From Pontiellaceae bacterium B12219 (GTDB lineage: Bacteria; Verrucomicrobiota; Kiritimatiellia; Kiritimatiellales; Pontiellaceae): a stretch of DNA of 55,964 nucleotides. The notes under the pieces are model-generated. The model was not told the DNA's origin and did not search any database. It saw only the letters and a list, made by a program, of their open reading frames with translations. Position numbers and translations under genes: made by a program. Below are positions 1 through 55,964 of the stretch, piece by piece. The stretch lies in assembly GCA_029432795.1 (NCBI GenBank), contig JARNMJ010000027.1, forward strand, positions 1-55,964. The letters are read 5' to 3'. The stretch's first letter is position 1. Every line of letters begins with the position of its first letter.

Positions 1-82
1 TCATTGATTTCTATTTGAAGAATTGGTCTACCCATGCAAACCATCATACCATAACTTTTTGTAATGTAAATCTATTTACGGC

Positions 83-376
83 TCAACACACTAGGGAATA
101 AGCTAGTTCAATACGCAGCTTAATGGGCTTATACTCTCCAAAATGTTTATATTTGAATATTATAGGAGAAACCTTCTGAATCTCGATGACAAGATCCTGC
201 GCCATACGGGTTGGTTTCTTGCTTTCATACCATCCACCATAAAGCCTCATAGTTAATTCAGAGTGAGGGGCCAAATAATCCGAATCAAATTGTCGTACAA
301 TATGGTTGGCTATATGTTCCACCCCTTTTCTCTTGAACCCTTTATCAAGGTTATCGAAGTCAACAAGAATATACAT
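83..376 (-). CDS. NYN/PIN-like hypothetical protein, apparently truncated
   Basis: A 97-residue ORF whose start codon overlaps the stop of the upstream hsdM'-hsdS' scar, so the two were probably one transcript. The N-terminus reads YILVDFDNL, with the Asp and Asn of the DxxN-type metal-binding strand seen in NYN/PIN-like nucleases. That is the basis for the family guess; nothing beyond it is diagnostic. Most NYN domains are longer than this product, and the frame ends abruptly at TAG after LAYSLVC. I found no convincing continuation in another frame down to the window edge, so it may be C-terminally truncated. Nuclease activity is inference only. Confidence 0.5.
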   Translation of the reverse strand: MYILVDFDNLDKGFKRKGVEHIANHIVRQFDSDYLAPHSELTMRLYGGWYESKKPTRMAQDLVIEIQKVSPIIFKYKHFGEYKPIKLRIELAYSLVC

Positions 377-531
377 TACCCCATACCTCCCACCATTTTT
401 TCAGCATCCTCAATTCGCAACTCGCCGATGATGAGTTTTGGAAGAAGGGTGCCGCGCAGCTTGGTCGCGGTTTTCCAAAGCGATTCTTCGAAGGATTTCG
501 TATTTTTTGCCGCCGCTTTTTTCTTCGCCAT
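376..531 (-). pseudogene. In-frame hsdM'-hsdS' deletion scar of a type I restriction-modification locus
   Basis: A 51-codon ORF. Its first 27 residues (MAKKK...KSFEESLWKTATKLRG) look like the start of a type I DNA methyltransferase HsdM, where FEExLWxxAxKLRG is the usual opening. The last 24 residues (TLLPKLIIGELRIEDAEKMV...) look like the extreme C-terminus of a specificity subunit HsdS, whose usual ending is LLPKLISGELRxxDAEK. Everything between, about 1.5 kb of hsdM and most of hsdS, is missing. The junction is near 451-459, where a CTGCGCG-type sequence could have existed in both parents (KLRG in HsdM, TLRDTLLPKL in HsdS). That suggests a short-homology deletion. The product cannot have methylase or specificity function. 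Confidence 0.7.
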
Positions 532-711
532 TCCCACACTCCCATTCACCCTAAAAGTAGACCTGCGCACCTCATTACAGTCGCACTGAACAAAATCGAT
601 TAAAGTGTATGATTCAATGGGCGTTCCAATCAAGCAGTTCCCGCCAAAGAAAAGAATTTAGAATAATTATTTCAGGAAGATGGGTACGCAGTTGACTTAA
701 TATATTGGCTG

Positions 712-788
712 AACCACGAAATACACGCCACACGAAAAGAGAATGCCGATATTTACCCCCGTTCGTGTATTTGGTGTATTTCGTGGTT
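712..788. repeat. Large imperfect inverted repeat, REP-like
   Basis: The left arm AACCACGAAATACAC (712-726) is the exact reverse complement of GTGTATTTCGTGGTT (774-788). Inner ACACGAA (730-736) and TTCGTGT (762-768) extend the pairing. The arms carry the ACGAAATACACGAA-like wording of short dispersed extragenic repeats known in many environmental bacteria. The unit looks like an extragenic palindrome rather than a terminator, because no T-run follows on either strand. Confidence 0.6.
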
Positions 789-863
789 ATAAGGTTCTAC
801 GTAGATTTTTTGATGAAGCTGGTGATTACAAGAGCCACTGTCTCGTACTCCGGAAATTTATCT

Positions 864-1012
864 GCAACGGATTAATAGGAAGCAACGGAACGCAATGCGG
901 GTTAATGCCTATTGGCAAGGTTGTATTTATCCGCCCCTCATGAAGTTAAATTTTTATCAGAGAAAAGACATTCTTCTAAAATGCCATCCGCTGCTCGTTA
1001 TTAATCCGTTGC
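864..1012. repeat. 14-bp perfect inverted repeat flanking 121 bp
   Basis: GCAACGGATTAATA (864-877) is matched exactly by its reverse complement TATTAATCCGTTGC (999-1012). The 121-bp interior has no recognisable gene. It could be a small non-autonomous element or a chance or decayed structure. No direct target duplication is obvious at its flanks. Confidence 0.45.
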
Positions 1013-1144
1013 CCCTTCTATGAATTTCTACGAAGAGCCGATTTTCTATAATTCCCATTGTCCGCTCTGCAGCTTAATAAAAATATTCGATCGGCTTTGC
1101 GCGTTACGATGCGGCGGTTAATTCCTTGAACTGCCCCGTCCGCT

Positions 1145-4100
1145 ATGGCGTTATGTCCGGCTCTTATGAATTCGGCGGAAATAAAGGAATTATTGCAGAC
1201 CGTGAAAAAGGCACTCGATGGCGTGCTGTTGCGGGATCGTGCCCATTTAAATGCGCTGATGCGGCGGGTGCGTCAGCGGATTCGCGATAATCAGCCGGCG
1301 GACAACATCGTGGCTAAACTTCAGCACGAATATTTCCAATCTTTGGAACGGGCGAAGAAGCGTTCCGAAGTGGAACTGAAGCTGGAGTATCCGGACATTC
1401 TTCCGGTGTCTGGAAAAAAGGATGCGATTAAAAAATGCATTCTGAAAAATCAGGTGGTCATTGTCTGCGGCACAACGGGATCCGGCAAAACGACACAGTT
1501 GCCGAAAATTGTTTTGGAAGCGGGTGCGGGTAAAACCGGCCGCATCGGTGTCACCCAGCCCCGCCGTCTGGCCGCCACCGGCATGGCGCGGCGCGTGGCC
1601 GAGGAGATGGATTCCGAATGCGGCAAAGGCGTTGGCTATCAGGTGCGCTTTGACGATTCGACCTGCGATGAGACGATCATTAAATTTATGACCGACGGCA
1701 TTCTGCTGGCCGAAACCCAGCGGGACCGTCATCTGCTGCAATACGATTGCATCATCATCGACGAGGCCCACGAACGCAGTCTGAATATTGATTTTCTGCT
1801 CGGCTACATTAAAAACCTGCTGAAGGTTCGCCCCGACCTGAAGGTGGTGATCAGCTCCGCTACGCTGGATGCCGACAGCTTTTCCGATTTTTTTGACGGT
1901 GCGCCTGTGATTGAAGTGGAGGGCCGCACGTATCCGGTGGAGGATTTTTTTCTGCCGCCGGGCAAAGACGAAGAGCTTTCCAATCATATTCTGCGGGCGA
2001 TGCGCTGGATTTCGGATGTGGATGATCAGGGCGATGTCCTGATTTTTCTGCCGGGCGAACGCGAAATTAAAGATGCCACTAAAAAGCTGGAGGGGCAGCA
2101 TTTTAAAAACACCGAAGTGCTTCCGCTGTTTGGGCGGCTCAGCATGGGCGAGCAGCAGCGCGTTTTTAAAGTGGGCGGGCGGCGCCGCATTATTCTGGCG
2201 ACCAATGTGGCGGAAACCTCGATTACCATTCCGGGCATCCATTATGTGATCGATTCCGGACTGGTTCGTCTGAGCCGCTACAATCCGCGCACGCAGGTGC
2301 AGGGCTTACAGATTGAACAAGTTTCGCAGGCCAGCGCCCGGCAGCGGCGGGGCCGTTGCGGCCGCGTGACGGACGGGATCTGCGTTTATCTCTACGATGA
2401 AGAGACGCTCGAAAACAGCGCGCAGTATACCGACCCGGAAATCCGCCGCACCTCGCTCGCTGGCGTTATTCTGCAGATGGATATTCTGAATCTGCCGCCG
2501 ATTGATCAGTTTCCGTTGATTGACCCGCCGAGCTCGACGTTGGTGAATGAAGGCTATAAAGCATTGCGCGATATCGGCGCCATTGATGAAGACCGAAAGT
2601 TGACGCCACTCGGGCGCGACATTGCCCGCTTCCCGACCGATCCGCATCTGGCGCGTATGATTGTTCAGGCGCACGATGAAGGTGCGTTGCCGGAGATTCT
2701 GATTCTCGTGGCCTTTCTCTCGATTCAGGATGTGCGCGAAAGGCCGACCGAAAAAGCCGATGCCGCGGATCTGGCGCATGCAAAATGGAAAGATCCGAAA
2801 TCGGACTTCATTACGATTCTGAATCTGTGGGATGCCATTCAGGCAGAGCGCCAGTCGCACGGCAAATTACGCAAATTCTGCAAAACCAACTTTGTGAACT
2901 ACCGCCGCGTGATGGAATGGCGCAACCTCTGGCAGGATCTGCGCGGAAATGTACGCGACCTGAAATGGAATGTTTCCAATGATTGGAAACTGGAAGACTC
3001 GAATTACGATCTGATTCATCGAAGCCTTCTGGCGGGTCTTCCGGCCAATATCGGTTTCAAGGGCGAGGACCGTGAATTTACAGCGGCACGCAACCGCAAG
3101 TTTTTTATTTTCCCAGGATCGGGACTTTTCAAAAAACCGCCGGAGTGGGTGATGACGTTTTCGCTGGTGGAAACCACGAAACTCTACGCACGCATCGTGG
3201 CGGAGATTGAACCGGAGTGGCTCGAAACCGTTGCGCCGCATTTGTGTAAATCCATTTATACCCAGCCGGAATGGAATGCCGACAGCGGTTTTGTCTACGC
3301 CAAGGAATCGGTCATTTCCGGCGGGCTGACAATCGCGGAGGGCAAGCGCGTTCACTTCGGGCCGATCAATCCGGAAGAAGCCCGCAGGATTTTTATTAAA
3401 GAAGGCATGGTTCCGGCGAATCTTTCAACGCGTGGCGGATGGCTGAAGCTGCATCGTAAAATGCTGGACGACATCCAGTCCCTGGAAGAAAAAATCCGGC
3501 GGCCCGGTGCGTTGCTCGACGTCGACGCCATTTTTGACCATTTCGATCGGCTGCTGCCGGAGGATGTCTATTCCGTCAAAACGCTGGAAAAATGGATTAA
3601 GGCCACACGAGCCCGGATTGCCATGCGGCTGAAGGATGCGATGTATCCGCAGAGTACCGAAATCCGTCCCGAGGATTATCCGGAATGGCTGACGTTTCAT
3701 GACGAGGATTTTCACCTGATCTACACCTTTGAACCCGAAGATCAACTCGATGGCATTGCCCTGGTCTGTCCGACCGATAAGCTGGCCTTTCTGCCGCGCT
3801 GGGCACCGGACTGGCTGGTGCCGGGCTGGCTGGAGGAAAAGGTCAACCGGCTCCTGCGCACCCTGCCGAAAAATCTGCGCACAACCCTTTCCCCCATCGA
3901 CCAGACCGCCGCCGCCTTTGGACACACTTGCGCAAGTGTGGGAAACCAGCCGTTGCTGGATGCCCTCTCACAATGGCTTCAATCGGAATTTAAACTGCCG
4001 GTCGATGCCTCCGACTTTGATGAAAAATCGCTGCCCAATTTTCTCCGGATGAAAGTCATCGAAACACAGGATGATGAAATTGTGAAAGTGCACACATCGA

Positions 4101-5005
4101 TTTCGGAAGAGCACCGGATGAATGTGCATCTGAGCGGGGCGGAAAATACATTTGCAAAATGGACGCTTCCGCCCGGAAAGGATTGGCCCGGCGGAGAGTT
4201 CCCGGAATTCATCACCAGCGAAGATCTTCAGAAAACCAAGGGCTATCCGGTGCTCTACGCATCCGGCGCTGGCGTTGGGCGCATGGTGACCATGAATCCT
4301 GAAACGGCGGCTTATCTGCATCGCGACGGACTGGCCCGGCTGTTCCGGATTCAACAGAAGGATCAGGTGAAATATGTTGAAAAACGGCCACCGCTTTCAA
4401 CAACCGTTCAGCTGACGCTTTCGACGATTGATTCCGACTTCCTCACCGATCTCATGAATCTTTCCATTCACGAAGCTCTGACGAATGATGGACGGATTGA
4501 AATTCGCGGAGCGGATAAATTTAAGGAGCGCGCCCTGCACGCCCGAAGCATTCTTTATGAAGTGATCGAGGAAAATGCCCGGATTCTGGAAGACCTGCTG
4601 ACCCAGCGCGAAAAAATTCTCGAAGGCATTTCCGACTTAAAGGCCGATTTTGATTCCCTGCACGATATGGAAATGCAACTGGCGTTTCTGTTTCGTCCCG
4701 GTTTTCTCCAAACCCTGGAAATCTTCAGTCGCTATCCCCGCTATCTGAAAGCCCTTTCCGTGCGTATTCAGCGGGCGCGCAACAATGCCGAGGCCGATGC
4801 CCGGAAACTGCTCGAAGTTGAACCCTTCCAGAACCGGCTGAATGAAAAGCTGCTGCAATGCGAAAATATTGCCGAAGCCTTTGACCTGATTGAATTTGCA
4901 ATGAAACTGGAGGAGTTCCGGGTGAACCGGTTTTCGCCCGAGATCAAAACTCCGATGAAGGTTTCTGCACAACGGCTTGAGGAAGCCTGGAAAAACCTGT
5001 TATAA
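1145..5005 (+). CDS. hrpA: ATP-dependent RNA helicase HrpA (DEAH-box, DUF3418 C-terminus)
   Basis: A 1286-residue protein, close to the ~1300 of E. coli HrpA. Walker A GTTGSGKT lies at residues 109-116, motif II DEAH at 206-209, motif III SAT near 237, and motif [10 protein letters not shown] near 400. Helicase-associated winged-helix/OB regions follow, then a long C-terminal part typical of the HrpA/DUF3418 group. HrpA acts in the cytoplasm on structured mRNA and resolves stalled or collided ribosomes. The start is uncertain: ATG at 1145 has no clear ribosome site, and ATG at 1166 (MNSAEIKEL) is an alternative. The coding sequence contains three short palindromes (1334, 2972, 3923). A HAD phosphatase gene follows 28 bases downstream and may be co-transcribed. 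Confidence 0.95.
1334..1348. repeat. Short dispersed palindrome TTCCAA-N3-TTGGAA, inside hrpA
   Basis: TTCCAATCTTTGGAA. In the hrpA frame it encodes FQSLE, within the linker before the helicase core. It belongs to a set of at least nine similar sites in the window. Confidence 0.6.
2972..2990. repeat. Short dispersed palindrome, extended copy, inside hrpA
   Basis: GTTTCCAATGATTGGAAAC is a 19-base palindrome, perfect apart from its central base. In the hrpA frame it encodes VSNDWK. Confidence 0.65.
3923..3940. repeat. Perfect 18-bp palindrome inside hrpA
   Basis: CACACTTGCGCAAGTGTG is perfectly self-complementary. A related inverted pair, CACTTGCG and CGCAAGTG separated by 8 bases, occurs at 28863-28885 in another gene. 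Confidence 0.6.
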
Positions 5006-5033
5006 ATTACCGAATAAAAATAGAGGAAGAAAC

Positions 5034-5699
5034 ATGCTGAGTGCCGTAATTTTTGATTTTGATGGAGTCATCGTTGACAGTGAACCGATGCACTTTCGCG
5101 CATTTAATGAAGTGCTCAACCCGCTGGAAATTGAAATCACGTGGGACGAATACTGCGACGTATATATCGGATTCGATGACCGCGATGCTTTTAAAGCAGC
5201 TTTTAAAGTATGCAATATGACGATCGACACCAAACGAATCGCTGCATTGATTGAGGAAAAAGCGGCCGTTTTTCAGAAGTATATTCTGAATGGCGATGTG
5301 AGCCCCCTGCCCGGAGCTGTTGAGCTGATTAAAAGCATTCCCGCCCGTCTTCCCATCGCGCTTTGCAGCGGCGCCCTGCTGGAAGACATTCTTCCTATCC
5401 TTGGAAATCTCGGCATTCAGGATGCGTTCAACGTGATTGTAACGGCCGAGGATACTCCGAAAAGTAAACCGGATTCGGCGCCCTATCAGTTGACGATCGA
5501 AAAACTGGGCATTGATGATCCGGCCACCGCGATTGCCATTGAAGACACACCCGCCGGGATTGTTTCCGCCAAAGGGGCCGGACTGAAGGTGCTGGCTGTG
5601 ACCAACAGTTATGACCGTAATTTTCTGATGGAAGCCGATGCCGTTACCGATTCGCTGGAACGCATCACCCGACCCATTCTGGAAAACGTTGTGCTCTAA
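5034..5699 (+). CDS. HAD-superfamily phosphatase / beta-phosphoglucomutase-like hydrolase
   Basis: A 221-residue cytoplasmic hydrolase. The N-terminus FDFDGVIVDSEP carries the two catalytic Asp residues of HAD motif I. It is followed by a helical cap (about residues 20-80), motif II (ALCSGA) near residue 110, motif III Lys in PKSKPDSAPY near 145, and IEDTPAGI near 170 supplying the acidic motif IV. This pattern is typical of the small-cap PGM/phosphoglycolate-phosphatase group acting on sugar phosphates; the substrate cannot be read from sequence. The ATG at 5034 is chosen because GAGGAAG precedes it at good spacing; the longer frame runs back into hrpA. A terminator follows directly. Confidence 0.85.
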   Translation: MLSAVIFDFDGVIVDSEPMHFRAFNEVLNPLEIEITWDEYCDVYIGFDDRDAFKAAFKVCNMTIDTKRIAALIEEKAAVFQKYILNGDVSPLPGAVELIKSIPARLPIALCSGALLEDILPILGNLGIQDAFNVIVTAEDTPKSKPDSAPYQLTIEKLGIDDPATAIAIEDTPAGIVSAKGAGLKVLAVTNSYDRNFLMEADAVTDSLERITRPILENVVL

Positions 5700-5701
5700 A
5701 A

Positions 5702-5725
5702 AAAGCTCCCCGCAGAGGGAGCTTT
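5702..5725. terminator. Bidirectional intrinsic terminator
   Basis: AAAGCTCCC (5702-5710) pairs with GGGAGCTTT (5717-5725) around a 6-base loop. It lies between two convergent genes and has A/T runs on both sides, so it can serve both. Confidence 0.8.
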
Positions 5726-5745
5726 CCAAACTCAGGAAACAGGTT

Positions 5746-6180
5746 CTATTTGGCTGAGCTGATATAGGTTTCAAGATTCCTTATCTTGAAATCTTTTTCT
5801 ATCATCAGATACTTCACCACATCGCCGATAGAAACAATTCCGCACAGTTGTTTATCGCGAAGGACGGGCAGATGCCGAATACGCTTTTCGGTCATGATCT
5901 GCATGCAGTCATCCAGATACGTTTCCGGCGTCACTGTCGTCAGTTTTCTGGACATGATATCGCCAACGGTAATGGAATCGATATCAACGCGAGCCAGAAC
6001 GACTTTTCTGAAAACATCCCGCTCCGAAAGAATACCGACCACATCGCCCCCCTCCATCACAACCGCAGTCCCGGCCGATCGTTTTCCCATACGCTCAATG
6101 GCAGCGAATACGGGTTGATCGGGTTTAACCGTTAAAACGTCGGGGCCTTTGGAATCTAGCAGATTTGAAACAGTACTCAT
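5746..6180 (-). CDS. Tandem CBS-domain protein
   Basis: A 144-residue soluble protein made of two CBS repeats (about residues 15-70 and 75-135). Visible signatures are SAGTAVVMEGGDVVGILSERD in the first and IRHLPVL with GIVSIGDVV in the second. Paired CBS domains form a Bateman module that binds adenine nucleotides and senses energy or ionic state. There is no attached effector domain, so it probably acts in trans on an unknown partner. AGGAG precedes the ATG. A sigma-70-like promoter is visible upstream, so it is likely monocistronic. Confidence 0.85.
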   Translation of the reverse strand: MSTVSNLLDSKGPDVLTVKPDQPVFAAIERMGKRSAGTAVVMEGGDVVGILSERDVFRKVVLARVDIDSITVGDIMSRKLTTVTPETYLDDCMQIMTEKRIRHLPVLRDKQLCGIVSIGDVVKYLMIEKDFKIRNLETYISSAK

Positions 6181-6229
6181 TATACGAACTCCTAGTCGGT
6201 TATCTCTGTCATCTCTCCTGAACAGGAAC

Positions 6230-6257
6230 AGTATAACGTGCCATTTAAAAACGACAA
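6230..6257 (-). promoter_or_regulatory. Sigma-70-like promoter of the CBS gene
   Basis: On the minus strand TTGTCG (6257-6252), a 16-base spacer and TATACT (6235-6230), ending about 50 bases before the start codon. Confidence 0.5.
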
Positions 6258-6285
6258 TACTTAGAACTCATAAGTTGTTTTCGAT

Positions 6286-6669
6286 TCAGATCAGCATCAG
6301 AGTTTTATCCGCCACTTTTTCGCCATCGAGCCAGGTAATCAATCTCCATGCCCCACGTTTGTCCTCAACCGGGGCCCAAACCGTATCCCCGAGGAAAAAA
6401 CGGAAATCATTCGTTTTCACATAGAGTTCGCCCTCAAACGGCGGGGCGGTATTGCCTTCCGCATCCTTGAAAGGCGGATGCTCAATACGAAAGAAAATTT
6501 TACTGTTCCGGGCACTGCGAATGCGCAGCACATAACCGAATTCAACATCCAGTTCAGCTTTGATTTCCGTGGTGATTTTCACCAGATTCGGCAGCTCTTT
6601 ACTCTCCCGGTCCCACCCGTCATACCCCCCATGGCTGTGCATGGTTACATCTGCTTTTTTCTTCGCCAT
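6286..6669 (-). CDS. DUF3859-like hypothetical protein
   Basis: A 127-residue protein without signal peptide or membrane segment. Features such as ELDVEFGYVLRIRSARN, an IEHPPFKD turn and the ending WLDGEKVADKTLMLI fit the beta-rich DUF3859 family of unknown function. Its ATG overlaps the trmB stop (TGATG), so it is translationally coupled to trmB. An in-frame upstream ATG lies inside trmB and is less likely. Function unknown. Confidence 0.65.
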   Translation of the reverse strand: MAKKKADVTMHSHGGYDGWDRESKELPNLVKITTEIKAELDVEFGYVLRIRSARNSKIFFRIEHPPFKDAEGNTAPPFEGELYVKTNDFRFFLGDTVWAPVEDKRGAWRLITWLDGEKVADKTLMLI

Positions 6670-7268
6670 CAACTCACTTTCCGAAATGAACACCGCCCGA
6701 TTTCCTTATGGGCGAAAATAAGCTCAAAATCTGTTCGCTCTTCATCGTCCGGCTCGAAGGTTTCAATCTCCTCAAACCGCTCATCCTTCTTCAGCAATGC
6801 ATAGATTTCGTCAAAATACGGCAGATGATCTGTTGCAACATGCAATTCCCCGTCCTTTTCCAAAGTTCGGAAAAGAGCATCCATAAACGCCGGATTAAAC
6901 AACCGGCAATCGTGATGCCGTTCCTTGGGCCAGGGATCCGGGAAAAAGAAATAGTAGTTTGCCACATAATCGGAAGGCATCATTTTACTGATGGCATAAT
7001 AACCCTCCATGCGGAACACCCGCACATTTTCCCTTCCCGCCCGTTCGGCCCGCCGGCCGCTTCGATTGATCCGGCCCAGCTGCCGTTCGATCCCCAGATA
7101 ATTCACCTCGGGAAATTTACCCGAACGCGCCACCAGAAAACGCCCCTTTCCCGAACCGATATCCACCTCAAGCGGATGATCCGGCTCAGGAAAAGCCGAT
7201 TTAAAATCATACGGATCCAACCAGTTATCCGTCATTATACGTAATGTAGTCTTCTTTTTCTTGCTCAT
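6669..7268 (-). CDS. trmB: tRNA (guanine-N7-)-methyltransferase
   Basis: A 199-residue SAM-dependent enzyme that makes m7G46 in the variable loop of tRNAs. The SAM loop VDIGSGKGRFL is near residue 37, and the family hallmark FFPDPWPKERHHDCRLF near 107-123 contains the catalytic Asp and the tRNA-binding basic residues. The C-terminal TDFE(L)IF motif matches the TxFE signature. Length is standard. The start codon lacks an obvious Shine-Dalgarno. The gene is divergent from the small ORF at 7319. Confidence 0.93.
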   Translation of the reverse strand: MSKKKKTTLRIMTDNWLDPYDFKSAFPEPDHPLEVDIGSGKGRFLVARSGKFPEVNYLGIERQLGRINRSGRRAERAGRENVRVFRMEGYYAISKMMPSDYVANYYFFFPDPWPKERHHDCRLFNPAFMDALFRTLEKDGELHVATDHLPYFDEIYALLKKDERFEEIETFEPDDEERTDFELIFAHKEIGRCSFRKVS

Positions 7269-7318
7269 AAGGCGCGTACTGTTTACGAATTGTTAAACGA
7301 AGGGCAAGTAAATCCACC

Positions 7319-7465
7319 ATGGGAATCTACGACAGAGACTATATGCGCAAACCCTCCGAGGAACCTCGGCTGCAGAAACCGCGCGCCAAAATTGAAAAAG
7401 CCGACAATAAACCCAGCCTGATCAAACGCCTTAAATTCTGGATCTGGAATTTAAAAAACAAATAA
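7319..7465 (+). CDS. Small basic hypothetical protein (48 aa)
   Basis: ATG at 7319, TAA at 7463-7465. The protein begins MGIYDRDYMRKP, carries a charged Lys/Pro-rich middle, and ends with a short aromatic amphipathic segment (IKRLKFWIWNLKNK). The MGIYDRDY opening resembles the N-terminus of rhomboid-type and other small proteins in PVC bacteria, from memory. No function can be assigned. Coding is supported by the clean frame and the sharp N-terminal motif, but the ribosome site is weak. Confidence 0.45.
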   Translation: MGIYDRDYMRKPSEEPRLQKPRAKIEKADNKPSLIKRLKFWIWNLKNK

Positions 7466-7553
7466 CAAAGCATCTATCTCCCCTAATCAGAAGGGGTAAT
7501 GAAATGCAAAATTTCCCGCCCGATTTTCATCAAAAAAAGTTCAAGAACAGGCC

Positions 7554-7582
7554 TTGACGCAACCCCGTCATCCCGCTACTTT
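7554..7582 (+). promoter_or_regulatory. Sigma-70-like promoter of tRNA-Gly
   Basis: TTGACG (7554-7559), a 17-base spacer, TACTTT (7577-7582). The mature tRNA starts 34 bases after the -10. Confidence 0.6.
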
Positions 7583-7615
7583 ATGCGCTCGTTTGTACGG
7601 GAAACCAAACAAACA

Positions 7616-7689
7616 GCGGGCGTAGTTCAATGGTAGAACCCCAGCCTTCCAAGCTGGTTACGACAGTTCGAATCTGTTCGCCCGCTCCA
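7616..7689 (+). tRNA. tRNA-Gly (anticodon UCC), CCA encoded
   Basis: The acceptor arms GCGGGCG (7616-7622) and CGCCCGC (7679-7685) pair fully. The D arm includes AGTTCAATGGTAGAA. The anticodon stem is CCAGC/GCTGG with loop CTTCCAA, giving anticodon TCC (UCC). The T arm has the GTTCGAATC core. Discriminator T is followed by encoded CCA at 7687-7689. Confidence 0.95.
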
Positions 7690-7694
7690 TTTTT

Positions 7695-7730
7695 AAAGGG
7701 CCTTTTCTTCACGAAAAGGCCCTTTTTTTT
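7695..7730 (+). terminator. Strong intrinsic terminator after tRNA-Gly
   Basis: AAAGGGCCTTTTC (7695-7707) pairs perfectly with GAAAAGGCCCTTT (7713-7725) around a 5-base loop, running into eight Ts. Confidence 0.92.
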
Positions 7731-7768
7731 CAAATACGGGGGCGAAGGCGGTTTTTGTTTAACTGTAT

Positions 7769-8368
7769 GGTTCTCCCCGAAAGGGAGAGCCCACGATGAC
7801 TCTCAATCTGTAATTCTCGAAATTCTTAAATCCTTAGGCACGCCTTTGGATCATTTCCATCTTGGTATGGACCCCCTCCGTAATCCCATTGATTTTGGTA
7901 AACCGCCGCCATACCAGCGTTCATTTTGATCGGGGCGCAGTTTATCCGCGTAGCAACGCATAAACGAGAGCAGGCCGCGATTGCGCCGTCCTTCTGGATT
8001 CAGGCGTTTCCTCCCGGTCAGGAAGTGATGCAGCACGGTTCGGATCACATAAAATATGAAATCGATACGATTCGTGCATTCGGGAAGTATTTTCGCACGA
8101 TGGTGCGGTAGGAAGAGAAGTGCTCGTCAATACCAGTTATTCCGGGCACATCCGGCCAGTGAACACTCTTTCTTTACGATCAAGATGTCATGAAACCAAC
8201 GCTCTACCGCCGCCATGCCGATCCGGCAATTGCGGCGTAGTCGGGCCTGCGAGATCCCGTCACGATGATTCAGGCAAACTTCCCTTCGGGAATGTTCCGT
8301 ACTGCGTTTGCAGGGCAGCAGTCGGAGATCGCCCCCGTATTTGATGAAGAGTCGGTTTACACCGATAC
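7769..8368 (-). pseudogene. Decayed ISL3-family transposase
   Basis: Reading the minus strand in shifting frames gives ordered ISL3 transposase pieces. A zinc/HTH-region remnant (GISQARLRRNCRIGMAAVE then RWFHD) is near 8210-8290, and GITGIDEHF is near 8120-8140. RKYFPNARIV comes next, then the -RTVLHHF-...RNRGLLSFMR stretch near 7960-8040. Near 7800-7900 is TKINGITEGVHTKMEMIQRR followed by GFKNFENYRLRV. At least two frameshifts, an internal deletion after GIDEHF and a stop inside the RRAxGF motif make it non-functional. A hairpin at 7769-7791 (GGTTCTCCC/GGGAGAGCC) may be part of one IS end; the other end is not clear. Confidence 0.8.
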
Positions 8369-8506
8369 TTAGTGGCGGGTGCTGACCACTTCCAGCGCGG
8401 TAAGATAGGATTCGAAATAGTCGGACAATGCTTCGAGGTTCCCTTTGACCGGAGCTTTAGCCGGTTTATTGACCCGCTTTTCTTTTTGTTTGGATTTCTT
8501 CTTCAT
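8369..8506 (-). CDS. Small lysine-rich ORF downstream of flgK (45 aa)
   Basis: Starts MKKKSKQKEKRVNKPAKAPV and ends LTALEVVSTRH at TAA exactly where the ISL3 remnant begins. AAGGAAA precedes the ATG, and it starts 18 bases after the flgK stop, so it should be translated as the last gene of the flgF operon. The C-terminal half (NLEALSDYFESYLTALEVV) looks helical. It could be an intact small protein or the 5' stub of a gene cut by the IS. It is not an FlgL N-terminus. Confidence 0.5.
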   Translation of the reverse strand: MKKKSKQKEKRVNKPAKAPVKGNLEALSDYFESYLTALEVVSTRH

Positions 8507-8524
8507 AGCTTGTTTTTCCTTGGG

Positions 8525-9913
8525 TTAACGTCCGAGAGCAATAAGGGTGTCCAGCAGGCTGCTTGCCGTAGACATCACACGTGCGCAGGCTTCGTAGGCT
8601 TTCTGCGCACTCATCAGATTTAAGAGTTCTTCATCGAGATTGACGCCGGAGACAGAGAGCATCTGGTTATCGAACATTTCGACGACACTCGCACTGCTGG
8701 CCGCCAGTTGCATCTCTTCGTTCACCGCGCCACCGAGTGTGGTTTCGATCTGCGTCCAGAACCCGGATACGGATTGATTGTCCAATGCACTGAGCGATCC
8801 GTCCAGTGTAGCGAAAAGCGACAGCCCTGCGGTGTTGTCGCCTGCGTTGGGAACCGGCGGCGGACCGTCACTTGCGCGTGTGGCCGCCAGAGCCACCCGT
8901 TCGGGATGCGCTCCCATTGGATTGGAGGGATCGTAAAGATTTATATCGACCGCAATGTCGCTTGCATCCGCCCCGGTAAAAAAGGTGTAGCCCAGATCAG
9001 CCGGCCGTTCACCGTTCAGATTATAAGCTGTGTCAAAAACGGAATTTGTCTCGGAAATGAGGGTGCCGGCCAGGGTATTGATCTTATTCTGCAACGCCAC
9101 TGCAGTAACTGCCGCGGCCACCCGTGCGGCTAATTTACCGCCGGTAACCGAAGACGTAATATCGGTCCCGTTAACGGAAAAGGCATTGGCGGCATCCACC
9201 GCAAGTTCCTGTCGGTTGAGTCCGTCTGCGGAGACCAGCTCCTGCCCGCCCAGCGTAACCCGGTAGTCCGGCGAAACGGCCACATTGGCCTGCGAAGCCA
9301 ACTGTTGAACGAGCTGATCGCGCTGATCGAGCAGGTCCGGAACCGATCGTCCCGCCGATTCGGCACGGGTGATATTGCGATTCAAATCCTGCAACTGAGC
9401 AGTCAACTCGTTGAGTTTTCCGACTGCATCTGCCGTGGTGCCCCACAGGCTATCCACTTTTCCCAGCGCGCTATCGAGCTGATTCAATCCGGATGCCAGT
9501 GAAGAAGCACTTTGCAGCAATACGGTGCGCGCAGCTAAATCTTCCGGCGAAGCATTCGCGTCCTGCAGAGCCACCTCAAAATTAGTAAGGGCCTGGTCCA
9601 AACCACCGGTTCCACCGCCGAGCACCGATTCCAGATCCGAAAGATAGGTCGACATTTCAGCATGATAACCGGCGTTCGGCAACTCCTGAAAAAGCGCGTT
9701 GCGCCCCATAATGTTGTAGAGCCGCACCACCTCTCCAGACTGAACCCCTGTGCCCAATCCAGCATCAGGAATGCCCGTTTCAAGATCGAGCGAACGACGG
9801 CTGTAGCCGCTCGTGCTGACATTCGCAATGTTATTGCTGAAGACGTTGATTTGATTTTGATAGGCCCGCAATCCGGTGCCGCTGAGTTGGAGAAGATCGT
9901 TCAATCCAGACAT
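8525..9913 (-). CDS. flgK: Flagellar hook-associated protein 1 (FlgK)
   Basis: A 462-residue secreted protein forming the first hook-filament junction ring. The N-terminal rod/hook motif INVFSNNIANVSTSGYSRR and the C-terminal heptads (LDEELLNLMSAQKAYEACARVM) are the paired D0 helices shared by FlgE/FlgG/FlgK. The long coiled segment at about residues 90-210 and a variable middle are typical. Six bases separate it from the flgN-like gene. Its usual partner flgL does not follow; a short ORF and an IS remnant do. Confidence 0.95.
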   Translation of the reverse strand: MSGLNDLLQLSGTGLRAYQNQINVFSNNIANVSTSGYSRRSLDLETGIPDAGLGTGVQSGEVVRLYNIMGRNALFQELPNAGYHAEMSTYLSDLESVLGGGTGGLDQALTNFEVALQDANASPEDLAARTVLLQSASSLASGLNQLDSALGKVDSLWGTTADAVGKLNELTAQLQDLNRNITRAESAGRSVPDLLDQRDQLVQQLASQANVAVSPDYRVTLGGQELVSADGLNRQELAVDAANAFSVNGTDITSSVTGGKLAARVAAAVTAVALQNKINTLAGTLISETNSVFDTAYNLNGERPADLGYTFFTGADASDIAVDINLYDPSNPMGAHPERVALAATRASDGPPPVPNAGDNTAGLSLFATLDGSLSALDNQSVSGFWTQIETTLGGAVNEEMQLAASSASVVEMFDNQMLSVSGVNLDEELLNLMSAQKAYEACARVMSTASSLLDTLIALGR

Positions 9914-9919
9914 GGCGCT

Positions 9920-10300
9920 TTATCCTTGTTGGCTCACGAGTATGGGGGCTCTGCGAACCGCGGCGGTTCCATAGCCGGAATAGGTCGGCGGTTCTCCGCC
10001 GCTCAGACGCGACAGCGTTTGCCCGACCACGTCCAGGAAACGCTGCGTCAAAGCCCGGTTGGCCTGCACAACCGTCAGGCTGCGTTTGAGCAGATGGCCG
10101 ATTTCAGGATTATTACGAACTTCGTCCTGCAATCCATCTCCGGTTTCCCGTTGAACGCGGTTGAGTTCTTCAAGCGATTCCTCCTGGCTGGAAAGGCTGC
10201 TCCAGATACGTTCCGTATCGCGTGAAAGCAAACTGGCCTGCAGATCTCTTGCCGAAGCCTCAAGCGCACTAATTCTGCTCATCAAATAAGTTTCGTTCAT
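9920..10300 (-). CDS. flgN: FlgN-like export chaperone
   Basis: A 126-residue all-helical protein directly before flgK, the classic position of FlgN, the cytoplasmic chaperone for FlgK/FlgL. It has long amphipathic helices (RISALEASARDLQASLLSRD, then LEELNRVQRETGD) and a flexible Ser/Gly/Pro tail ending LVSQQG. Sequence alone is weakly diagnostic, so the call rests on size, helix content and position. ATG at 10300 is chosen because GGAGA lies just upstream; the longer frame runs into flgJ. Confidence 0.65.
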   Translation of the reverse strand: MNETYLMSRISALEASARDLQASLLSRDTERIWSSLSSQEESLEELNRVQRETGDGLQDEVRNNPEIGHLLKRSLTVVQANRALTQRFLDVVGQTLSRLSGGEPPTYSGYGTAAVRRAPILVSQQG

Positions 10301-10316
10301 TGCAGTTCTCCGTTTT

Positions 10317-10583
10317 CTACAGGTTTGCTGAAAGCTGTGCATAGATGTTCTCGGCAATGCCGGTATCGCTGTTACGGGCAATTTCGTCGGCAGTCTGCTC
10401 CAAGGCATAACTCAGTGCCGACCCCGAATGCCCCTCGGCACTTTCGAGCATCCCCTGCATGCCTTCCTTGAGCAGAATCTTCAGAAACAGCCCTTCCACT
10501 CCATCGCAGGCTTCTTTCAGTTTCTGCTGTGCCTGAAAGTCAGCGGTGTTGGTCTCGTTCATTGAAATGGCGGTAACGTTCAT
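10317..10583 (-). CDS. flgJ: Rod-binding protein FlgJ, rod domain only
   Basis: An 88-residue protein corresponding to the N-terminal rod-binding domain of FlgJ (KEACDGVEGLFLKILLKEGM). The C-terminal muramidase domain of enterobacterial FlgJ is absent, which is common outside the gamma-proteobacteria. It probably caps the growing rod in the periplasm. A separate peptidoglycan-cleaving enzyme must then be supplied from elsewhere. It lies between flgI and flgN in the flgF operon. Confidence 0.85.
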   Translation of the reverse strand: MNVTAISMNETNTADFQAQQKLKEACDGVEGLFLKILLKEGMQGMLESAEGHSGSALSYALEQTADEIARNSDTGIAENIYAQLSANL

Positions 10584-10591
10584 CGCTGTTC

Positions 10592-11740
10592 CTATAGAGT
10601 TATGAGTTCCATCTGTAATGCGCCGAGATTCTGCAGCGCATCAAGGATCGAGATTAAGTCGCGCGGCGATGCTCCAAGCTGATTCAGTACATCGGCGAGT
10701 TCCTGCACGCTGGTGGTGCGGGGTACGACCATAATTTTTGCCGGTTCGTCTACCACCTCGGTCTGCACATCTTCAATAACCGCAGTTTCACCCACTCGGG
10801 AAAAGGCTCCGGGCTGGGACACACCTTGCGTCGAACCAACGCGCACTGTCAGATTACCATGTGCCACAATCGCTGTGCTGATCATAACTTCACCGCCCAA
10901 CACCACAGTTCCGGTACGTTCATTAACCACGACCCGTGCACGTCGGTCGGGCGTTACGCGCAAAGATTCGATGGTGGATATAAACTGGCTGGCCAGCCCG
11001 ACTTCAATAACATCTTTCGGGATTGTGATGCGTACCGTGCCGGCATCCTCAGCAACCGATCCGTTATGGGAAACCGAGGAAACCACTTCGGCAATACGCT
11101 GTGCGGTGGTGAAGTCCGGCTGACGCAGTACGAGCTCAAGTTGCCCCTCTTTGATAAATTCAACATCGTGATCAAACTTCAAAGTTGCTCCGTTGGGAAC
11201 ACGGCCGACCGTCGGGAAATTTTTTGTTTCTGTGGAACCGCCCGGACCGCCTACGCCAACACTGTAACCACCGACAACCAGTGCTCCCTGTGCAACGGCA
11301 TAGGTTTTTCCATCGGGATCCAGCAACGGAGTCATTAACAGAATGCCCCCCTGCAACGATGTGGCATCCCCCATGGAAGCCACCTGAATCCCCACCCGAT
11401 CACCTCTGCGATGGAACGGTTCGACCGATGCTGTAACCATGACAACCGCCACGTTTTTACTGCTGATATCATCCGAGTCGATGAAGATATTAAAATTTTT
11501 CATCAAGTTCGACACGGTCCGCTTAGCCAATTCAATATCCTTGTCCCCGGTTTTATTCAAACCAACCACCACACCGTATCCAACGAGATCAATCCGTTCG
11601 ACGCCTTGAATTCGAACCAGATCTTTGAGCCGAACCTGCGCAGCCCCAACCTGAGCCCTCACCGGGACTGTCGCCAGAAGCAGGGCCACACAACACACAG
11701 AAAGCAGCCGGTTATTATTTTTTTGCGTTTTCATTTTCAT
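10592..11740 (-). CDS. flgI: Flagellar P-ring protein FlgI
   Basis: A 382-residue periplasmic protein with an N-terminal signal peptide (hydrophobic LLSVCCVALLLATVPVRA, likely cleavage after VRA). Highly conserved blocks include RLKDLVRIQGVERIDLVGYG, GLNKTGDK and the C-terminal TSVQELADVLNQLGASPRDL. It forms the P ring around the distal rod in the peptidoglycan layer, assembled with FlgA. Seven bases separate it from flgH upstream in the operon. Confidence 0.96.
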   Translation of the reverse strand: MKMKTQKNNNRLLSVCCVALLLATVPVRAQVGAAQVRLKDLVRIQGVERIDLVGYGVVVGLNKTGDKDIELAKRTVSNLMKNFNIFIDSDDISSKNVAVVMVTASVEPFHRRGDRVGIQVASMGDATSLQGGILLMTPLLDPDGKTYAVAQGALVVGGYSVGVGGPGGSTETKNFPTVGRVPNGATLKFDHDVEFIKEGQLELVLRQPDFTTAQRIAEVVSSVSHNGSVAEDAGTVRITIPKDVIEVGLASQFISTIESLRVTPDRRARVVVNERTGTVVLGGEVMISTAIVAHGNLTVRVGSTQGVSQPGAFSRVGETAVIEDVQTEVVDEPAKIMVVPRTTSVQELADVLNQLGASPRDLISILDALQNLGALQMELITL

Positions 11741-11746
11741 CGGTTC

Positions 11747-12337
11747 CTAAAACGGGATGATCCAATCCAGCGTACGTGAGAACAGCCCTTTGCGTTGGCT
11801 TTTGCCAAACTCGCCCACCGTTTCATAGGTAATGGCCGCCCCGGCAATCCGCGAGGAGAGTACGGTATTTGACTGGTTGATATCATCGGGCCGGATCATT
11901 CCGCTGAGGGTAAACAGAATAATATCGCCGTCGATATTCACCTTGCGGTCTCCCAGAATCATTAAGTTTCCATTCGGCAGCTTTTCAGTGATATGCACCG
12001 TAATCGAAGCGGAAAATGCATCGGAAGTGGCTTTGCCTCCGGAAGCAGAATAATTTTTGGAAGCATCCACGGACCATTCGGGGAGTTTGAGCGCATCCCA
12101 CAAGGCCTGTCCATTGGCTTCCATCCCCGGAAAATTGAACGACATATTTCCGTCTGCAGACTTGCTTCGATCGTTGGAAGCATCTTTCTGAACAGAAGAT
12201 TGCTCCTCAATAGCAACCGTCACCAGGTCGCCGACCTGACGCGCTGTGCGGTCGGCATACATCCGCTTAACCAGCCCGCCTTCTTCAGCCATTGCCGCCG
12301 TTGCCAGACAGAGTACCCCTGCAATAATTCGTTTCAT
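11747..12337 (-). CDS. flgH: Flagellar L-ring protein FlgH, without lipobox
   Basis: A 196-residue outer-membrane ring protein with the conserved GDLVTVAIEE, VHITEKLPNGNLMILGDRKV and GMIRPDDINQSNTVLSSRIA blocks. E. coli FlgH is a lipoprotein. Here the signal sequence MKRIIAGVLCLATAAMA-EE has no lipobox: the only Cys (residue 10) is preceded by GVL, and the best cleavage site is signal peptidase I after AMA. The ring may therefore be non-lipidated. It sits between flgA and flgI. Confidence 0.95.
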   Translation of the reverse strand: MKRIIAGVLCLATAAMAEEGGLVKRMYADRTARQVGDLVTVAIEEQSSVQKDASNDRSKSADGNMSFNFPGMEANGQALWDALKLPEWSVDASKNYSASGGKATSDAFSASITVHITEKLPNGNLMILGDRKVNIDGDIILFTLSGMIRPDDINQSNTVLSSRIAGAAITYETVGEFGKSQRKGLFSRTLDWIIPF

Positions 12338-12345
12338 AATTCCTC

Positions 12346-13290
12346 CTACAATCGGACCAATACCCCGTTGCCCGAACCGGTTAATTCAACCAGCACCTGA
12401 CGTTGGGAACGTTCGTTAACACACATGATGCGGTCGCCGAGACGGCCATTCGCCATTGCTTTTCCGCGCAAGGTGACATGTAAATTTTTGCTGATTGCGT
12501 TAATCGCCACCCAATCACCGCGCTTGACGCACAGCGGTTTACTTACCGCATTGCTGCGAAGCAGATCTCCGGCAGTTAACGCACGGGAAACTTCATACCC
12601 GGTCACCAGTTCCTGACTCGATAAATAATTTCCGTTTGAGTCGATCGCATGCAGTTCGCTGCGCAAGTCGTCTACTGTAAGAATGTGTCCGCGCTCGAGA
12701 TTTCTTGCCACCACCCACACCTCGCTCAGAAACTGAATCTCGATCCCCACAGGCACCTCGACTTCCTCCATCCCGTCCACCATCACCGAGACATAGGCCA
12801 CGCTATAGCCCTTTGAGGTTTTCCGGTCGAACTGCGTGATTTCAAACGTGGTTTCTCCGGCAGGAATTCGCGTATTGCGGGGGATATTCAGAATATTGAC
12901 ATCGAAATCATTATTTTTCCAAGGATCACTCTTGCTGAGGTAATCGCACAGCGGTTTGTAGAATTCATCCTTCTCCATCACCCGATCCCGCCGGGAAATG
13001 GTAAGCACGGGCTCACCGCTCAGCGTCACGCGAGTCATATCCTCATACCGAGCCAATCCCTGGGCCACAGCCGTAAGGGAATAGTAGGTCGCTTCGCCTG
13101 CTGGCGGAGCAGCCATTACACGACGGGCAGCCCAATCCTTCGGAATAAGTTTTGAATCCACCACCAGGTCGCCCAGCAGAACATCCTTGCTGTTCACCTC
13201 AACGGAGCTCTTCAAAAAGATCATGGTTTCCGCCCGAAGGCTACCGGCCAAGCCGCACAGCACCATCAGAATGAATGGTAATCGTTTCAT
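12346..13290 (-). CDS. flgA: Flagellar P-ring assembly protein FlgA (SAF domain)
   Basis: A 314-residue periplasmic chaperone with a signal peptide (LPFILMVLCGLAGSLRA). The C-terminal third carries the SAF/FlgA fold: ARNLERGHILTVDDL, then VKRGDWVAINAISKNLHVTLRG and the terminal SQRQVLVELTGSGNGVL. It is longer than E. coli FlgA (~219), with an extra N-terminal beta-rich domain. FlgA binds FlgI and promotes P-ring polymerisation. It is four bases from flgG and in one operon with flgH and flgI. Confidence 0.93.
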   Translation of the reverse strand: MKRLPFILMVLCGLAGSLRAETMIFLKSSVEVNSKDVLLGDLVVDSKLIPKDWAARRVMAAPPAGEATYYSLTAVAQGLARYEDMTRVTLSGEPVLTISRRDRVMEKDEFYKPLCDYLSKSDPWKNNDFDVNILNIPRNTRIPAGETTFEITQFDRKTSKGYSVAYVSVMVDGMEEVEVPVGIEIQFLSEVWVVARNLERGHILTVDDLRSELHAIDSNGNYLSSQELVTGYEVSRALTAGDLLRSNAVSKPLCVKRGDWVAINAISKNLHVTLRGKAMANGRLGDRIMCVNERSQRQVLVELTGSGNGVLVRL

Positions 13291-13293
13291 TAT

Positions 13294-14076
13294 TTACCTC
13301 TGTAAATTATTTGCGATCGACGACATTTCATCGCTGGCTTTAATGGCCTTGGAGTTGGCCTCATAGGCCCGCTGCGTCAAAATCATGTTCACCAACTCTT
13401 CGGCGGCATTCACGCTGGATGTTTCCAGATAGCGCTGCATGATCTGCCCCATCCCGTTCTCGCCCGGCGTCAGCCCGGTTTCCGCGGTTCCACTGGCATC
13501 CGTCTCCATATACAAATTATGGCCCATGCTGCGCAGTCCTTCGGGATTGGCAAAGCGCGCCAACGAAATCTGCTGCCCGGAAACCGAGGAGCCGTTCACC
13601 AGCATCGTAACCGAACCGTCCGGTGCCAGCGTAATCTCTGTGGTGCCACTGGGAATAGACGGGAAATTAGCGACGCGATATCCTTCCACGGTAACCACAT
13701 CGCCGGTCGAGGTGGCCCGAAAGGAACCGTCGCGGGTATAAGCCGAAGTACCGTCCGGCATAACGACCTCGAAAAAGCCCTGCCCTTCAATCGCCAGATC
13801 CAGATCACCGCCGGTTTCCCGCAGTGCACCTTGCGTAAACTCTTTGGAGATTTCCGCCACCTTCGTGCCATGCCCCAACTGAATACCCGCCGGGATTTCA
13901 CTGTCCCCGTTCGTAGCTCCCGGGGTGGTCAGTGTGGAATACAGCATATCCTGAAAGGCCACTTTTCCCGGCTTATAGGCCGTGGTGTTAATATTCGCGA
14001 GATTATTAGCGATGTTGTCGAGCGACATTTCCGACGCTCTCATCCCCGTAACCGATGACCACATTGCTCTTTCCAT
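13294..14076 (-). CDS. flgG: Flagellar distal rod protein FlgG
   Basis: A 260-residue axial protein. The N-terminal motif LDNIANNLANINTTAYKPGKVAFQDM includes the usual FlgG-type loop, the middle has DLDLAIEGQGFFEVVMPDG, and the C-terminus is SSVNAAEELVNMILTQRAYEANSKAI. Length matches the family (~260). Exported through the type III apparatus, it builds the distal rod. Twenty bases from flgF. Confidence 0.96.
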   Translation of the reverse strand: MERAMWSSVTGMRASEMSLDNIANNLANINTTAYKPGKVAFQDMLYSTLTTPGATNGDSEIPAGIQLGHGTKVAEISKEFTQGALRETGGDLDLAIEGQGFFEVVMPDGTSAYTRDGSFRATSTGDVVTVEGYRVANFPSIPSGTTEITLAPDGSVTMLVNGSSVSGQQISLARFANPEGLRSMGHNLYMETDASGTAETGLTPGENGMGQIMQRYLETSSVNAAEELVNMILTQRAYEANSKAIKASDEMSSIANNLQR

Positions 14077-14095
14077 AACGTTCTCCTTAGGCTCG

Positions 14096-14812
14096 CTAAA
14101 CGAGCTTGCTCATCATCTTTTCTTCCGCATCATCTACTGTCCGCAACATTTTCTGACATGCTTCGTAGTTGCGCATGGTCGTCATCATTCCCACCATCTC
14201 TTCAAAAATGGCTGTATTGCTTTGTTCCAGATACCCATTCAGCACCTTGCAGTCGGCATCGACGGTTTCCACCCCGTTATTCACAAACAAGGTCGTGCCG
14301 GCCTGCTCCAGCGCAGAGATATCCTCAACCGCTTCGATCTGGAGCGTCCCGATGACCTTACCGCCCGCCCGCAGATTCAACCGATCGTCGATCACCAGCT
14401 GCGCCGCATTCTGCCCCGGGGGAATCCGCAGATCGCCGGAAGAGGTCTGTACCGCCATACCGAGGGAATTCACGATGGTTCCATCCGCCGAAACACGGAA
14501 ACTTCCATTCCGCGTCAAGTAATCCCGGTCCCCGTCGGAAACGACAAAAAAGCCATCGCCCTCAATCGCAAAATCGAGCGATCGTCCGGTTGAACGCAAA
14601 GCGCCCTGATTGTGATTCACAGAAATAGGATTCGACGGTTCTTTCGCCGCGCCAACCTGCGAATCCAGTACATCAGCGAAAGCGGTATGACTCGACTCCA
14701 GGCGCTTGTAACCCGGCATGGTGCTGTTGGCCAGATTTTCGGTATGGACCTCCATATCCTGTACGCTGCTCGTTGCCATCTGTATGGCTGCATTATAAAA
14801 TCCTGAGTTCAT
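14096..14812 (-). CDS. flgF: Flagellar proximal rod protein FlgF
   Basis: A 238-residue axial rod protein and first gene of the flgF-flgG-flgA-flgH-flgI-flgJ-flgN-flgK operon. It begins MNSGFYNAAIQMATS, with VHTENLANSTMPGYKRLESS and SLDFAIEGDGFFVV. The C-terminus is SNTAIFEEMVGMMTTMRNYE. ATG at 14812 is fixed by alignment to the family, because the longer frame crosses the promoter. The -12 box of a sigma-54 element lies 12 bases before this ATG, so the predicted transcript starts at or one base before it and the AAGGAGGG ahead of the ATG would not be transcribed from this promoter. Confidence 0.94.
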   Translation of the reverse strand: MNSGFYNAAIQMATSSVQDMEVHTENLANSTMPGYKRLESSHTAFADVLDSQVGAAKEPSNPISVNHNQGALRSTGRSLDFAIEGDGFFVVSDGDRDYLTRNGSFRVSADGTIVNSLGMAVQTSSGDLRIPPGQNAAQLVIDDRLNLRAGGKVIGTLQIEAVEDISALEQAGTTLFVNNGVETVDADCKVLNGYLEQSNTAIFEEMVGMMTTMRNYEACQKMLRTVDDAEEKMMSKLV

Positions 14813-14823
14813 GCCCTCCTTAA

Positions 14824-14839
14824 AGCAGGCCCGATGCCA
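14824..14839 (-). promoter_or_regulatory. Sigma-54 (-24/-12) element of the flgF operon
   Basis: TGGCATCGGGCCTGCT on the minus strand, with exact GG-N10-GC spacing (GG 14838/14837, GC 14826/14825). Predicted +1 is at 14813, one base before the flgF ATG. Confidence 0.85.
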
Positions 14840-14848
14840 CAGGATCGG

Positions 14849-14882
14849 TTTCCAATCCCTGGAAATTTCCAAAGGCTGGAAA
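14849..14882. repeat. Two abutting TTTCC-type palindromes upstream of the flgF sigma-54 element
   Basis: TTTCCAATCCCTGGAAA (14849-14865) is followed immediately by TTTCCAAAGGCTGGAAA (14866-14882). They end 9 bases upstream of the -24 box and adjoin the terminator of the preceding operon. They could be activator sites or members of the dispersed palindrome family. Confidence 0.6.
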
Positions 14883-14883
14883 C

Positions 14884-14913
14884 AAAAAACGGCCCCGCAT
14901 ACAATGCAGAACC
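14884..14913 (-). terminator. Intrinsic terminator of the flgB...fliN operon
   Basis: On the minus strand GGTTCTGCAT (14913-14904) pairs with ATGCGGGGCC (14900-14891) through ten pairs including G-U, with a 3-base loop. It is followed by a G and a T6 run (complement of A at 14884-14889). It lies just after fliN and before the flgF promoter. Confidence 0.8.
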
Positions 14914-14941
14914 GCCGGGCATTTTACGCTACATGGAGTGT

Positions 14942-15313
14942 CTACCAGGAAGCCATCAGCTCCTTTTCTCCCGCCAGTTCAGAAATGCGAATGCCAAAGG
15001 TCTCATCAACCACCACCACATCACCGCGGCCCACCAACTGACCGTTAATGATCAGATCGGCGGATTCTCCGACCAGCCGATCGAGCTGAAGTACGGAACC
15101 CACGCCGAGCCGGAGAAATTCTCTTACCGGCAGACTGGTCCGTCCGATCTCAACGTGCACATCGACCGGAATATCCATAATCATATTGAGATTAACTTCT
15201 TCAGATACCTCACTCGCACCTTCGGCCGGTTCGTTCAGCGGTGCGGGCGAAATAGGATGCACTGCAACCTGATCTGCTGCTGTCGTTTGTTCGTTATTCA
15301 TTTCTGCACTCAT
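14942..15313 (-). CDS. fliN: Flagellar motor switch protein FliN
   Basis: A 123-residue C-ring protein, the last gene of the 19-gene operon. A variable N-terminal half is followed by the SpoA (surface presentation) domain: DIPVDVHVEIGRTSLPVREF, GSVLQLDRLVGESADLIING, then RGDVVVVDETFGIRI. FliN forms the lower C ring with FliM and contributes to export. ATG at 15313 has AGGAGA at 7-base spacing; the longer upstream frame lies within fliM. Confidence 0.94.
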   Translation of the reverse strand: MSAEMNNEQTTAADQVAVHPISPAPLNEPAEGASEVSEEVNLNMIMDIPVDVHVEIGRTSLPVREFLRLGVGSVLQLDRLVGESADLIINGQLVGRGDVVVVDETFGIRISELAGEKELMASW

Positions 15314-15332
15314 TATATCGTCTCCTAAATCG

Positions 15333-16313
15333 TTATCGACCCTTGCGCCGCTTACAAATCTGCAAAGCCAGATTGTCGCCTTTTTTCCCCAGAGCGGCTT
15401 CAAACACCACATTATTTCCCAGCAGCACATCCACCGGCTCGTGGATCGACCGATCCAGACAAAGCACATCACCTTTTCGGAGGGTTGCCAGTTGGCCGGC
15501 CCGTATGTGGCTGCGCCCCAGTTCTGTACGCAACTCAAAAGGAACGCGCTTTAGAGAAGCCAAAATGCTGTCGCCGCTCTGTTCGACAGCATCATCGTCG
15601 CCCCCGCTCATCCGCACACTCATGCCTTCGAGCAGTTCCTGAAGCGGTTCAAGCGGATAGCAAAGCGTAAGCTGTCCTTTCACGGTTCCAACCTGCAGCC
15701 GAAACGTCAGACTCACAACCGGACTGTCGTCCGGCATCACCTGCACAAACCGCGGATCGCATTCAATGCTTTTGAGCCCGAATTCAACCGGGGCCGACAG
15801 CGTCCAGGATTCGCCCAGAAGCGGCAGCAACCCTTCAAGCCAATTGCCGGCAATCGCCTGTTCAATGGAAGTCAGCTTTCTGGCCTCTTCCTCGCTTCCT
15901 TCATCCTTATCCCCAAGAATATACGAAACGAGCATGCGTACTACCCGGAGATCAATTTCCATCAGTACCGGCTGTTCAAAACGACTCGAAAGCTGTGCCA
16001 TGAAACACGGGTTTTCCAGCGATCCCATAAAATTGCTGTACGATATGGTTTCCACCGACAGCAACCCGAGTTCAAACGGAAGATTGATGCCGCCCGGACG
16101 ATCCTCTGATAGCCCTTTTGCAAAAAATTCATGAACCATTTTCAATGCCCGCAACTGGGCAGCGCTCAGCCGGCCGGGTTGGCGGAAATTATACGATGTC
16201 ACCTGAACACGCGCAGCCCGCTCTCCGGCATCGGCGGCATCCATTTCTGAAACGGCAACATCGCGCAGCGCGGCCATTTCATCGGGAGATAGGTTTTGTT
16301 CTCGATCAGCCAT
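15333..16313 (-). CDS. fliM: Flagellar motor switch protein FliM
   Basis: A 326-residue C-ring component. The N-terminus has LSPDEMAALRD, resembling the LSQ(D/E)EIDALL CheY-binding peptide. The middle domain contains HEFFAKGLSEDR and SYSNFMGSLENPCFMAQLSS, and a C-terminal SpoA domain (residues ~250-320) ends LALQICKRRKGR. It binds FliG above and FliN below, and sets rotation sense when CheY-P binds. No che genes are in this window. Five bases separate it from fliL. Confidence 0.93.
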   Translation of the reverse strand: MADREQNLSPDEMAALRDVAVSEMDAADAGERAARVQVTSYNFRQPGRLSAAQLRALKMVHEFFAKGLSEDRPGGINLPFELGLLSVETISYSNFMGSLENPCFMAQLSSRFEQPVLMEIDLRVVRMLVSYILGDKDEGSEEEARKLTSIEQAIAGNWLEGLLPLLGESWTLSAPVEFGLKSIECDPRFVQVMPDDSPVVSLTFRLQVGTVKGQLTLCYPLEPLQELLEGMSVRMSGGDDDAVEQSGDSILASLKRVPFELRTELGRSHIRAGQLATLRKGDVLCLDRSIHEPVDVLLGNNVVFEAALGKKGDNLALQICKRRKGR

Positions 16314-16318
16314 GGGAT

Positions 16319-16813
16319 CTACTGAATTAAAAAGTCAGAAAAATAGACATCAATCACCGCGCCGGCCATCCGGTCGCGCACCAAATCATTAACGCGGTTT
16401 TTAATTTCACGCTTCAGAATGCTCCGACCGTTGCGCCCTTCCAGCTCGTCGATCGTCATACGCGAAGCCGCTTCCGATATCAGATCGCGAATAATGGCTC
16501 GATGCGCCTCCAGCGGCGTCATCAGTTTTTCCTCGCTGAGCTCCAGCACCACGGTGAGTTTCAGCACACGGGTGGCCTTGGTTTCAGCAATATTCACATA
16601 GAGATCCTGGAATTGAACAATGACCGGCGTGTCGGGATTTTTCTTCGGCGCCGTGACAACCGGTCTCGATTGTCTGCCCAACACAAGTCCGGCCCCAATA
16701 CCGCCCGCAATTAAAACGACGCCCAGAATAACAATGAGAATGGTTCCTTTGCCTTTCTTTCCGGCAACCTCGTTTTCGTTCCCTTTTTTATCGATGTCCT
16801 TATCTTCAGCCAT
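16319..16813 (-). CDS. fliL: Flagellar basal body-associated protein FliL
   Basis: A 164-residue inner-membrane protein. A charged cytoplasmic N-terminus (EDKDIDKKGNENEVAGKKGK) precedes one TM helix (TILIVILGVVLIAGGIGAGL). A periplasmic FliL domain with VNIAETKATRVLKLTVVLEL follows, ending in VIDVYFSDFLIQ. FliL rings around the stator units. It follows the two MotB-like genes, which suits a stator-associated role. Confidence 0.9.
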   Translation of the reverse strand: MAEDKDIDKKGNENEVAGKKGKGTILIVILGVVLIAGGIGAGLVLGRQSRPVVTAPKKNPDTPVIVQFQDLYVNIAETKATRVLKLTVVLELSEEKLMTPLEAHRAIIRDLISEAASRMTIDELEGRNGRSILKREIKNRVNDLVRDRMAGAVIDVYFSDFLIQ

Positions 16814-16855
16814 GTACTGCTCCAGCCTTCCTGTTCAAAAATCTACTCAGTCCCG

Positions 16856-17566
16856 TTATGGGTTTTCCTGTTTGATTGAAATCAATACATGACCATTAAC
16901 ATGTTCGATGCCATGCAGGTCGAGCAGCCACGTGTCGGATAATCCGACTGCGTGTACACGTTCCGGCAACAGCCCTGCCGTTTCTGTAAGAAAACGAGCC
17001 ACCACCGCGGCGCGCACCAGAGCCAATCGCTGACTGGAGGTCGGATCCGCAGCATCGTCGCACAGCGCCATAACCTCCATCTCATATTCCCGTAAGCTGA
17101 GGAAAACCTCGCCCAGCATTTCGAGCAGCTTCACCGACTCCCGGCCCAGCTGTTCGTTACCCATAAATTCCACCGGAATCTGTAAAATCACTGTAGAAGA
17201 ATCGTGGGTATGCACCACGGAAACCATTGATATATTCGACAGCCCTTTTTTCCAGAGCATACCGCGAATATACCCATCAACCTCAGCCACCTGATTCGGG
17301 GCGCTCTTACGAATTCGAAACGAACTTGCTCCGCCGTCGCGGCGGCCGAATAAAGAGTTTTTCGCAAAAGGCAGCAGTCCCAAACCACCGGTACTGCCGA
17401 ATGCATCGCGCACTTCACCCAGGCCATCGGATCCCGGTCCCATCTGCGTGCTGCCCAGACTGAGCAGCATTACAAAGAAGCCAAGCAGGATGCACCACAG
17501 CGCAGCGAACTGGACAAAATAAGAAGGCGCAAGTTCCTCCTTCGGTTTTCTTATTTTTCTGCCCAT
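16856..17566 (-). CDS. MotB-like protein lacking the proton-binding Asp
   Basis: A 236-residue protein with a short basic N-tail, one TM segment (residues ~17-38, FVQFAALWCILLGFFVMLLS) and a periplasmic OmpA/MotB-like domain (VEFMGNEQLGRESVKLLEM, later SSQRLALVRAAVVARFL). Aligned with the neighbouring MotB (VTFGDAMSLLVAFFVMLVS), the position of the essential Asp is Ala22. On known stator chemistry it cannot conduct ions by itself. It may pair with the intact MotB as a mixed dimer, or act as a structural stator protein. It follows the intact motB by 10 bases. Confidence 0.82.
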   Translation of the reverse strand: MGRKIRKPKEELAPSYFVQFAALWCILLGFFVMLLSLGSTQMGPGSDGLGEVRDAFGSTGGLGLLPFAKNSLFGRRDGGASSFRIRKSAPNQVAEVDGYIRGMLWKKGLSNISMVSVVHTHDSSTVILQIPVEFMGNEQLGRESVKLLEMLGEVFLSLREYEMEVMALCDDAADPTSSQRLALVRAAVVARFLTETAGLLPERVHAVGLSDTWLLDLHGIEHVNGHVLISIKQENP

Positions 17567-17576
17567 CGGTTAATTC

Positions 17577-18353
17577 CTATTCCGTTGTTCCCTGCTCACG
17601 CCATGCCCCGCGCAGAATTTTCCGGGGCATCGTATTCAACTTCGATTCGGTGGCACCGATGAAACGGATTTCAACCGTGCCGTCCGCGGCCTCGCCGGAA
17701 GGCATATTCCTGACAACCCGAACCGAAGTGCTTATTTTTTTACGGTCACCGCCGTTTTGAAACAACAGCTCCTGAATGGCGAGCGCCTGCTCAACTCCAA
17801 GCCCCCATGAAGTAGTATATCCCTCCAGTCGGACCGGAACATTTTCGGGCAGTGTGACGGCAATACGAATCTCGCTATCCACAGAATGCATCAGGTCGGT
17901 CGCTACTTGCCACGCTTCATGATCAGGCATCAGCAACTCAGCCGTTCCCGATTTAAATGCGGAATTACGTGTAATCACCAGAGCAACACCGCTCTTAAGC
18001 AAATGCAGATAATAATCCGGCGAACTGGATTTAATAATATTCCGGGCTGGATTATTCCGGAGTACCTCCTGGCTGGATTCGACCATCGTTGTCGAAGCAT
18101 TTTCAGCAACCACAGTCTCACTGGCCTCCGTTTCAGTCAGTGTATCCACACGCCCGACCGTCGTTGCCATGGGAAGCGGAACAGCACGTAAACCGCCCTT
18201 CAGAGCCCCCATCATATCCTGCAGGGAGTGCTCTTCAAAGTCAGCAAACGACACCAGCATCACGAAAAATGCAACCAACAGCGACATCGCATCGCCAAAG
18301 GTCACAACCCATAAAGGGCACCCTTCCTGATCCGGTTCTTTACGTTGGCGCAT
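17577..18353 (-). CDS. motB: Stator protein MotB (intact Asp)
   Basis: A 258-residue protein. The single TM helix begins PLWVVTFGDAMSLLVAFFVM, with the MotB Asp at residue 21. It is followed by a plug/linker and a diverged OmpA-like peptidoglycan-binding domain (SAFKSGTAELLMPDHEAWQV, VPVRLEGYTTSWGLGVEQAL). The OmpA part is less conserved than in E. coli: the usual TDxxG...NxxLSxxRA pattern is weak. It sits 15 bases after motA and with it should form the torque-generating channel. Confidence 0.88.
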   Translation of the reverse strand: MRQRKEPDQEGCPLWVVTFGDAMSLLVAFFVMLVSFADFEEHSLQDMMGALKGGLRAVPLPMATTVGRVDTLTETEASETVVAENASTTMVESSQEVLRNNPARNIIKSSSPDYYLHLLKSGVALVITRNSAFKSGTAELLMPDHEAWQVATDLMHSVDSEIRIAVTLPENVPVRLEGYTTSWGLGVEQALAIQELLFQNGGDRKKISTSVRVVRNMPSGEAADGTVEIRFIGATESKLNTMPRKILRGAWREQGTTE

Positions 18354-18368
18354 CGCTTCTTTCCGAAA

Positions 18369-19133
18369 TTAATCTTTAATCGTTTTCTGGCGAATATTCG
18401 GCGGAATAAACGCGCGAAGTTTTTCTTCAACAATGCGGGGACTATGCCCTTCCTGAATAGCCACAATGCCTTCGATTACCATGGTTTTCAGCGCCACTTC
18501 TTCCATCGTGCGCTGCTCAAGTTTCCCCGCCGTCGGCAACGCAACCAGGTTGGCCACCATGGCACCGTACATCGTGGTCAGCAAAGCCACCGCCATACCG
18601 CTACCCAACGATTTCGGATCGGACATATTCTGCAACATGGCCACCAAACCCACCAGGGTGCCGATCATTCCGAAGGCCGGAGCATAGTTACCCAATGCTT
18701 TAAAAATGCCCTGCCCGACAATATGGCGTTCCTGCATGGCGGTCAGATCGTCTTCCAGTACGGAGCGCAGCACCTCCATCGTGTTGCCATCGACTGCCAT
18801 CTGAAATCCTTTTTTCATAAAAGGATCGGTAAGTTGCTCAATATCACTTTCCAACGCCAGCAATCCGTCGCGGCGCGCTCGCACCGCATAGTCGGTGAGC
18901 TGATCGTACAGGGTCATATAATCCTGTTCTTTCACAAACAGAGCCTTGCGCGCCACTTTGACCACCGCCATCACCTGCGGCAGCGGATAGTGGATCAGTG
19001 TGGCAGCAATGGCCCCGCCCACGGTGATCAGAATCGATGGTGCGTTAAAAAAACCACTTCCACCGCCCATTGCAATGGCAATAAAGACCAGCAGCCATCC
19101 GAGGACTGCACCAACTATGCTTCCAATATCCAT
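18369..19133 (-). CDS. motA: Stator protein MotA
   Basis: A 254-residue integral membrane protein with four TM helices. Signatures are the N-terminal IVGAVLGWLLVFIAIAMGGG, the cytoplasmic loop RARRDGLLALESDIE (conserved charged contacts for FliG), and NYAPAFGMIGTLVGLVAML, which contains the MotA Pro of the ion path. The C-terminal MTMVIEGIVAIQEGHSPRIVEEKL-like tail is typical of the MotA/PomA family. Upstream is flbD; downstream are two motB-like genes. Confidence 0.95.
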   Translation of the reverse strand: MDIGSIVGAVLGWLLVFIAIAMGGGSGFFNAPSILITVGGAIAATLIHYPLPQVMAVVKVARKALFVKEQDYMTLYDQLTDYAVRARRDGLLALESDIEQLTDPFMKKGFQMAVDGNTMEVLRSVLEDDLTAMQERHIVGQGIFKALGNYAPAFGMIGTLVGLVAMLQNMSDPKSLGSGMAVALLTTMYGAMVANLVALPTAGKLEQRTMEEVALKTMVIEGIVAIQEGHSPRIVEEKLRAFIPPNIRQKTIKD

Positions 19134-19136
19134 GGA

Positions 19137-19355
19137 TTACTCCTTTTGCCCTTCGGCAACCGACACCAATCGGGTTGCGTTACAACCCGCCCGATACTGG
19201 ACGACCCGCGCCATAATCTCGTCAATGGATTCTCGCACATAATAACGGTGCCCGTTCAGCAGCATGATCTGGGTATCCGGATTCTGCTCTACTTTTTCGA
19301 TCTGTTCCGCATTCAGCGAATATTCAACCCCGTGCAGGTCGGTTACCTTGATCAT
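19137..19355 (-). CDS. flbD: FlbD/SwrD-family protein
   Basis: A 72-residue soluble protein starting MIKVTDLHGVEYSLNAEQIE and continuing MLLNGHRYYVRESIDEIMARV. This is the compact FlbD family found between flgE and motA in many flagellar operons. The Bacillus member SwrD raises motor power, which fits its place directly before motA (3 bases). It is unrelated to the Caulobacter regulator of the same name. Confidence 0.9.
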   Translation of the reverse strand: MIKVTDLHGVEYSLNAEQIEKVEQNPDTQIMLLNGHRYYVRESIDEIMARVVQYRAGCNATRLVSVAEGQKE

Positions 19356-19392
19356 GTCTTATTCTCCTTCTTCCTGTTTCCAACGAATCAGC

Positions 19393-20199
19393 CTAGCGCT
19401 TCAGACTCAAAAGCTCCTGCAGCATAGAATCCGAAGTGGTCACGGTACGGGAGTTGGCTTGAAATCCGCGTTCAGCCACAATCATTTCCGTGAACTCTTT
19501 CGCCAGATCCACATTTGAATTTTCAAGATAACCCTGCGCAATAGAATGATTCGTGGAGTCAAAATTCGGGCCTCCCGATGCGGCGGTTTCGGCATACTGA
19601 TTATTGCCGACCTGCGAAAGGCCGGTCTCGCCCCGGAAGGTTGCAATATCCACGATGTACGCATTTTCCACCAGCGAACCGGTCGAATCGATATACGAAA
19701 TCTGGCCGGTGCTCGAAACCATCATGTCCTGAATATCCCCCGGCAGCGCAATCATGGAGCTGGCAGAACCTGCGGTTGCACCGATCGTTCCATATAAATA
19801 CTTTCCATCCGGACCGCGCAAATTCAGCGCATCCGCCCCCGAATCATAATTGAATTCAAAATCACCGGCCCGGGAATAGGTGGTCTGCAAACCCGCTGCA
19901 TCCTTCAGAACAAAAAAACCGTCGCCCGAAATGCCCAGATTGGTAGGAACTCCGGTAGGTTGCAACAGACCACCGCTGAAATCCTGCGTAATCTTGCCGA
20001 CGCTCACGCCCATTCCAACCTGCTTGCCGGCCGTATCGGCCGTTGGGGATCCCATCGAATTATAAAAGGCATCCTCAAATGAAATATTGCTCTGTTTGAA
20101 GGCAACCGTGTTCACATTGGCAATATCATTACCAATCACATCCATACTCGTTTGATGCGCTCGTAAACCTGAAACGCCACTCCACATACTGTTAATCAT
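19393..20199 (-). CDS. flgE: Flagellar hook protein FlgE, short form
   Basis: A 268-residue axial protein. The N-terminus MINSMWSGVSGLRAHQTSMD plus IGNDIANVNTVAFKQS, and the C-terminus YLENSNVDLAKEFTEMIVAE, are hook-family D0 segments. GDGFFVLKDAAGLQTTYSRAGDF is the central block. It lacks most of the outer D2/D3 domains of a 400-residue FlgE. It is called FlgE because it follows flgD and because flgF and flgG are accounted for elsewhere. ATG at 20199 has GGAG at good spacing. Confidence 0.85.
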   Translation of the reverse strand: MINSMWSGVSGLRAHQTSMDVIGNDIANVNTVAFKQSNISFEDAFYNSMGSPTADTAGKQVGMGVSVGKITQDFSGGLLQPTGVPTNLGISGDGFFVLKDAAGLQTTYSRAGDFEFNYDSGADALNLRGPDGKYLYGTIGATAGSASSMIALPGDIQDMMVSSTGQISYIDSTGSLVENAYIVDIATFRGETGLSQVGNNQYAETAASGGPNFDSTNHSIAQGYLENSNVDLAKEFTEMIVAERGFQANSRTVTTSDSMLQELLSLKR

Positions 20200-20218
20200 G
20201 TTAGTTCTCCTTACGGCG

Positions 20219-20662
20219 CTAGGCCGTTTCTTCCGCAACGTCGGCCGGTGTTTCAGCCGTCTGCAAACTGGTTACATCTCCACTCGAATAGGTCGTTCCA
20301 TTCACCACAAACTGTGTTTCGCCCCCCATCCACTGCACCTTTTCCAGGACCCCTTTAACGCTGGAGCCATCAATCAATTCCATGACCACAGGCTGGCCCG
20401 AATTCATCAGCGACATCGCGGCCGTGGAACTTTGCTGAAAGCCTTCAAACTGGGAATTAAGGTTTTCCATCTGCTCAAGCGCACTGAACTGCGCCAGCTG
20501 GGCTGTCATCTGGGTATTGTCCATCGGCTCCATCGGATCCTGATTCTGCATCTGCGTCACCAGCATCTGCAGGAATTCATTTTTACCGAGCTCACCGCCG
20601 GCGACTCCGGTCAGCGAAGGCATCGTTGCACTGTTTATTTCGTATAGGCTTTCTATTTCCAT
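20219..20662 (-). CDS. flgD: Hook cap/scaffolding protein FlgD
   Basis: A 147-residue protein with the strongly conserved N-terminal signature LGKNEFLQMLVTQMQNQDPM followed by DNTQMTAQLAQFSALEQMEN. The C-terminus is a small SH3/Tudor-like region (VMELIDGSSVKGVLEKVQWM) without the larger Ig/FnIII-like insert of E. coli FlgD. It caps the growing hook and is required for FlgE polymerisation. It lies between fliK and flgE. Confidence 0.93.
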   Translation of the reverse strand: MEIESLYEINSATMPSLTGVAGGELGKNEFLQMLVTQMQNQDPMEPMDNTQMTAQLAQFSALEQMENLNSQFEGFQQSSTAAMSLMNSGQPVVMELIDGSSVKGVLEKVQWMGGETQFVVNGTTYSSGDVTSLQTAETPADVAEETA

Positions 20663-20674
20663 GGGTATACCTCG

Positions 20675-21553
20675 TTAAGCAATCAAAGAAACCGCACCGC
20701 TTTTATGCATCGCTCGAAGCGCATGCAGATCTTCTTCTTCGATCAAAGCAGGAGCGGTGCCACGGGCCTCCCGGTGTTCCGATCCCGGACTGGAACCAAA
20801 ATTCCGGCCGCCGCTTTGTTCCTGATCCATCAAAACATCGAAGCTGCCCAGCTCAACCGAATGCTCCTGCAACAACCGCCGGACGGCGCCCTCCTGCCCG
20901 GCAATTAATTCCCGGACACCACTGGTCTGAGCAATAATCTCAACCGAAAGTTTTGAATTTTCCTCCCGGCACAAAACCGTCAAACGCCCCATGGTGGCGG
21001 GCTGAACAGTGATCCTCATCACCTTTTCGTTATGCTGAACCATGGAAAGCAAACGCTGATCAAACCGATCAGCCAACTGCTCAAGGCGAATCGTCTTTTC
21101 GCTCGCAAAACCGGGTTGCAATACAGGAATCTCCTGCGGAACAGGTGCACGGGGAATTGCATCGGCAGTTACAGAAGACTTTCCTTCCAAGGCCGCCATC
21201 GAGGCCGCCGCTTCCCGCTCCACAGCCGGTTCCGGCGGTGAATTCATCGCCACCCGACGAAAAACCCGAAGCTCTGTAACCGGCATAAAATCACCCGCAG
21301 AAAATGGGGATTCCCCTTCCGAGATCTTGTCCGCATTCTGAACCGGAACATCTTCCGGCCATTGGAAAACCTCTCCTGATTTCGCCGAAGTTTTTTCCAA
21401 CCTTTGGAAAACCGGAATTTCATTTGTTTCCGGTTCGGCTAATAAAAGTGCAAATTCAGGAACCGATTCCCCTTCTGTTTCGCCCCCCGACTTTTTCAAT
21501 ACCTTAAGGTTTTTGGGCGCGGTATTCGCCATAGACTCCACATCCATCATCAT
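20675..21553 (-). CDS. fliK: Hook-length control protein FliK
   Basis: A 292-residue secreted ruler protein. A low-complexity, variable N-terminal half precedes a C-terminal Flg_hook domain (residues ~180-265: MRITVQPATMGRLTVLCREE, then LSVEIIAQTSGVRELIAGQE). This domain interacts with FlhB to switch export from hook to filament substrates. It is followed by flgD and flgE, as usual. One extended copy of the dispersed palindrome lies in its coding sequence at 21393-21411, encoding FQRLE. Its start overlaps the MotE-like gene by four bases. Confidence 0.88.
   Translation of the reverse strand: MMMDVESMANTAPKNLKVLKKSGGETEGESVPEFALLLAEPETNEIPVFQRLEKTSAKSGEVFQWPEDVPVQNADKISEGESPFSAGDFMPVTELRVFRRVAMNSPPEPAVEREAAASMAALEGKSSVTADAIPRAPVPQEIPVLQPGFASEKTIRLEQLADRFDQRLLSMVQHNEKVMRITVQPATMGRLTVLCREENSKLSVEIIAQTSGVRELIAGQEGAVRRLLQEHSVELGSFDVLMDQEQSGGRNFGSSPGSEHREARGTAPALIEEEDLHALRAMHKSGAVSLIA
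21393..21411. repeat. Short dispersed palindrome inside fliK
   Basis: TTTTCCAACCTTTGGAAAA: 8-base arms around CCT, in the variable N-terminal half of fliK. Confidence 0.6.
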
Positions 21554-22143
21554 GCTTCATCCTTTTCATCGTCCAACCGGCGCATGGCATCCGACCACTG
21601 CGCGACATATTCACTGCCATCGACCGAAACCGAAACCGCTTCATCCATAATGGCGGCCATGGCGCGGCTATCCATCTGACTGAGAATCAATGCCACCCGG
21701 TCCGCCTCCATATGCTTAAGCGATTGCGCCGCCGACGCCGGTTCCATTTTGGAATAAACGCCGGAGAGTTTTTTAAAATTCCGGGCTTCTTTTTCATCCA
21801 CCTTGACGAGCTGGTTTTCCAGATTTTCAATCAGCATGCCGGTCTCTTTCCGGAGTTTGAGATAGGTCGAATAAAGCTCCTGAAGATTTTTTTCACGTTT
21901 ATCCAGACGCAGCCTGGCCGCATTCAAATCTTCATGCGCCACTTGCAACGATTCCACCAACTCATCAACCAGACCGATCTGCGAACTGATCAACGGACTC
22001 ACGGCCTGGGCCTCTTCCTGCACTTCCAGCAAGTCAGCCACCCCGGCCTTCTGCATCGGCAAATGACCGGACTGAGCAGTAAAAGCCAACAGTCCGGACA
22101 AAACAGCAATCACCAGACTCAACACCAAACACCATATCTTCAT
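21550..22143 (-). CDS. MotE/MgtE-N-like flagellar membrane protein
   Basis: A 197-residue protein with one N-terminal TM or signal-anchor helix (MKIWCLVLSLVIAVLSGLLAF), a long coiled coil (about residues 45-125) and a C-terminal MgtE intracellular N-domain-like segment (VYSKMEPASAAQSLKHMEAD, then VALILSQMDSRAMAAIMDE). Proteins of this shape lie between fliJ and fliK in many flagellar operons. The periplasmic MotE chaperone of H. pylori and Sinorhizobium has the same build, which suggests stator or export assistance. The start overlaps the fliJ stop (ATGA). Confidence 0.75.
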   Translation of the reverse strand: MKIWCLVLSLVIAVLSGLLAFTAQSGHLPMQKAGVADLLEVQEEAQAVSPLISSQIGLVDELVESLQVAHEDLNAARLRLDKREKNLQELYSTYLKLRKETGMLIENLENQLVKVDEKEARNFKKLSGVYSKMEPASAAQSLKHMEADRVALILSQMDSRAMAAIMDEAVSVSVDGSEYVAQWSDAMRRLDDEKDEA

Positions 22144-22589
22144 TTTCCAACCTCCTGCCGACTCCAGCGAACCACCGCCAACTCGTCCATCTGTTTTTGT
22201 TCTTCGGCCTGAAGGGCCTCCACCCATTCGTTTCGCTCACGTTCGCAAAGGTTTTCAAGAATACGCCGGGAGGTCACTTCCTTGCGGAGCGCAGCCCGGG
22301 ACTTCTCCACCGCCTCGGCCTTCGAACTGCAGATTTGTTTCAGCGCGGCCATCTGCTGATGAACAAAATCAAGACCGTCACGACAAATTGAATATTCCTG
22401 CGGCCGTACCACACCCGTCATTTGCTCAAGTACCCGGGTTTGCCGAGCACTGGTTTCCGACATGGCGGCATGCGCCCGCTCTGCCTCCGCGAGTGCGGCA
22501 CTGGCCATCCGCAACGCATGTTCCGCGGCCTGTTCTTTGGCCATATGTGCATCCAGCAAATACTGGAATGTGAAGGAAAACTTCTTCAT
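22140..22589 (-). CDS. fliJ: Flagellar export protein FliJ
   Basis: A 149-residue protein predicted to be almost wholly a two-helix coiled coil (AEHALRMASAALAEAERAHA, later SRAALRKEVTSRRILENLCE). FliJ inserts in the FliI hexamer like the gamma subunit of F-ATPase and couples ATP hydrolysis to the FlhA gate. Called from size, helix content and position between fliI (4-base overlap) and the MotE-like gene. Confidence 0.85.
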   Translation of the reverse strand: MKKFSFTFQYLLDAHMAKEQAAEHALRMASAALAEAERAHAAMSETSARQTRVLEQMTGVVRPQEYSICRDGLDFVHQQMAALKQICSSKAEAVEKSRAALRKEVTSRRILENLCERERNEWVEALQAEEQKQMDELAVVRWSRQEVGK

Positions 22590-23926
22590 GCCAGCACCGC
22601 CTTAAGCATCTTCTGCATCGCTTCAAATCCCTCGCGCTCTTCGGGCTTCTGCTGCAAAAAAGAATTAATCCCTTCGATGCGAGCCAGCGACTCATCGATC
22701 TGCGAATTGCTCCCGGCCACATAGGCTCCCACATTCACCAGATCCTGTGCCTTTTGATAGATGGCCAGCAACGAACGAAGCTTAGAAGAGAGTTCTTTAT
22801 GTTCGGGCGTTGCAATATCGTTCATTAAACGGCTCAGGCTCACCGGAACATCAATGGCGGGATAGTGCCCCATCGAAGCAATTTTTCGCGAAAGTACAAT
22901 GTGCCCGTCAAGAATTCCGCGAACGCTGTCGCCGATTGGGTCGTTCATATCGTCGGATTCAACCAGCACGGTATAAAATGCGGTAATGGTTCCCACGTCC
23001 GATGCCCCCGCCCGTTCGAGCAGTTGCGGCAACAGACTGAACACACTCGGCGGATAACCGCGCGTCGTGGGCGGCTCACCGACCGCCAGGCCGATTTCTC
23101 GCTGCGCCATGGCATAGCGCGTCACCGAGTCCATCATCAACATCACATCTTCGCCCTGATCGCGGAAATACTCCGCAATCGTCATGGCCGTCGAAGCCCC
23201 CTTCAGCCGACTGACCGGCGACTGGTCGGAGGTGACCGCCACCACCACCGTGCGCCGCAATCCCTCTTCACCCAGGTTCCGGGCAATAAATTCTTTCACC
23301 TCTCGGCCGCGTTCGCCAATGAGCGCAATGACATTGACGCCCGAACGCGCATTACGAGCCAGACTGCCCATCAGCACACTCTTGCCCACGCCGCTTCCTG
23401 CAAAAATGCCCACGCGCTGCCCCTTGGCCAGCGTCAGTACGCCATCAATGGCACGCACCCCGGTTTCAAAAACAGATGAAAGCGATTGCCGTGTCATTGC
23501 GGGCGGCGCATCACGTTCGATATCGACCGGCTGCAGACCTTCCAGCTCAGGTCCGTCGTCGATCGGACGACCCATAAAATCGACCACCCGGCCCAGCAGT
23601 TCCTTACCAACCCCCACTTTCATGCGTCCGCCCGGAATGACCCGAGCTCCCGGATGAATGCGTCCGAGGCGTTCCACCGGCATCGAAACCACATAACGGT
23701 CATGGAACCCCACCACCTCACACGGAATACGGCGCCGGCCCTCACCATAGAGCGGTTCAATCCACACCAAATCGCCAATCGAAGCATGCGGTCCAACCGA
23801 TTTCACGGTCAGACCGGCCACTTCCACCACGCGCCCTTCGGAACGGGCCAGCGTCGATGCTTCCAACCCCTGGAAGAGATCGTCGAAGTCCAATAAACTA
23901 GAGGTGTTTTCTGCCGCTACGTTCAT
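22586..23926 (-). CDS. fliI: Flagellum-specific ATPase FliI
   Basis: A 446-residue F1-beta-like hexameric ATPase of the export apparatus. Walker A AGSGVGKS is at residues 176-183, Walker B follows in EDVMLMMDSVTRYAMAQREI, with GEPPTTRGYPPSVFSLLPQL and the C-terminal region that binds FliH and FliJ. Its start lies within the 3' end of fliH (29-base overlap), implying tight translational coupling. A palindrome copy (23861-23875) lies in the extreme 5' coding region, encoding FQGLE. Confidence 0.97.
   Translation of the reverse strand: MNVAAENTSSLLDFDDLFQGLEASTLARSEGRVVEVAGLTVKSVGPHASIGDLVWIEPLYGEGRRRIPCEVVGFHDRYVVSMPVERLGRIHPGARVIPGGRMKVGVGKELLGRVVDFMGRPIDDGPELEGLQPVDIERDAPPAMTRQSLSSVFETGVRAIDGVLTLAKGQRVGIFAGSGVGKSVLMGSLARNARSGVNVIALIGERGREVKEFIARNLGEEGLRRTVVVAVTSDQSPVSRLKGASTAMTIAEYFRDQGEDVMLMMDSVTRYAMAQREIGLAVGEPPTTRGYPPSVFSLLPQLLERAGASDVGTITAFYTVLVESDDMNDPIGDSVRGILDGHIVLSRKIASMGHYPAIDVPVSLSRLMNDIATPEHKELSSKLRSLLAIYQKAQDLVNVGAYVAGSNSQIDESLARIEGINSFLQQKPEEREGFEAMQKMLKAVLA
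23861..23875. repeat. Short dispersed palindrome inside fliI
   Basis: TTCCAACCCCTGGAA; one arm base pair is imperfect relative to the consensus TTCCAA-N3-TTGGAA. Confidence 0.45.
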
Positions 23927-24515
23927 GCAGGGTTTCCTTTAAAAGCTTTAGACGTTCATTTAAACGGGCATCAAAAATTCCATTCCGGCTTTCCACAATC
24001 ACATCGCCGGCGGCCAGGTTCGGGTCTTCAGCAAACTGCACGGTACTGCCCACGCCCAGATGGTCGCCGTTGCTGATCTGCTCGCCGAATAAATTCCAAT
24101 CGCTGGAACTGAGACGCACCAAAGCACCTTGCAGATCCGAAACCGGTTCGAGGGTTTTCACGATCAGGTTATGCAACATGTCCCGATCGGGTAATTCATG
24201 CCGGACAATCACCTCCGCCATACGAATTGAGAGATCGACCACATTGGCCTGAATCTCTTTACGCAGCGTTCCGATGCACCGATCAAAATTCGCGGTGCAT
24301 TGGTTCAGAGTACGATCGAACCGTTCGCGCTCACCGGCCAGGCGAACGGAAACTTCGCGCTCAAGCCGCTCTTCGTATTCAGCTTCGAGCTCTGCCCGCA
24401 GCTCGCGTTCGAGCGCGGCGGTATCAACCTGATCCGGCTGAGAACAGGTTTCTTCTTCCGGTGCAGCAGGAACAAAGGCCAGAACGTTGGAATTCATAAA
24501 AATCGTGTTAGACAT
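23898..24515 (-). CDS. fliH: Flagellar assembly protein FliH
   Basis: A 205-residue stator-like regulator of FliI. The middle has a charged helical stretch (LERELRAELEAEYEERLERE) typical of FliH, followed by VVDLSIRMAEVIVRHELPDR and the C-terminal GDVIVESRNGIFDARLNERL, the same motif as V/F-ATPase E/delta-like subunits. ATG at 24515 overlaps the fliG stop by eight bases. AGGAGGAA just upstream lies inside fliG, so the pair is coupled. Confidence 0.87.
   Translation of the reverse strand: MSNTIFMNSNVLAFVPAAPEEETCSQPDQVDTAALERELRAELEAEYEERLEREVSVRLAGERERFDRTLNQCTANFDRCIGTLRKEIQANVVDLSIRMAEVIVRHELPDRDMLHNLIVKTLEPVSDLQGALVRLSSSDWNLFGEQISNGDHLGVGSTVQFAEDPNLAAGDVIVESRNGIFDARLNERLKLLKETLHERSGRKHL
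24094..24108. repeat. Short dispersed palindrome inside fliH
   Basis: TTCCAATCGCTGGAA, matching TTCCAR-N3-YTGGAA. Confidence 0.45.
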
Positions 24516-25533
24516 ATTCCTCCTCCGAAGAGCCGATCTTGATTTCGCCCTGTTCCGCCAACGACCGGGCCACCTGCACAACCTGCTTTTGCTTGGCGAG
24601 TACTTCTGAGAAAGGCATCTTCCCGGCATATTCCATTTCTTCCTGAAGACCGTCGGCTGCACGGCGCGACATATTGCTCAGGAAACGGTTGCGCACTTCT
24701 TCCGAAGCTTTGCGCAGCGCCGTGGAAAGAACACCCGTCTCAAGCTCCTGCATAATCCGCCGTACCGCGGCATCGTCCAGGCGGGCAATATCTTCAAATA
24801 CAAACATCCGGTCACGAACAAGATCGGCCAAGGCGGGATCCTGCTTACCGAGTTCGTCGAGCATGGCATCCGCTACGTCTTTCGAAGAACGCTGCATAAT
24901 GGAAACCAGCGAATCGATGCGCTCCGTGTCGTCCTGCTTTCGTTTGACGGAGGCCGGCAACCGCGCCACCAGATGCTGTTCAATCTGGTCAATAACCCGC
25001 TCCGGCGGAAGCTCTGCAGTCGCGATCTGTATCACGACCTTATTCCGGATTTCCTCTTTAATATGGGAAAGGGTTTCAGAGGCCAGTTGCGATGGCAGAA
25101 AACGCAGAACCACCGCAATCACACTCGATGATTCCGCCGCCAGCATTCTCGCAATTTCTTCCGGTTTACGGGAAACCAGTGCGCCAAAGCGATTACCGGC
25201 CATCTGACCGAGTTCAAGCATGGAAGCCGCTTGCTGCTCACCGACGACTTTGCTGAGCAATCCAACAGCCAAACTGTCGTTTCCATGAACCGCATCGCCA
25301 TAGGCCTTAAGCTCCTGCACACTTTCAGCAAGCGCCTTCTTATATAGATTTCCCGGAACAATTCCCAGATTGCGAATACTTTCCGCCGCCTTGGTCATGA
25401 TATGCGGATCCAGCTCGCGCATCACTTTTGCCGCCACATCCGGATCCAGACTGGCCAGCACGACCGCCACCCGTTTTTCTGGTGTCATTTTTTGAGAAAC
25501 CAATCCTTGTTCAGACACGTTCACCCCACTCAT
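24508..25533 (-). CDS. fliG: Flagellar motor switch protein FliG
   Basis: A 341-residue C-ring protein. The N-terminal domain (KRVAVVLASLDPDVAAKVMR) binds FliF. The middle has the EIARMLAAESSSVIAVVLRF region with FLPSQLASETL. The C-terminal torque helix, near DLVRDRMFVFEDIARLDDAA, carries the charged residues that meet MotA. Length is normal (~335-345). It follows fliF directly. Confidence 0.96.
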   Translation of the reverse strand: MSGVNVSEQGLVSQKMTPEKRVAVVLASLDPDVAAKVMRELDPHIMTKAAESIRNLGIVPGNLYKKALAESVQELKAYGDAVHGNDSLAVGLLSKVVGEQQAASMLELGQMAGNRFGALVSRKPEEIARMLAAESSSVIAVVLRFLPSQLASETLSHIKEEIRNKVVIQIATAELPPERVIDQIEQHLVARLPASVKRKQDDTERIDSLVSIMQRSSKDVADAMLDELGKQDPALADLVRDRMFVFEDIARLDDAAVRRIMQELETGVLSTALRKASEEVRNRFLSNMSRRAADGLQEEMEYAGKMPFSEVLAKQKQVVQVARSLAEQGEIKIGSSEEEYV

Positions 25534-27087
25534 CTATCCATTCCATTCCGCTGCGTTCGTAATCCATGCCGCAACCGTTTTGGGATGGTTTCTGGCCAGC
25601 TGATCGACTGTTTCAATATAGTTTTCCATATCCAGAGGTTCTTCTTTGATGACACGCTCCTGCTCTTCCTGACGCGCTTCGTTAATCGGGGTATCGAGCG
25701 ACGGAGTACTCGCCAGCAAAGCCCGCTTCACTTTACGGCTTGCTCCAAAGACGGTGCACAGAGCCACCAGCCCCCCCATGCCTTTAAACACGGTGTCGTA
25801 GCTCACGGGCAACCGCTCCCACCACTCCAGCTTAGCGGGCTGCTGCGGCGCAACAAACGGCATTTCAGTGACATGGATCGTATCCGAACGCGAGGAATTC
25901 ACACCCAATGCATTTGAAACCAACTCGGAGATTGCGGTGATTTCCGCTTCGGTACGGGGCGTGTCCCCATTCTGCGCCAGACAAACCGCCACCGAAAGCT
26001 GTTCAACACGGATGCCCTTCTGCCGCACCATACTCACATTGGAAGGCACCACATACTCTGTATAAATTTCTTCGCTCGAATCTTTGTTACTGCTGGAATC
26101 GAGTTTCATATCCGTGGGATTTCCGACCGACACATTGGCCACAATACCGGCCCGTCCGCCGGCACGGTCTCCCCCGCCTGCAGATTTGTCTTCGGAAATA
26201 ATCCGTTCAGACGTTGCAACACGATTTTCCGCATCAAACATTTCATTGCGCTGCTCGGTATCGCTGAAGTCCAGCGAGACATTCACCCGAACAATGGAAT
26301 TTCCCACGCCCAATGCCCGGTCGAGAATATCCTGAGCCTTTGCCACCAAACGCTGCTCAGTGCGCTCCTGCACATCCAATTGCTCGTTACCATGTTCCAT
26401 CACATTATCCGCACTATGCGAACGCGTCAGCAAATGGCCGGACTGATCCGTCACAGTGACCTGCGATGGATCGAGATTCTGAACCGAACTGGCCAACAGG
26501 TGAACAATGCTCTGAACCTGGGCATCACCAATTGTGGTTGAACCATTGAGGGTAAGCATGACCGACGCCTGCGCACGGCGCTCCTCCTCAGAGGAAAAGA
26601 GATGCTCTTTAGGCAGCACCAGCATAACCCGTGCGGCACGAATCCCCTGCATGGCGGTTACCGTGCGCTCGAGCTCGCCCTGCAATGCCCGCTGATAATT
26701 CACCTTCTGCGCAAAATCGGTGAGTCCGAACTTGGGTTGTTCAAACAGTTCAAATCCGGTGGAGGAATCGCCGGGCAGCCCCTCGGAGGCCAACATCAGA
26801 CGAGCGGTATAAAGCTGAGCAGCCGGCACGGAAATCGTCATGCCGGACTGACCGAGTTTGACGGGAATTTTCGCTTCTTCGAGTTTCTCGCTCATTTGCG
26901 CGGAGTCGCTCAGCGTAAGGTTGCTGTACAGCACACGGAAATCCGGTCGGGTTCCCCAGTAGAGCAGCGCTCCAAGGGCGGTCGTGGCCACAACAAGCGA
27001 CATGATGACACTCATCCGCTGTGACGCCCCGAACTGCCGCCAGATTTCGCGGACTTGTTTTGATAGCATGTTTAAAGGCTCTCGCAT
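25534..27087 (-). CDS. fliF: Flagellar MS-ring protein FliF
   Basis: A 517-residue inner-membrane protein that forms the MS ring on which the rod and export gate are built. The N-terminal TM (VIMSLVVATTALGALLYWG) is followed by the YscJ/FliF ring domains (YSNLTLSDSAQMSEKLEEAK, FALQKVNYQRALQGELERTV-like block). A second TM lies near residues 415-435, with a short cytoplasmic tail for FliG. The start could also be the internal MLSKQ at 27069, and neither choice has a strong ribosome site. Confidence 0.95.
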   Translation of the reverse strand: MREPLNMLSKQVREIWRQFGASQRMSVIMSLVVATTALGALLYWGTRPDFRVLYSNLTLSDSAQMSEKLEEAKIPVKLGQSGMTISVPAAQLYTARLMLASEGLPGDSSTGFELFEQPKFGLTDFAQKVNYQRALQGELERTVTAMQGIRAARVMLVLPKEHLFSSEEERRAQASVMLTLNGSTTIGDAQVQSIVHLLASSVQNLDPSQVTVTDQSGHLLTRSHSADNVMEHGNEQLDVQERTEQRLVAKAQDILDRALGVGNSIVRVNVSLDFSDTEQRNEMFDAENRVATSERIISEDKSAGGGDRAGGRAGIVANVSVGNPTDMKLDSSSNKDSSEEIYTEYVVPSNVSMVRQKGIRVEQLSVAVCLAQNGDTPRTEAEITAISELVSNALGVNSSRSDTIHVTEMPFVAPQQPAKLEWWERLPVSYDTVFKGMGGLVALCTVFGASRKVKRALLASTPSLDTPINEARQEEQERVIKEEPLDMENYIETVDQLARNHPKTVAAWITNAAEWNG

Positions 27088-27102
27088 TTCTCTGTAAACT
27101 CC

Positions 27103-27411
27103 CTACGCCTGCATCTTAATCAGTTCCTGATACGCATCCATCAGACGGTTGCGCACCCCCAGCATCAAATCGAAAGCCACCCCGGCTTCCTGCACTTTCA
27201 CTGCCACCTGGTGGACATCGGTCACTTTGCCCGAAATCACATCACCCACGGACGCATCGGCTGTTTTCTGCAACCCGTCCACCTTGTCTACCAAATTGGT
27301 CAACAAGTCCCCGAACCCCTGTTCGACGGCCGGAGCAACCGGACGCACCGCAGCCCCCGGCATAGGGCTCAGCTGCGAAGGGCCGTTCAATGATAACGCT
27401 GCAATATTCAC
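27103..27411 (-). CDS. fliE: Hook-basal body complex protein FliE
   Basis: A 102-residue rod-MS-ring adaptor. The C-terminal two-thirds match the family: FGDLLTNLVDKVDGLQKTAD, the Asp-rich VTDVHQVAVKVQEAGVAFDL and MLGVRNRLMDAYQELIKMQ. It sits between flgC and fliF, the canonical order. Confidence 0.93.
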   Translation of the reverse strand: MNIAALSLNGPSQLSPMPGAAVRPVAPAVEQGFGDLLTNLVDKVDGLQKTADASVGDVISGKVTDVHQVAVKVQEAGVAFDLMLGVRNRLMDAYQELIKMQA

Positions 27412-27421
27412 AATACCTCCT

Positions 27422-27850
27422 CTACTTTCCGCTCATGATCCCCAGCGCCTTTGACGCCATGGTTCGCGAGGTTTTCATGGCTGACAGGTTGGCTTCGAAT
27501 GCACGAGACGCACTCATCATATCCACCATTTCAGCCACCGAGTTCACATTCGGCATTTCGAGCATTCCGTCGGCATTGGCATCCGGGTGCCCCGGGCGGT
27601 ACACCTGCCGTCCCGGCGTGGAATCCGCAACGATGTCGAGAATATCGACACCGCCCAAACCGCCTTCGCCTAACGCCGCATCGAGCCGCTGGCCGAATAC
27701 GACATCCTTGCGTTGAAAAACTTTTCCATCCGGTCCCCGGGTGGTCTGGGCATTGGCGACATTGTTCGCAATAATCTCCATCCGTCGGCTCTCGGCATCG
27801 AGCCCCGAGGCGGAAATATTGACTCCTGGCATCAGTGTAATTTCAGACAT
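27422..27850 (-). CDS. flgC: Flagellar proximal rod protein FlgC
   Basis: A 142-residue axial protein. The N-terminal motif SASGLDAESRRMEIIANNVA plus NAQT, and the C-terminal motif NVNSVAEMVDMMSASRAFEA, identify FlgC. Length is standard. Part of the flgB-flgC-fliE block at the head of the large operon. Confidence 0.95.
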   Translation of the reverse strand: MSEITLMPGVNISASGLDAESRRMEIIANNVANAQTTRGPDGKVFQRKDVVFGQRLDAALGEGGLGGVDILDIVADSTPGRQVYRPGHPDANADGMLEMPNVNSVAEMVDMMSASRAFEANLSAMKTSRTMASKALGIMSGK

Positions 27851-27862
27851 CGTGATCCTCGC

Positions 27863-28213
27863 TTACTTCGTTCCTGAAATGGCTTTGCGGAGCAGGTTGA
27901 ATTTTTGTCCTGTCATTTCCGCGGCGAAATCATAAAGCAATGCGTTCTGGGCAATTTCACCCATTTCCTTTTGAAGTGAAACGCTGTTTCCCCGACTGTC
28001 CACCGGAGCGTCGGTGTCGGTAATCACTTCGGGCTGCACCTTGCGGATATCCTCGACGCCGCCCTCCAGCGCATCGGCCAACGCCGCGCTGAATTCGACA
28101 TCCTTACGGATATATCCGGGGGTATTGGCATTGGCCAAATTATTGGAAAGCACTTTTTGACGGAGCGCGGTTGCGTCCATCAACTTGCCTAGAATTTCGA
28201 CTGTTTCATTCAT
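27863..28213 (-). CDS. flgB: Flagellar proximal rod protein FlgB
   Basis: A 116-residue rod protein with ATALRQKVLSNNLANANTPG followed by YIRKDVEF, the FlgB signature. It is the first gene of the large operon that runs to fliN. The start ATG at 28213 is fixed by family alignment, because an internal Met would cut into the D0 helix. As in flgF, the -12 box of the sigma-54 element is only 12 bases before the ATG, with AAGGGAGG between them. Confidence 0.94.
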   Translation of the reverse strand: MNETVEILGKLMDATALRQKVLSNNLANANTPGYIRKDVEFSAALADALEGGVEDIRKVQPEVITDTDAPVDSRGNSVSLQKEMGEIAQNALLYDFAAEMTGQKFNLLRKAISGTK

Positions 28214-28224
28214 GCCTCCCTTAA

Positions 28225-28240
28225 AGCAGTCTCAATGCCA
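28225..28240 (-). promoter_or_regulatory. Sigma-54 element of the flgB...fliN operon
   Basis: TGGCATTGAGACTGCT on the minus strand, GG-N10-GC exact. Predicted +1 at 28214, one base before the flgB ATG. Confidence 0.85.
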
Positions 28241-28265
28241 CAGGGGCGGAGGCAGAATTCAGGTT

Positions 28266-28967
28266 TCAGTCTAAAGCAATAATGGCATCGCCAAGATGCT
28301 CGGATCCCGGAAGATAGGGGGTTTCACGATATTGACTGACAAGCTGGAGCTTCTGAAGAATCTCGGCCATCGCCTCGGAGGCTTCCATACAGGCCGCAAT
28401 CATTTCCTTTGTTTCATCATCAGCTTCCTGTTGTTCCATCATCTGCAAATAGGCATTGATCACCGTGGCGGGCTGACCGATATGGTGGCATGCGGTTCCC
28501 AGACTTTCAATCATGACCCGCTGGCGCTCGGCATCCAGCAGCTCTTCACGCTGGCTCTCAATGGTTCGCCTTAATTCAACTTTTTCAATTGCGTTGAGAA
28601 TGGCGCGCCGAAGCTCTTCAGGCGAGATGGAACCTTTGACCAGATAGTCCATTGCTCCATTTTTCATGGCTTCAACGGCAAGTTGTTCGGATCCCTGGCC
28701 GGTGAGCATAATGATGGCCAGCCCCGGATCATAATCCAGCATATCCTTCAGACAACCCAGCCCCGAACCACCGGGCATATTATGATCGAGCAGGACGCAT
28801 TCCGGAGATCGGGACTTGATCATTTCCAACGCTTCGCTCCCACTCGCGGCCTCGACAATCTCCACTTGCGCATTCATTCGCAAGTGCATACGCCGTACAT
28901 TACGCTTTTGCGCGCTTCTGAAATTTGGATCATCGTCGACAATCAGAATTCGAAAAATTTCTTTCAT
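28266..28967 (-). CDS. Response regulator with kinase-like H-box output domain (no ATPase)
   Basis: A 233-residue protein. The receiver domain spans residues 1-125, with the acidic pocket DDD at 11-13 and phospho-acceptor D61 in LLDHNMPG. The C-terminal half is helical with an H-box-like GTACHHIGQPATVINAYLQM, as in histidine-kinase dimerisation domains, but no ATP-binding domain follows. It may act as a phosphotransfer hub or bind a kinase catalytic partner in trans. ATG at 28967 has AGGA upstream. It is the last gene of a four-gene signalling unit and ends 25 bases before the flgB promoter. Confidence 0.8.
   Translation of the reverse strand: MKEIFRILIVDDDPNFRSAQKRNVRRMHLRMNAQVEIVEAASGSEALEMIKSRSPECVLLDHNMPGGSGLGCLKDMLDYDPGLAIIMLTGQGSEQLAVEAMKNGAMDYLVKGSISPEELRRAILNAIEKVELRRTIESQREELLDAERQRVMIESLGTACHHIGQPATVINAYLQMMEQQEADDETKEMIAACMEASEAMAEILQKLQLVSQYRETPYLPGSEHLGDAIIALD
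28863..28885. repeat. Inverted repeat CACTTGCG / CGCAAGTG
   Basis: 8-base perfect arms with an 8-base spacer, inside the receiver-domain gene. The arms match the core of the perfect palindrome in hrpA at 3923-3940. Confidence 0.4.
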
Positions 28968-28980
28968 AAATATATCCTGT

Positions 28981-30156
28981 TCATACCGTGAAAACCTGCC
29001 GCTCTTCGTACACGCGAACCTTGTTGCCAATCGTTTTCTGCTGAAGGAAATTAGCCAGGCGCCGCTGCATCAGCCCATTGACTGACTGGCCTTTGCTCAC
29101 AATCAAGGTATTGCTGTTACTGCGGATATCCTCGGCCAGCACCATGCCGACATGCAGATCCTCAATGAGGATGCACTTGACGGTTTTTTCAATTTGAGGC
29201 GGCTGAACTTCTTCAAGAAGTTTGAGAAGGCGCTCGTTGAACGGGACTGTACTCTGCCGCATTGCATGCAATGCCTGATAGGGACGCGCGCCCTGCAGCA
29301 TCCGCTTATCAAATTCAATGATGGTCCGCAGAAGCTGGCCGCCAAGAGCAACGGCATCCTCTTCGTATTCTCCGCACGCTCCGGAATCCATCACCTCAAT
29401 CATTTTCCCCACATCCTCAAGACGGGGAATCTTGTCTATCATTCGGTAGGTATCCTTTGCGTGCTCTGCAATCATAGCAGACTCGGCATCGGTCAGTTCC
29501 ATACCCGCAAAGGATTTTTCCATAATGTCGGTGGGAATGGTCACATAACCCATTTGCGAAAACATGGCGGCAACCTCAAACTTCCAGCAGTCATGTCGGC
29601 CCAGTGCCTGCACGCACTGGGACATGTAATATTTAATTCGTTCGGCGCGACTGAAAGCAACTGGATTTGTCAGAGAAAGAATATCCACCAACACCTCGAC
29701 ACTGCCTTTAAGGGTATTCTCCAACAGCTCCTTTTCGGCATTAACCAGTTCGAACTGCAGCAAGGCATCATTCAGATGCATCGCCATGGTTTCCGTCGGA
29801 CAAGGCTTGTTCATAAAACGAAAGATATTGCCTTTGTTCACCGCGTCAGAGGCAGTCTTTTGGTCGGCATTTCCGGTAAGCATCATGCGCACAGTGGAAG
29901 GCGAAATCCGTCTCACCCGGTTGAGGAAGCTGATGCCATCCATATTCGGCATACGCATATCCGATACGACGACCGCATACGACCTTCCCTCTTCAAAGTA
30001 ACTGAGTCCCTCGTCGGGTCCAAGGGCCGTATCAATATTGAACTGTCTGCGCAACTGACGCCGAATGCCGTCCAGAACATTCTGTTCATCGTCTACAAAA
30101 AGAATCCGGTTTTTCAAAATACAGCCTTTTTTTATTGGTTTCACCCCTGCTTGCAC
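28981..30156 (-). CDS. Response regulator with degenerate HD-GYP-like domain
   Basis: About 391 residues if the GTG at 30156 is used; a TTG at 30117 (MKNRILFVDDE) has AAAGG at good spacing and may be the true start. The receiver has D66 (long-form numbering) in VVSDMRMP. The second domain follows the HD-GYP layout (LENTLKGSVEVLVDILSLTN, then FEVAAMFSQMGYVTIP, EHAKDTYRMIDKIPRLEDVG). The catalytic HD pair is replaced (FSQMG where LHDIG is expected) and the GYP segment is missing, so c-di-GMP hydrolysis is unlikely. It is probably a pseudo-enzyme signalling platform. Confidence 0.8.
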   Translation of the reverse strand: MQAGVKPIKKGCILKNRILFVDDEQNVLDGIRRQLRRQFNIDTALGPDEGLSYFEEGRSYAVVVSDMRMPNMDGISFLNRVRRISPSTVRMMLTGNADQKTASDAVNKGNIFRFMNKPCPTETMAMHLNDALLQFELVNAEKELLENTLKGSVEVLVDILSLTNPVAFSRAERIKYYMSQCVQALGRHDCWKFEVAAMFSQMGYVTIPTDIMEKSFAGMELTDAESAMIAEHAKDTYRMIDKIPRLEDVGKMIEVMDSGACGEYEEDAVALGGQLLRTIIEFDKRMLQGARPYQALHAMRQSTVPFNERLLKLLEEVQPPQIEKTVKCILIEDLHVGMVLAEDIRSNSNTLIVSKGQSVNGLMQRRLANFLQQKTIGNKVRVYEERQVFTV

Positions 30157-30162
30157 AGAGGT

Positions 30163-31407
30163 TCAATCCATCATTTTTTCATCTGCGCCGTCGGCGCAAA
30201 TTTGCTGAAACTCGCCGATCCGTTCGGCAACCCCCAACGATTTAAGATAATCCATATCGAGCCGGACTTCCCCTTCAAAATCCAGACACCGGTTCGAATG
30301 AAAGCTGTTGGCTAAATGAAGCGCTGCCAACGAACCGAAATTCCCCGAACTCAATGCAACCGCCGGTCGGGTATGATGGGCCACCGCTTCAACCACATAG
30401 TTAGACAAGCCCCACAAACCAATCAGGTAGGCTCCGATTTCGGCATAGCTTGCGCCCAGCGCATCGCGCTCCGCATCGCAAAACGGTTGAGTCAACTGTT
30501 TGCGATTTCGGTAAAGTTCCAGCCACGTCTCGTTGTTGCTGTTGATCAGTACAAGCTTACCGAGTTCATGCACCATGCCGGCAAGCATTGCTTCATCCAT
30601 CAGTTTTCGGGAAAGACCTACGGCCTTGGCCAGACGGGCGGCGTAAGAGCCGACGGTAAGTGAATGCGCATAAATATCACGAATACCGAACGCTTCAACT
30701 TTGCGTTGGTCAAATTCGCCGAATACCTGCGAGATCATCACGATATTACTGATGGTCTCCGCTCCGAGAAGGCCTACGGCCTGCGGAATGCTGTCGACTC
30801 TTCGTGTGAGTCCGAAAAAGGCGGAGTTCACCAGTTGCAGCACCTTTGCCGTAATCGATACATCCTTTGAAATGACCGCACTTATCTTTTCGGTGCTGCT
30901 ACTGCGCGATTGCAGAACCGCCGTCAGCTCCTGGTAAAGTTCCGGCAAGGTGGGCAACGAAGCCCCATCCTGAATGATGTTCTGAATCTGGTCGGGATTA
31001 AGCAGTTCCTGCAAATGAATTGCACGCTCGATAGCTTCCCGAAACAGCTCCGCATCGCAGGGTTTCGCCAAAAACTGGTGAGCCACGCCAACCGATTGCA
31101 TGATCATATCCGAATCCCCGTGACCGGAAAGAATGAAGCGGATCATATTCGGATAGCGCTTCTTCACCTCATCCAGCAAGTTCACCCCCGTCATGGTCGG
31201 CATTTTCAAATCGGTAACGATGATTTGGAAATCGTCCGTCGCGAGTTTTTCGAGCGCGTCCTGCCCCGATCGCACAAACTCCATTTCCCATTGATTTCGA
31301 TGGTTTCGCAACAGCCGCCTGAGAGCCTGCAAAATATTAGGTTCGTCATCGACGAACAGTATTTTCTTTTTAGTCGTTACATCATCCATAATGCAGTTCT
31401 CATCCAC
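30163..31407 (-). CDS. Response regulator with HDOD domain
   Basis: A 414-residue protein (GTG at 31407; an ATG at 31389 gives MDDVTTKKK and is equally possible). The receiver has D66 in IIVTDLKMP. An HDOD domain at about residues 140-340 (ASLPTLPELYQELTAVLQSR, ISKDVSITAKVLQLVNSAFF, GMVHELGKLVLI) resembles HD hydrolases but normally lacks their metal ligands. HDOD proteins act in signalling and motility regulation. Its 5' end overlaps the hybrid kinase stop by eight bases, so they are co-expressed. Confidence 0.85.
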   Translation of the reverse strand: MDENCIMDDVTTKKKILFVDDEPNILQALRRLLRNHRNQWEMEFVRSGQDALEKLATDDFQIIVTDLKMPTMTGVNLLDEVKKRYPNMIRFILSGHGDSDMIMQSVGVAHQFLAKPCDAELFREAIERAIHLQELLNPDQIQNIIQDGASLPTLPELYQELTAVLQSRSSSTEKISAVISKDVSITAKVLQLVNSAFFGLTRRVDSIPQAVGLLGAETISNIVMISQVFGEFDQRKVEAFGIRDIYAHSLTVGSYAARLAKAVGLSRKLMDEAMLAGMVHELGKLVLINSNNETWLELYRNRKQLTQPFCDAERDALGASYAEIGAYLIGLWGLSNYVVEAVAHHTRPAVALSSGNFGSLAALHLANSFHSNRCLDFEGEVRLDMDYLKSLGVAERIGEFQQICADGADEKMMD

Positions 31408-33061
31408 TTACCGACTCCAGAGGAAGCTGTATGATAAATGTTGTTCCAACGCCCTCCCTGGTTTCAAAAAAGAATTTACCACCGTGTTTATTCACGATGA
31501 CCTCCCGGGCGATGGCCAAGCCCTGACCGGATCCCCGCCCCACGTCTTTGGTTGTAAAAAACGGATCGAATATTCGGCTTTGTATTTTTTCCGGAATACC
31601 GCCGCCGCTGTCCTTTATCCTCACTTCCGCATAAGCTCCGGCCAAACGCGTTGAAACCCAGATCCGCCCCTTCTCACCGGTGTCCCCCACGATATCGCTG
31701 ATGGCATCGCAGGCATTGACGATCAGGTTAAGAATGACCTGATTGAATTCACTTACCAGACATGGGACCGGCGGCAGCGCATCATCAAAATCTGTATCCA
31801 GCGCAGCGACATACTTCCACTTGTTACGCGCCACAGTTAACGTTGTTTTGATGGCTTCCTGCAAACAGGCGGGCGCTTTCTCCGTCGTACCGGGATGCGC
31901 AAATTCCTTCATGGCCAGCACAATTGAGGCCACTCGGTCGACCCCCTCCAGCGACTGAGAAATGGCAAGAGGTAATTCTTCGCGCAGGTAGTCCAGATCG
32001 GCGTTTACCTGCGCCTGTTCAACAGCATTCGTCAGGGCATCATCCAGCCCCTTTTCTTTTGCAACATCCAGAAGCCTCGTCTGTATCTGCTGAAGCTCGA
32101 ACAACTGCACCAACGAATCCTGGATAAAGTGAATATTATCGCCAATGAATTGAACCGGCGTATTGATTTCGTGAGCAATACCCGATGCCAACTGGCCAAC
32201 GGCCTCCAGTTTCTGAGCATGGAATAATTCCATCTCCAGACTCTTACGCTCAGCATCGGCTTTAATCCGTTCAGTCTGGTCCTGAATCACAAGCATCAAG
32301 CCCTTATGACATCCACTTTCGTCAAGGATCGCCGAACATTTAATGATCACCGGCAATTCCGTCGTACCGTTTTTCATCCGGGACTCAACCGTGTATGGCG
32401 TACTCTCCAACGACTCTCTATATAATTCGGACTGAAGATTGGCCGGATTGATAAAATAGTTCGCCAGCATCCGGTCTGCTTCGGTCACAGGAGAATAGTG
32501 GGTAAGCAATTGAAATAAATAATTGGAATACGTGATCAGTCCCTGCGTATCGGTAAAGACTACAGCATCGGAAGCATTGTCCAGAGCAAGGGAAAACTGC
32601 TTGAGCTCGGAACAGGAAACCTGAAGTTTGGCATGCATCGACTTAAGCATGCGATCATCGCGGCAGAGCCGCACATAGGTATCGGTTTTTGTCAGAAGCA
32701 CTCTCTTTTCAATCGGCTTCGCAATAAAGTCCAGCGCACCGAGTTGAAGTCCTTTGATCCGTTCATCGACTTCGGTGAGACTGCTGACAAACACAACCGG
32801 GATATCGCTGGTCTCTTCATTTTTCTTGAGTGCTTTACAAACCTCATACCCGGACATATCCGGCAACATGACATCCAGTAAAATCAAATGAGGACGAATT
32901 CGTTTTACAAGCTCGCAAACCTCTGCACCCGAAGCCACAAAATGAAGTTCATACCCGGCCTTGCCCAACCAGGTCTTGAGGTGGTGCTGCATCACAGAAC
33001 TATCGTCCACAATCAGAATGCAGCCTTTGTCCAGTTCCTCTTTCTGACTGTTATTCTCCAT
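31400..33061 (-). CDS. Receiver-PAS-histidine kinase (soluble hybrid kinase)
   Basis: A 553-residue cytoplasmic kinase using ATG 33061, chosen because GGTGGAG lies just upstream. Order: receiver with D63 in ILLDVMLPD; PAS near 165-290 (LALDNASDAVVFTDTQGLIT); HisKA with the H-box GQLASGIAHEINTPVQF; and HATPase_c with VILNLIVNACDAI (N box), DSGGGIP (G1) and GRGSGQGLAIA (G2). There is no TM segment, so it senses an internal signal or receives phosphate through its receiver. It heads a chain of three receiver proteins without DNA-binding domains. Confidence 0.88.
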   Translation of the reverse strand: MENNSQKEELDKGCILIVDDSSVMQHHLKTWLGKAGYELHFVASGAEVCELVKRIRPHLILLDVMLPDMSGYEVCKALKKNEETSDIPVVFVSSLTEVDERIKGLQLGALDFIAKPIEKRVLLTKTDTYVRLCRDDRMLKSMHAKLQVSCSELKQFSLALDNASDAVVFTDTQGLITYSNYLFQLLTHYSPVTEADRMLANYFINPANLQSELYRESLESTPYTVESRMKNGTTELPVIIKCSAILDESGCHKGLMLVIQDQTERIKADAERKSLEMELFHAQKLEAVGQLASGIAHEINTPVQFIGDNIHFIQDSLVQLFELQQIQTRLLDVAKEKGLDDALTNAVEQAQVNADLDYLREELPLAISQSLEGVDRVASIVLAMKEFAHPGTTEKAPACLQEAIKTTLTVARNKWKYVAALDTDFDDALPPVPCLVSEFNQVILNLIVNACDAISDIVGDTGEKGRIWVSTRLAGAYAEVRIKDSGGGIPEKIQSRIFDPFFTTKDVGRGSGQGLAIAREVIVNKHGGKFFFETREGVGTTFIIQLPLESVSG

Positions 33062-33128
33062 CCAACTCCACCTTCCGGTAACCGGCATTAATCCCACACT
33101 TTTTTCACCCGGCCCTCCTGTTTCAGAG

Positions 33129-33144
33129 AGCACAATTCATGCCT
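33129..33144 (-). promoter_or_regulatory. Candidate sigma-54 element of the hybrid kinase unit
   Basis: AGGCATGAATTGTGCT on the minus strand, GG-N10-GC exact but with weaker flanks than the other eight. Predicted leader of about 57 bases before ATG 33061. Confidence 0.5.
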
Positions 33145-33226
33145 TATGATTTTCTTTATACTAAAAAATTACGTCACATCGCACTGCGGCTGATGAGACC
33201 GTTTTTGTAAACTGACTTCCCTCATA

Positions 33227-34012
33227 CTAAGCGGCAAACTCAGCAGGAAAGTGGTCGAGCAACACCGCGCGCAACCGAACGACACTCAAGGCATGAATTT
33301 GTGAAATTCTTGCTTCGGACAGATCAAAGAGTATGGCGATCTCACTCAGGCGGAGCTCTTCAAAATAGTAGAGATAAAGAATCTTCTGCTCCCGCGGGTC
33401 AAGCTTACTGAATCCAACACGTAACAACCGTTGAAGATCGTGTCGGTGCGCTCCCTCTTCCGATGCCCCGTTTGGGTCCGCAAGGGTTTCATGCAACGGT
33501 TTCATATCGACCCCGCCGGCATCGAGCGAACACAGTGGTTTGGCTTCATCCATTAATTGATTGAATTCCGCAATGCTCATCTCCAGCTCAGCGGCAATTT
33601 CTTCTTCGGAAGGCATCTCACCGTGCTCTTTCATCCATTCTGCAATCACATATTCAACCCGATCCACCTGCTTGCGTTTATTGCGGGAAAGGGAATCGCT
33701 GGAACGCAATTCATCCAGAATGGCTCCGCGGATACGGGGATAGGCATAGCCCTCAAAAGGCACTCCCCGCGACGGATCAAAATCAAGAACCGCTTTATAA
33801 AGTCCAACAAGTGCCGCCTGCAAAAGATCATCGACAGCAATATGGGAGGGCAATCGCATCGAAATACGCTCAAGGGCCCGATGCGCGAGCGGCATGTAGG
33901 CCTCGATGAGTGCATCAACAGCATCTCCACCATTCTTCAGGAATGCATTCCAAAGGGCCTCATGAGATGTTTTCCCCGAGACCGCCGGTTTGACTGGAGC
34001 ATTTCCGATCAT
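33227..34012 (-). CDS. fliA: RNA polymerase sigma-28 factor FliA/WhiG
   Basis: A 261-residue alternative sigma factor. Region 2 has LPSHIAVDDLLQAALVGLYK with FDPSRGVPFEGYAYPRIRGA and ILDELR. Region 3 is RVEYVIAEWMKEHGEMPSEE. Region 4 is FSKLDPREQKILYLYYFEEL with LSEIAILFDLSEARISQIHA. It should drive late genes, such as the two flagellins with TAAG/TAAAG...GCCGAATA-type promoters. The start overlaps the small membrane protein gene by four bases. Transcription probably comes from the flhA sigma-54 element. No obvious flgM is in the window. Confidence 0.94.
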   Translation of the reverse strand: MIGNAPVKPAVSGKTSHEALWNAFLKNGGDAVDALIEAYMPLAHRALERISMRLPSHIAVDDLLQAALVGLYKAVLDFDPSRGVPFEGYAYPRIRGAILDELRSSDSLSRNKRKQVDRVEYVIAEWMKEHGEMPSEEEIAAELEMSIAEFNQLMDEAKPLCSLDAGGVDMKPLHETLADPNGASEEGAHRHDLQRLLRVGFSKLDPREQKILYLYYFEELRLSEIAILFDLSEARISQIHALSVVRLRAVLLDHFPAEFAA

Positions 34013-34269
34013 GCTTTCGGTATCCCATCAGGATCCTGGGCCGCTTCCCGTTCACGGTGCTCCTTGAGTTTTTCCGCGAGGAAGCGAAAGAGCACGACGT
34101 TGAAAAACCGGAAAAAGGCCATAACCACAACCGTGCCAATCGCCAGAACAATGGCTGCACGAAACAGCCCGGTCCAAACCGGAACGCCTCGCAGCAGTCC
34201 GATCACCAACGTAAATATGCCAAGCAACGAACCAACAGCCATGGCGAGATTAACCAATACAGCACTCAT
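34009..34269 (-). CDS. Small two-TM membrane protein between flhG and fliA
   Basis: An 86-residue protein with two hydrophobic helices (NLAMAVGSLLGIFTLVIGLL, and LFRAAIVLAIGTVVVMAFF) and a charged cytoplasmic tail (FLAEKLKEHREREAAQDPDG). Start and stop overlap both neighbours by four bases (ATGA), so it is translated strictly with flhG and fliA. No family recognised. The context suggests a role in flagellar number, placement or sigma-28 control, but this is inference. Confidence 0.65.
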   Translation of the reverse strand: MSAVLVNLAMAVGSLLGIFTLVIGLLRGVPVWTGLFRAAIVLAIGTVVVMAFFRFFNVVLFRFLAEKLKEHREREAAQDPDGIPKA

Positions 34270-35153
34270 TCCCGACCCTCCGAACCGGAACCGCTCTGCC
34301 CCACCGTTGCCATATTACCAAATGCATTCCGATTCATCGGCTTGCCAAACTCGCGCGCCTTATTGGAAGTAACAATGGAACGGGCCAGATGCCGCAGCCC
34401 AATCGCCGGAGCAGACTGCGGGGCAAAATGAACCACACTGCGCCGTGCCCGAATGGCATCGCCCACAACGGAATCGTACAGCACGATTCCTGCCGTCTCG
34501 ATGGTACGCCCCAGAAAACGTTTCATGGTTTCGTTCAGGCGTGTGGCGAGGCGGAGTCCCTCCTCTTCCGTTTTCACGCTGTTGATCACCAGCCGGATTT
34601 CAGGCGGAACAGGCTCCGCGGAAAGTATTTTGATGAGCGAATAGGCATCCATCACAGAGGTCGGTTCATTGGCCACCACCACATTGACTTGCGGCATGGC
34701 CTGGAGGAATGCAATGGCTCCGGCCCCGATTCCCGCCTCGGTATCAATAATCAGAAAATCGTAGCCGGCGGAAAACTTAATCAAATCATTAACGAGCATT
34801 TCGCGACGCGACTCGCTCATGGTTGCCATCTCGCGGGCTCCGGATGAGGCCGCTAAAACATCGGGTCCTCCGGGCACCGAAACCACGGCCTGCTCAAGCG
34901 GGCATTCACCATAGACTACATCCTGCAAGGTAAAGACCGGATCAATTCCAATTTGCAGGTCAACATTTGCCAATCCCAGATCCGCATCAAAAAGCAGCAC
35001 ACGATACCCCATTTCAACCAGAGCCACCGAAAGGCCGACTGAAACGACAGTTTTTCCAACGCCCCCTTTTCCACTGCCGATGGCAAGACAACGCAATTGA
35101 CGGGAGACGGCTGCTTCAGTTTTCTGTTCGTTTGATTCCATTTCGTGTTCCAC
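34266..35153 (-). CDS. flhG: MinD-like ATPase FlhG (FleN/YlxH)
   Basis: A 295-residue P-loop ATPase. The deviant Walker A KGGVGKT is at residues 29-35, followed by LLFDADLGLANVDLQIGI and DFLIIDTEAGIG (Walker B-like). Conserved switch regions mark the MinD/ParA family. FlhG controls flagellar number, often with FlhF and often by inhibiting the NtrC-type activator. FlhF is absent here. The start is GTG 35153 or ATG 35141 (MESNEQ), with no decisive ribosome site. Follows flhA by 16 bases. Confidence 0.92.
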   Translation of the reverse strand: MEHEMESNEQKTEAAVSRQLRCLAIGSGKGGVGKTVVSVGLSVALVEMGYRVLLFDADLGLANVDLQIGIDPVFTLQDVVYGECPLEQAVVSVPGGPDVLAASSGAREMATMSESRREMLVNDLIKFSAGYDFLIIDTEAGIGAGAIAFLQAMPQVNVVVANEPTSVMDAYSLIKILSAEPVPPEIRLVINSVKTEEEGLRLATRLNETMKRFLGRTIETAGIVLYDSVVGDAIRARRSVVHFAPQSAPAIGLRHLARSIVTSNKAREFGKPMNRNAFGNMATVGQSGSGSEGRE

Positions 35154-35169
35154 TTCGATCGGGTTTAAA

Positions 35170-37272
35170 TCAGGCAGCTTTAGCTGGTGCAGGAATCATG
35201 TTGATAATATCAACATTTACCCATTCGGGAATCTCGCCCAGCGAAAGAACCGGCAGGGTTTTTATTTCGCACTGCGCCAACTGTTTGGCCAGTCGCCGCA
35301 CGGCAGGGCTGGCGATTAAAACCGGTTCGGCACCGGCTTCGCGGGCGGCCCCGACAGCGGTGCTGATATGATCAAGCACACCACGCGCAAGTTCCGGATC
35401 CATTCGCAATGTGGTGGTTGCTCCAATGGCAGTCCCCGACTCTTTCAACAATTGCTCCAGATCCGGATGCAGACCAATTGCTTTGAGCATGCCGTCCGGA
35501 GTGAGGTAAGGCTGGACAATGGTGCCCCCCAACGCGTGACGGCTGAGCTCCGTCAGCAAACCGATGTCTTTGGTTTGCGCAGCGCTGTCGGCCAGGGTTT
35601 CAAGAATGGTGGGCAGATCACGAATGGATACCTGCTCCTTCAGCAGTTCCTGAAGCACGCGATGTACAGAACCGATTTCCAGTTTATTGGGAATCAATTC
35701 TTCAACCACAGCTTTGTGGTGTTCTTTAACCTGATCAATCAGGTCACTGACATCCTGACGTCCGAGCAGATCGGCGGCATGGGATCGAACGAGTGTGGAC
35801 AGATGCGTGGTGATTACGCTGGCGGAATCAACTAAAGTCAGGCCGCGAGCCTCCGCCATACTGCGTCGTCCTTCCGGCACCCAATAAGCCGCAAAACCAA
35901 AGGAAGGATCCTTCGCTTTCTGAAATCCTTCAAGCTCCACCTCACCGGAGGGGTCAATGGCTAGCAGGCAGCCCGAGGCCATCGTGTAGCGCGCCACCTC
36001 CAACCCTCGCACCAATACGCGATATTCATTACTGGCCAGTCCCATATCATCCTGCACGTTGACCGGCGGAACAATAATTCCCATGGCCTCAGCCACCTGC
36101 TGGCGGACGTTACCGATGCGGTCAATCAGATTTCCGCCCTGCTGGCGATCTACCAGATGAACCAGCCCGAATCCGATCTTCAGTTCCATGGCGGCGATAT
36201 TCAAAATATCTTTATAGGCTTTGGCGGTTGGTTCGGTATTTTTCTTTGCGGCGGCAGGCAGTCCCTTTGCTGCTGACTCGAGCTGTCCGGCAACACCGCC
36301 TGCAGCCAGCGCAGGTTTTGCCCCGTCGCGTTTTTGTTTCACCTTGAGCGCGTAGCCCATTCCGCCGGAAATTCCTCCGATGAGCATGAACGGGAAAAAA
36401 GGCAGCCCCGGCACCAGCCCGGCTGCAACCAGCATACCACCGGTGAGCATCATCGGGCGCGGTTGACAGAAGAGTTGCCCTTTCACTTCCATACCAAGAT
36501 CGCCATCGCTTGTAGCGCGGGTCACAAGTACACCGGCAGCCGTGGAGATGACCAGTGCCGGAATTTGCGACACCAGGCCGTCACCGATGGTGAGGATGGT
36601 ATAGCGCGAAAGTGCTTCGCCGGCCCCCATGCCCTTTTGTGTCATTCCAATGGCAAAACCGGCAATAATGTTCAGAACAATAATAATCAGCCCCGCCATG
36701 GCATCGCCGCTGACAAATTTACTGGCCCCGTCCATCGCCCCGTAGAAATCCGTTTCCTTAACCAGTTTTTCCCGGCGGGCAATCGCTTCTTTCTCGTCGA
36801 TGATGCCCTGATTAAGGTCGGCATCGACACTCATCTGTTTTCCCGGAAGCGCGTCCAGCGTGAAGCGGGCCGCCACTTCGGCAATACGACCGGACCCCTT
36901 TGTGATTACCTTGAAATTGATGACCACGATAATGGCAAAAATGACAAGACCGACCAGATAGTTACCGCCCGCAACAAAATCGCCGAACGATTCAATCACG
37001 TCACCGGCGAAAGCATTGAGCAAAATCTGCCGGGTGGAAGAAACATTCACCGAAAGTCGCATCAGCGTCACAAGCAGCAACACCGTCGGGAAGGAGGAAA
37101 ATTCCAATGGATCCTTGATGCTGATAATATAAACCATCATCAGAATACTGACGGCAATATTGACGACCAGCAGCATGTCGAGCAACGGCGTGGGAATCGG
37201 GATGAACATGACCGCCAGCACCAGCAAAAGGACCAGCGAAGTTACGATATCTGATTTACGAATATTCAACAT
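35170..37272 (-). CDS. flhA: Flagellar export gate protein FlhA
   Basis: A 700-residue inner-membrane export protein. About eight N-terminal TM helices (VTSLVLLLVLAVMFIPIPTP, MLLVVNIAVSILMMVYIISI) carry the FHIPEP-type region FTLDALPGKQMSVDADLNQG. The cytoplasmic domain (~residues 350-700) forms the nonameric ring that binds chaperone-substrate complexes. ATG 37272 is the only sensible start; no Shine-Dalgarno precedes it (ACACGTGGC). The -12 box of its sigma-54 element is 12 bases upstream, so the mRNA is predicted to be leaderless. Confidence 0.97.
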   Translation of the reverse strand: MLNIRKSDIVTSLVLLLVLAVMFIPIPTPLLDMLLVVNIAVSILMMVYIISIKDPLEFSSFPTVLLLVTLMRLSVNVSSTRQILLNAFAGDVIESFGDFVAGGNYLVGLVIFAIIVVINFKVITKGSGRIAEVAARFTLDALPGKQMSVDADLNQGIIDEKEAIARREKLVKETDFYGAMDGASKFVSGDAMAGLIIIVLNIIAGFAIGMTQKGMGAGEALSRYTILTIGDGLVSQIPALVISTAAGVLVTRATSDGDLGMEVKGQLFCQPRPMMLTGGMLVAAGLVPGLPFFPFMLIGGISGGMGYALKVKQKRDGAKPALAAGGVAGQLESAAKGLPAAAKKNTEPTAKAYKDILNIAAMELKIGFGLVHLVDRQQGGNLIDRIGNVRQQVAEAMGIIVPPVNVQDDMGLASNEYRVLVRGLEVARYTMASGCLLAIDPSGEVELEGFQKAKDPSFGFAAYWVPEGRRSMAEARGLTLVDSASVITTHLSTLVRSHAADLLGRQDVSDLIDQVKEHHKAVVEELIPNKLEIGSVHRVLQELLKEQVSIRDLPTILETLADSAAQTKDIGLLTELSRHALGGTIVQPYLTPDGMLKAIGLHPDLEQLLKESGTAIGATTTLRMDPELARGVLDHISTAVGAAREAGAEPVLIASPAVRRLAKQLAQCEIKTLPVLSLGEIPEWVNVDIINMIPAPAKAA

Positions 37273-37283
37273 GCCACGTGTAA

Positions 37284-37299
37284 AGCAGTCCCGATGCCA
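37284..37299 (-). promoter_or_regulatory. Sigma-54 element of the flhA operon
   Basis: TGGCATCGGGACTGCT on the minus strand, GG-N10-GC exact. Predicted +1 at 37273, one base before the flhA ATG. It sits in the 51-base gap after flhB. Confidence 0.85.
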
Positions 37300-37323
37300 G
37301 AGGCGGAAAAGCAGCGCATCACC

Positions 37324-38424
37324 TCATCGGCGCGCCAGTTGTTTCCGGATGCGGGCATCACCCATACGGTAGAGATAGGCCAGCAGCTCGGCAATGGATT
37401 GGTAGTAAGCCGCAGGCACCGGTTTCCCGACTTCAACTTTATTGTACATGGCGCGCGCGAGCGGTTTTCGCTCAATCACAGCAATGCCGTTTTCTTCCGC
37501 GAGCCGCCGAATACGTTTGGCAGACAGGCGTTTACCTTTAGCCACCACAACGGGACCGCCGCCATTGGTTGAATCGTATTTAATAGCAATCGCCAGAAAA
37601 GTCGGATTGGTAATCACCACCGTGGCATCCGGCACAGATGCCATCATACGGGCGGTAGACAATTCGCGCATTTTACGGCGCAGGTGTTGTTTCATTTGCG
37701 GACTGGATTCCTGATTTTTGTGTTCATCCCGCACTTCCTGCTTCGTCATCATGATGCTTTTTTCGAACTTCCGCTTTTCCTTAATCCAGTCGAGAACGGC
37801 TACGAAAGCGAAAAGGATCAGTACGCGCCAGACAATGCGGGAAAACAGGATCATGAACCACTGAAGCGCTTCCGTGATGCTGAGCCGATGCAGGAAAGCC
37901 AGTTCCCCGATGTGCCGGCGTACCACGCCCCACACGACCAGTGAAATCACGATCACTTTCAACATAGACAGCACCAGCTTAACAATGCTGTCTTTGGAAA
38001 AAAGTTCCTTCGCACCGGCGGATGGGCTTAAGGCCTTGAAATTGAGTTTAAGCGCTTCGGTATGAAAAAACGGTTTGGTCTGAGCCACACTGGCAACGAT
38101 CGAGCCGAACATCACCGCCAGTCCGATGGGCATGATGCCGAGCGCACAGAGCAAGGTTCCCTGTGTGATGAGTCCCTGCACCAGGTCGAGATTCCAGTTT
38201 CCCGTAACGTCCACCTGCGTCCAGTTGAGTATGAAACCGGTCAGATAATGCCGAAGCAACGGCAACGTAATCAAAAACACAATGATGGCGCAGGCAATGA
38301 CGGCCACCGTGACAACCTCATTCGAAAGAACCACCTTGCCGTCTTTACGCACCTCCTTTCGCTTCTTCTCGGTGCCACGTTCCGTTTTTCCGTCCGCACC
38401 TTCTTCAGGATAAAGAAATGCCAC
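37324..38424 (-). CDS. flhB: Flagellar export switch protein FlhB with NPTF motif
   Basis: A 366-residue protein: a charged N-tail, four TM helices (residues ~38-215) and the cytoplasmic domain. The autocleavage site, NPTH in nearly all FlhB/YscU proteins, reads NPTF at residues 273-276 (VVITNPTFLAIAIKY). Asn and Pro, where cleavage occurs, are kept, but the His is lost. The rest (GGPVVVAKGKRLSAKRIRRL and VIERKPLARAMYN) is canonical. FlhB with FliK switches export from rod/hook to filament proteins. Confidence 0.94.
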   Translation of the reverse strand: MAFLYPEEGADGKTERGTEKKRKEVRKDGKVVLSNEVVTVAVIACAIIVFLITLPLLRHYLTGFILNWTQVDVTGNWNLDLVQGLITQGTLLCALGIMPIGLAVMFGSIVASVAQTKPFFHTEALKLNFKALSPSAGAKELFSKDSIVKLVLSMLKVIVISLVVWGVVRRHIGELAFLHRLSITEALQWFMILFSRIVWRVLILFAFVAVLDWIKEKRKFEKSIMMTKQEVRDEHKNQESSPQMKQHLRRKMRELSTARMMASVPDATVVITNPTFLAIAIKYDSTNGGGPVVVAKGKRLSAKRIRRLAEENGIAVIERKPLARAMYNKVEVGKPVPAAYYQSIAELLAYLYRMGDARIRKQLARR

Positions 38425-38426
38425 GG

Positions 38427-39209
38427 CTAAACCCCTCCCAGCAGAACATACTTCATGTGTAACAGCATGGTTTCAAATACGTGGTACAGCGGATCGCGGC
38501 CATAGAACAGAAAGATGGTCAGCAGGCCTATCCCCACCGCAAGCCGAATAGGCAGCGACAAAAAAAGCACATTGAATTCCGGAGCCATCTTGGCCATCAG
38601 TCCCATTGCAACAGCAACCAATAATCCCCCAACCATGGATGGCAGCGCAAAACGAACGCCCCAGGCAAAGATGTCGCTCCCGAGCAGCGTGTACATTTCG
38701 AGTAATTCCTTCCGGAACCAGGAAAATCCGGGTGGCAAAACCTGAAAACTCTGCATCACGAGCTTGATCAAAAACAGATGGCCGTCCCATAGCAAAATCA
38801 GCAACGACAGCAGCAAACTGAAGAGCGTACTCACAATAATATCGTCCTCCCCGCTGCCCGGATCCATCATGCGCGCCATCATGAGCGAGCTTTCGCGTCC
38901 GATGATTAAGCCGGTCATATTCAACACAGCAAAAAACATATCACAAACCAATCCCATTGCTGCGCCGAGCAGGAGCTCGCCCAGCAACGCCACCACCAAG
39001 GCTCCGATGGAAGTGATGCTTTGACAGTGTGCCGTCCATTCCGGCGGCAGATGCGAAGCCGCAAACCAGGTCAGCGCAATGGCGATGGCCATGCGAATCC
39101 GCACTGAGATGAGTCTGCGGCCGAAGATGGCGGTCATACCGACAAGCGCGGCAAAGCGAAACAACACCAGCAAAAGGGTAATGGGATAGAGTGGAAGATG
39201 CAGATGCAT
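38427..39209 (-). CDS. fliR: Flagellar export protein FliR
   Basis: A 260-residue membrane protein with about six TM helices (PITLLLVLFRFAALVGMTAI, LLGELLLGAAMGLVCDMFFA and a C-terminal pair). FliR forms the export-gate core complex with FliP5 and FliQ4 and sits at the centre of the MS ring. Order fliO-P-Q-R-flhB is canonical, and it is two bases from flhB. Confidence 0.93.
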   Translation of the reverse strand: MHLHLPLYPITLLLVLFRFAALVGMTAIFGRRLISVRIRMAIAIALTWFAASHLPPEWTAHCQSITSIGALVVALLGELLLGAAMGLVCDMFFAVLNMTGLIIGRESSLMMARMMDPGSGEDDIIVSTLFSLLLSLLILLWDGHLFLIKLVMQSFQVLPPGFSWFRKELLEMYTLLGSDIFAWGVRFALPSMVGGLLVAVAMGLMAKMAPEFNVLFLSLPIRLAVGIGLLTIFLFYGRDPLYHVFETMLLHMKYVLLGGV

Positions 39210-39218
39210 GGCTTCGCC

Positions 39219-39482
39219 CTAAACCGAACCGAACAGTTCAATGATATAATTAAAATAGCCCATCAGCACCGTCAGTTCCCATGGAAGAGCCAACAGCCCC
39301 ACCACCCCCACAACGGCTACTTTGGGAATAAAGGAGAGCGACTGATCTTTGAGCTGCGTCACGGTCTGCAGGATATTCATCAGGACCCCGATGATCACCG
39401 TGGCCAACAGATAAGGCGCCGACAGCTTGGCCGCTGTGACGAGCGTAAAATGACAGATTTCCAGTGCAACTTCAGGCGTCAT
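39219..39482 (-). CDS. fliQ: Flagellar export protein FliQ
   Basis: An 87-residue protein with two TM helices forming a hairpin (KLSAPYLLATVIIGVLMNIL, then FIPKVAVVGVVGLLALPWEL) and the connecting TQLKDQSLSFIPK loop conserved in FliQ/YscS. Four to nine bases separate it from fliP and fliR. Confidence 0.95.
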   Translation of the reverse strand: MTPEVALEICHFTLVTAAKLSAPYLLATVIIGVLMNILQTVTQLKDQSLSFIPKVAVVGVVGLLALPWELTVLMGYFNYIIELFGSV

Positions 39483-39486
39483 CGGC

Positions 39487-40251
39487 TTATCCCATGAAAC
39501 TCGCTAAAATGCCCCGGATCAAAACCGTCCATCCATCGGCCAATACAAAAAACAGAATCTTGATCGGAAGCGATACCATCATCGGCGGCAGCATCATCAT
39601 ACCCAGCGACATCAATACCGTAGCCGTAACCAGATCAATCAGCAGAAACGGAAGATAGATCAGAAAACCGAGTTTAAAAGCGGTTTTAAGCTCACTCAGA
39701 ATAAAGGCCGGAACCAATAGACTCATTTCGGCCTGCTCCATTTCCTGAACCTGCGTTCCGCCCAGCTCCACAAACAAAGCAAATTCTGTTTCGCCGGTTT
39801 GACTGGCCATAAATTTGCGAAGCGGTTTAAAGCCGGCTTCCCAGGCTTTTTCTGCAGAGAGTTCCTGCGCCTGGTATGGCTTGATGGCTTCTTTATCAAT
39901 CTGCTTCCAGACCGGCAGCATAATGAAAACGGTCAGAAAAAGTGACAGACCGGCCAAAACCTGCGTCGGCGGTGCGGACTGGGTTCCAAGTGCGCGCCGC
40001 AGAAAACCGAACACAACCAGAATTCGAGTGAATGAAGTGGAGAGAATTACAAAGGATGGCGCAAGACTGAGCACAGTCAGTAACAGCACAATGCGGATGG
40101 CCTGGCCAAGCCCTTCAGCATCTTCGCCCGGCGTTCCGATCTGAATATTCAACCCCGGTGCTGTCAGCGAACTGGATTGCTGCCCCCAGGCGGAAAAGCA
40201 TGCAGCAAAACAGAGAACCATCAGCAATACGATGCACTTACGCTTCATCAT
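39487..40251 (-). CDS. fliP: Flagellar export protein FliP
   Basis: A 254-residue protein with a cleavable signal (CIVLLMVLCFAACFSAWGQ) and the core ILLLTVLSLAPSFVILSTSF, RILVVFGFLRRALGTQSAPP, ILSELKTAFKLGFLIYLPFL and MSLGMMMLPPMMVSLPIKIL. FliP builds the pentameric export gate with FliR. ATG 40251 follows GAGG-TCGGGA and overlaps the 3' end of fliO by 14 bases. A second ATG immediately follows. Confidence 0.96.
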   Translation of the reverse strand: MMKRKCIVLLMVLCFAACFSAWGQQSSSLTAPGLNIQIGTPGEDAEGLGQAIRIVLLLTVLSLAPSFVILSTSFTRILVVFGFLRRALGTQSAPPTQVLAGLSLFLTVFIMLPVWKQIDKEAIKPYQAQELSAEKAWEAGFKPLRKFMASQTGETEFALFVELGGTQVQEMEQAEMSLLVPAFILSELKTAFKLGFLIYLPFLLIDLVTATVLMSLGMMMLPPMMVSLPIKILFFVLADGWTVLIRGILASFMG

Positions 40252-40534
40252 TCCCGACCTCTTGTTTGAGACTCTTGATGGGAGTGATGGTGTCGCTGCC
40301 CACACCGACGAGGATTTCCTCGCCATCGATTTTCAGCAGTAAAATACTTCGCCGGGTATCGATCGGCAGGCGCTCGATAACCCGCAAACGCTTTTGCGTT
40401 ATCCCCGGCATGGTGCCGCGCCGCTTCAGCCAACAGTAGACCGCATACATCATGCCCAGAACAATCACCAGCGAAACCACCATGCGGATAATTTCCAGGC
40501 TGCCGTCCCCCATTCCCATTCCATTCGTTTCCAT
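40238..40534 (-). CDS. fliO: Flagellar biosynthesis protein FliO
   Basis: A 98-residue single-TM protein (EIIRMVVSLVIVLGMMYAVY) with a basic cytoplasmic segment and VIERLPIDTRRSILLLKIDG with EEILVGVGSDTITPIKSL, the FliO consensus. It stabilises FliP during gate assembly. It heads the fliO-P-Q-R-flhB operon. ATG at 40534 lies 12 bases after the -12 box of the sigma-54 element, and the intervening bases (TTTAATGCAGGC) hold no good Shine-Dalgarno. Confidence 0.88.
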   Translation of the reverse strand: METNGMGMGDGSLEIIRMVVSLVIVLGMMYAVYCWLKRRGTMPGITQKRLRVIERLPIDTRRSILLLKIDGEEILVGVGSDTITPIKSLKQEVGNDEA

Positions 40535-40545
40535 GCCTGCATTAA

Positions 40546-40561
40546 AGCAGGCCCGATGCCA
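40546..40561 (-). promoter_or_regulatory. Sigma-54 element of the fliO operon
   Basis: TGGCATCGGGCCTGCT on the minus strand, identical over 16 bases to the flgF element. Predicted +1 at 40535, one base before the fliO ATG. Confidence 0.85.
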
Positions 40562-40588
40562 TGGAATCAGGCGGCCGAAAAAGGAGGA

Positions 40589-40888
40589 CTACAAAGAGCG
40601 GTTGAGCATGCGCCCCGACTTGGGCGCTTCGCTGCCATAGCCCCGAATCGCTTTCCCTTGCATTTGCCGCTGGCAATGCTCGCGAATCCGCGACCGGATC
40701 AATTCCTTCCACCGATTACTCTGCTTGCGTGCCAGTTCAAAAACGGCATCATTTTCCGGCAGCTGTCGTGCTTGTTTCAACACGGCAAACCGATCTGATA
40801 ATAATTGGTTAAAGGTGTCGAAACGGCCTAGATGGAACGAATGCTCCAGCCGCTCTTCAATTTGTTCGAGCTGTTCAAGCAACGTCAT
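40589..40888 (-). CDS. FliT-like small helical protein
   Basis: A 99-residue, highly charged, helical protein (LLEQLEQIEERLEHSFHLGR, ELARKQSNRWKELIRSRIRE) placed 7 bases after fliS, where the export chaperone FliT usually lies. Size and helix content fit FliT, but the sequence is too diverged to be certain. ATG at 40888 is chosen because the longer frame overlaps fliS almost entirely. FliT would bind FliD and restrain export before hook completion. Confidence 0.6.
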   Translation of the reverse strand: MTLLEQLEQIEERLEHSFHLGRFDTFNQLLSDRFAVLKQARQLPENDAVFELARKQSNRWKELIRSRIREHCQRQMQGKAIRGYGSEAPKSGRMLNRSL

Positions 40889-40895
40889 GCTAACG

Positions 40896-41333
40896 CTAGC
40901 CTGCAAGGCTGATTCTCCCGCTGCCGCGATTACCTGCAGGAGGTTCGGGAGCCAACATAGGGGCCTGCTCAGCCACCTGACTCCAGGCACCTCGAAGGTC
41001 CACCATCATTTCTCTGACATCCCGCACCGGCTGCAGTTCTTTTTTGAGATTAGCCTGACTCAGGTGGGTTGTCATAAAATCATACAGCCGGCTGAGGTTT
41101 TCAGCAATTTCTCCGCCCCGTTCCATATCCAAAGATACGGACAATTCAGTAATCGCATCCTGGGCGTGTCTTAAATGATTTCCGATGGGTTCAATGCGCT
41201 CAGGCCCTTCCAGTTTAAAAGCCTCTTCCGCCTTATCCAAACTGCGAATGCACTCATCGTACACCATCAATACAAGCTCCATCGCGGTAGCGGTATTCAC
41301 TGCTGTTTTCTGATATTGGTTCAATTCTGCCAT
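40896..41333 (-). CDS. fliS: Flagellin export chaperone FliS
   Basis: A 145-residue helical chaperone starting MAELNQYQKTAVNTATAMEL, with VLMVYDECIRSLDKAEEAFK and LRHAQDAITELSVSLDMERG plus LSRLYDFMTTHL, the full FliS signature. It binds the C-terminal helix of flagellin in the cytoplasm. ATG at 41333 follows TAAAGG. The predicted sigma-54 transcript start gives a leader of about 27 bases. A small palindrome (40897-40910) overlaps its stop codon. Confidence 0.93.
   Translation of the reverse strand: MAELNQYQKTAVNTATAMELVLMVYDECIRSLDKAEEAFKLEGPERIEPIGNHLRHAQDAITELSVSLDMERGGEIAENLSRLYDFMTTHLSQANLKKELQPVRDVREMMVDLRGAWSQVAEQAPMLAPEPPAGNRGSGRISLAG
40897..40910. repeat. Palindromic core TAGCCTGCAAGGCT at the fliS stop codon
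   Basis: AGCCT-GCA-AGGCT. The same 14 bases recur at 42067-42080 inside the NtrC-type regulator gene. Confidence 0.4.
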
Positions 41334-41370
41334 GACCTTTACATCCTTCTTTCTGATCTGCTCTTTTGTA

Positions 41371-41386
41371 AGCAGTCCAGATGCCA
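41371..41386 (-). promoter_or_regulatory. Sigma-54 element of fliS
   Basis: TGGCATCTGGACTGCT on the minus strand, GG-N10-GC exact. Predicted +1 at about 41360, 27 bases before the fliS ATG. Confidence 0.8.
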
Positions 41387-41473
41387 TGGAAAACAAACAC
41401 TGGAAGAATGTATCTGATGCCCGGTTTGACTCAGCCCTTCAACCAACAGCCCGTCATGCGAACCGCAGACCTC

Positions 41474-42856
41474 TTATCCCAACTCGTAGACTTCAATTTT
41501 TTTGTACAGCGTTGTTCGGTGAATCTGCAGCACTTCCGCCGCAGCCTTGCGGTTGCCCTCTAATTTTTCGAGAACCCGTTTAATATGACGCTTTTCGATT
41601 TCCGCCAACGGAAGAAGGTCGGCCGGACAGGCCCCTTCTTCAGGATTATCCGGTGCCGCCCCTACTTCAAGATTCAGCGCGGAAGCCTTAATGCGATCGC
41701 CGTCACTCAGAATTAAACCCCGTTCAATTACATTACGAAGTTCACGAACATTGCCCGGCCAGTTGTATGCCCGAAGCATGCTCAAGGCCTCCATTTCAAA
41801 CCCCTGAACCGCACGCCCCATCTGCTTCGCAAACAACTGCAGAAAATAATTGGCCATCGGTTCAATGCTTTTCGGATGGTTCCGCAGCGGCGGAACCTTG
41901 ATGGGAACAACAGAGAGCCGATAGTATAAATCTTCCCGGAAGGTCCCCTCCTCAACCAGTTCTTTGAGGTTACGGTTTGTCGCCGCAATAATCCGAACAT
42001 CCACCTGCGTTGGACGTAATGCTCCGAGCCGGCGGAATTCCCTGTCCTCTAAAACCTTGAGTACTTTAGCCTGCAAGGCTAAATCCATATCACCGATCTC
42101 ATCCAAAAATATGGTGCCGCCCTCGGCCACTTCGAAAAGACCGAGTTTTTTATTTTTCGCATCTGTGAACGCACCGGATTCATATCCGAAAAGTTCGCTT
42201 TCAAGCAGGTGTTCGGGAATCGCCGAACAGTTGATTTCAACAAAGGGCTCCTTGGCTCGCGGGCTGGAACGGTGAATGGCTTTGGACAGCATGCCTTTGC
42301 CCGCCCCGCTCTCCCCGAGAATCAGCACCGTGGCGGCACTTTTTGCGACACGGCCCGCCATATTGAAGATTTCAGTCATCGCTGATGTGCCGATCATTTG
42401 ATCAAACTGCACAAACCCTTCAAACTCGCGTAAGGAATAATCCTTAAGCGTTTCCACCTTACGCGTCAGTTTACTCTTGTCTTTAAGGTTGCGTAAAATT
42501 TTAAACAGCTGCTCATCTTCAAACGGTTTTGAGAGATAGTCAAATGCGCCCTGTTTGAGGGCGGAGACCGCCGTATCCACATCGGCAAACGCCGTCATAA
42601 CCACAATCGCCATTTCCGGAGCCGCTTCCCGCTGCTGCTCCAGCAGATCCAACCCGCTCCCATCGGGCAACCGAATGTCGGTGATCATAATATCGAACGA
42701 ATCAGAAGCAAGTAACCGGTGGGCATCATGCAGTGAATCCGCAGCCATCACTTCGCATTCACTCGCCGTTAACCGATCGTACATGACCCGGCGCAGCAGA
42801 TCATCATCTTCCACCACCAACACTTTTATATCAGCGAAACTTTCAGTTTTCCCCAT
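41474..42856 (-). CDS. flrC: NtrC-family sigma-54 activator of flagellar genes (FlrC/FleR type)
   Basis: A 460-residue regulator. The receiver has phospho-acceptor D60 in IMITDIRLPDG. The AAA+ domain has Walker A GESGAGKG (181-188), the sigma-54 contact loop GAFTDA (228-233), Walker B LDEIG (251-255) and the ARTxR-like NWPGNVRELRNVI region. A C-terminal Fis HTH (AAEVLQIHRTTLYKKIEVYE) binds DNA. It forms a pair with the kinase 13 bases upstream. With nine sigma-54 elements around, it is the obvious master activator. A 19-base palindrome (42065-42083) lies in the coding sequence. Confidence 0.92.
   Translation of the reverse strand: MGKTESFADIKVLVVEDDDLLRRVMYDRLTASECEVMAADSLHDAHRLLASDSFDIMITDIRLPDGSGLDLLEQQREAAPEMAIVVMTAFADVDTAVSALKQGAFDYLSKPFEDEQLFKILRNLKDKSKLTRKVETLKDYSLREFEGFVQFDQMIGTSAMTEIFNMAGRVAKSAATVLILGESGAGKGMLSKAIHRSSPRAKEPFVEINCSAIPEHLLESELFGYESGAFTDAKNKKLGLFEVAEGGTIFLDEIGDMDLALQAKVLKVLEDREFRRLGALRPTQVDVRIIAATNRNLKELVEEGTFREDLYYRLSVVPIKVPPLRNHPKSIEPMANYFLQLFAKQMGRAVQGFEMEALSMLRAYNWPGNVRELRNVIERGLILSDGDRIKASALNLEVGAAPDNPEEGACPADLLPLAEIEKRHIKRVLEKLEGNRKAAAEVLQIHRTTLYKKIEVYELG
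42065..42083. repeat. 19-bp palindrome inside flrC
   Basis: TTTAGCCTGCAAGGCTAAA: 8-base arms around GCA. In the protein it falls in the conserved LALQAKVL segment, so part of the match may be coding constraint. Confidence 0.45.
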
Positions 42857-42868
42857 AACTTCTGTCTC

Positions 42869-43525
42869 CTATACGCCCATACCGGGCAGAATAAATTCTA
42901 CCACATTTTCATCGTTTTCAACACCGATGGATACCGTTCCATTCTGTTTTTCTACCAGCCGCCTGGCAATGGATAATCCCACTCCCAAATGCCGACTGCG
43001 TGTTGAATAAAAAGGCTCAAATGCCATATCCTGAACTTCCGATGACAAAAGCTCACCTTGATCGATAATACGAATTGAGAAGCCGCCCTCCACATCGCGA
43101 ATCAGTACTTTTACAGGTTTTCTTGAAATTTCGTACGCATTGCCAACTGCTTCCAGCAACACCGTTTCCACCGTCGTCCCGCAAACCAATTGGCCGGAAT
43201 CTTCGCAACAGATATCCAGCTGGATCTCTGCCATGGGAAAGGTTTCATTCAGATTCGTCATTACCATGGTCACGGCATCCTGCAACGGAGCGGGTTGCGG
43301 CTTAGGAAGAATACCGAAGAGTGCTTCAATACGCCCGACCATACCGGATATTTTATCGTATTCCTGATCCATCAGCGGGAAATATTCGCGCTCCCGTGCC
43401 GTAAGCCGATCATCAAGTTCTGATGCCAGCAAACTGTTCGCCGATTTCAACCCGGATACAACATTCAACAGCCGATGCCGCAAAAGCCGCACCATTCGTC
43501 CTGTTCCTTCAGCATCTAATACCAC
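42869..43525 (-). CDS. flrB: Compact soluble histidine kinase (FlrB/FleS-like)
   Basis: A 218-residue kinase with no sensor domain. A short dimerisation helix carries the likely phospho-His in RLLRHRLLNVVSGLKSANSL. The HATPase domain has VLLEAVGNAYEIS (N box), IRIIDQGEL (G1) and RHLGVGLSIARRLVE (G2). The start is GTG 43525; ATG at 43495 is an alternative. It precedes the NtrC-type regulator and should phosphorylate it. The stimulus is probably a cytoplasmic assembly state. No sigma-54 box is seen upstream, as expected for the top of the cascade. Confidence 0.82.
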   Translation of the reverse strand: MVLDAEGTGRMVRLLRHRLLNVVSGLKSANSLLASELDDRLTAREREYFPLMDQEYDKISGMVGRIEALFGILPKPQPAPLQDAVTMVMTNLNETFPMAEIQLDICCEDSGQLVCGTTVETVLLEAVGNAYEISRKPVKVLIRDVEGGFSIRIIDQGELLSSEVQDMAFEPFYSTRSRHLGVGLSIARRLVEKQNGTVSIGVENDENVVEFILPGMGV

Positions 43526-43643
43526 TCTACGTCCCCCGCTACATTAAATACATAAAATCGCGGCAAACAGTATCTGGCTCAGAAGTAAACACAAGCGGAC
43601 TTTTCAATTTATCTAATGAAACTGAGTTTGGCCCTGCCAGCAA

Positions 43644-44264
43644 TCAGGGCAGTTGTAATGAGGCTTCCTGCTTATATTGGGTTAACTTATTCCGCAAAGT
43701 ACGCACACTGATTCCCAGCCTTTCGGCCATCACACTGCGGCTGCCGCGGGTTTCGTGCAAAACCCGCATTATGGTTTGGCGCTCAAGGTCCTGCAGATTG
43801 GTTATCGCTTCCGACTCCGTTGAAATCTCCGATGCTGCGACCGTCTGTGGCCCCCTATCGGCCGGAACCACCTTTTTTTGAAGCAACTCAACCTGAGTAC
43901 GCAGCCTGAGCAACTCCCGGGTCCGTGAAATGATGACTGAAACCTGCTCGGGTGAAAAAGGCTTCAGCAGATAGTCATACACGCCCCCGCTGCTGACCAG
44001 CTTGATCGCCTTATCCACATTCCGAAATGAAGTCATGACCACATAGACCGTATCCGTTTCTCTGTGAAACAGTCCGTCAGCGGCCTGAAAAATATCCAGA
44101 TCAGCAAATACAAGATCGAACTTCTGGCTTGCCTGCAGGCGAGACAGTTCTTTTCCGGAAGATGCTTCTATCGCAAAAACACCTTCCTGTTTAAGACGAT
44201 CAACCGCGTAGCCACGCATCAAAAAATCGTCATCCACCACAAGTGCTGTTTCCATCATATCCAT
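43644..44264 (-). CDS. Response regulator with Fis-type DNA-binding domain
   Basis: A 206-residue protein: receiver (residues 1-125, D55 in LVFADLDIF, KPF near 105) joined by a linker to a C-terminal Fis HTH (MRVLHETRGSRSVMAERLGI, VRTLRNKL). It has the ends of an NtrC protein without the AAA+ module, like the ActR/PrrA group. It can therefore bind DNA but not directly open sigma-54 promoters. Last gene of the fliW-to-43644 unit; a short hairpin overlaps its stop codon. Confidence 0.82.
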   Translation of the reverse strand: MDMMETALVVDDDFLMRGYAVDRLKQEGVFAIEASSGKELSRLQASQKFDLVFADLDIFQAADGLFHRETDTVYVVMTSFRNVDKAIKLVSSGGVYDYLLKPFSPEQVSVIISRTRELLRLRTQVELLQKKVVPADRGPQTVAASEISTESEAITNLQDLERQTIMRVLHETRGSRSVMAERLGISVRTLRNKLTQYKQEASLQLP

Positions 44265-44279
44265 CTCATTTCTTCCTGG

Positions 44280-44627
44280 TTAACAAACGCCGTAGGCTTC
44301 CATCCGTCGCGATGCCGCCTGAGGAATCGGCTTCTCCCGTGAGCTGGAGAACAGGGCCGGCCGGGCCACGTGCTCCAACATCGAACGAACCGAAGCCATA
44401 ACCGCTTTCGCCCGTTGCTGTTGTTCTGTATTTTCCAACAGACTACAGGCATTTGGCGGAAGCCTGCGGATTTGCTCCAGCAGTGCAAAAGAAAGTTTAT
44501 CCATCTGCCGGGCTTCGGTCAGGGTTGCCATGCGCCCCTGCTGTTTGGCCCGTTCATGATCACGGTTCAGTTGTTCACAGATAGTCTGAATTTGATTTAT
44601 GCAGCTGCTGATTTCATCTTCAGTCAT
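44280..44627 (-). CDS. Hypothetical helical protein in the fliW unit
   Basis: A 115-residue soluble protein, helical in the first 75 residues (DEISSCINQIQTICEQLNRD, ARQMDKLSFALLEQIRRLPP), with a Pro/Ser/Arg-rich tail. No family recognised. Size and fold class resemble FlgN-type export chaperones, but nothing specific supports that. Overlaps the TPR gene stop by four bases. Confidence 0.55.
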   Translation of the reverse strand: MTEDEISSCINQIQTICEQLNRDHERAKQQGRMATLTEARQMDKLSFALLEQIRRLPPNACSLLENTEQQQRAKAVMASVRSMLEHVARPALFSSSREKPIPQAASRRMEAYGVC

Positions 44628-46861
44628 TTCAATACCTTTTTCTGATGTTTTTTCACTGTTGCGGCCAAACGTTCCATCTTGTCAATCACCTGCGCGAGTT
44701 CTGTAAGCGAAGCATCCGCAATTTCGTCCTTCTCACGCAGCGCACGGCTAAGCCCTTCCAGCGACCCGGCCTGAAAGCGGTCTTCATAAAGCCGGAGCAC
44801 ATAACTCTGAATAGGCAGCCATTCGGCGTAATCTGACTGGTATGCGAGATCAATCAGACGGAGCATCGCCCGCTCATCGTCAGCCTCATACAAATAATCA
44901 AACGTCTCATTGAAATATGCCGCCAAAGCCTCGCGCCGTTCGCCGTCAGGCAAATTGAGAAACAAAGAAAGGTTGTCCTCCATAACAGCGGGATCCCGAA
45001 ACTTTTCATCCCCCTGCAAGTTCAAGCGTCCCAATGTATAGCGCACCTGATCCGGAGCGGAAAGCATCTGAACATAGGCCAGATCGTAGCGCCGCGCAGC
45101 TTCCCGGTTTTGTCCGAAACGTTTGGCGAGCTCCGCCCAGCCCAATGCCGCTTCCGACTTAACCAACGGAGACGTTGTCCGGTGGCATAACTCGCGAAAC
45201 AGATGATCCGCCGCTGCCCAATCTCCCTGCTTCTTCAAACACCGGGCTTTTCCGAGCATCGCCTGCTCACTGATATTTTCATTGAATGCCGCATTGCCAT
45301 CATTGCCTTGGAAAAAATTGAGCAATCCGATCCGGTTGTAGTAGGAAACCGCCAGATCATTCAGTTTCATTTCCTCAATATAACGTGCCATACGCAATTC
45401 CACAGAACCCACGCGAGGATCTTCGGGAATATTCTGAATGGCGGCCGAACCGACAACCAACTGTTCAAGTACGGGGCGATCCAACCAATATTTCGCTTCA
45501 AACAAAGAAAATAAAGAATCCTGATAAGCCCTGGAACTTTCGGGGAGCCGACCGATAAACCGGAGAATCCAGTTTTCGACCGCCTCATAATTTCCTTCGC
45601 TCATATTCAGATTTATCAACTCAGAAAATGCCATAGCAAACGCATCGTTCTCATCTGATTTCTGAAGCTGATTCATATAATTAACCGCACCGTCATGATC
45701 GCCCAGACGCTCTTCAAGCACGGCGGCACGAGCCATAAGTTTCCCGAACTCCCGGCCTGCGGGATCACCGAAACTGAAGCAGCCCTGCAACAGTCCCAAT
45801 GCATCTTCATACAGTTCATGCTCTTCCAACAGCTCGACAACCTGAAGAATTTCCTCCTGCGAATGCGCATTAAAATCGAATCGTTGAATCAGCGATTCCG
45901 CCAGTTCGGCTGCGTAGGCCACCTCCCCCTGAACCCGCGAAATCCGGCTCAGCAACATAAGAGCTTCGGTTAAGTTTTCCGTCGGCTCCCTTTCAAGGAA
46001 GTTCGTCAGATACTTCTGAGCTTCCTCATAGTTTTCAACCGACACCATTGCATTGGCCAAACGCAGCAGCGCCTCTTCCTGCTCTTGTTTTTCCCCGGAG
46101 TCGATAATCCGCTCCAGCTTCGTTTGAATTTCATGAAATACCCGCATCCTGTAAGCGGTCAGTCCTTCCCCGCCCTCTGCCAGCGCATAGGCTTCAAGCC
46201 AGCTGTCATCGGCCAGCAGTTTTTCGCGGGAACGCAATTTTACATCCGCCAGAAGTTCAGCCCATTCCGCCGACTGGAGCGGCATCGCTTCCGCAGTGGC
46301 CAATGCTTTAGTTAATTCGCGCCAACCTCGATTTGAATTCATCAGAAATTCAAATTTACGGCGCCATAATGTGATAAGGTATTCCGGTTCTTCAGCCGTT
46401 ATAATCATCGATTCCAGATATTCCAAAAAGTGCGGTTCGTCGCCCATCTCTTCCAGAACATCCAGCAGCTCCAGTCCGACTTCCATCTGTAAAACGAACT
46501 CCTGATCGCTCTCATCGAATGCCGCCTGAAGATACGAAACTGCCGCACCGGGATGAGAACCGCCGCCCCGAAGATAATCTTCAAATAACAGCTCCCCCAT
46601 TTGATGACCGGCCACGGCACGCTCATGCGGCGTCTTTGCCCGATCAAGTGCCAGCCGGACAAATTCGCGGGCCACACCAAACCGCCGCTGTTCTTTATAG
46701 AGAGCCGCGTTGGCCAGCATTTCATCAAACGTTGAAGACGACGGCTCTTCCAGCTCTGGAATTTCGACTGTAGCCGGCATTCGCGAACTTATATAAAAAA
46801 CAATGCCTTCCATTACGATGGCACTCAATATCAGGCCTAAAATGATAACTGTTTTACGCAT
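44624..46861 (-). CDS. Membrane-anchored TPR-repeat protein
   Basis: A 745-residue protein with one N-terminal TM anchor (KTVIILGLILSAIVMEGIVF) followed by about 700 residues of helical TPR-like repeats (ANAALYKEQRRFGVAREFVR, ALLRLANAMVSVENYEEAQK, YMNQLQKSDENDAFAMAFSE). The bulk probably lies in the periplasm as a protein-protein scaffold. ATG 46861 overlaps the stop of the receiver gene by eight bases. No known flagellar counterpart. Its place in a flagellin operon suggests a lineage-specific motor or motility scaffold, which is inference. Confidence 0.75.
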   Translation of the reverse strand: MRKTVIILGLILSAIVMEGIVFYISSRMPATVEIPELEEPSSSTFDEMLANAALYKEQRRFGVAREFVRLALDRAKTPHERAVAGHQMGELLFEDYLRGGGSHPGAAVSYLQAAFDESDQEFVLQMEVGLELLDVLEEMGDEPHFLEYLESMIITAEEPEYLITLWRRKFEFLMNSNRGWRELTKALATAEAMPLQSAEWAELLADVKLRSREKLLADDSWLEAYALAEGGEGLTAYRMRVFHEIQTKLERIIDSGEKQEQEEALLRLANAMVSVENYEEAQKYLTNFLEREPTENLTEALMLLSRISRVQGEVAYAAELAESLIQRFDFNAHSQEEILQVVELLEEHELYEDALGLLQGCFSFGDPAGREFGKLMARAAVLEERLGDHDGAVNYMNQLQKSDENDAFAMAFSELINLNMSEGNYEAVENWILRFIGRLPESSRAYQDSLFSLFEAKYWLDRPVLEQLVVGSAAIQNIPEDPRVGSVELRMARYIEEMKLNDLAVSYYNRIGLLNFFQGNDGNAAFNENISEQAMLGKARCLKKQGDWAAADHLFRELCHRTTSPLVKSEAALGWAELAKRFGQNREAARRYDLAYVQMLSAPDQVRYTLGRLNLQGDEKFRDPAVMEDNLSLFLNLPDGERREALAAYFNETFDYLYEADDERAMLRLIDLAYQSDYAEWLPIQSYVLRLYEDRFQAGSLEGLSRALREKDEIADASLTELAQVIDKMERLAATVKKHQKKVLK

Positions 46862-47582
46862 GGGATTCCGTCGGGCTCCCCGGCTGTACCGTTTCCAAAA
46901 GAGCTGCACGTTCCAACGGAGTTGTCGGACGGCGCGAAAGTGCAGCCAACTCATCAACTCCGGCTACAAATTCAATATTCAAATCCAGCGAATCAAAATA
47001 GTTACGTAAATCCGGGTTTGCGCCCACCACAGCCAGTCCACGCCGCGGCCTGCGAAACGAATCGGGCATTGAAGAAGGTAATGATTCGGAAGACCACGCT
47101 GAAAAATCAACCGCCAGCCAATCCTGCTCTTCCCATTCAGGCCGGTTTTCCGACTCGGATGGATCGGCTTTAAAATACGCATAGCGCCCTACCCGAACCG
47201 TTTCCTTAACCGGTGAACAGCCTGCCTCTCGAGCCAGCGTTTTTGCAATCAATGCCACATCGGGAGGTTTCGGAAAAACCGCACAAATACCAAGGTCATT
47301 CACAGTTTCCTCTTCGAGATCCGCCGCTTCTCCGCTGAGCATTGCAATGGGCAAACTGAACTCTTCTTTGCGCAACAGGCGAACCACATCAATTCCATTT
47401 CCATCCGGCAAACGGTAGTCGAACAGCGCGGCATCGAACGTGGTGTTCCGCATCAGCTTGATGGCTTCAGCACAACAACCGGCCTCGCTCACCTGCGCAC
47501 CGGCCTGCTCCAGTTTTGAACAGATCAACAACCGGACCAGCGGTTCATCGTCCAATACCAGCACCTTGGCATTCAATTCCAT
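46854..47582 (-). CDS. Response regulator with unknown C-terminal domain
   Basis: A 242-residue protein using ATG 47582, chosen because AGGGATGAGG precedes it; ATG 47609 or 47618 in frame would overlap the LysM gene. The receiver covers residues 1-125 with D55 in ALFDYRLPDG. The C-terminal ~115 residues (KETVRVGRYAYFKADPSESE, RGLAVVGANPDLRNYFDSLD) match no family I know, though the RGLAVVGANPDLR part resembles a second, degenerate receiver start. Confidence 0.7.
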   Translation of the reverse strand: MELNAKVLVLDDEPLVRLLICSKLEQAGAQVSEAGCCAEAIKLMRNTTFDAALFDYRLPDGNGIDVVRLLRKEEFSLPIAMLSGEAADLEEETVNDLGICAVFPKPPDVALIAKTLAREAGCSPVKETVRVGRYAYFKADPSESENRPEWEEQDWLAVDFSAWSSESLPSSMPDSFRRPRRGLAVVGANPDLRNYFDSLDLNIEFVAGVDELAALSRRPTTPLERAALLETVQPGSPTESHA

Positions 47583-47598
47583 GGCCTCATCCCTGTTG

Positions 47599-48297
47599 TT
47601 AAAACTCATACGATCCATTCCTTGGGAACCGCGGCACAACCAGAACTTCACCCGGAGATAAATTATCCGGATTCTTAACCTGACGATGGTTCGCCTGCCG
47701 CAGCCAGATCGCGCGCGACGGGTCTCCATATACCATGGGGTTGGCGGCAATGCTTTGAAGCGAATCGCCTTCCTTCACCTCGTAATACTCAAATTCCCCT
47801 AAAAGCAAACGCTCAATGGTCTCCCGCAACCCTTCCGATTTTTCCTTCCATTTTTCAGATTCCATTTCCAGCGATCGAATGATTTCCGCTTTGCCCGAGA
47901 GGGCTGTCTTTATGTCTTCATTCTCCTCTTTCAAGGCATCGTACTGCCGCTGAAGATGCTCATTCTCCGCCTGAATACGCTTTAGTTCCCGACTCAAGGA
48001 TTCCGATTGTTTTGCTTTTTCAAGCAAGTTGGACAGCATTCCGTATCCGGACTCCGGAGTAGGCGAAGGTTCTTTTTCATCCACAGGAAGAAGAGCCAGC
48101 ATATTGTCGAACAGCTCCTGAATTTCAAGATACTGCGCCTTGTAGCGCTCATATTCACTGGCTTTGCGTTCCAACGTCTGTAACCGAGTGGGCGCACCAA
48201 CAGGAACCTCGACCGGAGCCGCCGTCAGATTCCTGCCCGAGAGCAGTGCAACGGCATATACCATGAGCACCGTACATTTTCTGAGATCCGCTTTCAT
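47599..48297 (-). CDS. Secreted coiled-coil LysM protein
   Basis: A 232-residue protein. N-terminal signal peptide (CTVLMVYAVALLSGRNLTAA), a long coiled coil (residues ~38-165) and a C-terminal LysM motif (YYEVKEGDSLQSIAANPMVY, then NPDNLSPGEVLVVP) that binds peptidoglycan. It is probably periplasmic, anchoring something to the wall, possibly the neighbouring TPR protein or the stator. ATG 48297 has GGGATGAT upstream. Confidence 0.78.
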   Translation of the reverse strand: MKADLRKCTVLMVYAVALLSGRNLTAAPVEVPVGAPTRLQTLERKASEYERYKAQYLEIQELFDNMLALLPVDEKEPSPTPESGYGMLSNLLEKAKQSESLSRELKRIQAENEHLQRQYDALKEENEDIKTALSGKAEIIRSLEMESEKWKEKSEGLRETIERLLLGEFEYYEVKEGDSLQSIAANPMVYGDPSRAIWLRQANHRQVKNPDNLSPGEVLVVPRFPRNGSYEF

Positions 48298-48363
48298 ATC
48301 ATCCCTACCCAAACCGGTTCGAAACCGTGCCCCGGAATCTCTTCGCGAGGCACACATCATTTT

Positions 48364-49227
48364 TTAGCCAAATAACTGCATAACATTGCCTGGAAGCTGA
48401 TTGGCCTGCGCCAGCATGGCGGTACCGACCTGCTGAAGAATCTGATACTTCGTCATCTCAGATGTTTCCTTGGCAACATCCACATCGCGAATCCGACTTT
48501 CGGTGGCCATAATATTTTCTTCGTAACTCCGGAGCCCGGCCAGCGTCTGATTCATGCGATTCATCTCTGCACCCACATCCGCCCGTCTTTCACTCAGGAA
48601 ATCGATTCCCAACTGCAATTCTGTCACGGCAGTTTCTGCATCGGTTTGTGTCGAAATATTAATGGACCCCGCACTGTCAATCAATTGGCCCCACGTTGTT
48701 CCATTACCCAGATCGTCTGTGCTGGCGGTGGTCAAATCCAACGCAGCAGAAGTGAAGGTCTGGCCCCCATCGGCACCCACCTGTTGTGTAATACCGGCAC
48801 CGCCCTGAAAAAGAGCAACGCCATTAAATTTTCCGGCGGCATTGGCCCCGGTTGTAATGCGGGCAATTTCATCCTGCATCTGCGCAAACTCCTGCTGCAG
48901 CACGGTGCGGTCAATATCCGACTTCGTGCCATCGTTGGCCATCACGGCAAGCTCGCCCATGCGACCGAGCATATCGTGCATTTTCTGCATCCAGGAATCA
49001 GCCGTCTGCAGATAGTTCAACTTGTTTTCCACGTTGCTCGCGGCGGCAGATGTATTGCGCGACTGCGTGCGCAGCCGTTCGCTCATGGCAAGGCCGGAGG
49101 CATCATCACCGGCATTTTCTATGCGGTTGCCTGACGACAGCCTGGCCATCGAATTCTGAAGACCTTCAATATTGCTGTTATAATTTTTCCAGACGTTGAA
49201 CGCCGTTGTATTATTCGATATCTGCAT
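48364..49227 (-). CDS. fliC: Flagellin FliC, divergent copy
   Basis: A 287-residue flagellin with conserved N-terminal D0/D1 helices (LQNSMARLSSGNRIENAGDD, ASGLAMSERLRTQSRN) and C-terminal helices (YEENIMATESRIRDVDVAKE, ILQQVGTAMLAQANQLPGNV then MQLFG). The variable middle is short. It differs from the other two at both ends (NYNSNIEGLQ, PGNVMQLFG). It follows csrA by 26 bases with no promoter between, so it is read from the fliW sigma-54 element. The ribosome site GAACAAAGGATAG contains a GGA that CsrA could cover. Confidence 0.95.
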   Translation of the reverse strand: MQISNNTTAFNVWKNYNSNIEGLQNSMARLSSGNRIENAGDDASGLAMSERLRTQSRNTSAAASNVENKLNYLQTADSWMQKMHDMLGRMGELAVMANDGTKSDIDRTVLQQEFAQMQDEIARITTGANAAGKFNGVALFQGGAGITQQVGADGGQTFTSAALDLTTASTDDLGNGTTWGQLIDSAGSINISTQTDAETAVTELQLGIDFLSERRADVGAEMNRMNQTLAGLRSYEENIMATESRIRDVDVAKETSEMTKYQILQQVGTAMLAQANQLPGNVMQLFG

Positions 49228-49253
49228 GGTTCTATCCTTTGTTCATCTAGCAT

Positions 49254-49481
49254 CTATTGACCGAACATCCCGCAGAGGGCATCCAGAGACACATTCGATT
49301 GTTCAGCCGCTTCTTTATTGGCGGCCAGAATGGCTTCAAAAATTTCTTTTCGGTAGATGTTCATTTCAGCCGGAGCCGAAAAGCCCAAACTAACCTGATC
49401 ACCGCGCACGCTGAGCACTTTGACCTCAATATCCTCTCTCAGCATAACGCTTTCATTCGACTTCCTTGTCAGAATCAACAT
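49254..49481 (-). CDS. csrA: Carbon storage/flagellin translation regulator CsrA
   Basis: A 75-residue RNA-binding protein starting MLILTRKSNESVMLREDIEV and continuing VLSVRGDQVSLGFSAPAEMN, with IYRKEIFEAI. The Arg44-equivalent region GFSAPAE is intact. CsrA dimers block flagellin mRNA ribosome sites and are titrated by FliW. It lies between fliW and a flagellin, the Bacillus-type arrangement. Confidence 0.97.
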   Translation of the reverse strand: MLILTRKSNESVMLREDIEVKVLSVRGDQVSLGFSAPAEMNIYRKEIFEAILAANKEAAEQSNVSLDALCGMFGQ

Positions 49482-49508
49482 GTCGCCCTCCTTGGCTTCA
49501 ATTTCCGT

Positions 49509-50027
49509 CTAACGGCACTGCGTTGCAGCTAAATCATCTTCAGCAGACGTTTCCCGGGACTGCATCAACGCATCCCACACGCGAAAACGAACATCATGCT
49601 TTGTGCCTTCGCTGATGATCTGACGGCCCTGACAGTTCTTCATATTCAGGATCACCGGCCCCTGCAGATTTGCCGTAATCTCGCTGGGTTCATCGCGCAC
49701 GGTAACGAAAGAAAAGATAAATGCATCCTCGCCGCGCTGCAGATCCAGCGCCTGCAAATCCGATGGGCCCACCCGAACCTGATAGTCCGGACAAACGAGA
49801 AACGGGTCGAGGCAGACAAAGGAAACTTCCGGGGAAATTCCGATTGATTTCATAAAAAAGAACGGCTGCATATCCGTATTGCAATACAGCACAAACTGCT
49901 TGTAGTCCTCAAAGGCGGGGACTCCGTCCGGGAACGTGAAGATGTTGCCATCGCTCACCGGAATGCGCACAGTGCGGGTTTCGGTCTCCAACACCATCGG
50001 AACCGGTGTTTCATTGGTTTTATTCAT
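49509..50027 (-). CDS. fliW: Flagellar assembly factor FliW
   Basis: A 172-residue protein with IFTFPDGVPAFEDYKQFVLY and, later, SFVCLDPFLVCPDYQVRVGP and ANLQGPVILNMKNCQGRQII, all FliW hallmarks. FliW binds CsrA or flagellin in turn, coupling flagellin export to translation. ATG 50027 follows AAAGGG; a TTG at 50042 is in frame but less likely. The sigma-54 element lies inside the 3' end of asnB and predicts a leader of about 28 bases. Confidence 0.94.
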   Translation of the reverse strand: MNKTNETPVPMVLETETRTVRIPVSDGNIFTFPDGVPAFEDYKQFVLYCNTDMQPFFFMKSIGISPEVSFVCLDPFLVCPDYQVRVGPSDLQALDLQRGEDAFIFSFVTVRDEPSEITANLQGPVILNMKNCQGRQIISEGTKHDVRFRVWDALMQSRETSAEDDLAATQCR

Positions 50028-50043
50028 CAGTATCCCTTTCAAT

Positions 50044-52008
50044 TTAAGTAAGACAGGTTGAGTTTAGCAGTTCAGATGCCACAGGATCCGGAGCATCGCC
50101 CTCCTCCGGGTGCAGTCCGTTTTGTTCCCAAAGCGCCAGATTGGCGAGCGGCCAAAGCTGCATCGCGTAACCCGGATCCTCCGCACCGTCAATGAGCTCC
50201 ATCAGAACAGGCCGTTGCACCATTTCGTTTAGCAAGCGGGAAGACGAAAGCGTATCCGCCGCAAAATCGCGCAGCGATCCACCGAACCATTCGCGGAACG
50301 GCACGGGAAAGCTGACCTTGCGGCGATTCATAATTTCCGAAGGAACTTCATTCATAAACGCACGGCGCAACAACAGCTTACTCTCAACCAGATTCCGCTG
50401 ATCGATTTCAGCCACATTCATCACGCGTCCCTGCTGGCGGGCGGCTTCATCGCGCCAGGCCATCCGGTATTCACTCGGCAGACGGTAGAGATAGTCCGCA
50501 ATACGGTGATCAGTAAACGGCACACGCGCTTCCACCGAAGCCGACATGGTGCTTGAATCCACCCGGTTCAGCAGCCCTTCTAAATTTATGCGCGCATGCA
50601 GGTGCATGTGCTTATCCAGCGTCGAGCATCCTTCAAACCGATCAAACATACCCTGATAAAAGTCCCAAACCGCCGGAAAACGCGCGGACAGATCCGGCTG
50701 AAGCAAAACCTGCTGCGTCGCCGGCGCCATCCAGGAATTCAACAGGAAGTGATGCTCCACATGCCCCGGAAGGCAGTCCTGGCCGTAGAGCCGAAGCATT
50801 GCCCGTTCCACCGATCCCGGCGCATCGGACGGCACACGTTTCGCACGATCAAAATCATACGCCGAAAAATACGGCATCACATACCCGCCAAACACCTCGT
50901 CCGCCCCCTCGCCGCTCAGCGCAACGGTGTAGTCCTCCCGCAGCGCGCGGGCCAGATACCAAATCGGGATCTCGTTCGGCGTACTGAGCGGCAAGCCCTT
51001 CTCTTTCATCAGAAAAATCCAGGCGTCGACAAATCCGTCAGAACTGAGATGGATTTCCCGACATTGGATTTCGGCAAACTCCGCCGCCATTCGAACATAC
51101 GGCCATTCATTGCATCCGTGTTCACCGTAGCCGACATTATAGGCGCCATATGCACCCCGCTTCGCCGCGAGCGAAGCAATCACGGAGGAATCAATCCCGC
51201 CACTCAGAAAACCGCCGAGCGGAACATCGCTCACGAGCTGGCCGGCCACCGCATCTTCCACCAGCGATCGAACCGTTTCGACCGCTTCGCTCAACGGCGG
51301 AGCCTCTTTTTCAGATTCCGGAACAATCGGGAATTCCCAATAGCGTTGAAACGCGACCGACCGCTTTGCGCGGCGGGCCGTTAACTGAACCCCGGGTTCC
51401 AGGGTTTGGACATCCCGCAACAAAGTGCGCGACCCCATCGTCGTGCGGATTGAGCTGAAATAGTGCAATACGGCATCGAATTCAATCTCGGCCCCCACTC
51501 CGTCAAAGGCCCGCAGCGCCGCCACCGTTGAAGCAAATGCAATGCCTTCAGCGGTTCGGGCATAGTAGAGCGGCTTGGCTCCCATCCGATCGCGCGCCAG
51601 AAAAAGCAGTTCTTCCTGCGGATCATAAATGGCAAAGGCGAAAATACCGACAAACCGCTCCGTACACGCCCGCCCCCACTGAAGATAGGCACGCAACAGC
51701 ACTTCGGTATCGCATTGCGTTTCGAAAGCATGGCCCAGCCCGACCAGCTGCGTGCGCAGTTCCCTGAAATTATAGATCTCGCCGTTATAGGTGAGACAAA
51801 TCCCGGAAGCACGGTCTACGATGGGTTGCCAGCCGCCGGTCAGATCGATCACCGTCAGTCGACGATGAGCAAATCCCACTCCGTTCTGTTCATAAAACCC
51901 ATCGGCATCCGGACCCCGCAGCGCCATTCGTTCCGCCGCACATCGCAGCGGACGGGAAGGAACCGGCGCATCTGAATCCCAGCTGAAAAAACCGGCAATT
52001 CCACACAT
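50044..52008 (-). CDS. asnB: Glutamine-hydrolysing asparagine synthetase-like amidotransferase
   Basis: A 654-residue enzyme. The glutaminase domain starts at Cys2 (MCGIAGFF) with RGPDADGFY and YNGEIYNF. The synthetase domain has the PP-loop FLSGGIDSSVIASLAAKRG near residue 270 and later YTVALSGEGADEVFGGYVMP, both needed for beta-aspartyl-AMP chemistry. It may make Asn or amidate a sugar or peptide, as paralogs in surface-polysaccharide loci do. It has its own sigma-54 element and a 16-base leader (AAAGGAG at its 5' end), and it lies between fliD and fliW. That points to a flagellum-linked role such as filament modification, which is inference. Confidence 0.9.
   Translation of the reverse strand: MCGIAGFFSWDSDAPVPSRPLRCAAERMALRGPDADGFYEQNGVGFAHRRLTVIDLTGGWQPIVDRASGICLTYNGEIYNFRELRTQLVGLGHAFETQCDTEVLLRAYLQWGRACTERFVGIFAFAIYDPQEELLFLARDRMGAKPLYYARTAEGIAFASTVAALRAFDGVGAEIEFDAVLHYFSSIRTTMGSRTLLRDVQTLEPGVQLTARRAKRSVAFQRYWEFPIVPESEKEAPPLSEAVETVRSLVEDAVAGQLVSDVPLGGFLSGGIDSSVIASLAAKRGAYGAYNVGYGEHGCNEWPYVRMAAEFAEIQCREIHLSSDGFVDAWIFLMKEKGLPLSTPNEIPIWYLARALREDYTVALSGEGADEVFGGYVMPYFSAYDFDRAKRVPSDAPGSVERAMLRLYGQDCLPGHVEHHFLLNSWMAPATQQVLLQPDLSARFPAVWDFYQGMFDRFEGCSTLDKHMHLHARINLEGLLNRVDSSTMSASVEARVPFTDHRIADYLYRLPSEYRMAWRDEAARQQGRVMNVAEIDQRNLVESKLLLRRAFMNEVPSEIMNRRKVSFPVPFREWFGGSLRDFAADTLSSSRLLNEMVQRPVLMELIDGAEDPGYAMQLWPLANLALWEQNGLHPEEGDAPDPVASELLNSTCLT
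50066..50081 (-). promoter_or_regulatory. Sigma-54 element of the fliW operon, inside the asnB 3' end
   Basis: TGGCATCTGAACTGCT on the minus strand, GG-N10-GC exact, overlapping the last asnB codons. Predicted +1 near 50055, 28 bases before the fliW ATG. Confidence 0.8.
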
Positions 52009-52034
52009 TGGACATTTCTCCTTTGCCAGGGTGA

Positions 52035-52050
52035 AGCAAAGCAGATGCCA
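52035..52050 (-). promoter_or_regulatory. Sigma-54 element of asnB
   Basis: TGGCATCTGCTTTGCT on the minus strand, GG-N10-GC exact with a consensus TTGC -12. Predicted +1 is an A at 52024, 16 bases before the asnB ATG. Confidence 0.82.
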
Positions 52051-52064
52051 CAGGAAACCGCGGA

Positions 52065-52081
52065 CTTCCAGGGATTGGAAA
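52065..52081. repeat. TTTCC-type palindrome upstream of the asnB sigma-54 element
   Basis: Minus-strand TTTCCAATCCCTGGAAG, identical in 16 of 17 bases to the copy at 14849-14865 upstream of flgF. It lies about 15 bases upstream of the -24 box. Confidence 0.6.
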
Positions 52082-52094
52082 GCGGACTGATCGG

Positions 52095-53531
52095 TTAGCT
52101 GCCCGAATTAAACATCGAGTCGATGTAGCTCATCTGATATTCCATGTTTGCGAGCGCATCTTCCATGGCGGTAAACTGATCCCAAAGCGTTTGCTCATAG
52201 TCTTCCAGAGCCGCCTCCAATTCCGCCATTTCATCTGAATAATCGTCGTACTTTTCAGTCATCGACTCAATACGCTCGGCGATATCTCCCGTCAGCGATG
52301 CACTGATTTTATCAGCATAGCGATACATATCGGAAGCAACACCGTTCGTATACGCGACCGCCTCTTCGTCGTAAACGCCCTTAAACAGCTGCTCCATATT
52401 GGAGAACTCATATTCCAGCATGTCATCCAGCCGACTGCTGTCCACAATACTGAGCTGATTGGTTTCACCGGAGGTCCAAATACCGATATCCGACAAATTG
52501 TCCATGATGCCGGTCTCGCCATTATAAGAATACGCCGCATTGGTTTCGTCGAGCGCGGCGGATTTCGAGCCCGTCGCCATACGCCGCAGATCCAAACGAA
52601 TGGAATTCAAAAGGGAATCGCCATATAACTCGCCCTTCACAGCCAGCTCCGAACTCCCCCCCAACTCCACACTGCTGTAATCATCCACCACCGCGGCCAA
52701 TGCGTTGTAATTTTCCACAAACTCGGAAATGGCAAGTTTAACGGCATCGCGGTCGGCGTGGACGTCCAGCGTGGATGAGCCCACTCCTTTCAGATTGAGG
52801 GTCAACCCTTCAATGACATCTGTGAGCTTGTCATTTGATGCACGCACCACAGAAATTCCATTGACCGTAAACTCCGCATTTTCGCCGGCAACATTTTCAT
52901 TTTTAATCGCGGCCGAGGCATCCAGTATCCCTATATTTTGCAGAACCGTTCCGGTTGTATCCGAAAGTGCAATTGAATCGGCCCCGGTATTGGCACGGGT
53001 CAATACGAGGTGGTTGTTGACAATACTGGCCTGCACCCGCGTTTCATCCGGCATCGCAAGTGCGGCACTGTTGATTTTAGTGCGTAATGAGGTCAGCGTT
53101 TCCCCTGCCTCAATCGTGATCTGTTCCCCCTCGATTTCAAAAACATCGCCTGCTGCGGCATAGCCTCCGCTGATGAGATCATCCGAGGTATCGACGATAT
53201 CGGAAGAAATACTTTGTGCCTTGGCCAGATTAGAGACCACCAGCGAATACTGCTGTTCTGCCGAAGCCGTCGCGGCTGAAGCGGTCACCACGCTTTCCGC
53301 AGAGGATTCAGATGACATACTGCGCCACAGCTCAAATCCACGAAGCGTGTCCAGCGAGGAAGTCAACGAGGAAGCCAACGTATTCAACTGCGACCACGCA
53401 CCCATATCGTAATCGAGCTCTATTCGCTTATTATCCAATGTATCGATCGGAATCTGACGCGCCGCCATGAGTTGTTCAATCATGCCTGCGTAGTCCGTTC
53501 CCGATGATAATCCTCCAACATGTATTCCCAT
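52095..53531 (-). CDS. fliD: Flagellar filament cap protein FliD
   Basis: A 478-residue secreted cap protein. The N-terminus is GIHVGGLSSGTDYAGMIEQL, followed by ARQIPIDTLDNKRIELDYDM, the usual FliD_N pattern. The variable central domains contain the ALSDTTGTVLQNIGILDAS-like region. The C-terminal coiled segment (IESMTEKYDDYSDEMAELEA, LWDQFTAMEDALANMEYQMS) is FliD_C. GAGGATC precedes the ATG. It is upstream of asnB and reads from its own sigma-54 element. Confidence 0.94.
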   Translation of the reverse strand: MGIHVGGLSSGTDYAGMIEQLMAARQIPIDTLDNKRIELDYDMGAWSQLNTLASSLTSSLDTLRGFELWRSMSSESSAESVVTASAATASAEQQYSLVVSNLAKAQSISSDIVDTSDDLISGGYAAAGDVFEIEGEQITIEAGETLTSLRTKINSAALAMPDETRVQASIVNNHLVLTRANTGADSIALSDTTGTVLQNIGILDASAAIKNENVAGENAEFTVNGISVVRASNDKLTDVIEGLTLNLKGVGSSTLDVHADRDAVKLAISEFVENYNALAAVVDDYSSVELGGSSELAVKGELYGDSLLNSIRLDLRRMATGSKSAALDETNAAYSYNGETGIMDNLSDIGIWTSGETNQLSIVDSSRLDDMLEYEFSNMEQLFKGVYDEEAVAYTNGVASDMYRYADKISASLTGDIAERIESMTEKYDDYSDEMAELEAALEDYEQTLWDQFTAMEDALANMEYQMSYIDSMFNSGS

Positions 53532-53574
53532 GGCCGATCCTCAAACGTTCACATTCTAACCCATCCCTATCTAA

Positions 53575-53590
53575 AGCAGGATGAATGCCG
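53575..53590 (-). promoter_or_regulatory. Sigma-54 element of fliD
   Basis: CGGCATTCATCCTGCT on the minus strand, GG-N10-GC exact; first base C instead of T. Predicted +1 near 53564, 33 bases before the fliD ATG. Confidence 0.75.
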
Positions 53591-53621
53591 CAGCCCCCGG
53601 ACAACCGATGCCCCGGGGCCC

Positions 53622-53656
53622 GAAGACGGGATCTTATGACAACTGATCCCGTCTTC
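53622..53656. terminator. Stem-loop after the second flagellin gene
   Basis: A 12-bp perfect stem, GAAGACGGGATC (53622-53633) with GATCCCGTCTTC (53645-53656), and an 11-base loop. On the minus strand it ends the flagellin transcript but lacks a U-run there (the T-run is on the plus side). It may act as an mRNA-stabilising end or a weak terminator. Confidence 0.65.
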
Positions 53657-53672
53657 TTTTGGCAGGGAATGC

Positions 53673-54554
53673 TTAGCCCAGCAGCTGAAGCACGCCCTGC
53701 GGCAACTGATTCGCTTGCGCCAGCATTGCCGTTCCGACCTGCTGCAGGATGCTATACTTCGACATCTCCGCAGTTTCCTTGGCCACATCCACATCGCGGA
53801 TACGACTTTCGGTGGCACTGATGTTTTCTTCGTAGGAACGCAGCCCGTCCAGGGTCTGGTCCATACGCTTCATTTCAGCACCGATATCCGCACGCTTCGT
53901 GCTGATATAATCAATTCCTTCATTGATCACAGACACAGCCGCTCCGGCATCACCTTCTGTACCGGAAATTGCAATCAAACCGGAAGCCGCATCGGCCAGA
54001 CCACTGTTGATCAGGTCGCCCCAATTGCTGCCACCGGCAAGTGTATCTGCACTTCCCTGAGTCAGGTCGATCGCGGCACCGGTAAAGGTCTGTCCGCCAT
54101 CGGCACCCACCTGCTGCGAAACAGAAGAACCGTCAAACAGGGCCAATCCATTGAACTTTCCAGCCCCATCAGTCGTGTCAACAATCCGGGAGATTTCATC
54201 CTGCATCTGCTTGAATTCTTTCTGCAGAACATCTTTATCGGTTGTTGATTTCGTACCGTCGTTAGCCATCACGGCAAGCTCGCCCATACGACCGAGCATA
54301 TCGTGAATTTTCTGCATCCAGGAATCTGCGGTCTGCAAGTAGTTCAACTTGTTTTCCACGTTCCCCGCCGCAGCGGCCGTGTTGCGCGACTGCGTACGCA
54401 GCCGTTCGCTCATGGCCAGCCCAGACGGATCATCGCCTGCGTTATTGATGCGGCTGCCGGAAGACAGCTTGGACATTGAGTCGCGCAGGTTACTGACGTT
54501 GTTTGTATAGTTTTTCCATACATTAAACGCTGAGGTATTATTACTGATCTGCAT
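53673..54554 (-). CDS. fliC: Flagellin FliC, second copy
   Basis: A 293-residue flagellin with N-terminal NVSNLRDSMSKLSSGSRINN then AGDDPSGLAMSERLRTQ, and C-terminal ATESRIRDVDVAKETAEMSK then QLPQGVLQLLG. It is very similar to the copy at 54792, differing mainly in the short central part (residues ~130-215). It is preceded by its own sigma-28-like promoter and a leader with a 7-bp hairpin showing AAGGAC in the loop. SD is AAGGAGG. Confidence 0.96.
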   Translation of the reverse strand: MQISNNTSAFNVWKNYTNNVSNLRDSMSKLSSGSRINNAGDDPSGLAMSERLRTQSRNTAAAAGNVENKLNYLQTADSWMQKIHDMLGRMGELAVMANDGTKSTTDKDVLQKEFKQMQDEISRIVDTTDGAGKFNGLALFDGSSVSQQVGADGGQTFTGAAIDLTQGSADTLAGGSNWGDLINSGLADAASGLIAISGTEGDAGAAVSVINEGIDYISTKRADIGAEMKRMDQTLDGLRSYEENISATESRIRDVDVAKETAEMSKYSILQQVGTAMLAQANQLPQGVLQLLG

Positions 54555-54589
54555 GGTTTCCTCCTTGGTTATATGCAGTTTACTTCAAA

Positions 54590-54609
54590 GCAACACGTCC
54601 TTGTGTTGC
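54590..54609 (-). promoter_or_regulatory. CsrA-type RNA hairpin in the second flagellin leader
   Basis: Minus-strand GCAACAC-AAGGAC-GTGTTGC: a 7-bp perfect stem with GGA in a 6-base loop, matching the CsrA consensus ACARGGAYGU. The SD AAGGAGG (near 54560-54566) supplies a second GGA for dimer bridging. Confidence 0.7.
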
Positions 54610-54614
54610 CTGCC

Positions 54615-54641
54615 ATTCGTCCTGGACCATCCAAAACTTTA
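54615..54641 (-). promoter_or_regulatory. Candidate sigma-28 promoter of the second flagellin
   Basis: Minus-strand TAAAGTTT (54641-54634), a perfect -35, then N11 and GGACGAAT (54622-54615), a poor match to GCCGATAA. The predicted start falls at the first bases of the CsrA-type hairpin. Confidence 0.5.
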
Positions 54642-54695
54642 AACGGCGTTCGGTTAATCGACCCTCCGCGTCTTTCTCTTAAGTCCCCGCAATTA

Positions 54696-54718
54696 AAATC
54701 GGCAATTTTTGCCGATTT
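54696..54718. promoter_or_regulatory. Palindromic operator-like element upstream of the second flagellin
   Basis: Arms AAATCGGCAA and TTGCCGATTT with a TTT centre (23 bp, arms perfect). A near-copy occurs upstream of the third flagellin at 55819. It lies between the previous terminator and the promoter. Confidence 0.6.
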
Positions 54719-54736
54719 CCGAATAACCCCGGCCCC

Positions 54737-54767
54737 AAAAAAAAACGGGCCCCGAAAACGAAGCCCG
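54737..54767 (-). terminator. Intrinsic terminator of the third flagellin gene
   Basis: On the minus strand a 9-bp stem (CGGGCTTCG with CGGGGCCCG, two G-U pairs) and a TTTT loop, followed by nine Ts (complement of A at 54737-54745). Confidence 0.88.
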
Positions 54768-54771
54768 CCTT

Positions 54772-54786
54772 TTCCAACCATTGGAA
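54772..54786. repeat. Short dispersed palindrome between flagellin stop and terminator
   Basis: TTCCAACCATTGGAA, a perfect TTCCAA-N3-TTGGAA, five bases past the third flagellin stop codon. Confidence 0.6.
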
Positions 54787-54791
54787 GCAAC

Positions 54792-55682
54792 TTAGCCGAG
54801 AAGCTGAAGCACGCCCTGCGGAAGCTGGTTGGCCTGGGCCAACATGGCCGTTCCAACCTGCTGAAGGATATTGTATTTCGACATTTCAGCGGTTTCCTTG
54901 GCCACGTCCACATCGCGGATCCGGCTTTCAGTGGCACTGATGTTTTCTTCGTAGGAGCGCAGGCCGTCGAGGGTCTGATCCATACGCTTCATTTCCGCAC
55001 CGACGTCAGCACGTTTTCCACTGATAAAGTCAATTGCAGCATTCACTTCAGTTACGGCCGCTCCGGCATCGCCGGTTGCAGAAATATCGATTGATCCACC
55101 TGATGTGATCAATGCCCCCCAGGAGGTACCGGTTCCGATGTCTTCAGTGGACGCACCGGAAAGGTCCAGCGCCGCAGCGGAAGTGAAAACCTGCCCGCCA
55201 TCCGCTCCCACCTGCTGAGTAATCGGGGTTCCGCCCTGAAACAATGCAATTCCATTAAATTTGCCGGCGGCATCCGCATCGCCCCCTCCTGCCACATTGC
55301 TATCCCCGGCAATGCGTTCAATTTCCTGCTGCATCTGAGCAAATTCTTTCTGCAGGATAGCCTTATCCGTATCCGACTTGGTGTCATCGTTAGCCATCAC
55401 GGCCAACTCGCCCATACGGCCGAGCATATCGTGCATTTTCTGCATCCACGAATCCGCCGTCTGCAGATAGTTGAGCTTATTTTCCACGTTGCCCGCCGCA
55501 GCTGAAGTATTACGGGTCTGGGTGCGAAGCCGTTCGCTCATGGCGAGACCGGAAGGATCATCACCGGCGTTATTGATACGACTTCCTGATGATAGTTTAG
55601 ACATCGAGTCGCGCAGACTGCTGACGTTATTGGTGTAGTTTTTCCAAACATTGAATGCTGAAACATTGTTACTAACTTGCAT
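54792..55682 (-). CDS. fliC: Flagellin FliC, third copy
   Basis: A 296-residue flagellin starting MQVSNNVSAFNVWKNYTNNV, with DSMSKLSSGSRINNAGDDPS and the same C-terminal helices and QLPQGVLQLLG tail as its neighbour. The central region differs (a VAGGGDADAAGKFNG insertion). It has its own sigma-28-like promoter, a leader of about 90 bases with a CsrA-type hairpin, SD AAGGAGG and a strong terminator, so it is monocistronic. It may be the major filament protein, given the best promoter and terminator of the three. Confidence 0.96.
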   Translation of the reverse strand: MQVSNNVSAFNVWKNYTNNVSSLRDSMSKLSSGSRINNAGDDPSGLAMSERLRTQTRNTSAAAGNVENKLNYLQTADSWMQKMHDMLGRMGELAVMANDDTKSDTDKAILQKEFAQMQQEIERIAGDSNVAGGGDADAAGKFNGIALFQGGTPITQQVGADGGQVFTSAAALDLSGASTEDIGTGTSWGALITSGGSIDISATGDAGAAVTEVNAAIDFISGKRADVGAEMKRMDQTLDGLRSYEENISATESRIRDVDVAKETAEMSKYNILQQVGTAMLAQANQLPQGVLQLLG

Positions 55683-55718
55683 TGGGTGCCTCCTTGGCGA
55701 TTATTATACTCATGAGCT

Positions 55719-55732
55719 GCACATCCTTGTGC
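55719..55732 (-). promoter_or_regulatory. CsrA-type RNA hairpin in the third flagellin leader
   Basis: Minus-strand GCAC-AAGGAT-GTGC: a 4-bp stem presenting AAGGAU, matching ACARGGAUGU almost perfectly. A second GGA lies in the SD AAGGAGG about 35 bases downstream. Confidence 0.7.
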
Positions 55733-55779
55733 CACTCACCGCCTTCCGGACCTTCCGGAAATTCCTGCGGATATGAAGC

Positions 55780-55806
55780 TATTCGGCCAACCGATCCCTC
55801 AACTTA
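55780..55806 (-). promoter_or_regulatory. Sigma-28 promoter of the third flagellin
   Basis: Minus-strand TAAGTTGA (55806-55799), N11, GCCGAATA (55787-55780), close to the FliA consensus TAAAGTTT-N11-GCCGATAA. Confidence 0.7.
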
Positions 55807-55818
55807 AATGATATGTTT

Positions 55819-55841
55819 AAATCGGTAATTTTTGCCGATTG
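55819..55841. promoter_or_regulatory. Palindromic operator-like element upstream of the third flagellin
   Basis: Arms AAATCGGTAA and TTGCCGATTG with a TTT centre. Two positions differ from the element at 54696. It ends 13 bases upstream of the sigma-28 -35 box. Confidence 0.6.
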
Positions 55842-55869
55842 CTGAAAATCCCGAAACAACATATAGATA

Positions 55870-55936
55870 CCCCGGGCATGCCCGGGGTTCTATGGCTCCG
55901 CTACGCTCCGCCTGTTTACAGCTCCATTCGGAGCTG
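55870..55936. repeat. Hairpin-rich window end
   Basis: A perfect palindrome CCCCGGGCATGCCCGGGG (55870-55887) and a 7-bp hairpin CAGCTCC-ATTC-GGAGCTG (55919-55936). No gene is visible between 55842 and the window end. These may be the terminator region of a gene beyond the edge. Confidence 0.45.
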
Positions 55937-55964
55937 ATCTGAATCCTTCCGTCCTTGATATTCG

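Follow-up and report, generated by a model that had tools for sequence, protein, structure and literature searches.

The closest systems described so far are the Hag-FliW-CsrA switch of Bacillus subtilis and the control of flaA in Campylobacter jejuni. In the former, fliW and csrA form a pair, CsrA bears a C-terminal extension and N55, and the hag leader has one upstream CsrA site and another over the SD (PMC7652899, PMC6529632). In the latter, the sigma-28 major flagellin is the CsrA target, and its leader, with compensatory stem changes, combines an ANGGA stem-loop with an ANGGA at the ribosome site that is itself in a stem-loop; the two GGA are 21 nt apart, the optimum being 18 nt, and flaB, which has another promoter (sigma-54), binds CsrA more weakly than flaA (PMC4894983). 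By saturating mutagenesis, V51 and N55 of C. jejuni CsrA were described as FliW contacts (PMC7829508). The RNA bound by CsrA has been described by a SELEX consensus, RUACARGGAUGU, and by a hexaloop form, CANGGANG (PMC7652899; PMC4894983).

The locus studied here shares with B. subtilis the fliW-csrA pair and a CsrA with the C-terminal extension and N55, and the predicted arrangement of its CsrA sites, one upstream and one over the SD, is that of hag. With flaA it shares the ANGGA stem-loop, the ANGGA at the ribosome site and the compensatory changes in the leader stem, and here too sigma-28 flagellins would be the targets. It differs from B. subtilis in belonging to a distant phylum and in that several flagellin paralogues would be under common control while the one adjacent to csrA would be without it. 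It differs from flaA in the SD site, around which no hairpin was found here, and in the spacing, which is mostly 23-42 nt. Literature searches on CsrA with Kiritimatiellota, or on CsrA-FliW with Verrucomicrobia, gave no relevant paper; with sequence evidence at the RNA level, the present data would extend the FliW-CsrA checkpoint on flagellin to a phylum, Verrucomicrobiota including Kiritimatiellota, where the literature searched reports none. Judged by all the sequence features examined, it is a known type of control of flagellum assembly in a new place, with an escaped flagellin as a modest twist.

The fliW-csrA locus and its flagellin leaders

The window, that is, the whole stretch of 55,964 nucleotides that was analysed, is contig C193 of a MAG of Pontiellaceae (Kiritimatiellota; 4.75 Mb, 273 contigs), and relatives of its flagellins are found in Pontiellaceae and other Kiritimatiellae. 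Its minus strand carries, in this order, flagellin 3, flagellin 2, fliD, an asparagine synthase, fliW, csrA and flagellin 1 (Table 1). The initial annotation had placed fliW, csrA and a flagellin side by side, which is the case for flagellin 1; a stretch of 4.5-5 kb that holds asparagine synthase, fliD and flagellin 2 separates fliW-csrA from the nearer hairpin leader. It had also counted three flagellins, two of them with a hairpin; this is true of the window, but the genome has four, three with a hairpin, the fourth (hairpin-bearing) being at the end of contig C229. In a relative (G027), a single contig carries four flagellins followed by fliW-csrA-flagellin, which makes it probable that C229 and C193 adjoin each other in the genome. 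The asparagine synthase gene (glutamine-dependent, window 50044-52008, between fliD and fliW) is 16 nt ahead of fliW; it is possibly related to flagellin modification, or a chance neighbour.

Table 1. Position of the genes, hairpins, SD sites and predicted promoters in the window.
Feature	Position	Strand	Remarks
flagellin 1	48364..49227	-	starts 26 nt past csrA; without hairpin, without sigma-28 box, AAAGGA at SD
csrA	49254..49481	-	75 aa, single copy; R44, I51, N55; C-terminal extension; PF02599, 78.6 bits
fliW (CsrA antagonist FliW)	49509..50027	-	PF02623, E 9e-32; matches solved FliW structures (PDB 2aj7, 5dmb_A)
flagellin 2	53673..54554	-	293 aa; Pfam Flagellin_N + Flagellin_C
SD of flagellin 2	54560..54566	-	AAGGAGG; second ANGGA site, candidate CsrA site over the SD
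CsrA-type hairpin, flagellin 2 leader	54590..54609	-	GCAACAC-AAGGAC-GTGTTGC; loop C-AAGGAC-G fits CANGGANG hexaloops; kept in relatives with altered stems
sigma-28-like promoter, flagellin 2	54655..54681	-	TAAG-N15-GTCGATTA; pattern match, 0 mismatches
flagellin 3	54792..55682	-	296 aa
SD of flagellin 3	55689..55695	-	AAGGAGG; second ANGGA site
CsrA-type hairpin, flagellin 3 leader	55719..55732	-	GCAC-AAGGAT-GTGC; perfect ACARGGAUGU SELEX core
sigma-28-like promoter, flagellin 3	55780..55806	-	TAAG-N15-GCCGAATA; pattern match

The hairpins proposed for the leaders of flagellins 2 and 3 were found exactly as the initial annotation wrote them, that of flagellin 2 having a stem of 9 bp when the outer pairs are counted. 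Its assignment of the loop to the CsrA consensus also stands: both loops match the CANGGANG form, and the flagellin 3 GCACAAGGAUGUGC includes the SELEX consensus core ACARGGAUGU. The same is true of the second GGA that it had seen in each SD. The distance from the GGA of the loop to that of the SD is 33-36 nt in flagellin 2 and 30 nt in flagellin 3, longer than the optimum (18 nt) and longer than in flaA (21 nt), which counts against a CsrA switch. The folding of the whole leaders, another point against, was not unusually stable (z of -1.2 and -1.6), and an Rfam scan of window 44000-55964 (12 kb) gave no relevant match, also with respect to sponge sRNAs of the CsrB/CsrC type; the evidence for RNA structure resides in the conserved local hairpin and not in whole-leader folding.

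In the genomes scanned, the hairpin motif is specific to flagellin leaders. Among the 63 gene calls of the window, it is present ahead of flagellins 2 and 3, and the other 61 are without it. The pattern CAAGGAYG-N8..38-AAGGAGG has exactly 3 matches in the 4.75 Mb genome, each ahead of a flagellin (the third on C229), and a second pattern, ACARGGAYGT-N6..36-AGGAG, gave the same three. In the relatives G001, G024, G027 and G034 the first pattern was found 3, 3, 4 and 2 times, in flagellin leaders only, so that in five genomes, this one included, the combination of hairpin loop and SD is confined to these leaders.

With regard to the promoters, TAAG-N15-GYCGAWTA begins 127 nt (flagellin 2) and 124 nt (flagellin 3) upstream of the start codons, and a slightly looser box is present at -124 to -128 in 13/18 hairpin leaders of the six nearest flagellated genomes. 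Since the boxes begin there and the hairpins sit within about -57 to -35, the predicted transcript starts precede the hairpins by about 30-40 nt, which would place these inside the transcript. The initial annotation had regarded starts downstream of the hairpins as evidence against its reading; judging from the sigma-28-like boxes, the predicted starts lie upstream instead. A genome-wide scan with the sigma-28 pattern gave 34 matches vs 33 in the control and is too loose for defining a regulon, and general scans for sigma-70 promoters and terminators did no better than chance. It was also possible to see, in four genomes (six leaders), a conserved dyad, ATCGGCAA-N3-TTgCCGAT (window 54698-54716 and 55821-55839), 157-164 nt upstream of flagellin start codons, with the sigma-28 box beginning roughly 35 nt farther on; the dyad is operator-like and could be a putative factor-binding site.

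Conservation, covariation and co-occurrence

Leaders were gathered from nine class-level genomes, two further contigs of the phylum and 80 flagellin regions of a 388-genome phylum sample, and a hairpin was defined as an ANGGA hexaloop closed by a stem of 4 bp or more. In the class set, 27/44 leaders have it, against 0.24 expected. Across the phylum, 44 csrA-bearing genomes provide 121 distinct flagellin leaders, 77 of which have it (2.9 expected by shuffling), compared with 2/119 control stretches farther upstream of the same genes, bearing in mind that the leader sequences are related and that these counts, like those of covariation, are therefore not independent events. About one-third of the flagellin leaders in CsrA genomes are without a simple hairpin by this criterion, many of them having bulged or 8-nt-loop forms. 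The A and the GGA of the loop are built into the search, and both were recovered independently by a loop-agnostic count, in which ANGGAN represented 45 of the 86 hexaloops on stems of at least 5 bp in leaders and 0/41 in the upstream control stretches; the second base of the loop takes A, C, G or T, as in the CsrA ANGGA motif. A GGA is found in the SD stretch of 118/121 leaders of the CsrA-positive set, and ANGGA within that of 73/77 hairpin leaders.

The presence of different stems around the same loop had been taken initially as covariation. Two paralogues alone make this weak, but the evidence becomes strong because 57 distinct hairpins covary. For 26 class hairpins the covariation score was 0.704 vs 0.213 in shuffled alignments and for the 57 phylum hairpins 0.956 vs 0.205, with 0/500 shuffles reaching the observed value in either set, and sliding the alignment by 1-3 columns lowered the score to 0.22 or less. 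The alignment with relatives that had been suggested as a check shows the loop kept (A-N-GGA constant) and two-sided, compensatory changes at every stem position. The innermost three pairs are biased, since they were used to select the hairpins; the fourth pair from the loop, which was unselected, is paired in 53/57 hairpins with five pair types. The result is a large covarying set of natural candidate CsrA hairpins whose stem, loop and spacing can be compared.

The proteins agree with this picture. The best PDB match of CsrA is 5dmb_D, the FliW-bound CsrA of Geobacillus, aligned over residues 2-69 with the C-terminal extension included. The RNA-binding residue R44 is found in 18/18 distinct CsrAs read, and so are the FliW-binding I/V51 and N55, the CsrA of this locus having I51 and N55. 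In the 388-genome sample, FliW was detected in 40, CsrA in 42 and flagellin in 46 genomes; all 40 genomes with FliW also have CsrA and flagellin, and in 40/40 of them, by coordinates, fliW is immediately upstream of csrA. Leader anatomy, conservation, covariation, co-occurrence and the conserved CsrA contact residues are direct observations. Several genomes (G034, G158, G185, G283, G360, G374, G402, G404, and G406) have two or three FliW copies and one CsrA, and G388 (84% complete) is the sole genome of the sample with CsrA yet no detected flagellin or FliW.

Proposed switch and alternative explanations

Taking these results together with the described systems, it is very probable that the sigma-28 flagellins of this genome are controlled by a partner switch of FliW, CsrA and flagellin like those of Bacillus and Campylobacter. 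The initial annotation had argued for such a switch, and conservation, CsrA residues and co-occurrence support it; by homology we infer CsrA binding, repression, antagonism by FliW and the binding of flagellin to FliW. The leaders of flagellins 2, 3 and 4 (the last on C229) would be two-site targets, each combining a hairpin of high affinity, with its ANGGA hexaloop, and another ANGGA within the SD. A CsrA dimer on the hairpin would reach the SD and block ribosomes; FliW, encoded immediately upstream of csrA, would bind the C-terminal helix of CsrA and take it off the mRNA, and cytoplasmic, unexported flagellin would in turn bind FliW. Sigma-28 flagellins would therefore be translated only during flagellin export. 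Pontiella agarivorans, a cultured relative, has a full flagellar gene set and no flagella were seen (PMC10880615), so the genes may seldom be expressed, which weighs against the model; as a speculation, the FliW-CsrA switch may hold flagellin off in such a culture.

It could be argued that the hairpin is a structural 5' element, a stabiliser of the mRNA or a ribosome standby site, and that CsrA plays no part, the AAGGA of the loop being a decoy SD or a standby SD. Highly abundant mRNAs can be stabilised by hairpins close to their 5' ends, and AAGGAY looks like an SD; nevertheless, a second family of the phylum combines an ACGGAC loop with an AAGGAAG SD, which shows that the loop sequence does not track that of the SD. 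Moreover, flagellated genomes without detected CsrA and FliW (G198, G276, G403, and G294) are without a convincing hairpin: it was found in 1/8 leaders (Fisher p 0.006, in a control that is not phylogenetically independent because these genomes carry a different flagellin type), and this single case is weak, with a 4-bp stem and two G-U pairs. We consider this explanation improbable. Even less credible is that the repeat acts as DNA, either as an operator, for which inverted repeats are typical, or as a sigma-54 promoter, given that TGGCAC in flagellin 3 (TGGCAC-N6-GTGC) resembles a -24 element. The GC lies one base too far away, the other leaders do not match such a promoter, and there is a sigma-28-like box upstream; in addition, variable arms around a constant loop are the reverse of what is expected from a DNA dyad bound by a protein. 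Both the sigma-54 and the operator readings were dropped on the basis of the spacing and of this pattern of arm and loop conservation.

A different objection accepts that CsrA binds the hairpins and concerns its partner or its effect: the relevant antagonist might not be FliW (it could be, e.g., small RNAs), or CsrA might stabilise the mRNA and not repress it, as it activates some mRNAs in other bacteria. The adjacency of fliW and csrA in 40/40 genomes, the conserved FliW-contact residues and the location of the second ANGGA in the SD make this, too, an unlikely option.

The csrA-linked flagellin

The leader of flagellin 1 has neither hairpin nor sigma-28 box, and the simple GGA near the SD, as initially annotated, is all that it carries (AAAGGA). 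By its position, flagellin 1 would be cotranscribed with csrA, and it is probably under weak CsrA control or none; flaB of C. jejuni offers a parallel, with the difference that the escaped flagellin here is csrA-linked and without a sigma-28 box. In the six nearest flagellated genomes, the looser sigma-28 box was found in 0/5 csrA-linked, hairpin-less leaders. Five Pontiella-type genomes have csrA-linked, hairpin-less flagellins that cluster together in the protein tree (support 87/78), next to a set of 15 flagellins with the hairpin in 15/15 (one on a 3-bp stem), and the csrA-linked flagellins of G034, G058, G071, and G082 do carry hairpins (in G034 with a stem of 3 bp). The simplest explanation is therefore a single loss of both hairpin and sigma-28 box from the csrA-linked flagellin within the Pontiella-type group; particular flagellin paralogues thus appear to have lost the control. 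A second hairpin-less group has four members, in G058 and G071.

It can be proposed tentatively, though we regard it as rather doubtful, that sensor and structural flagellins divide the work between them: the csrA-linked flagellin, cotranscribed with fliW-csrA, would sense export on behalf of the sigma-28 flagellins. Free of CsrA control and of a sigma-28 box, flagellin 1 would be made early and in proportion to FliW; because unexported flagellin 1 would hold FliW, CsrA would keep the sigma-28 flagellins off, and export of flagellin 1 after completion of the hook would open the switch. If this were true, CsrA in this phylum would be a dedicated flagellin regulator and not a global one.

Two further observations concern the leaders of relatives. 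In CsrA-less flagellated genomes (G198, G276, and G403; L252-L258) the SD is often AGAAAGGTA, without GGA, and GGA is present in 3/8 SD stretches. In G024, the flagellin 2 orthologue (L053, around 7340-8216) is broken by a stop or a change of frame, and its CsrA-type hairpin is kept.
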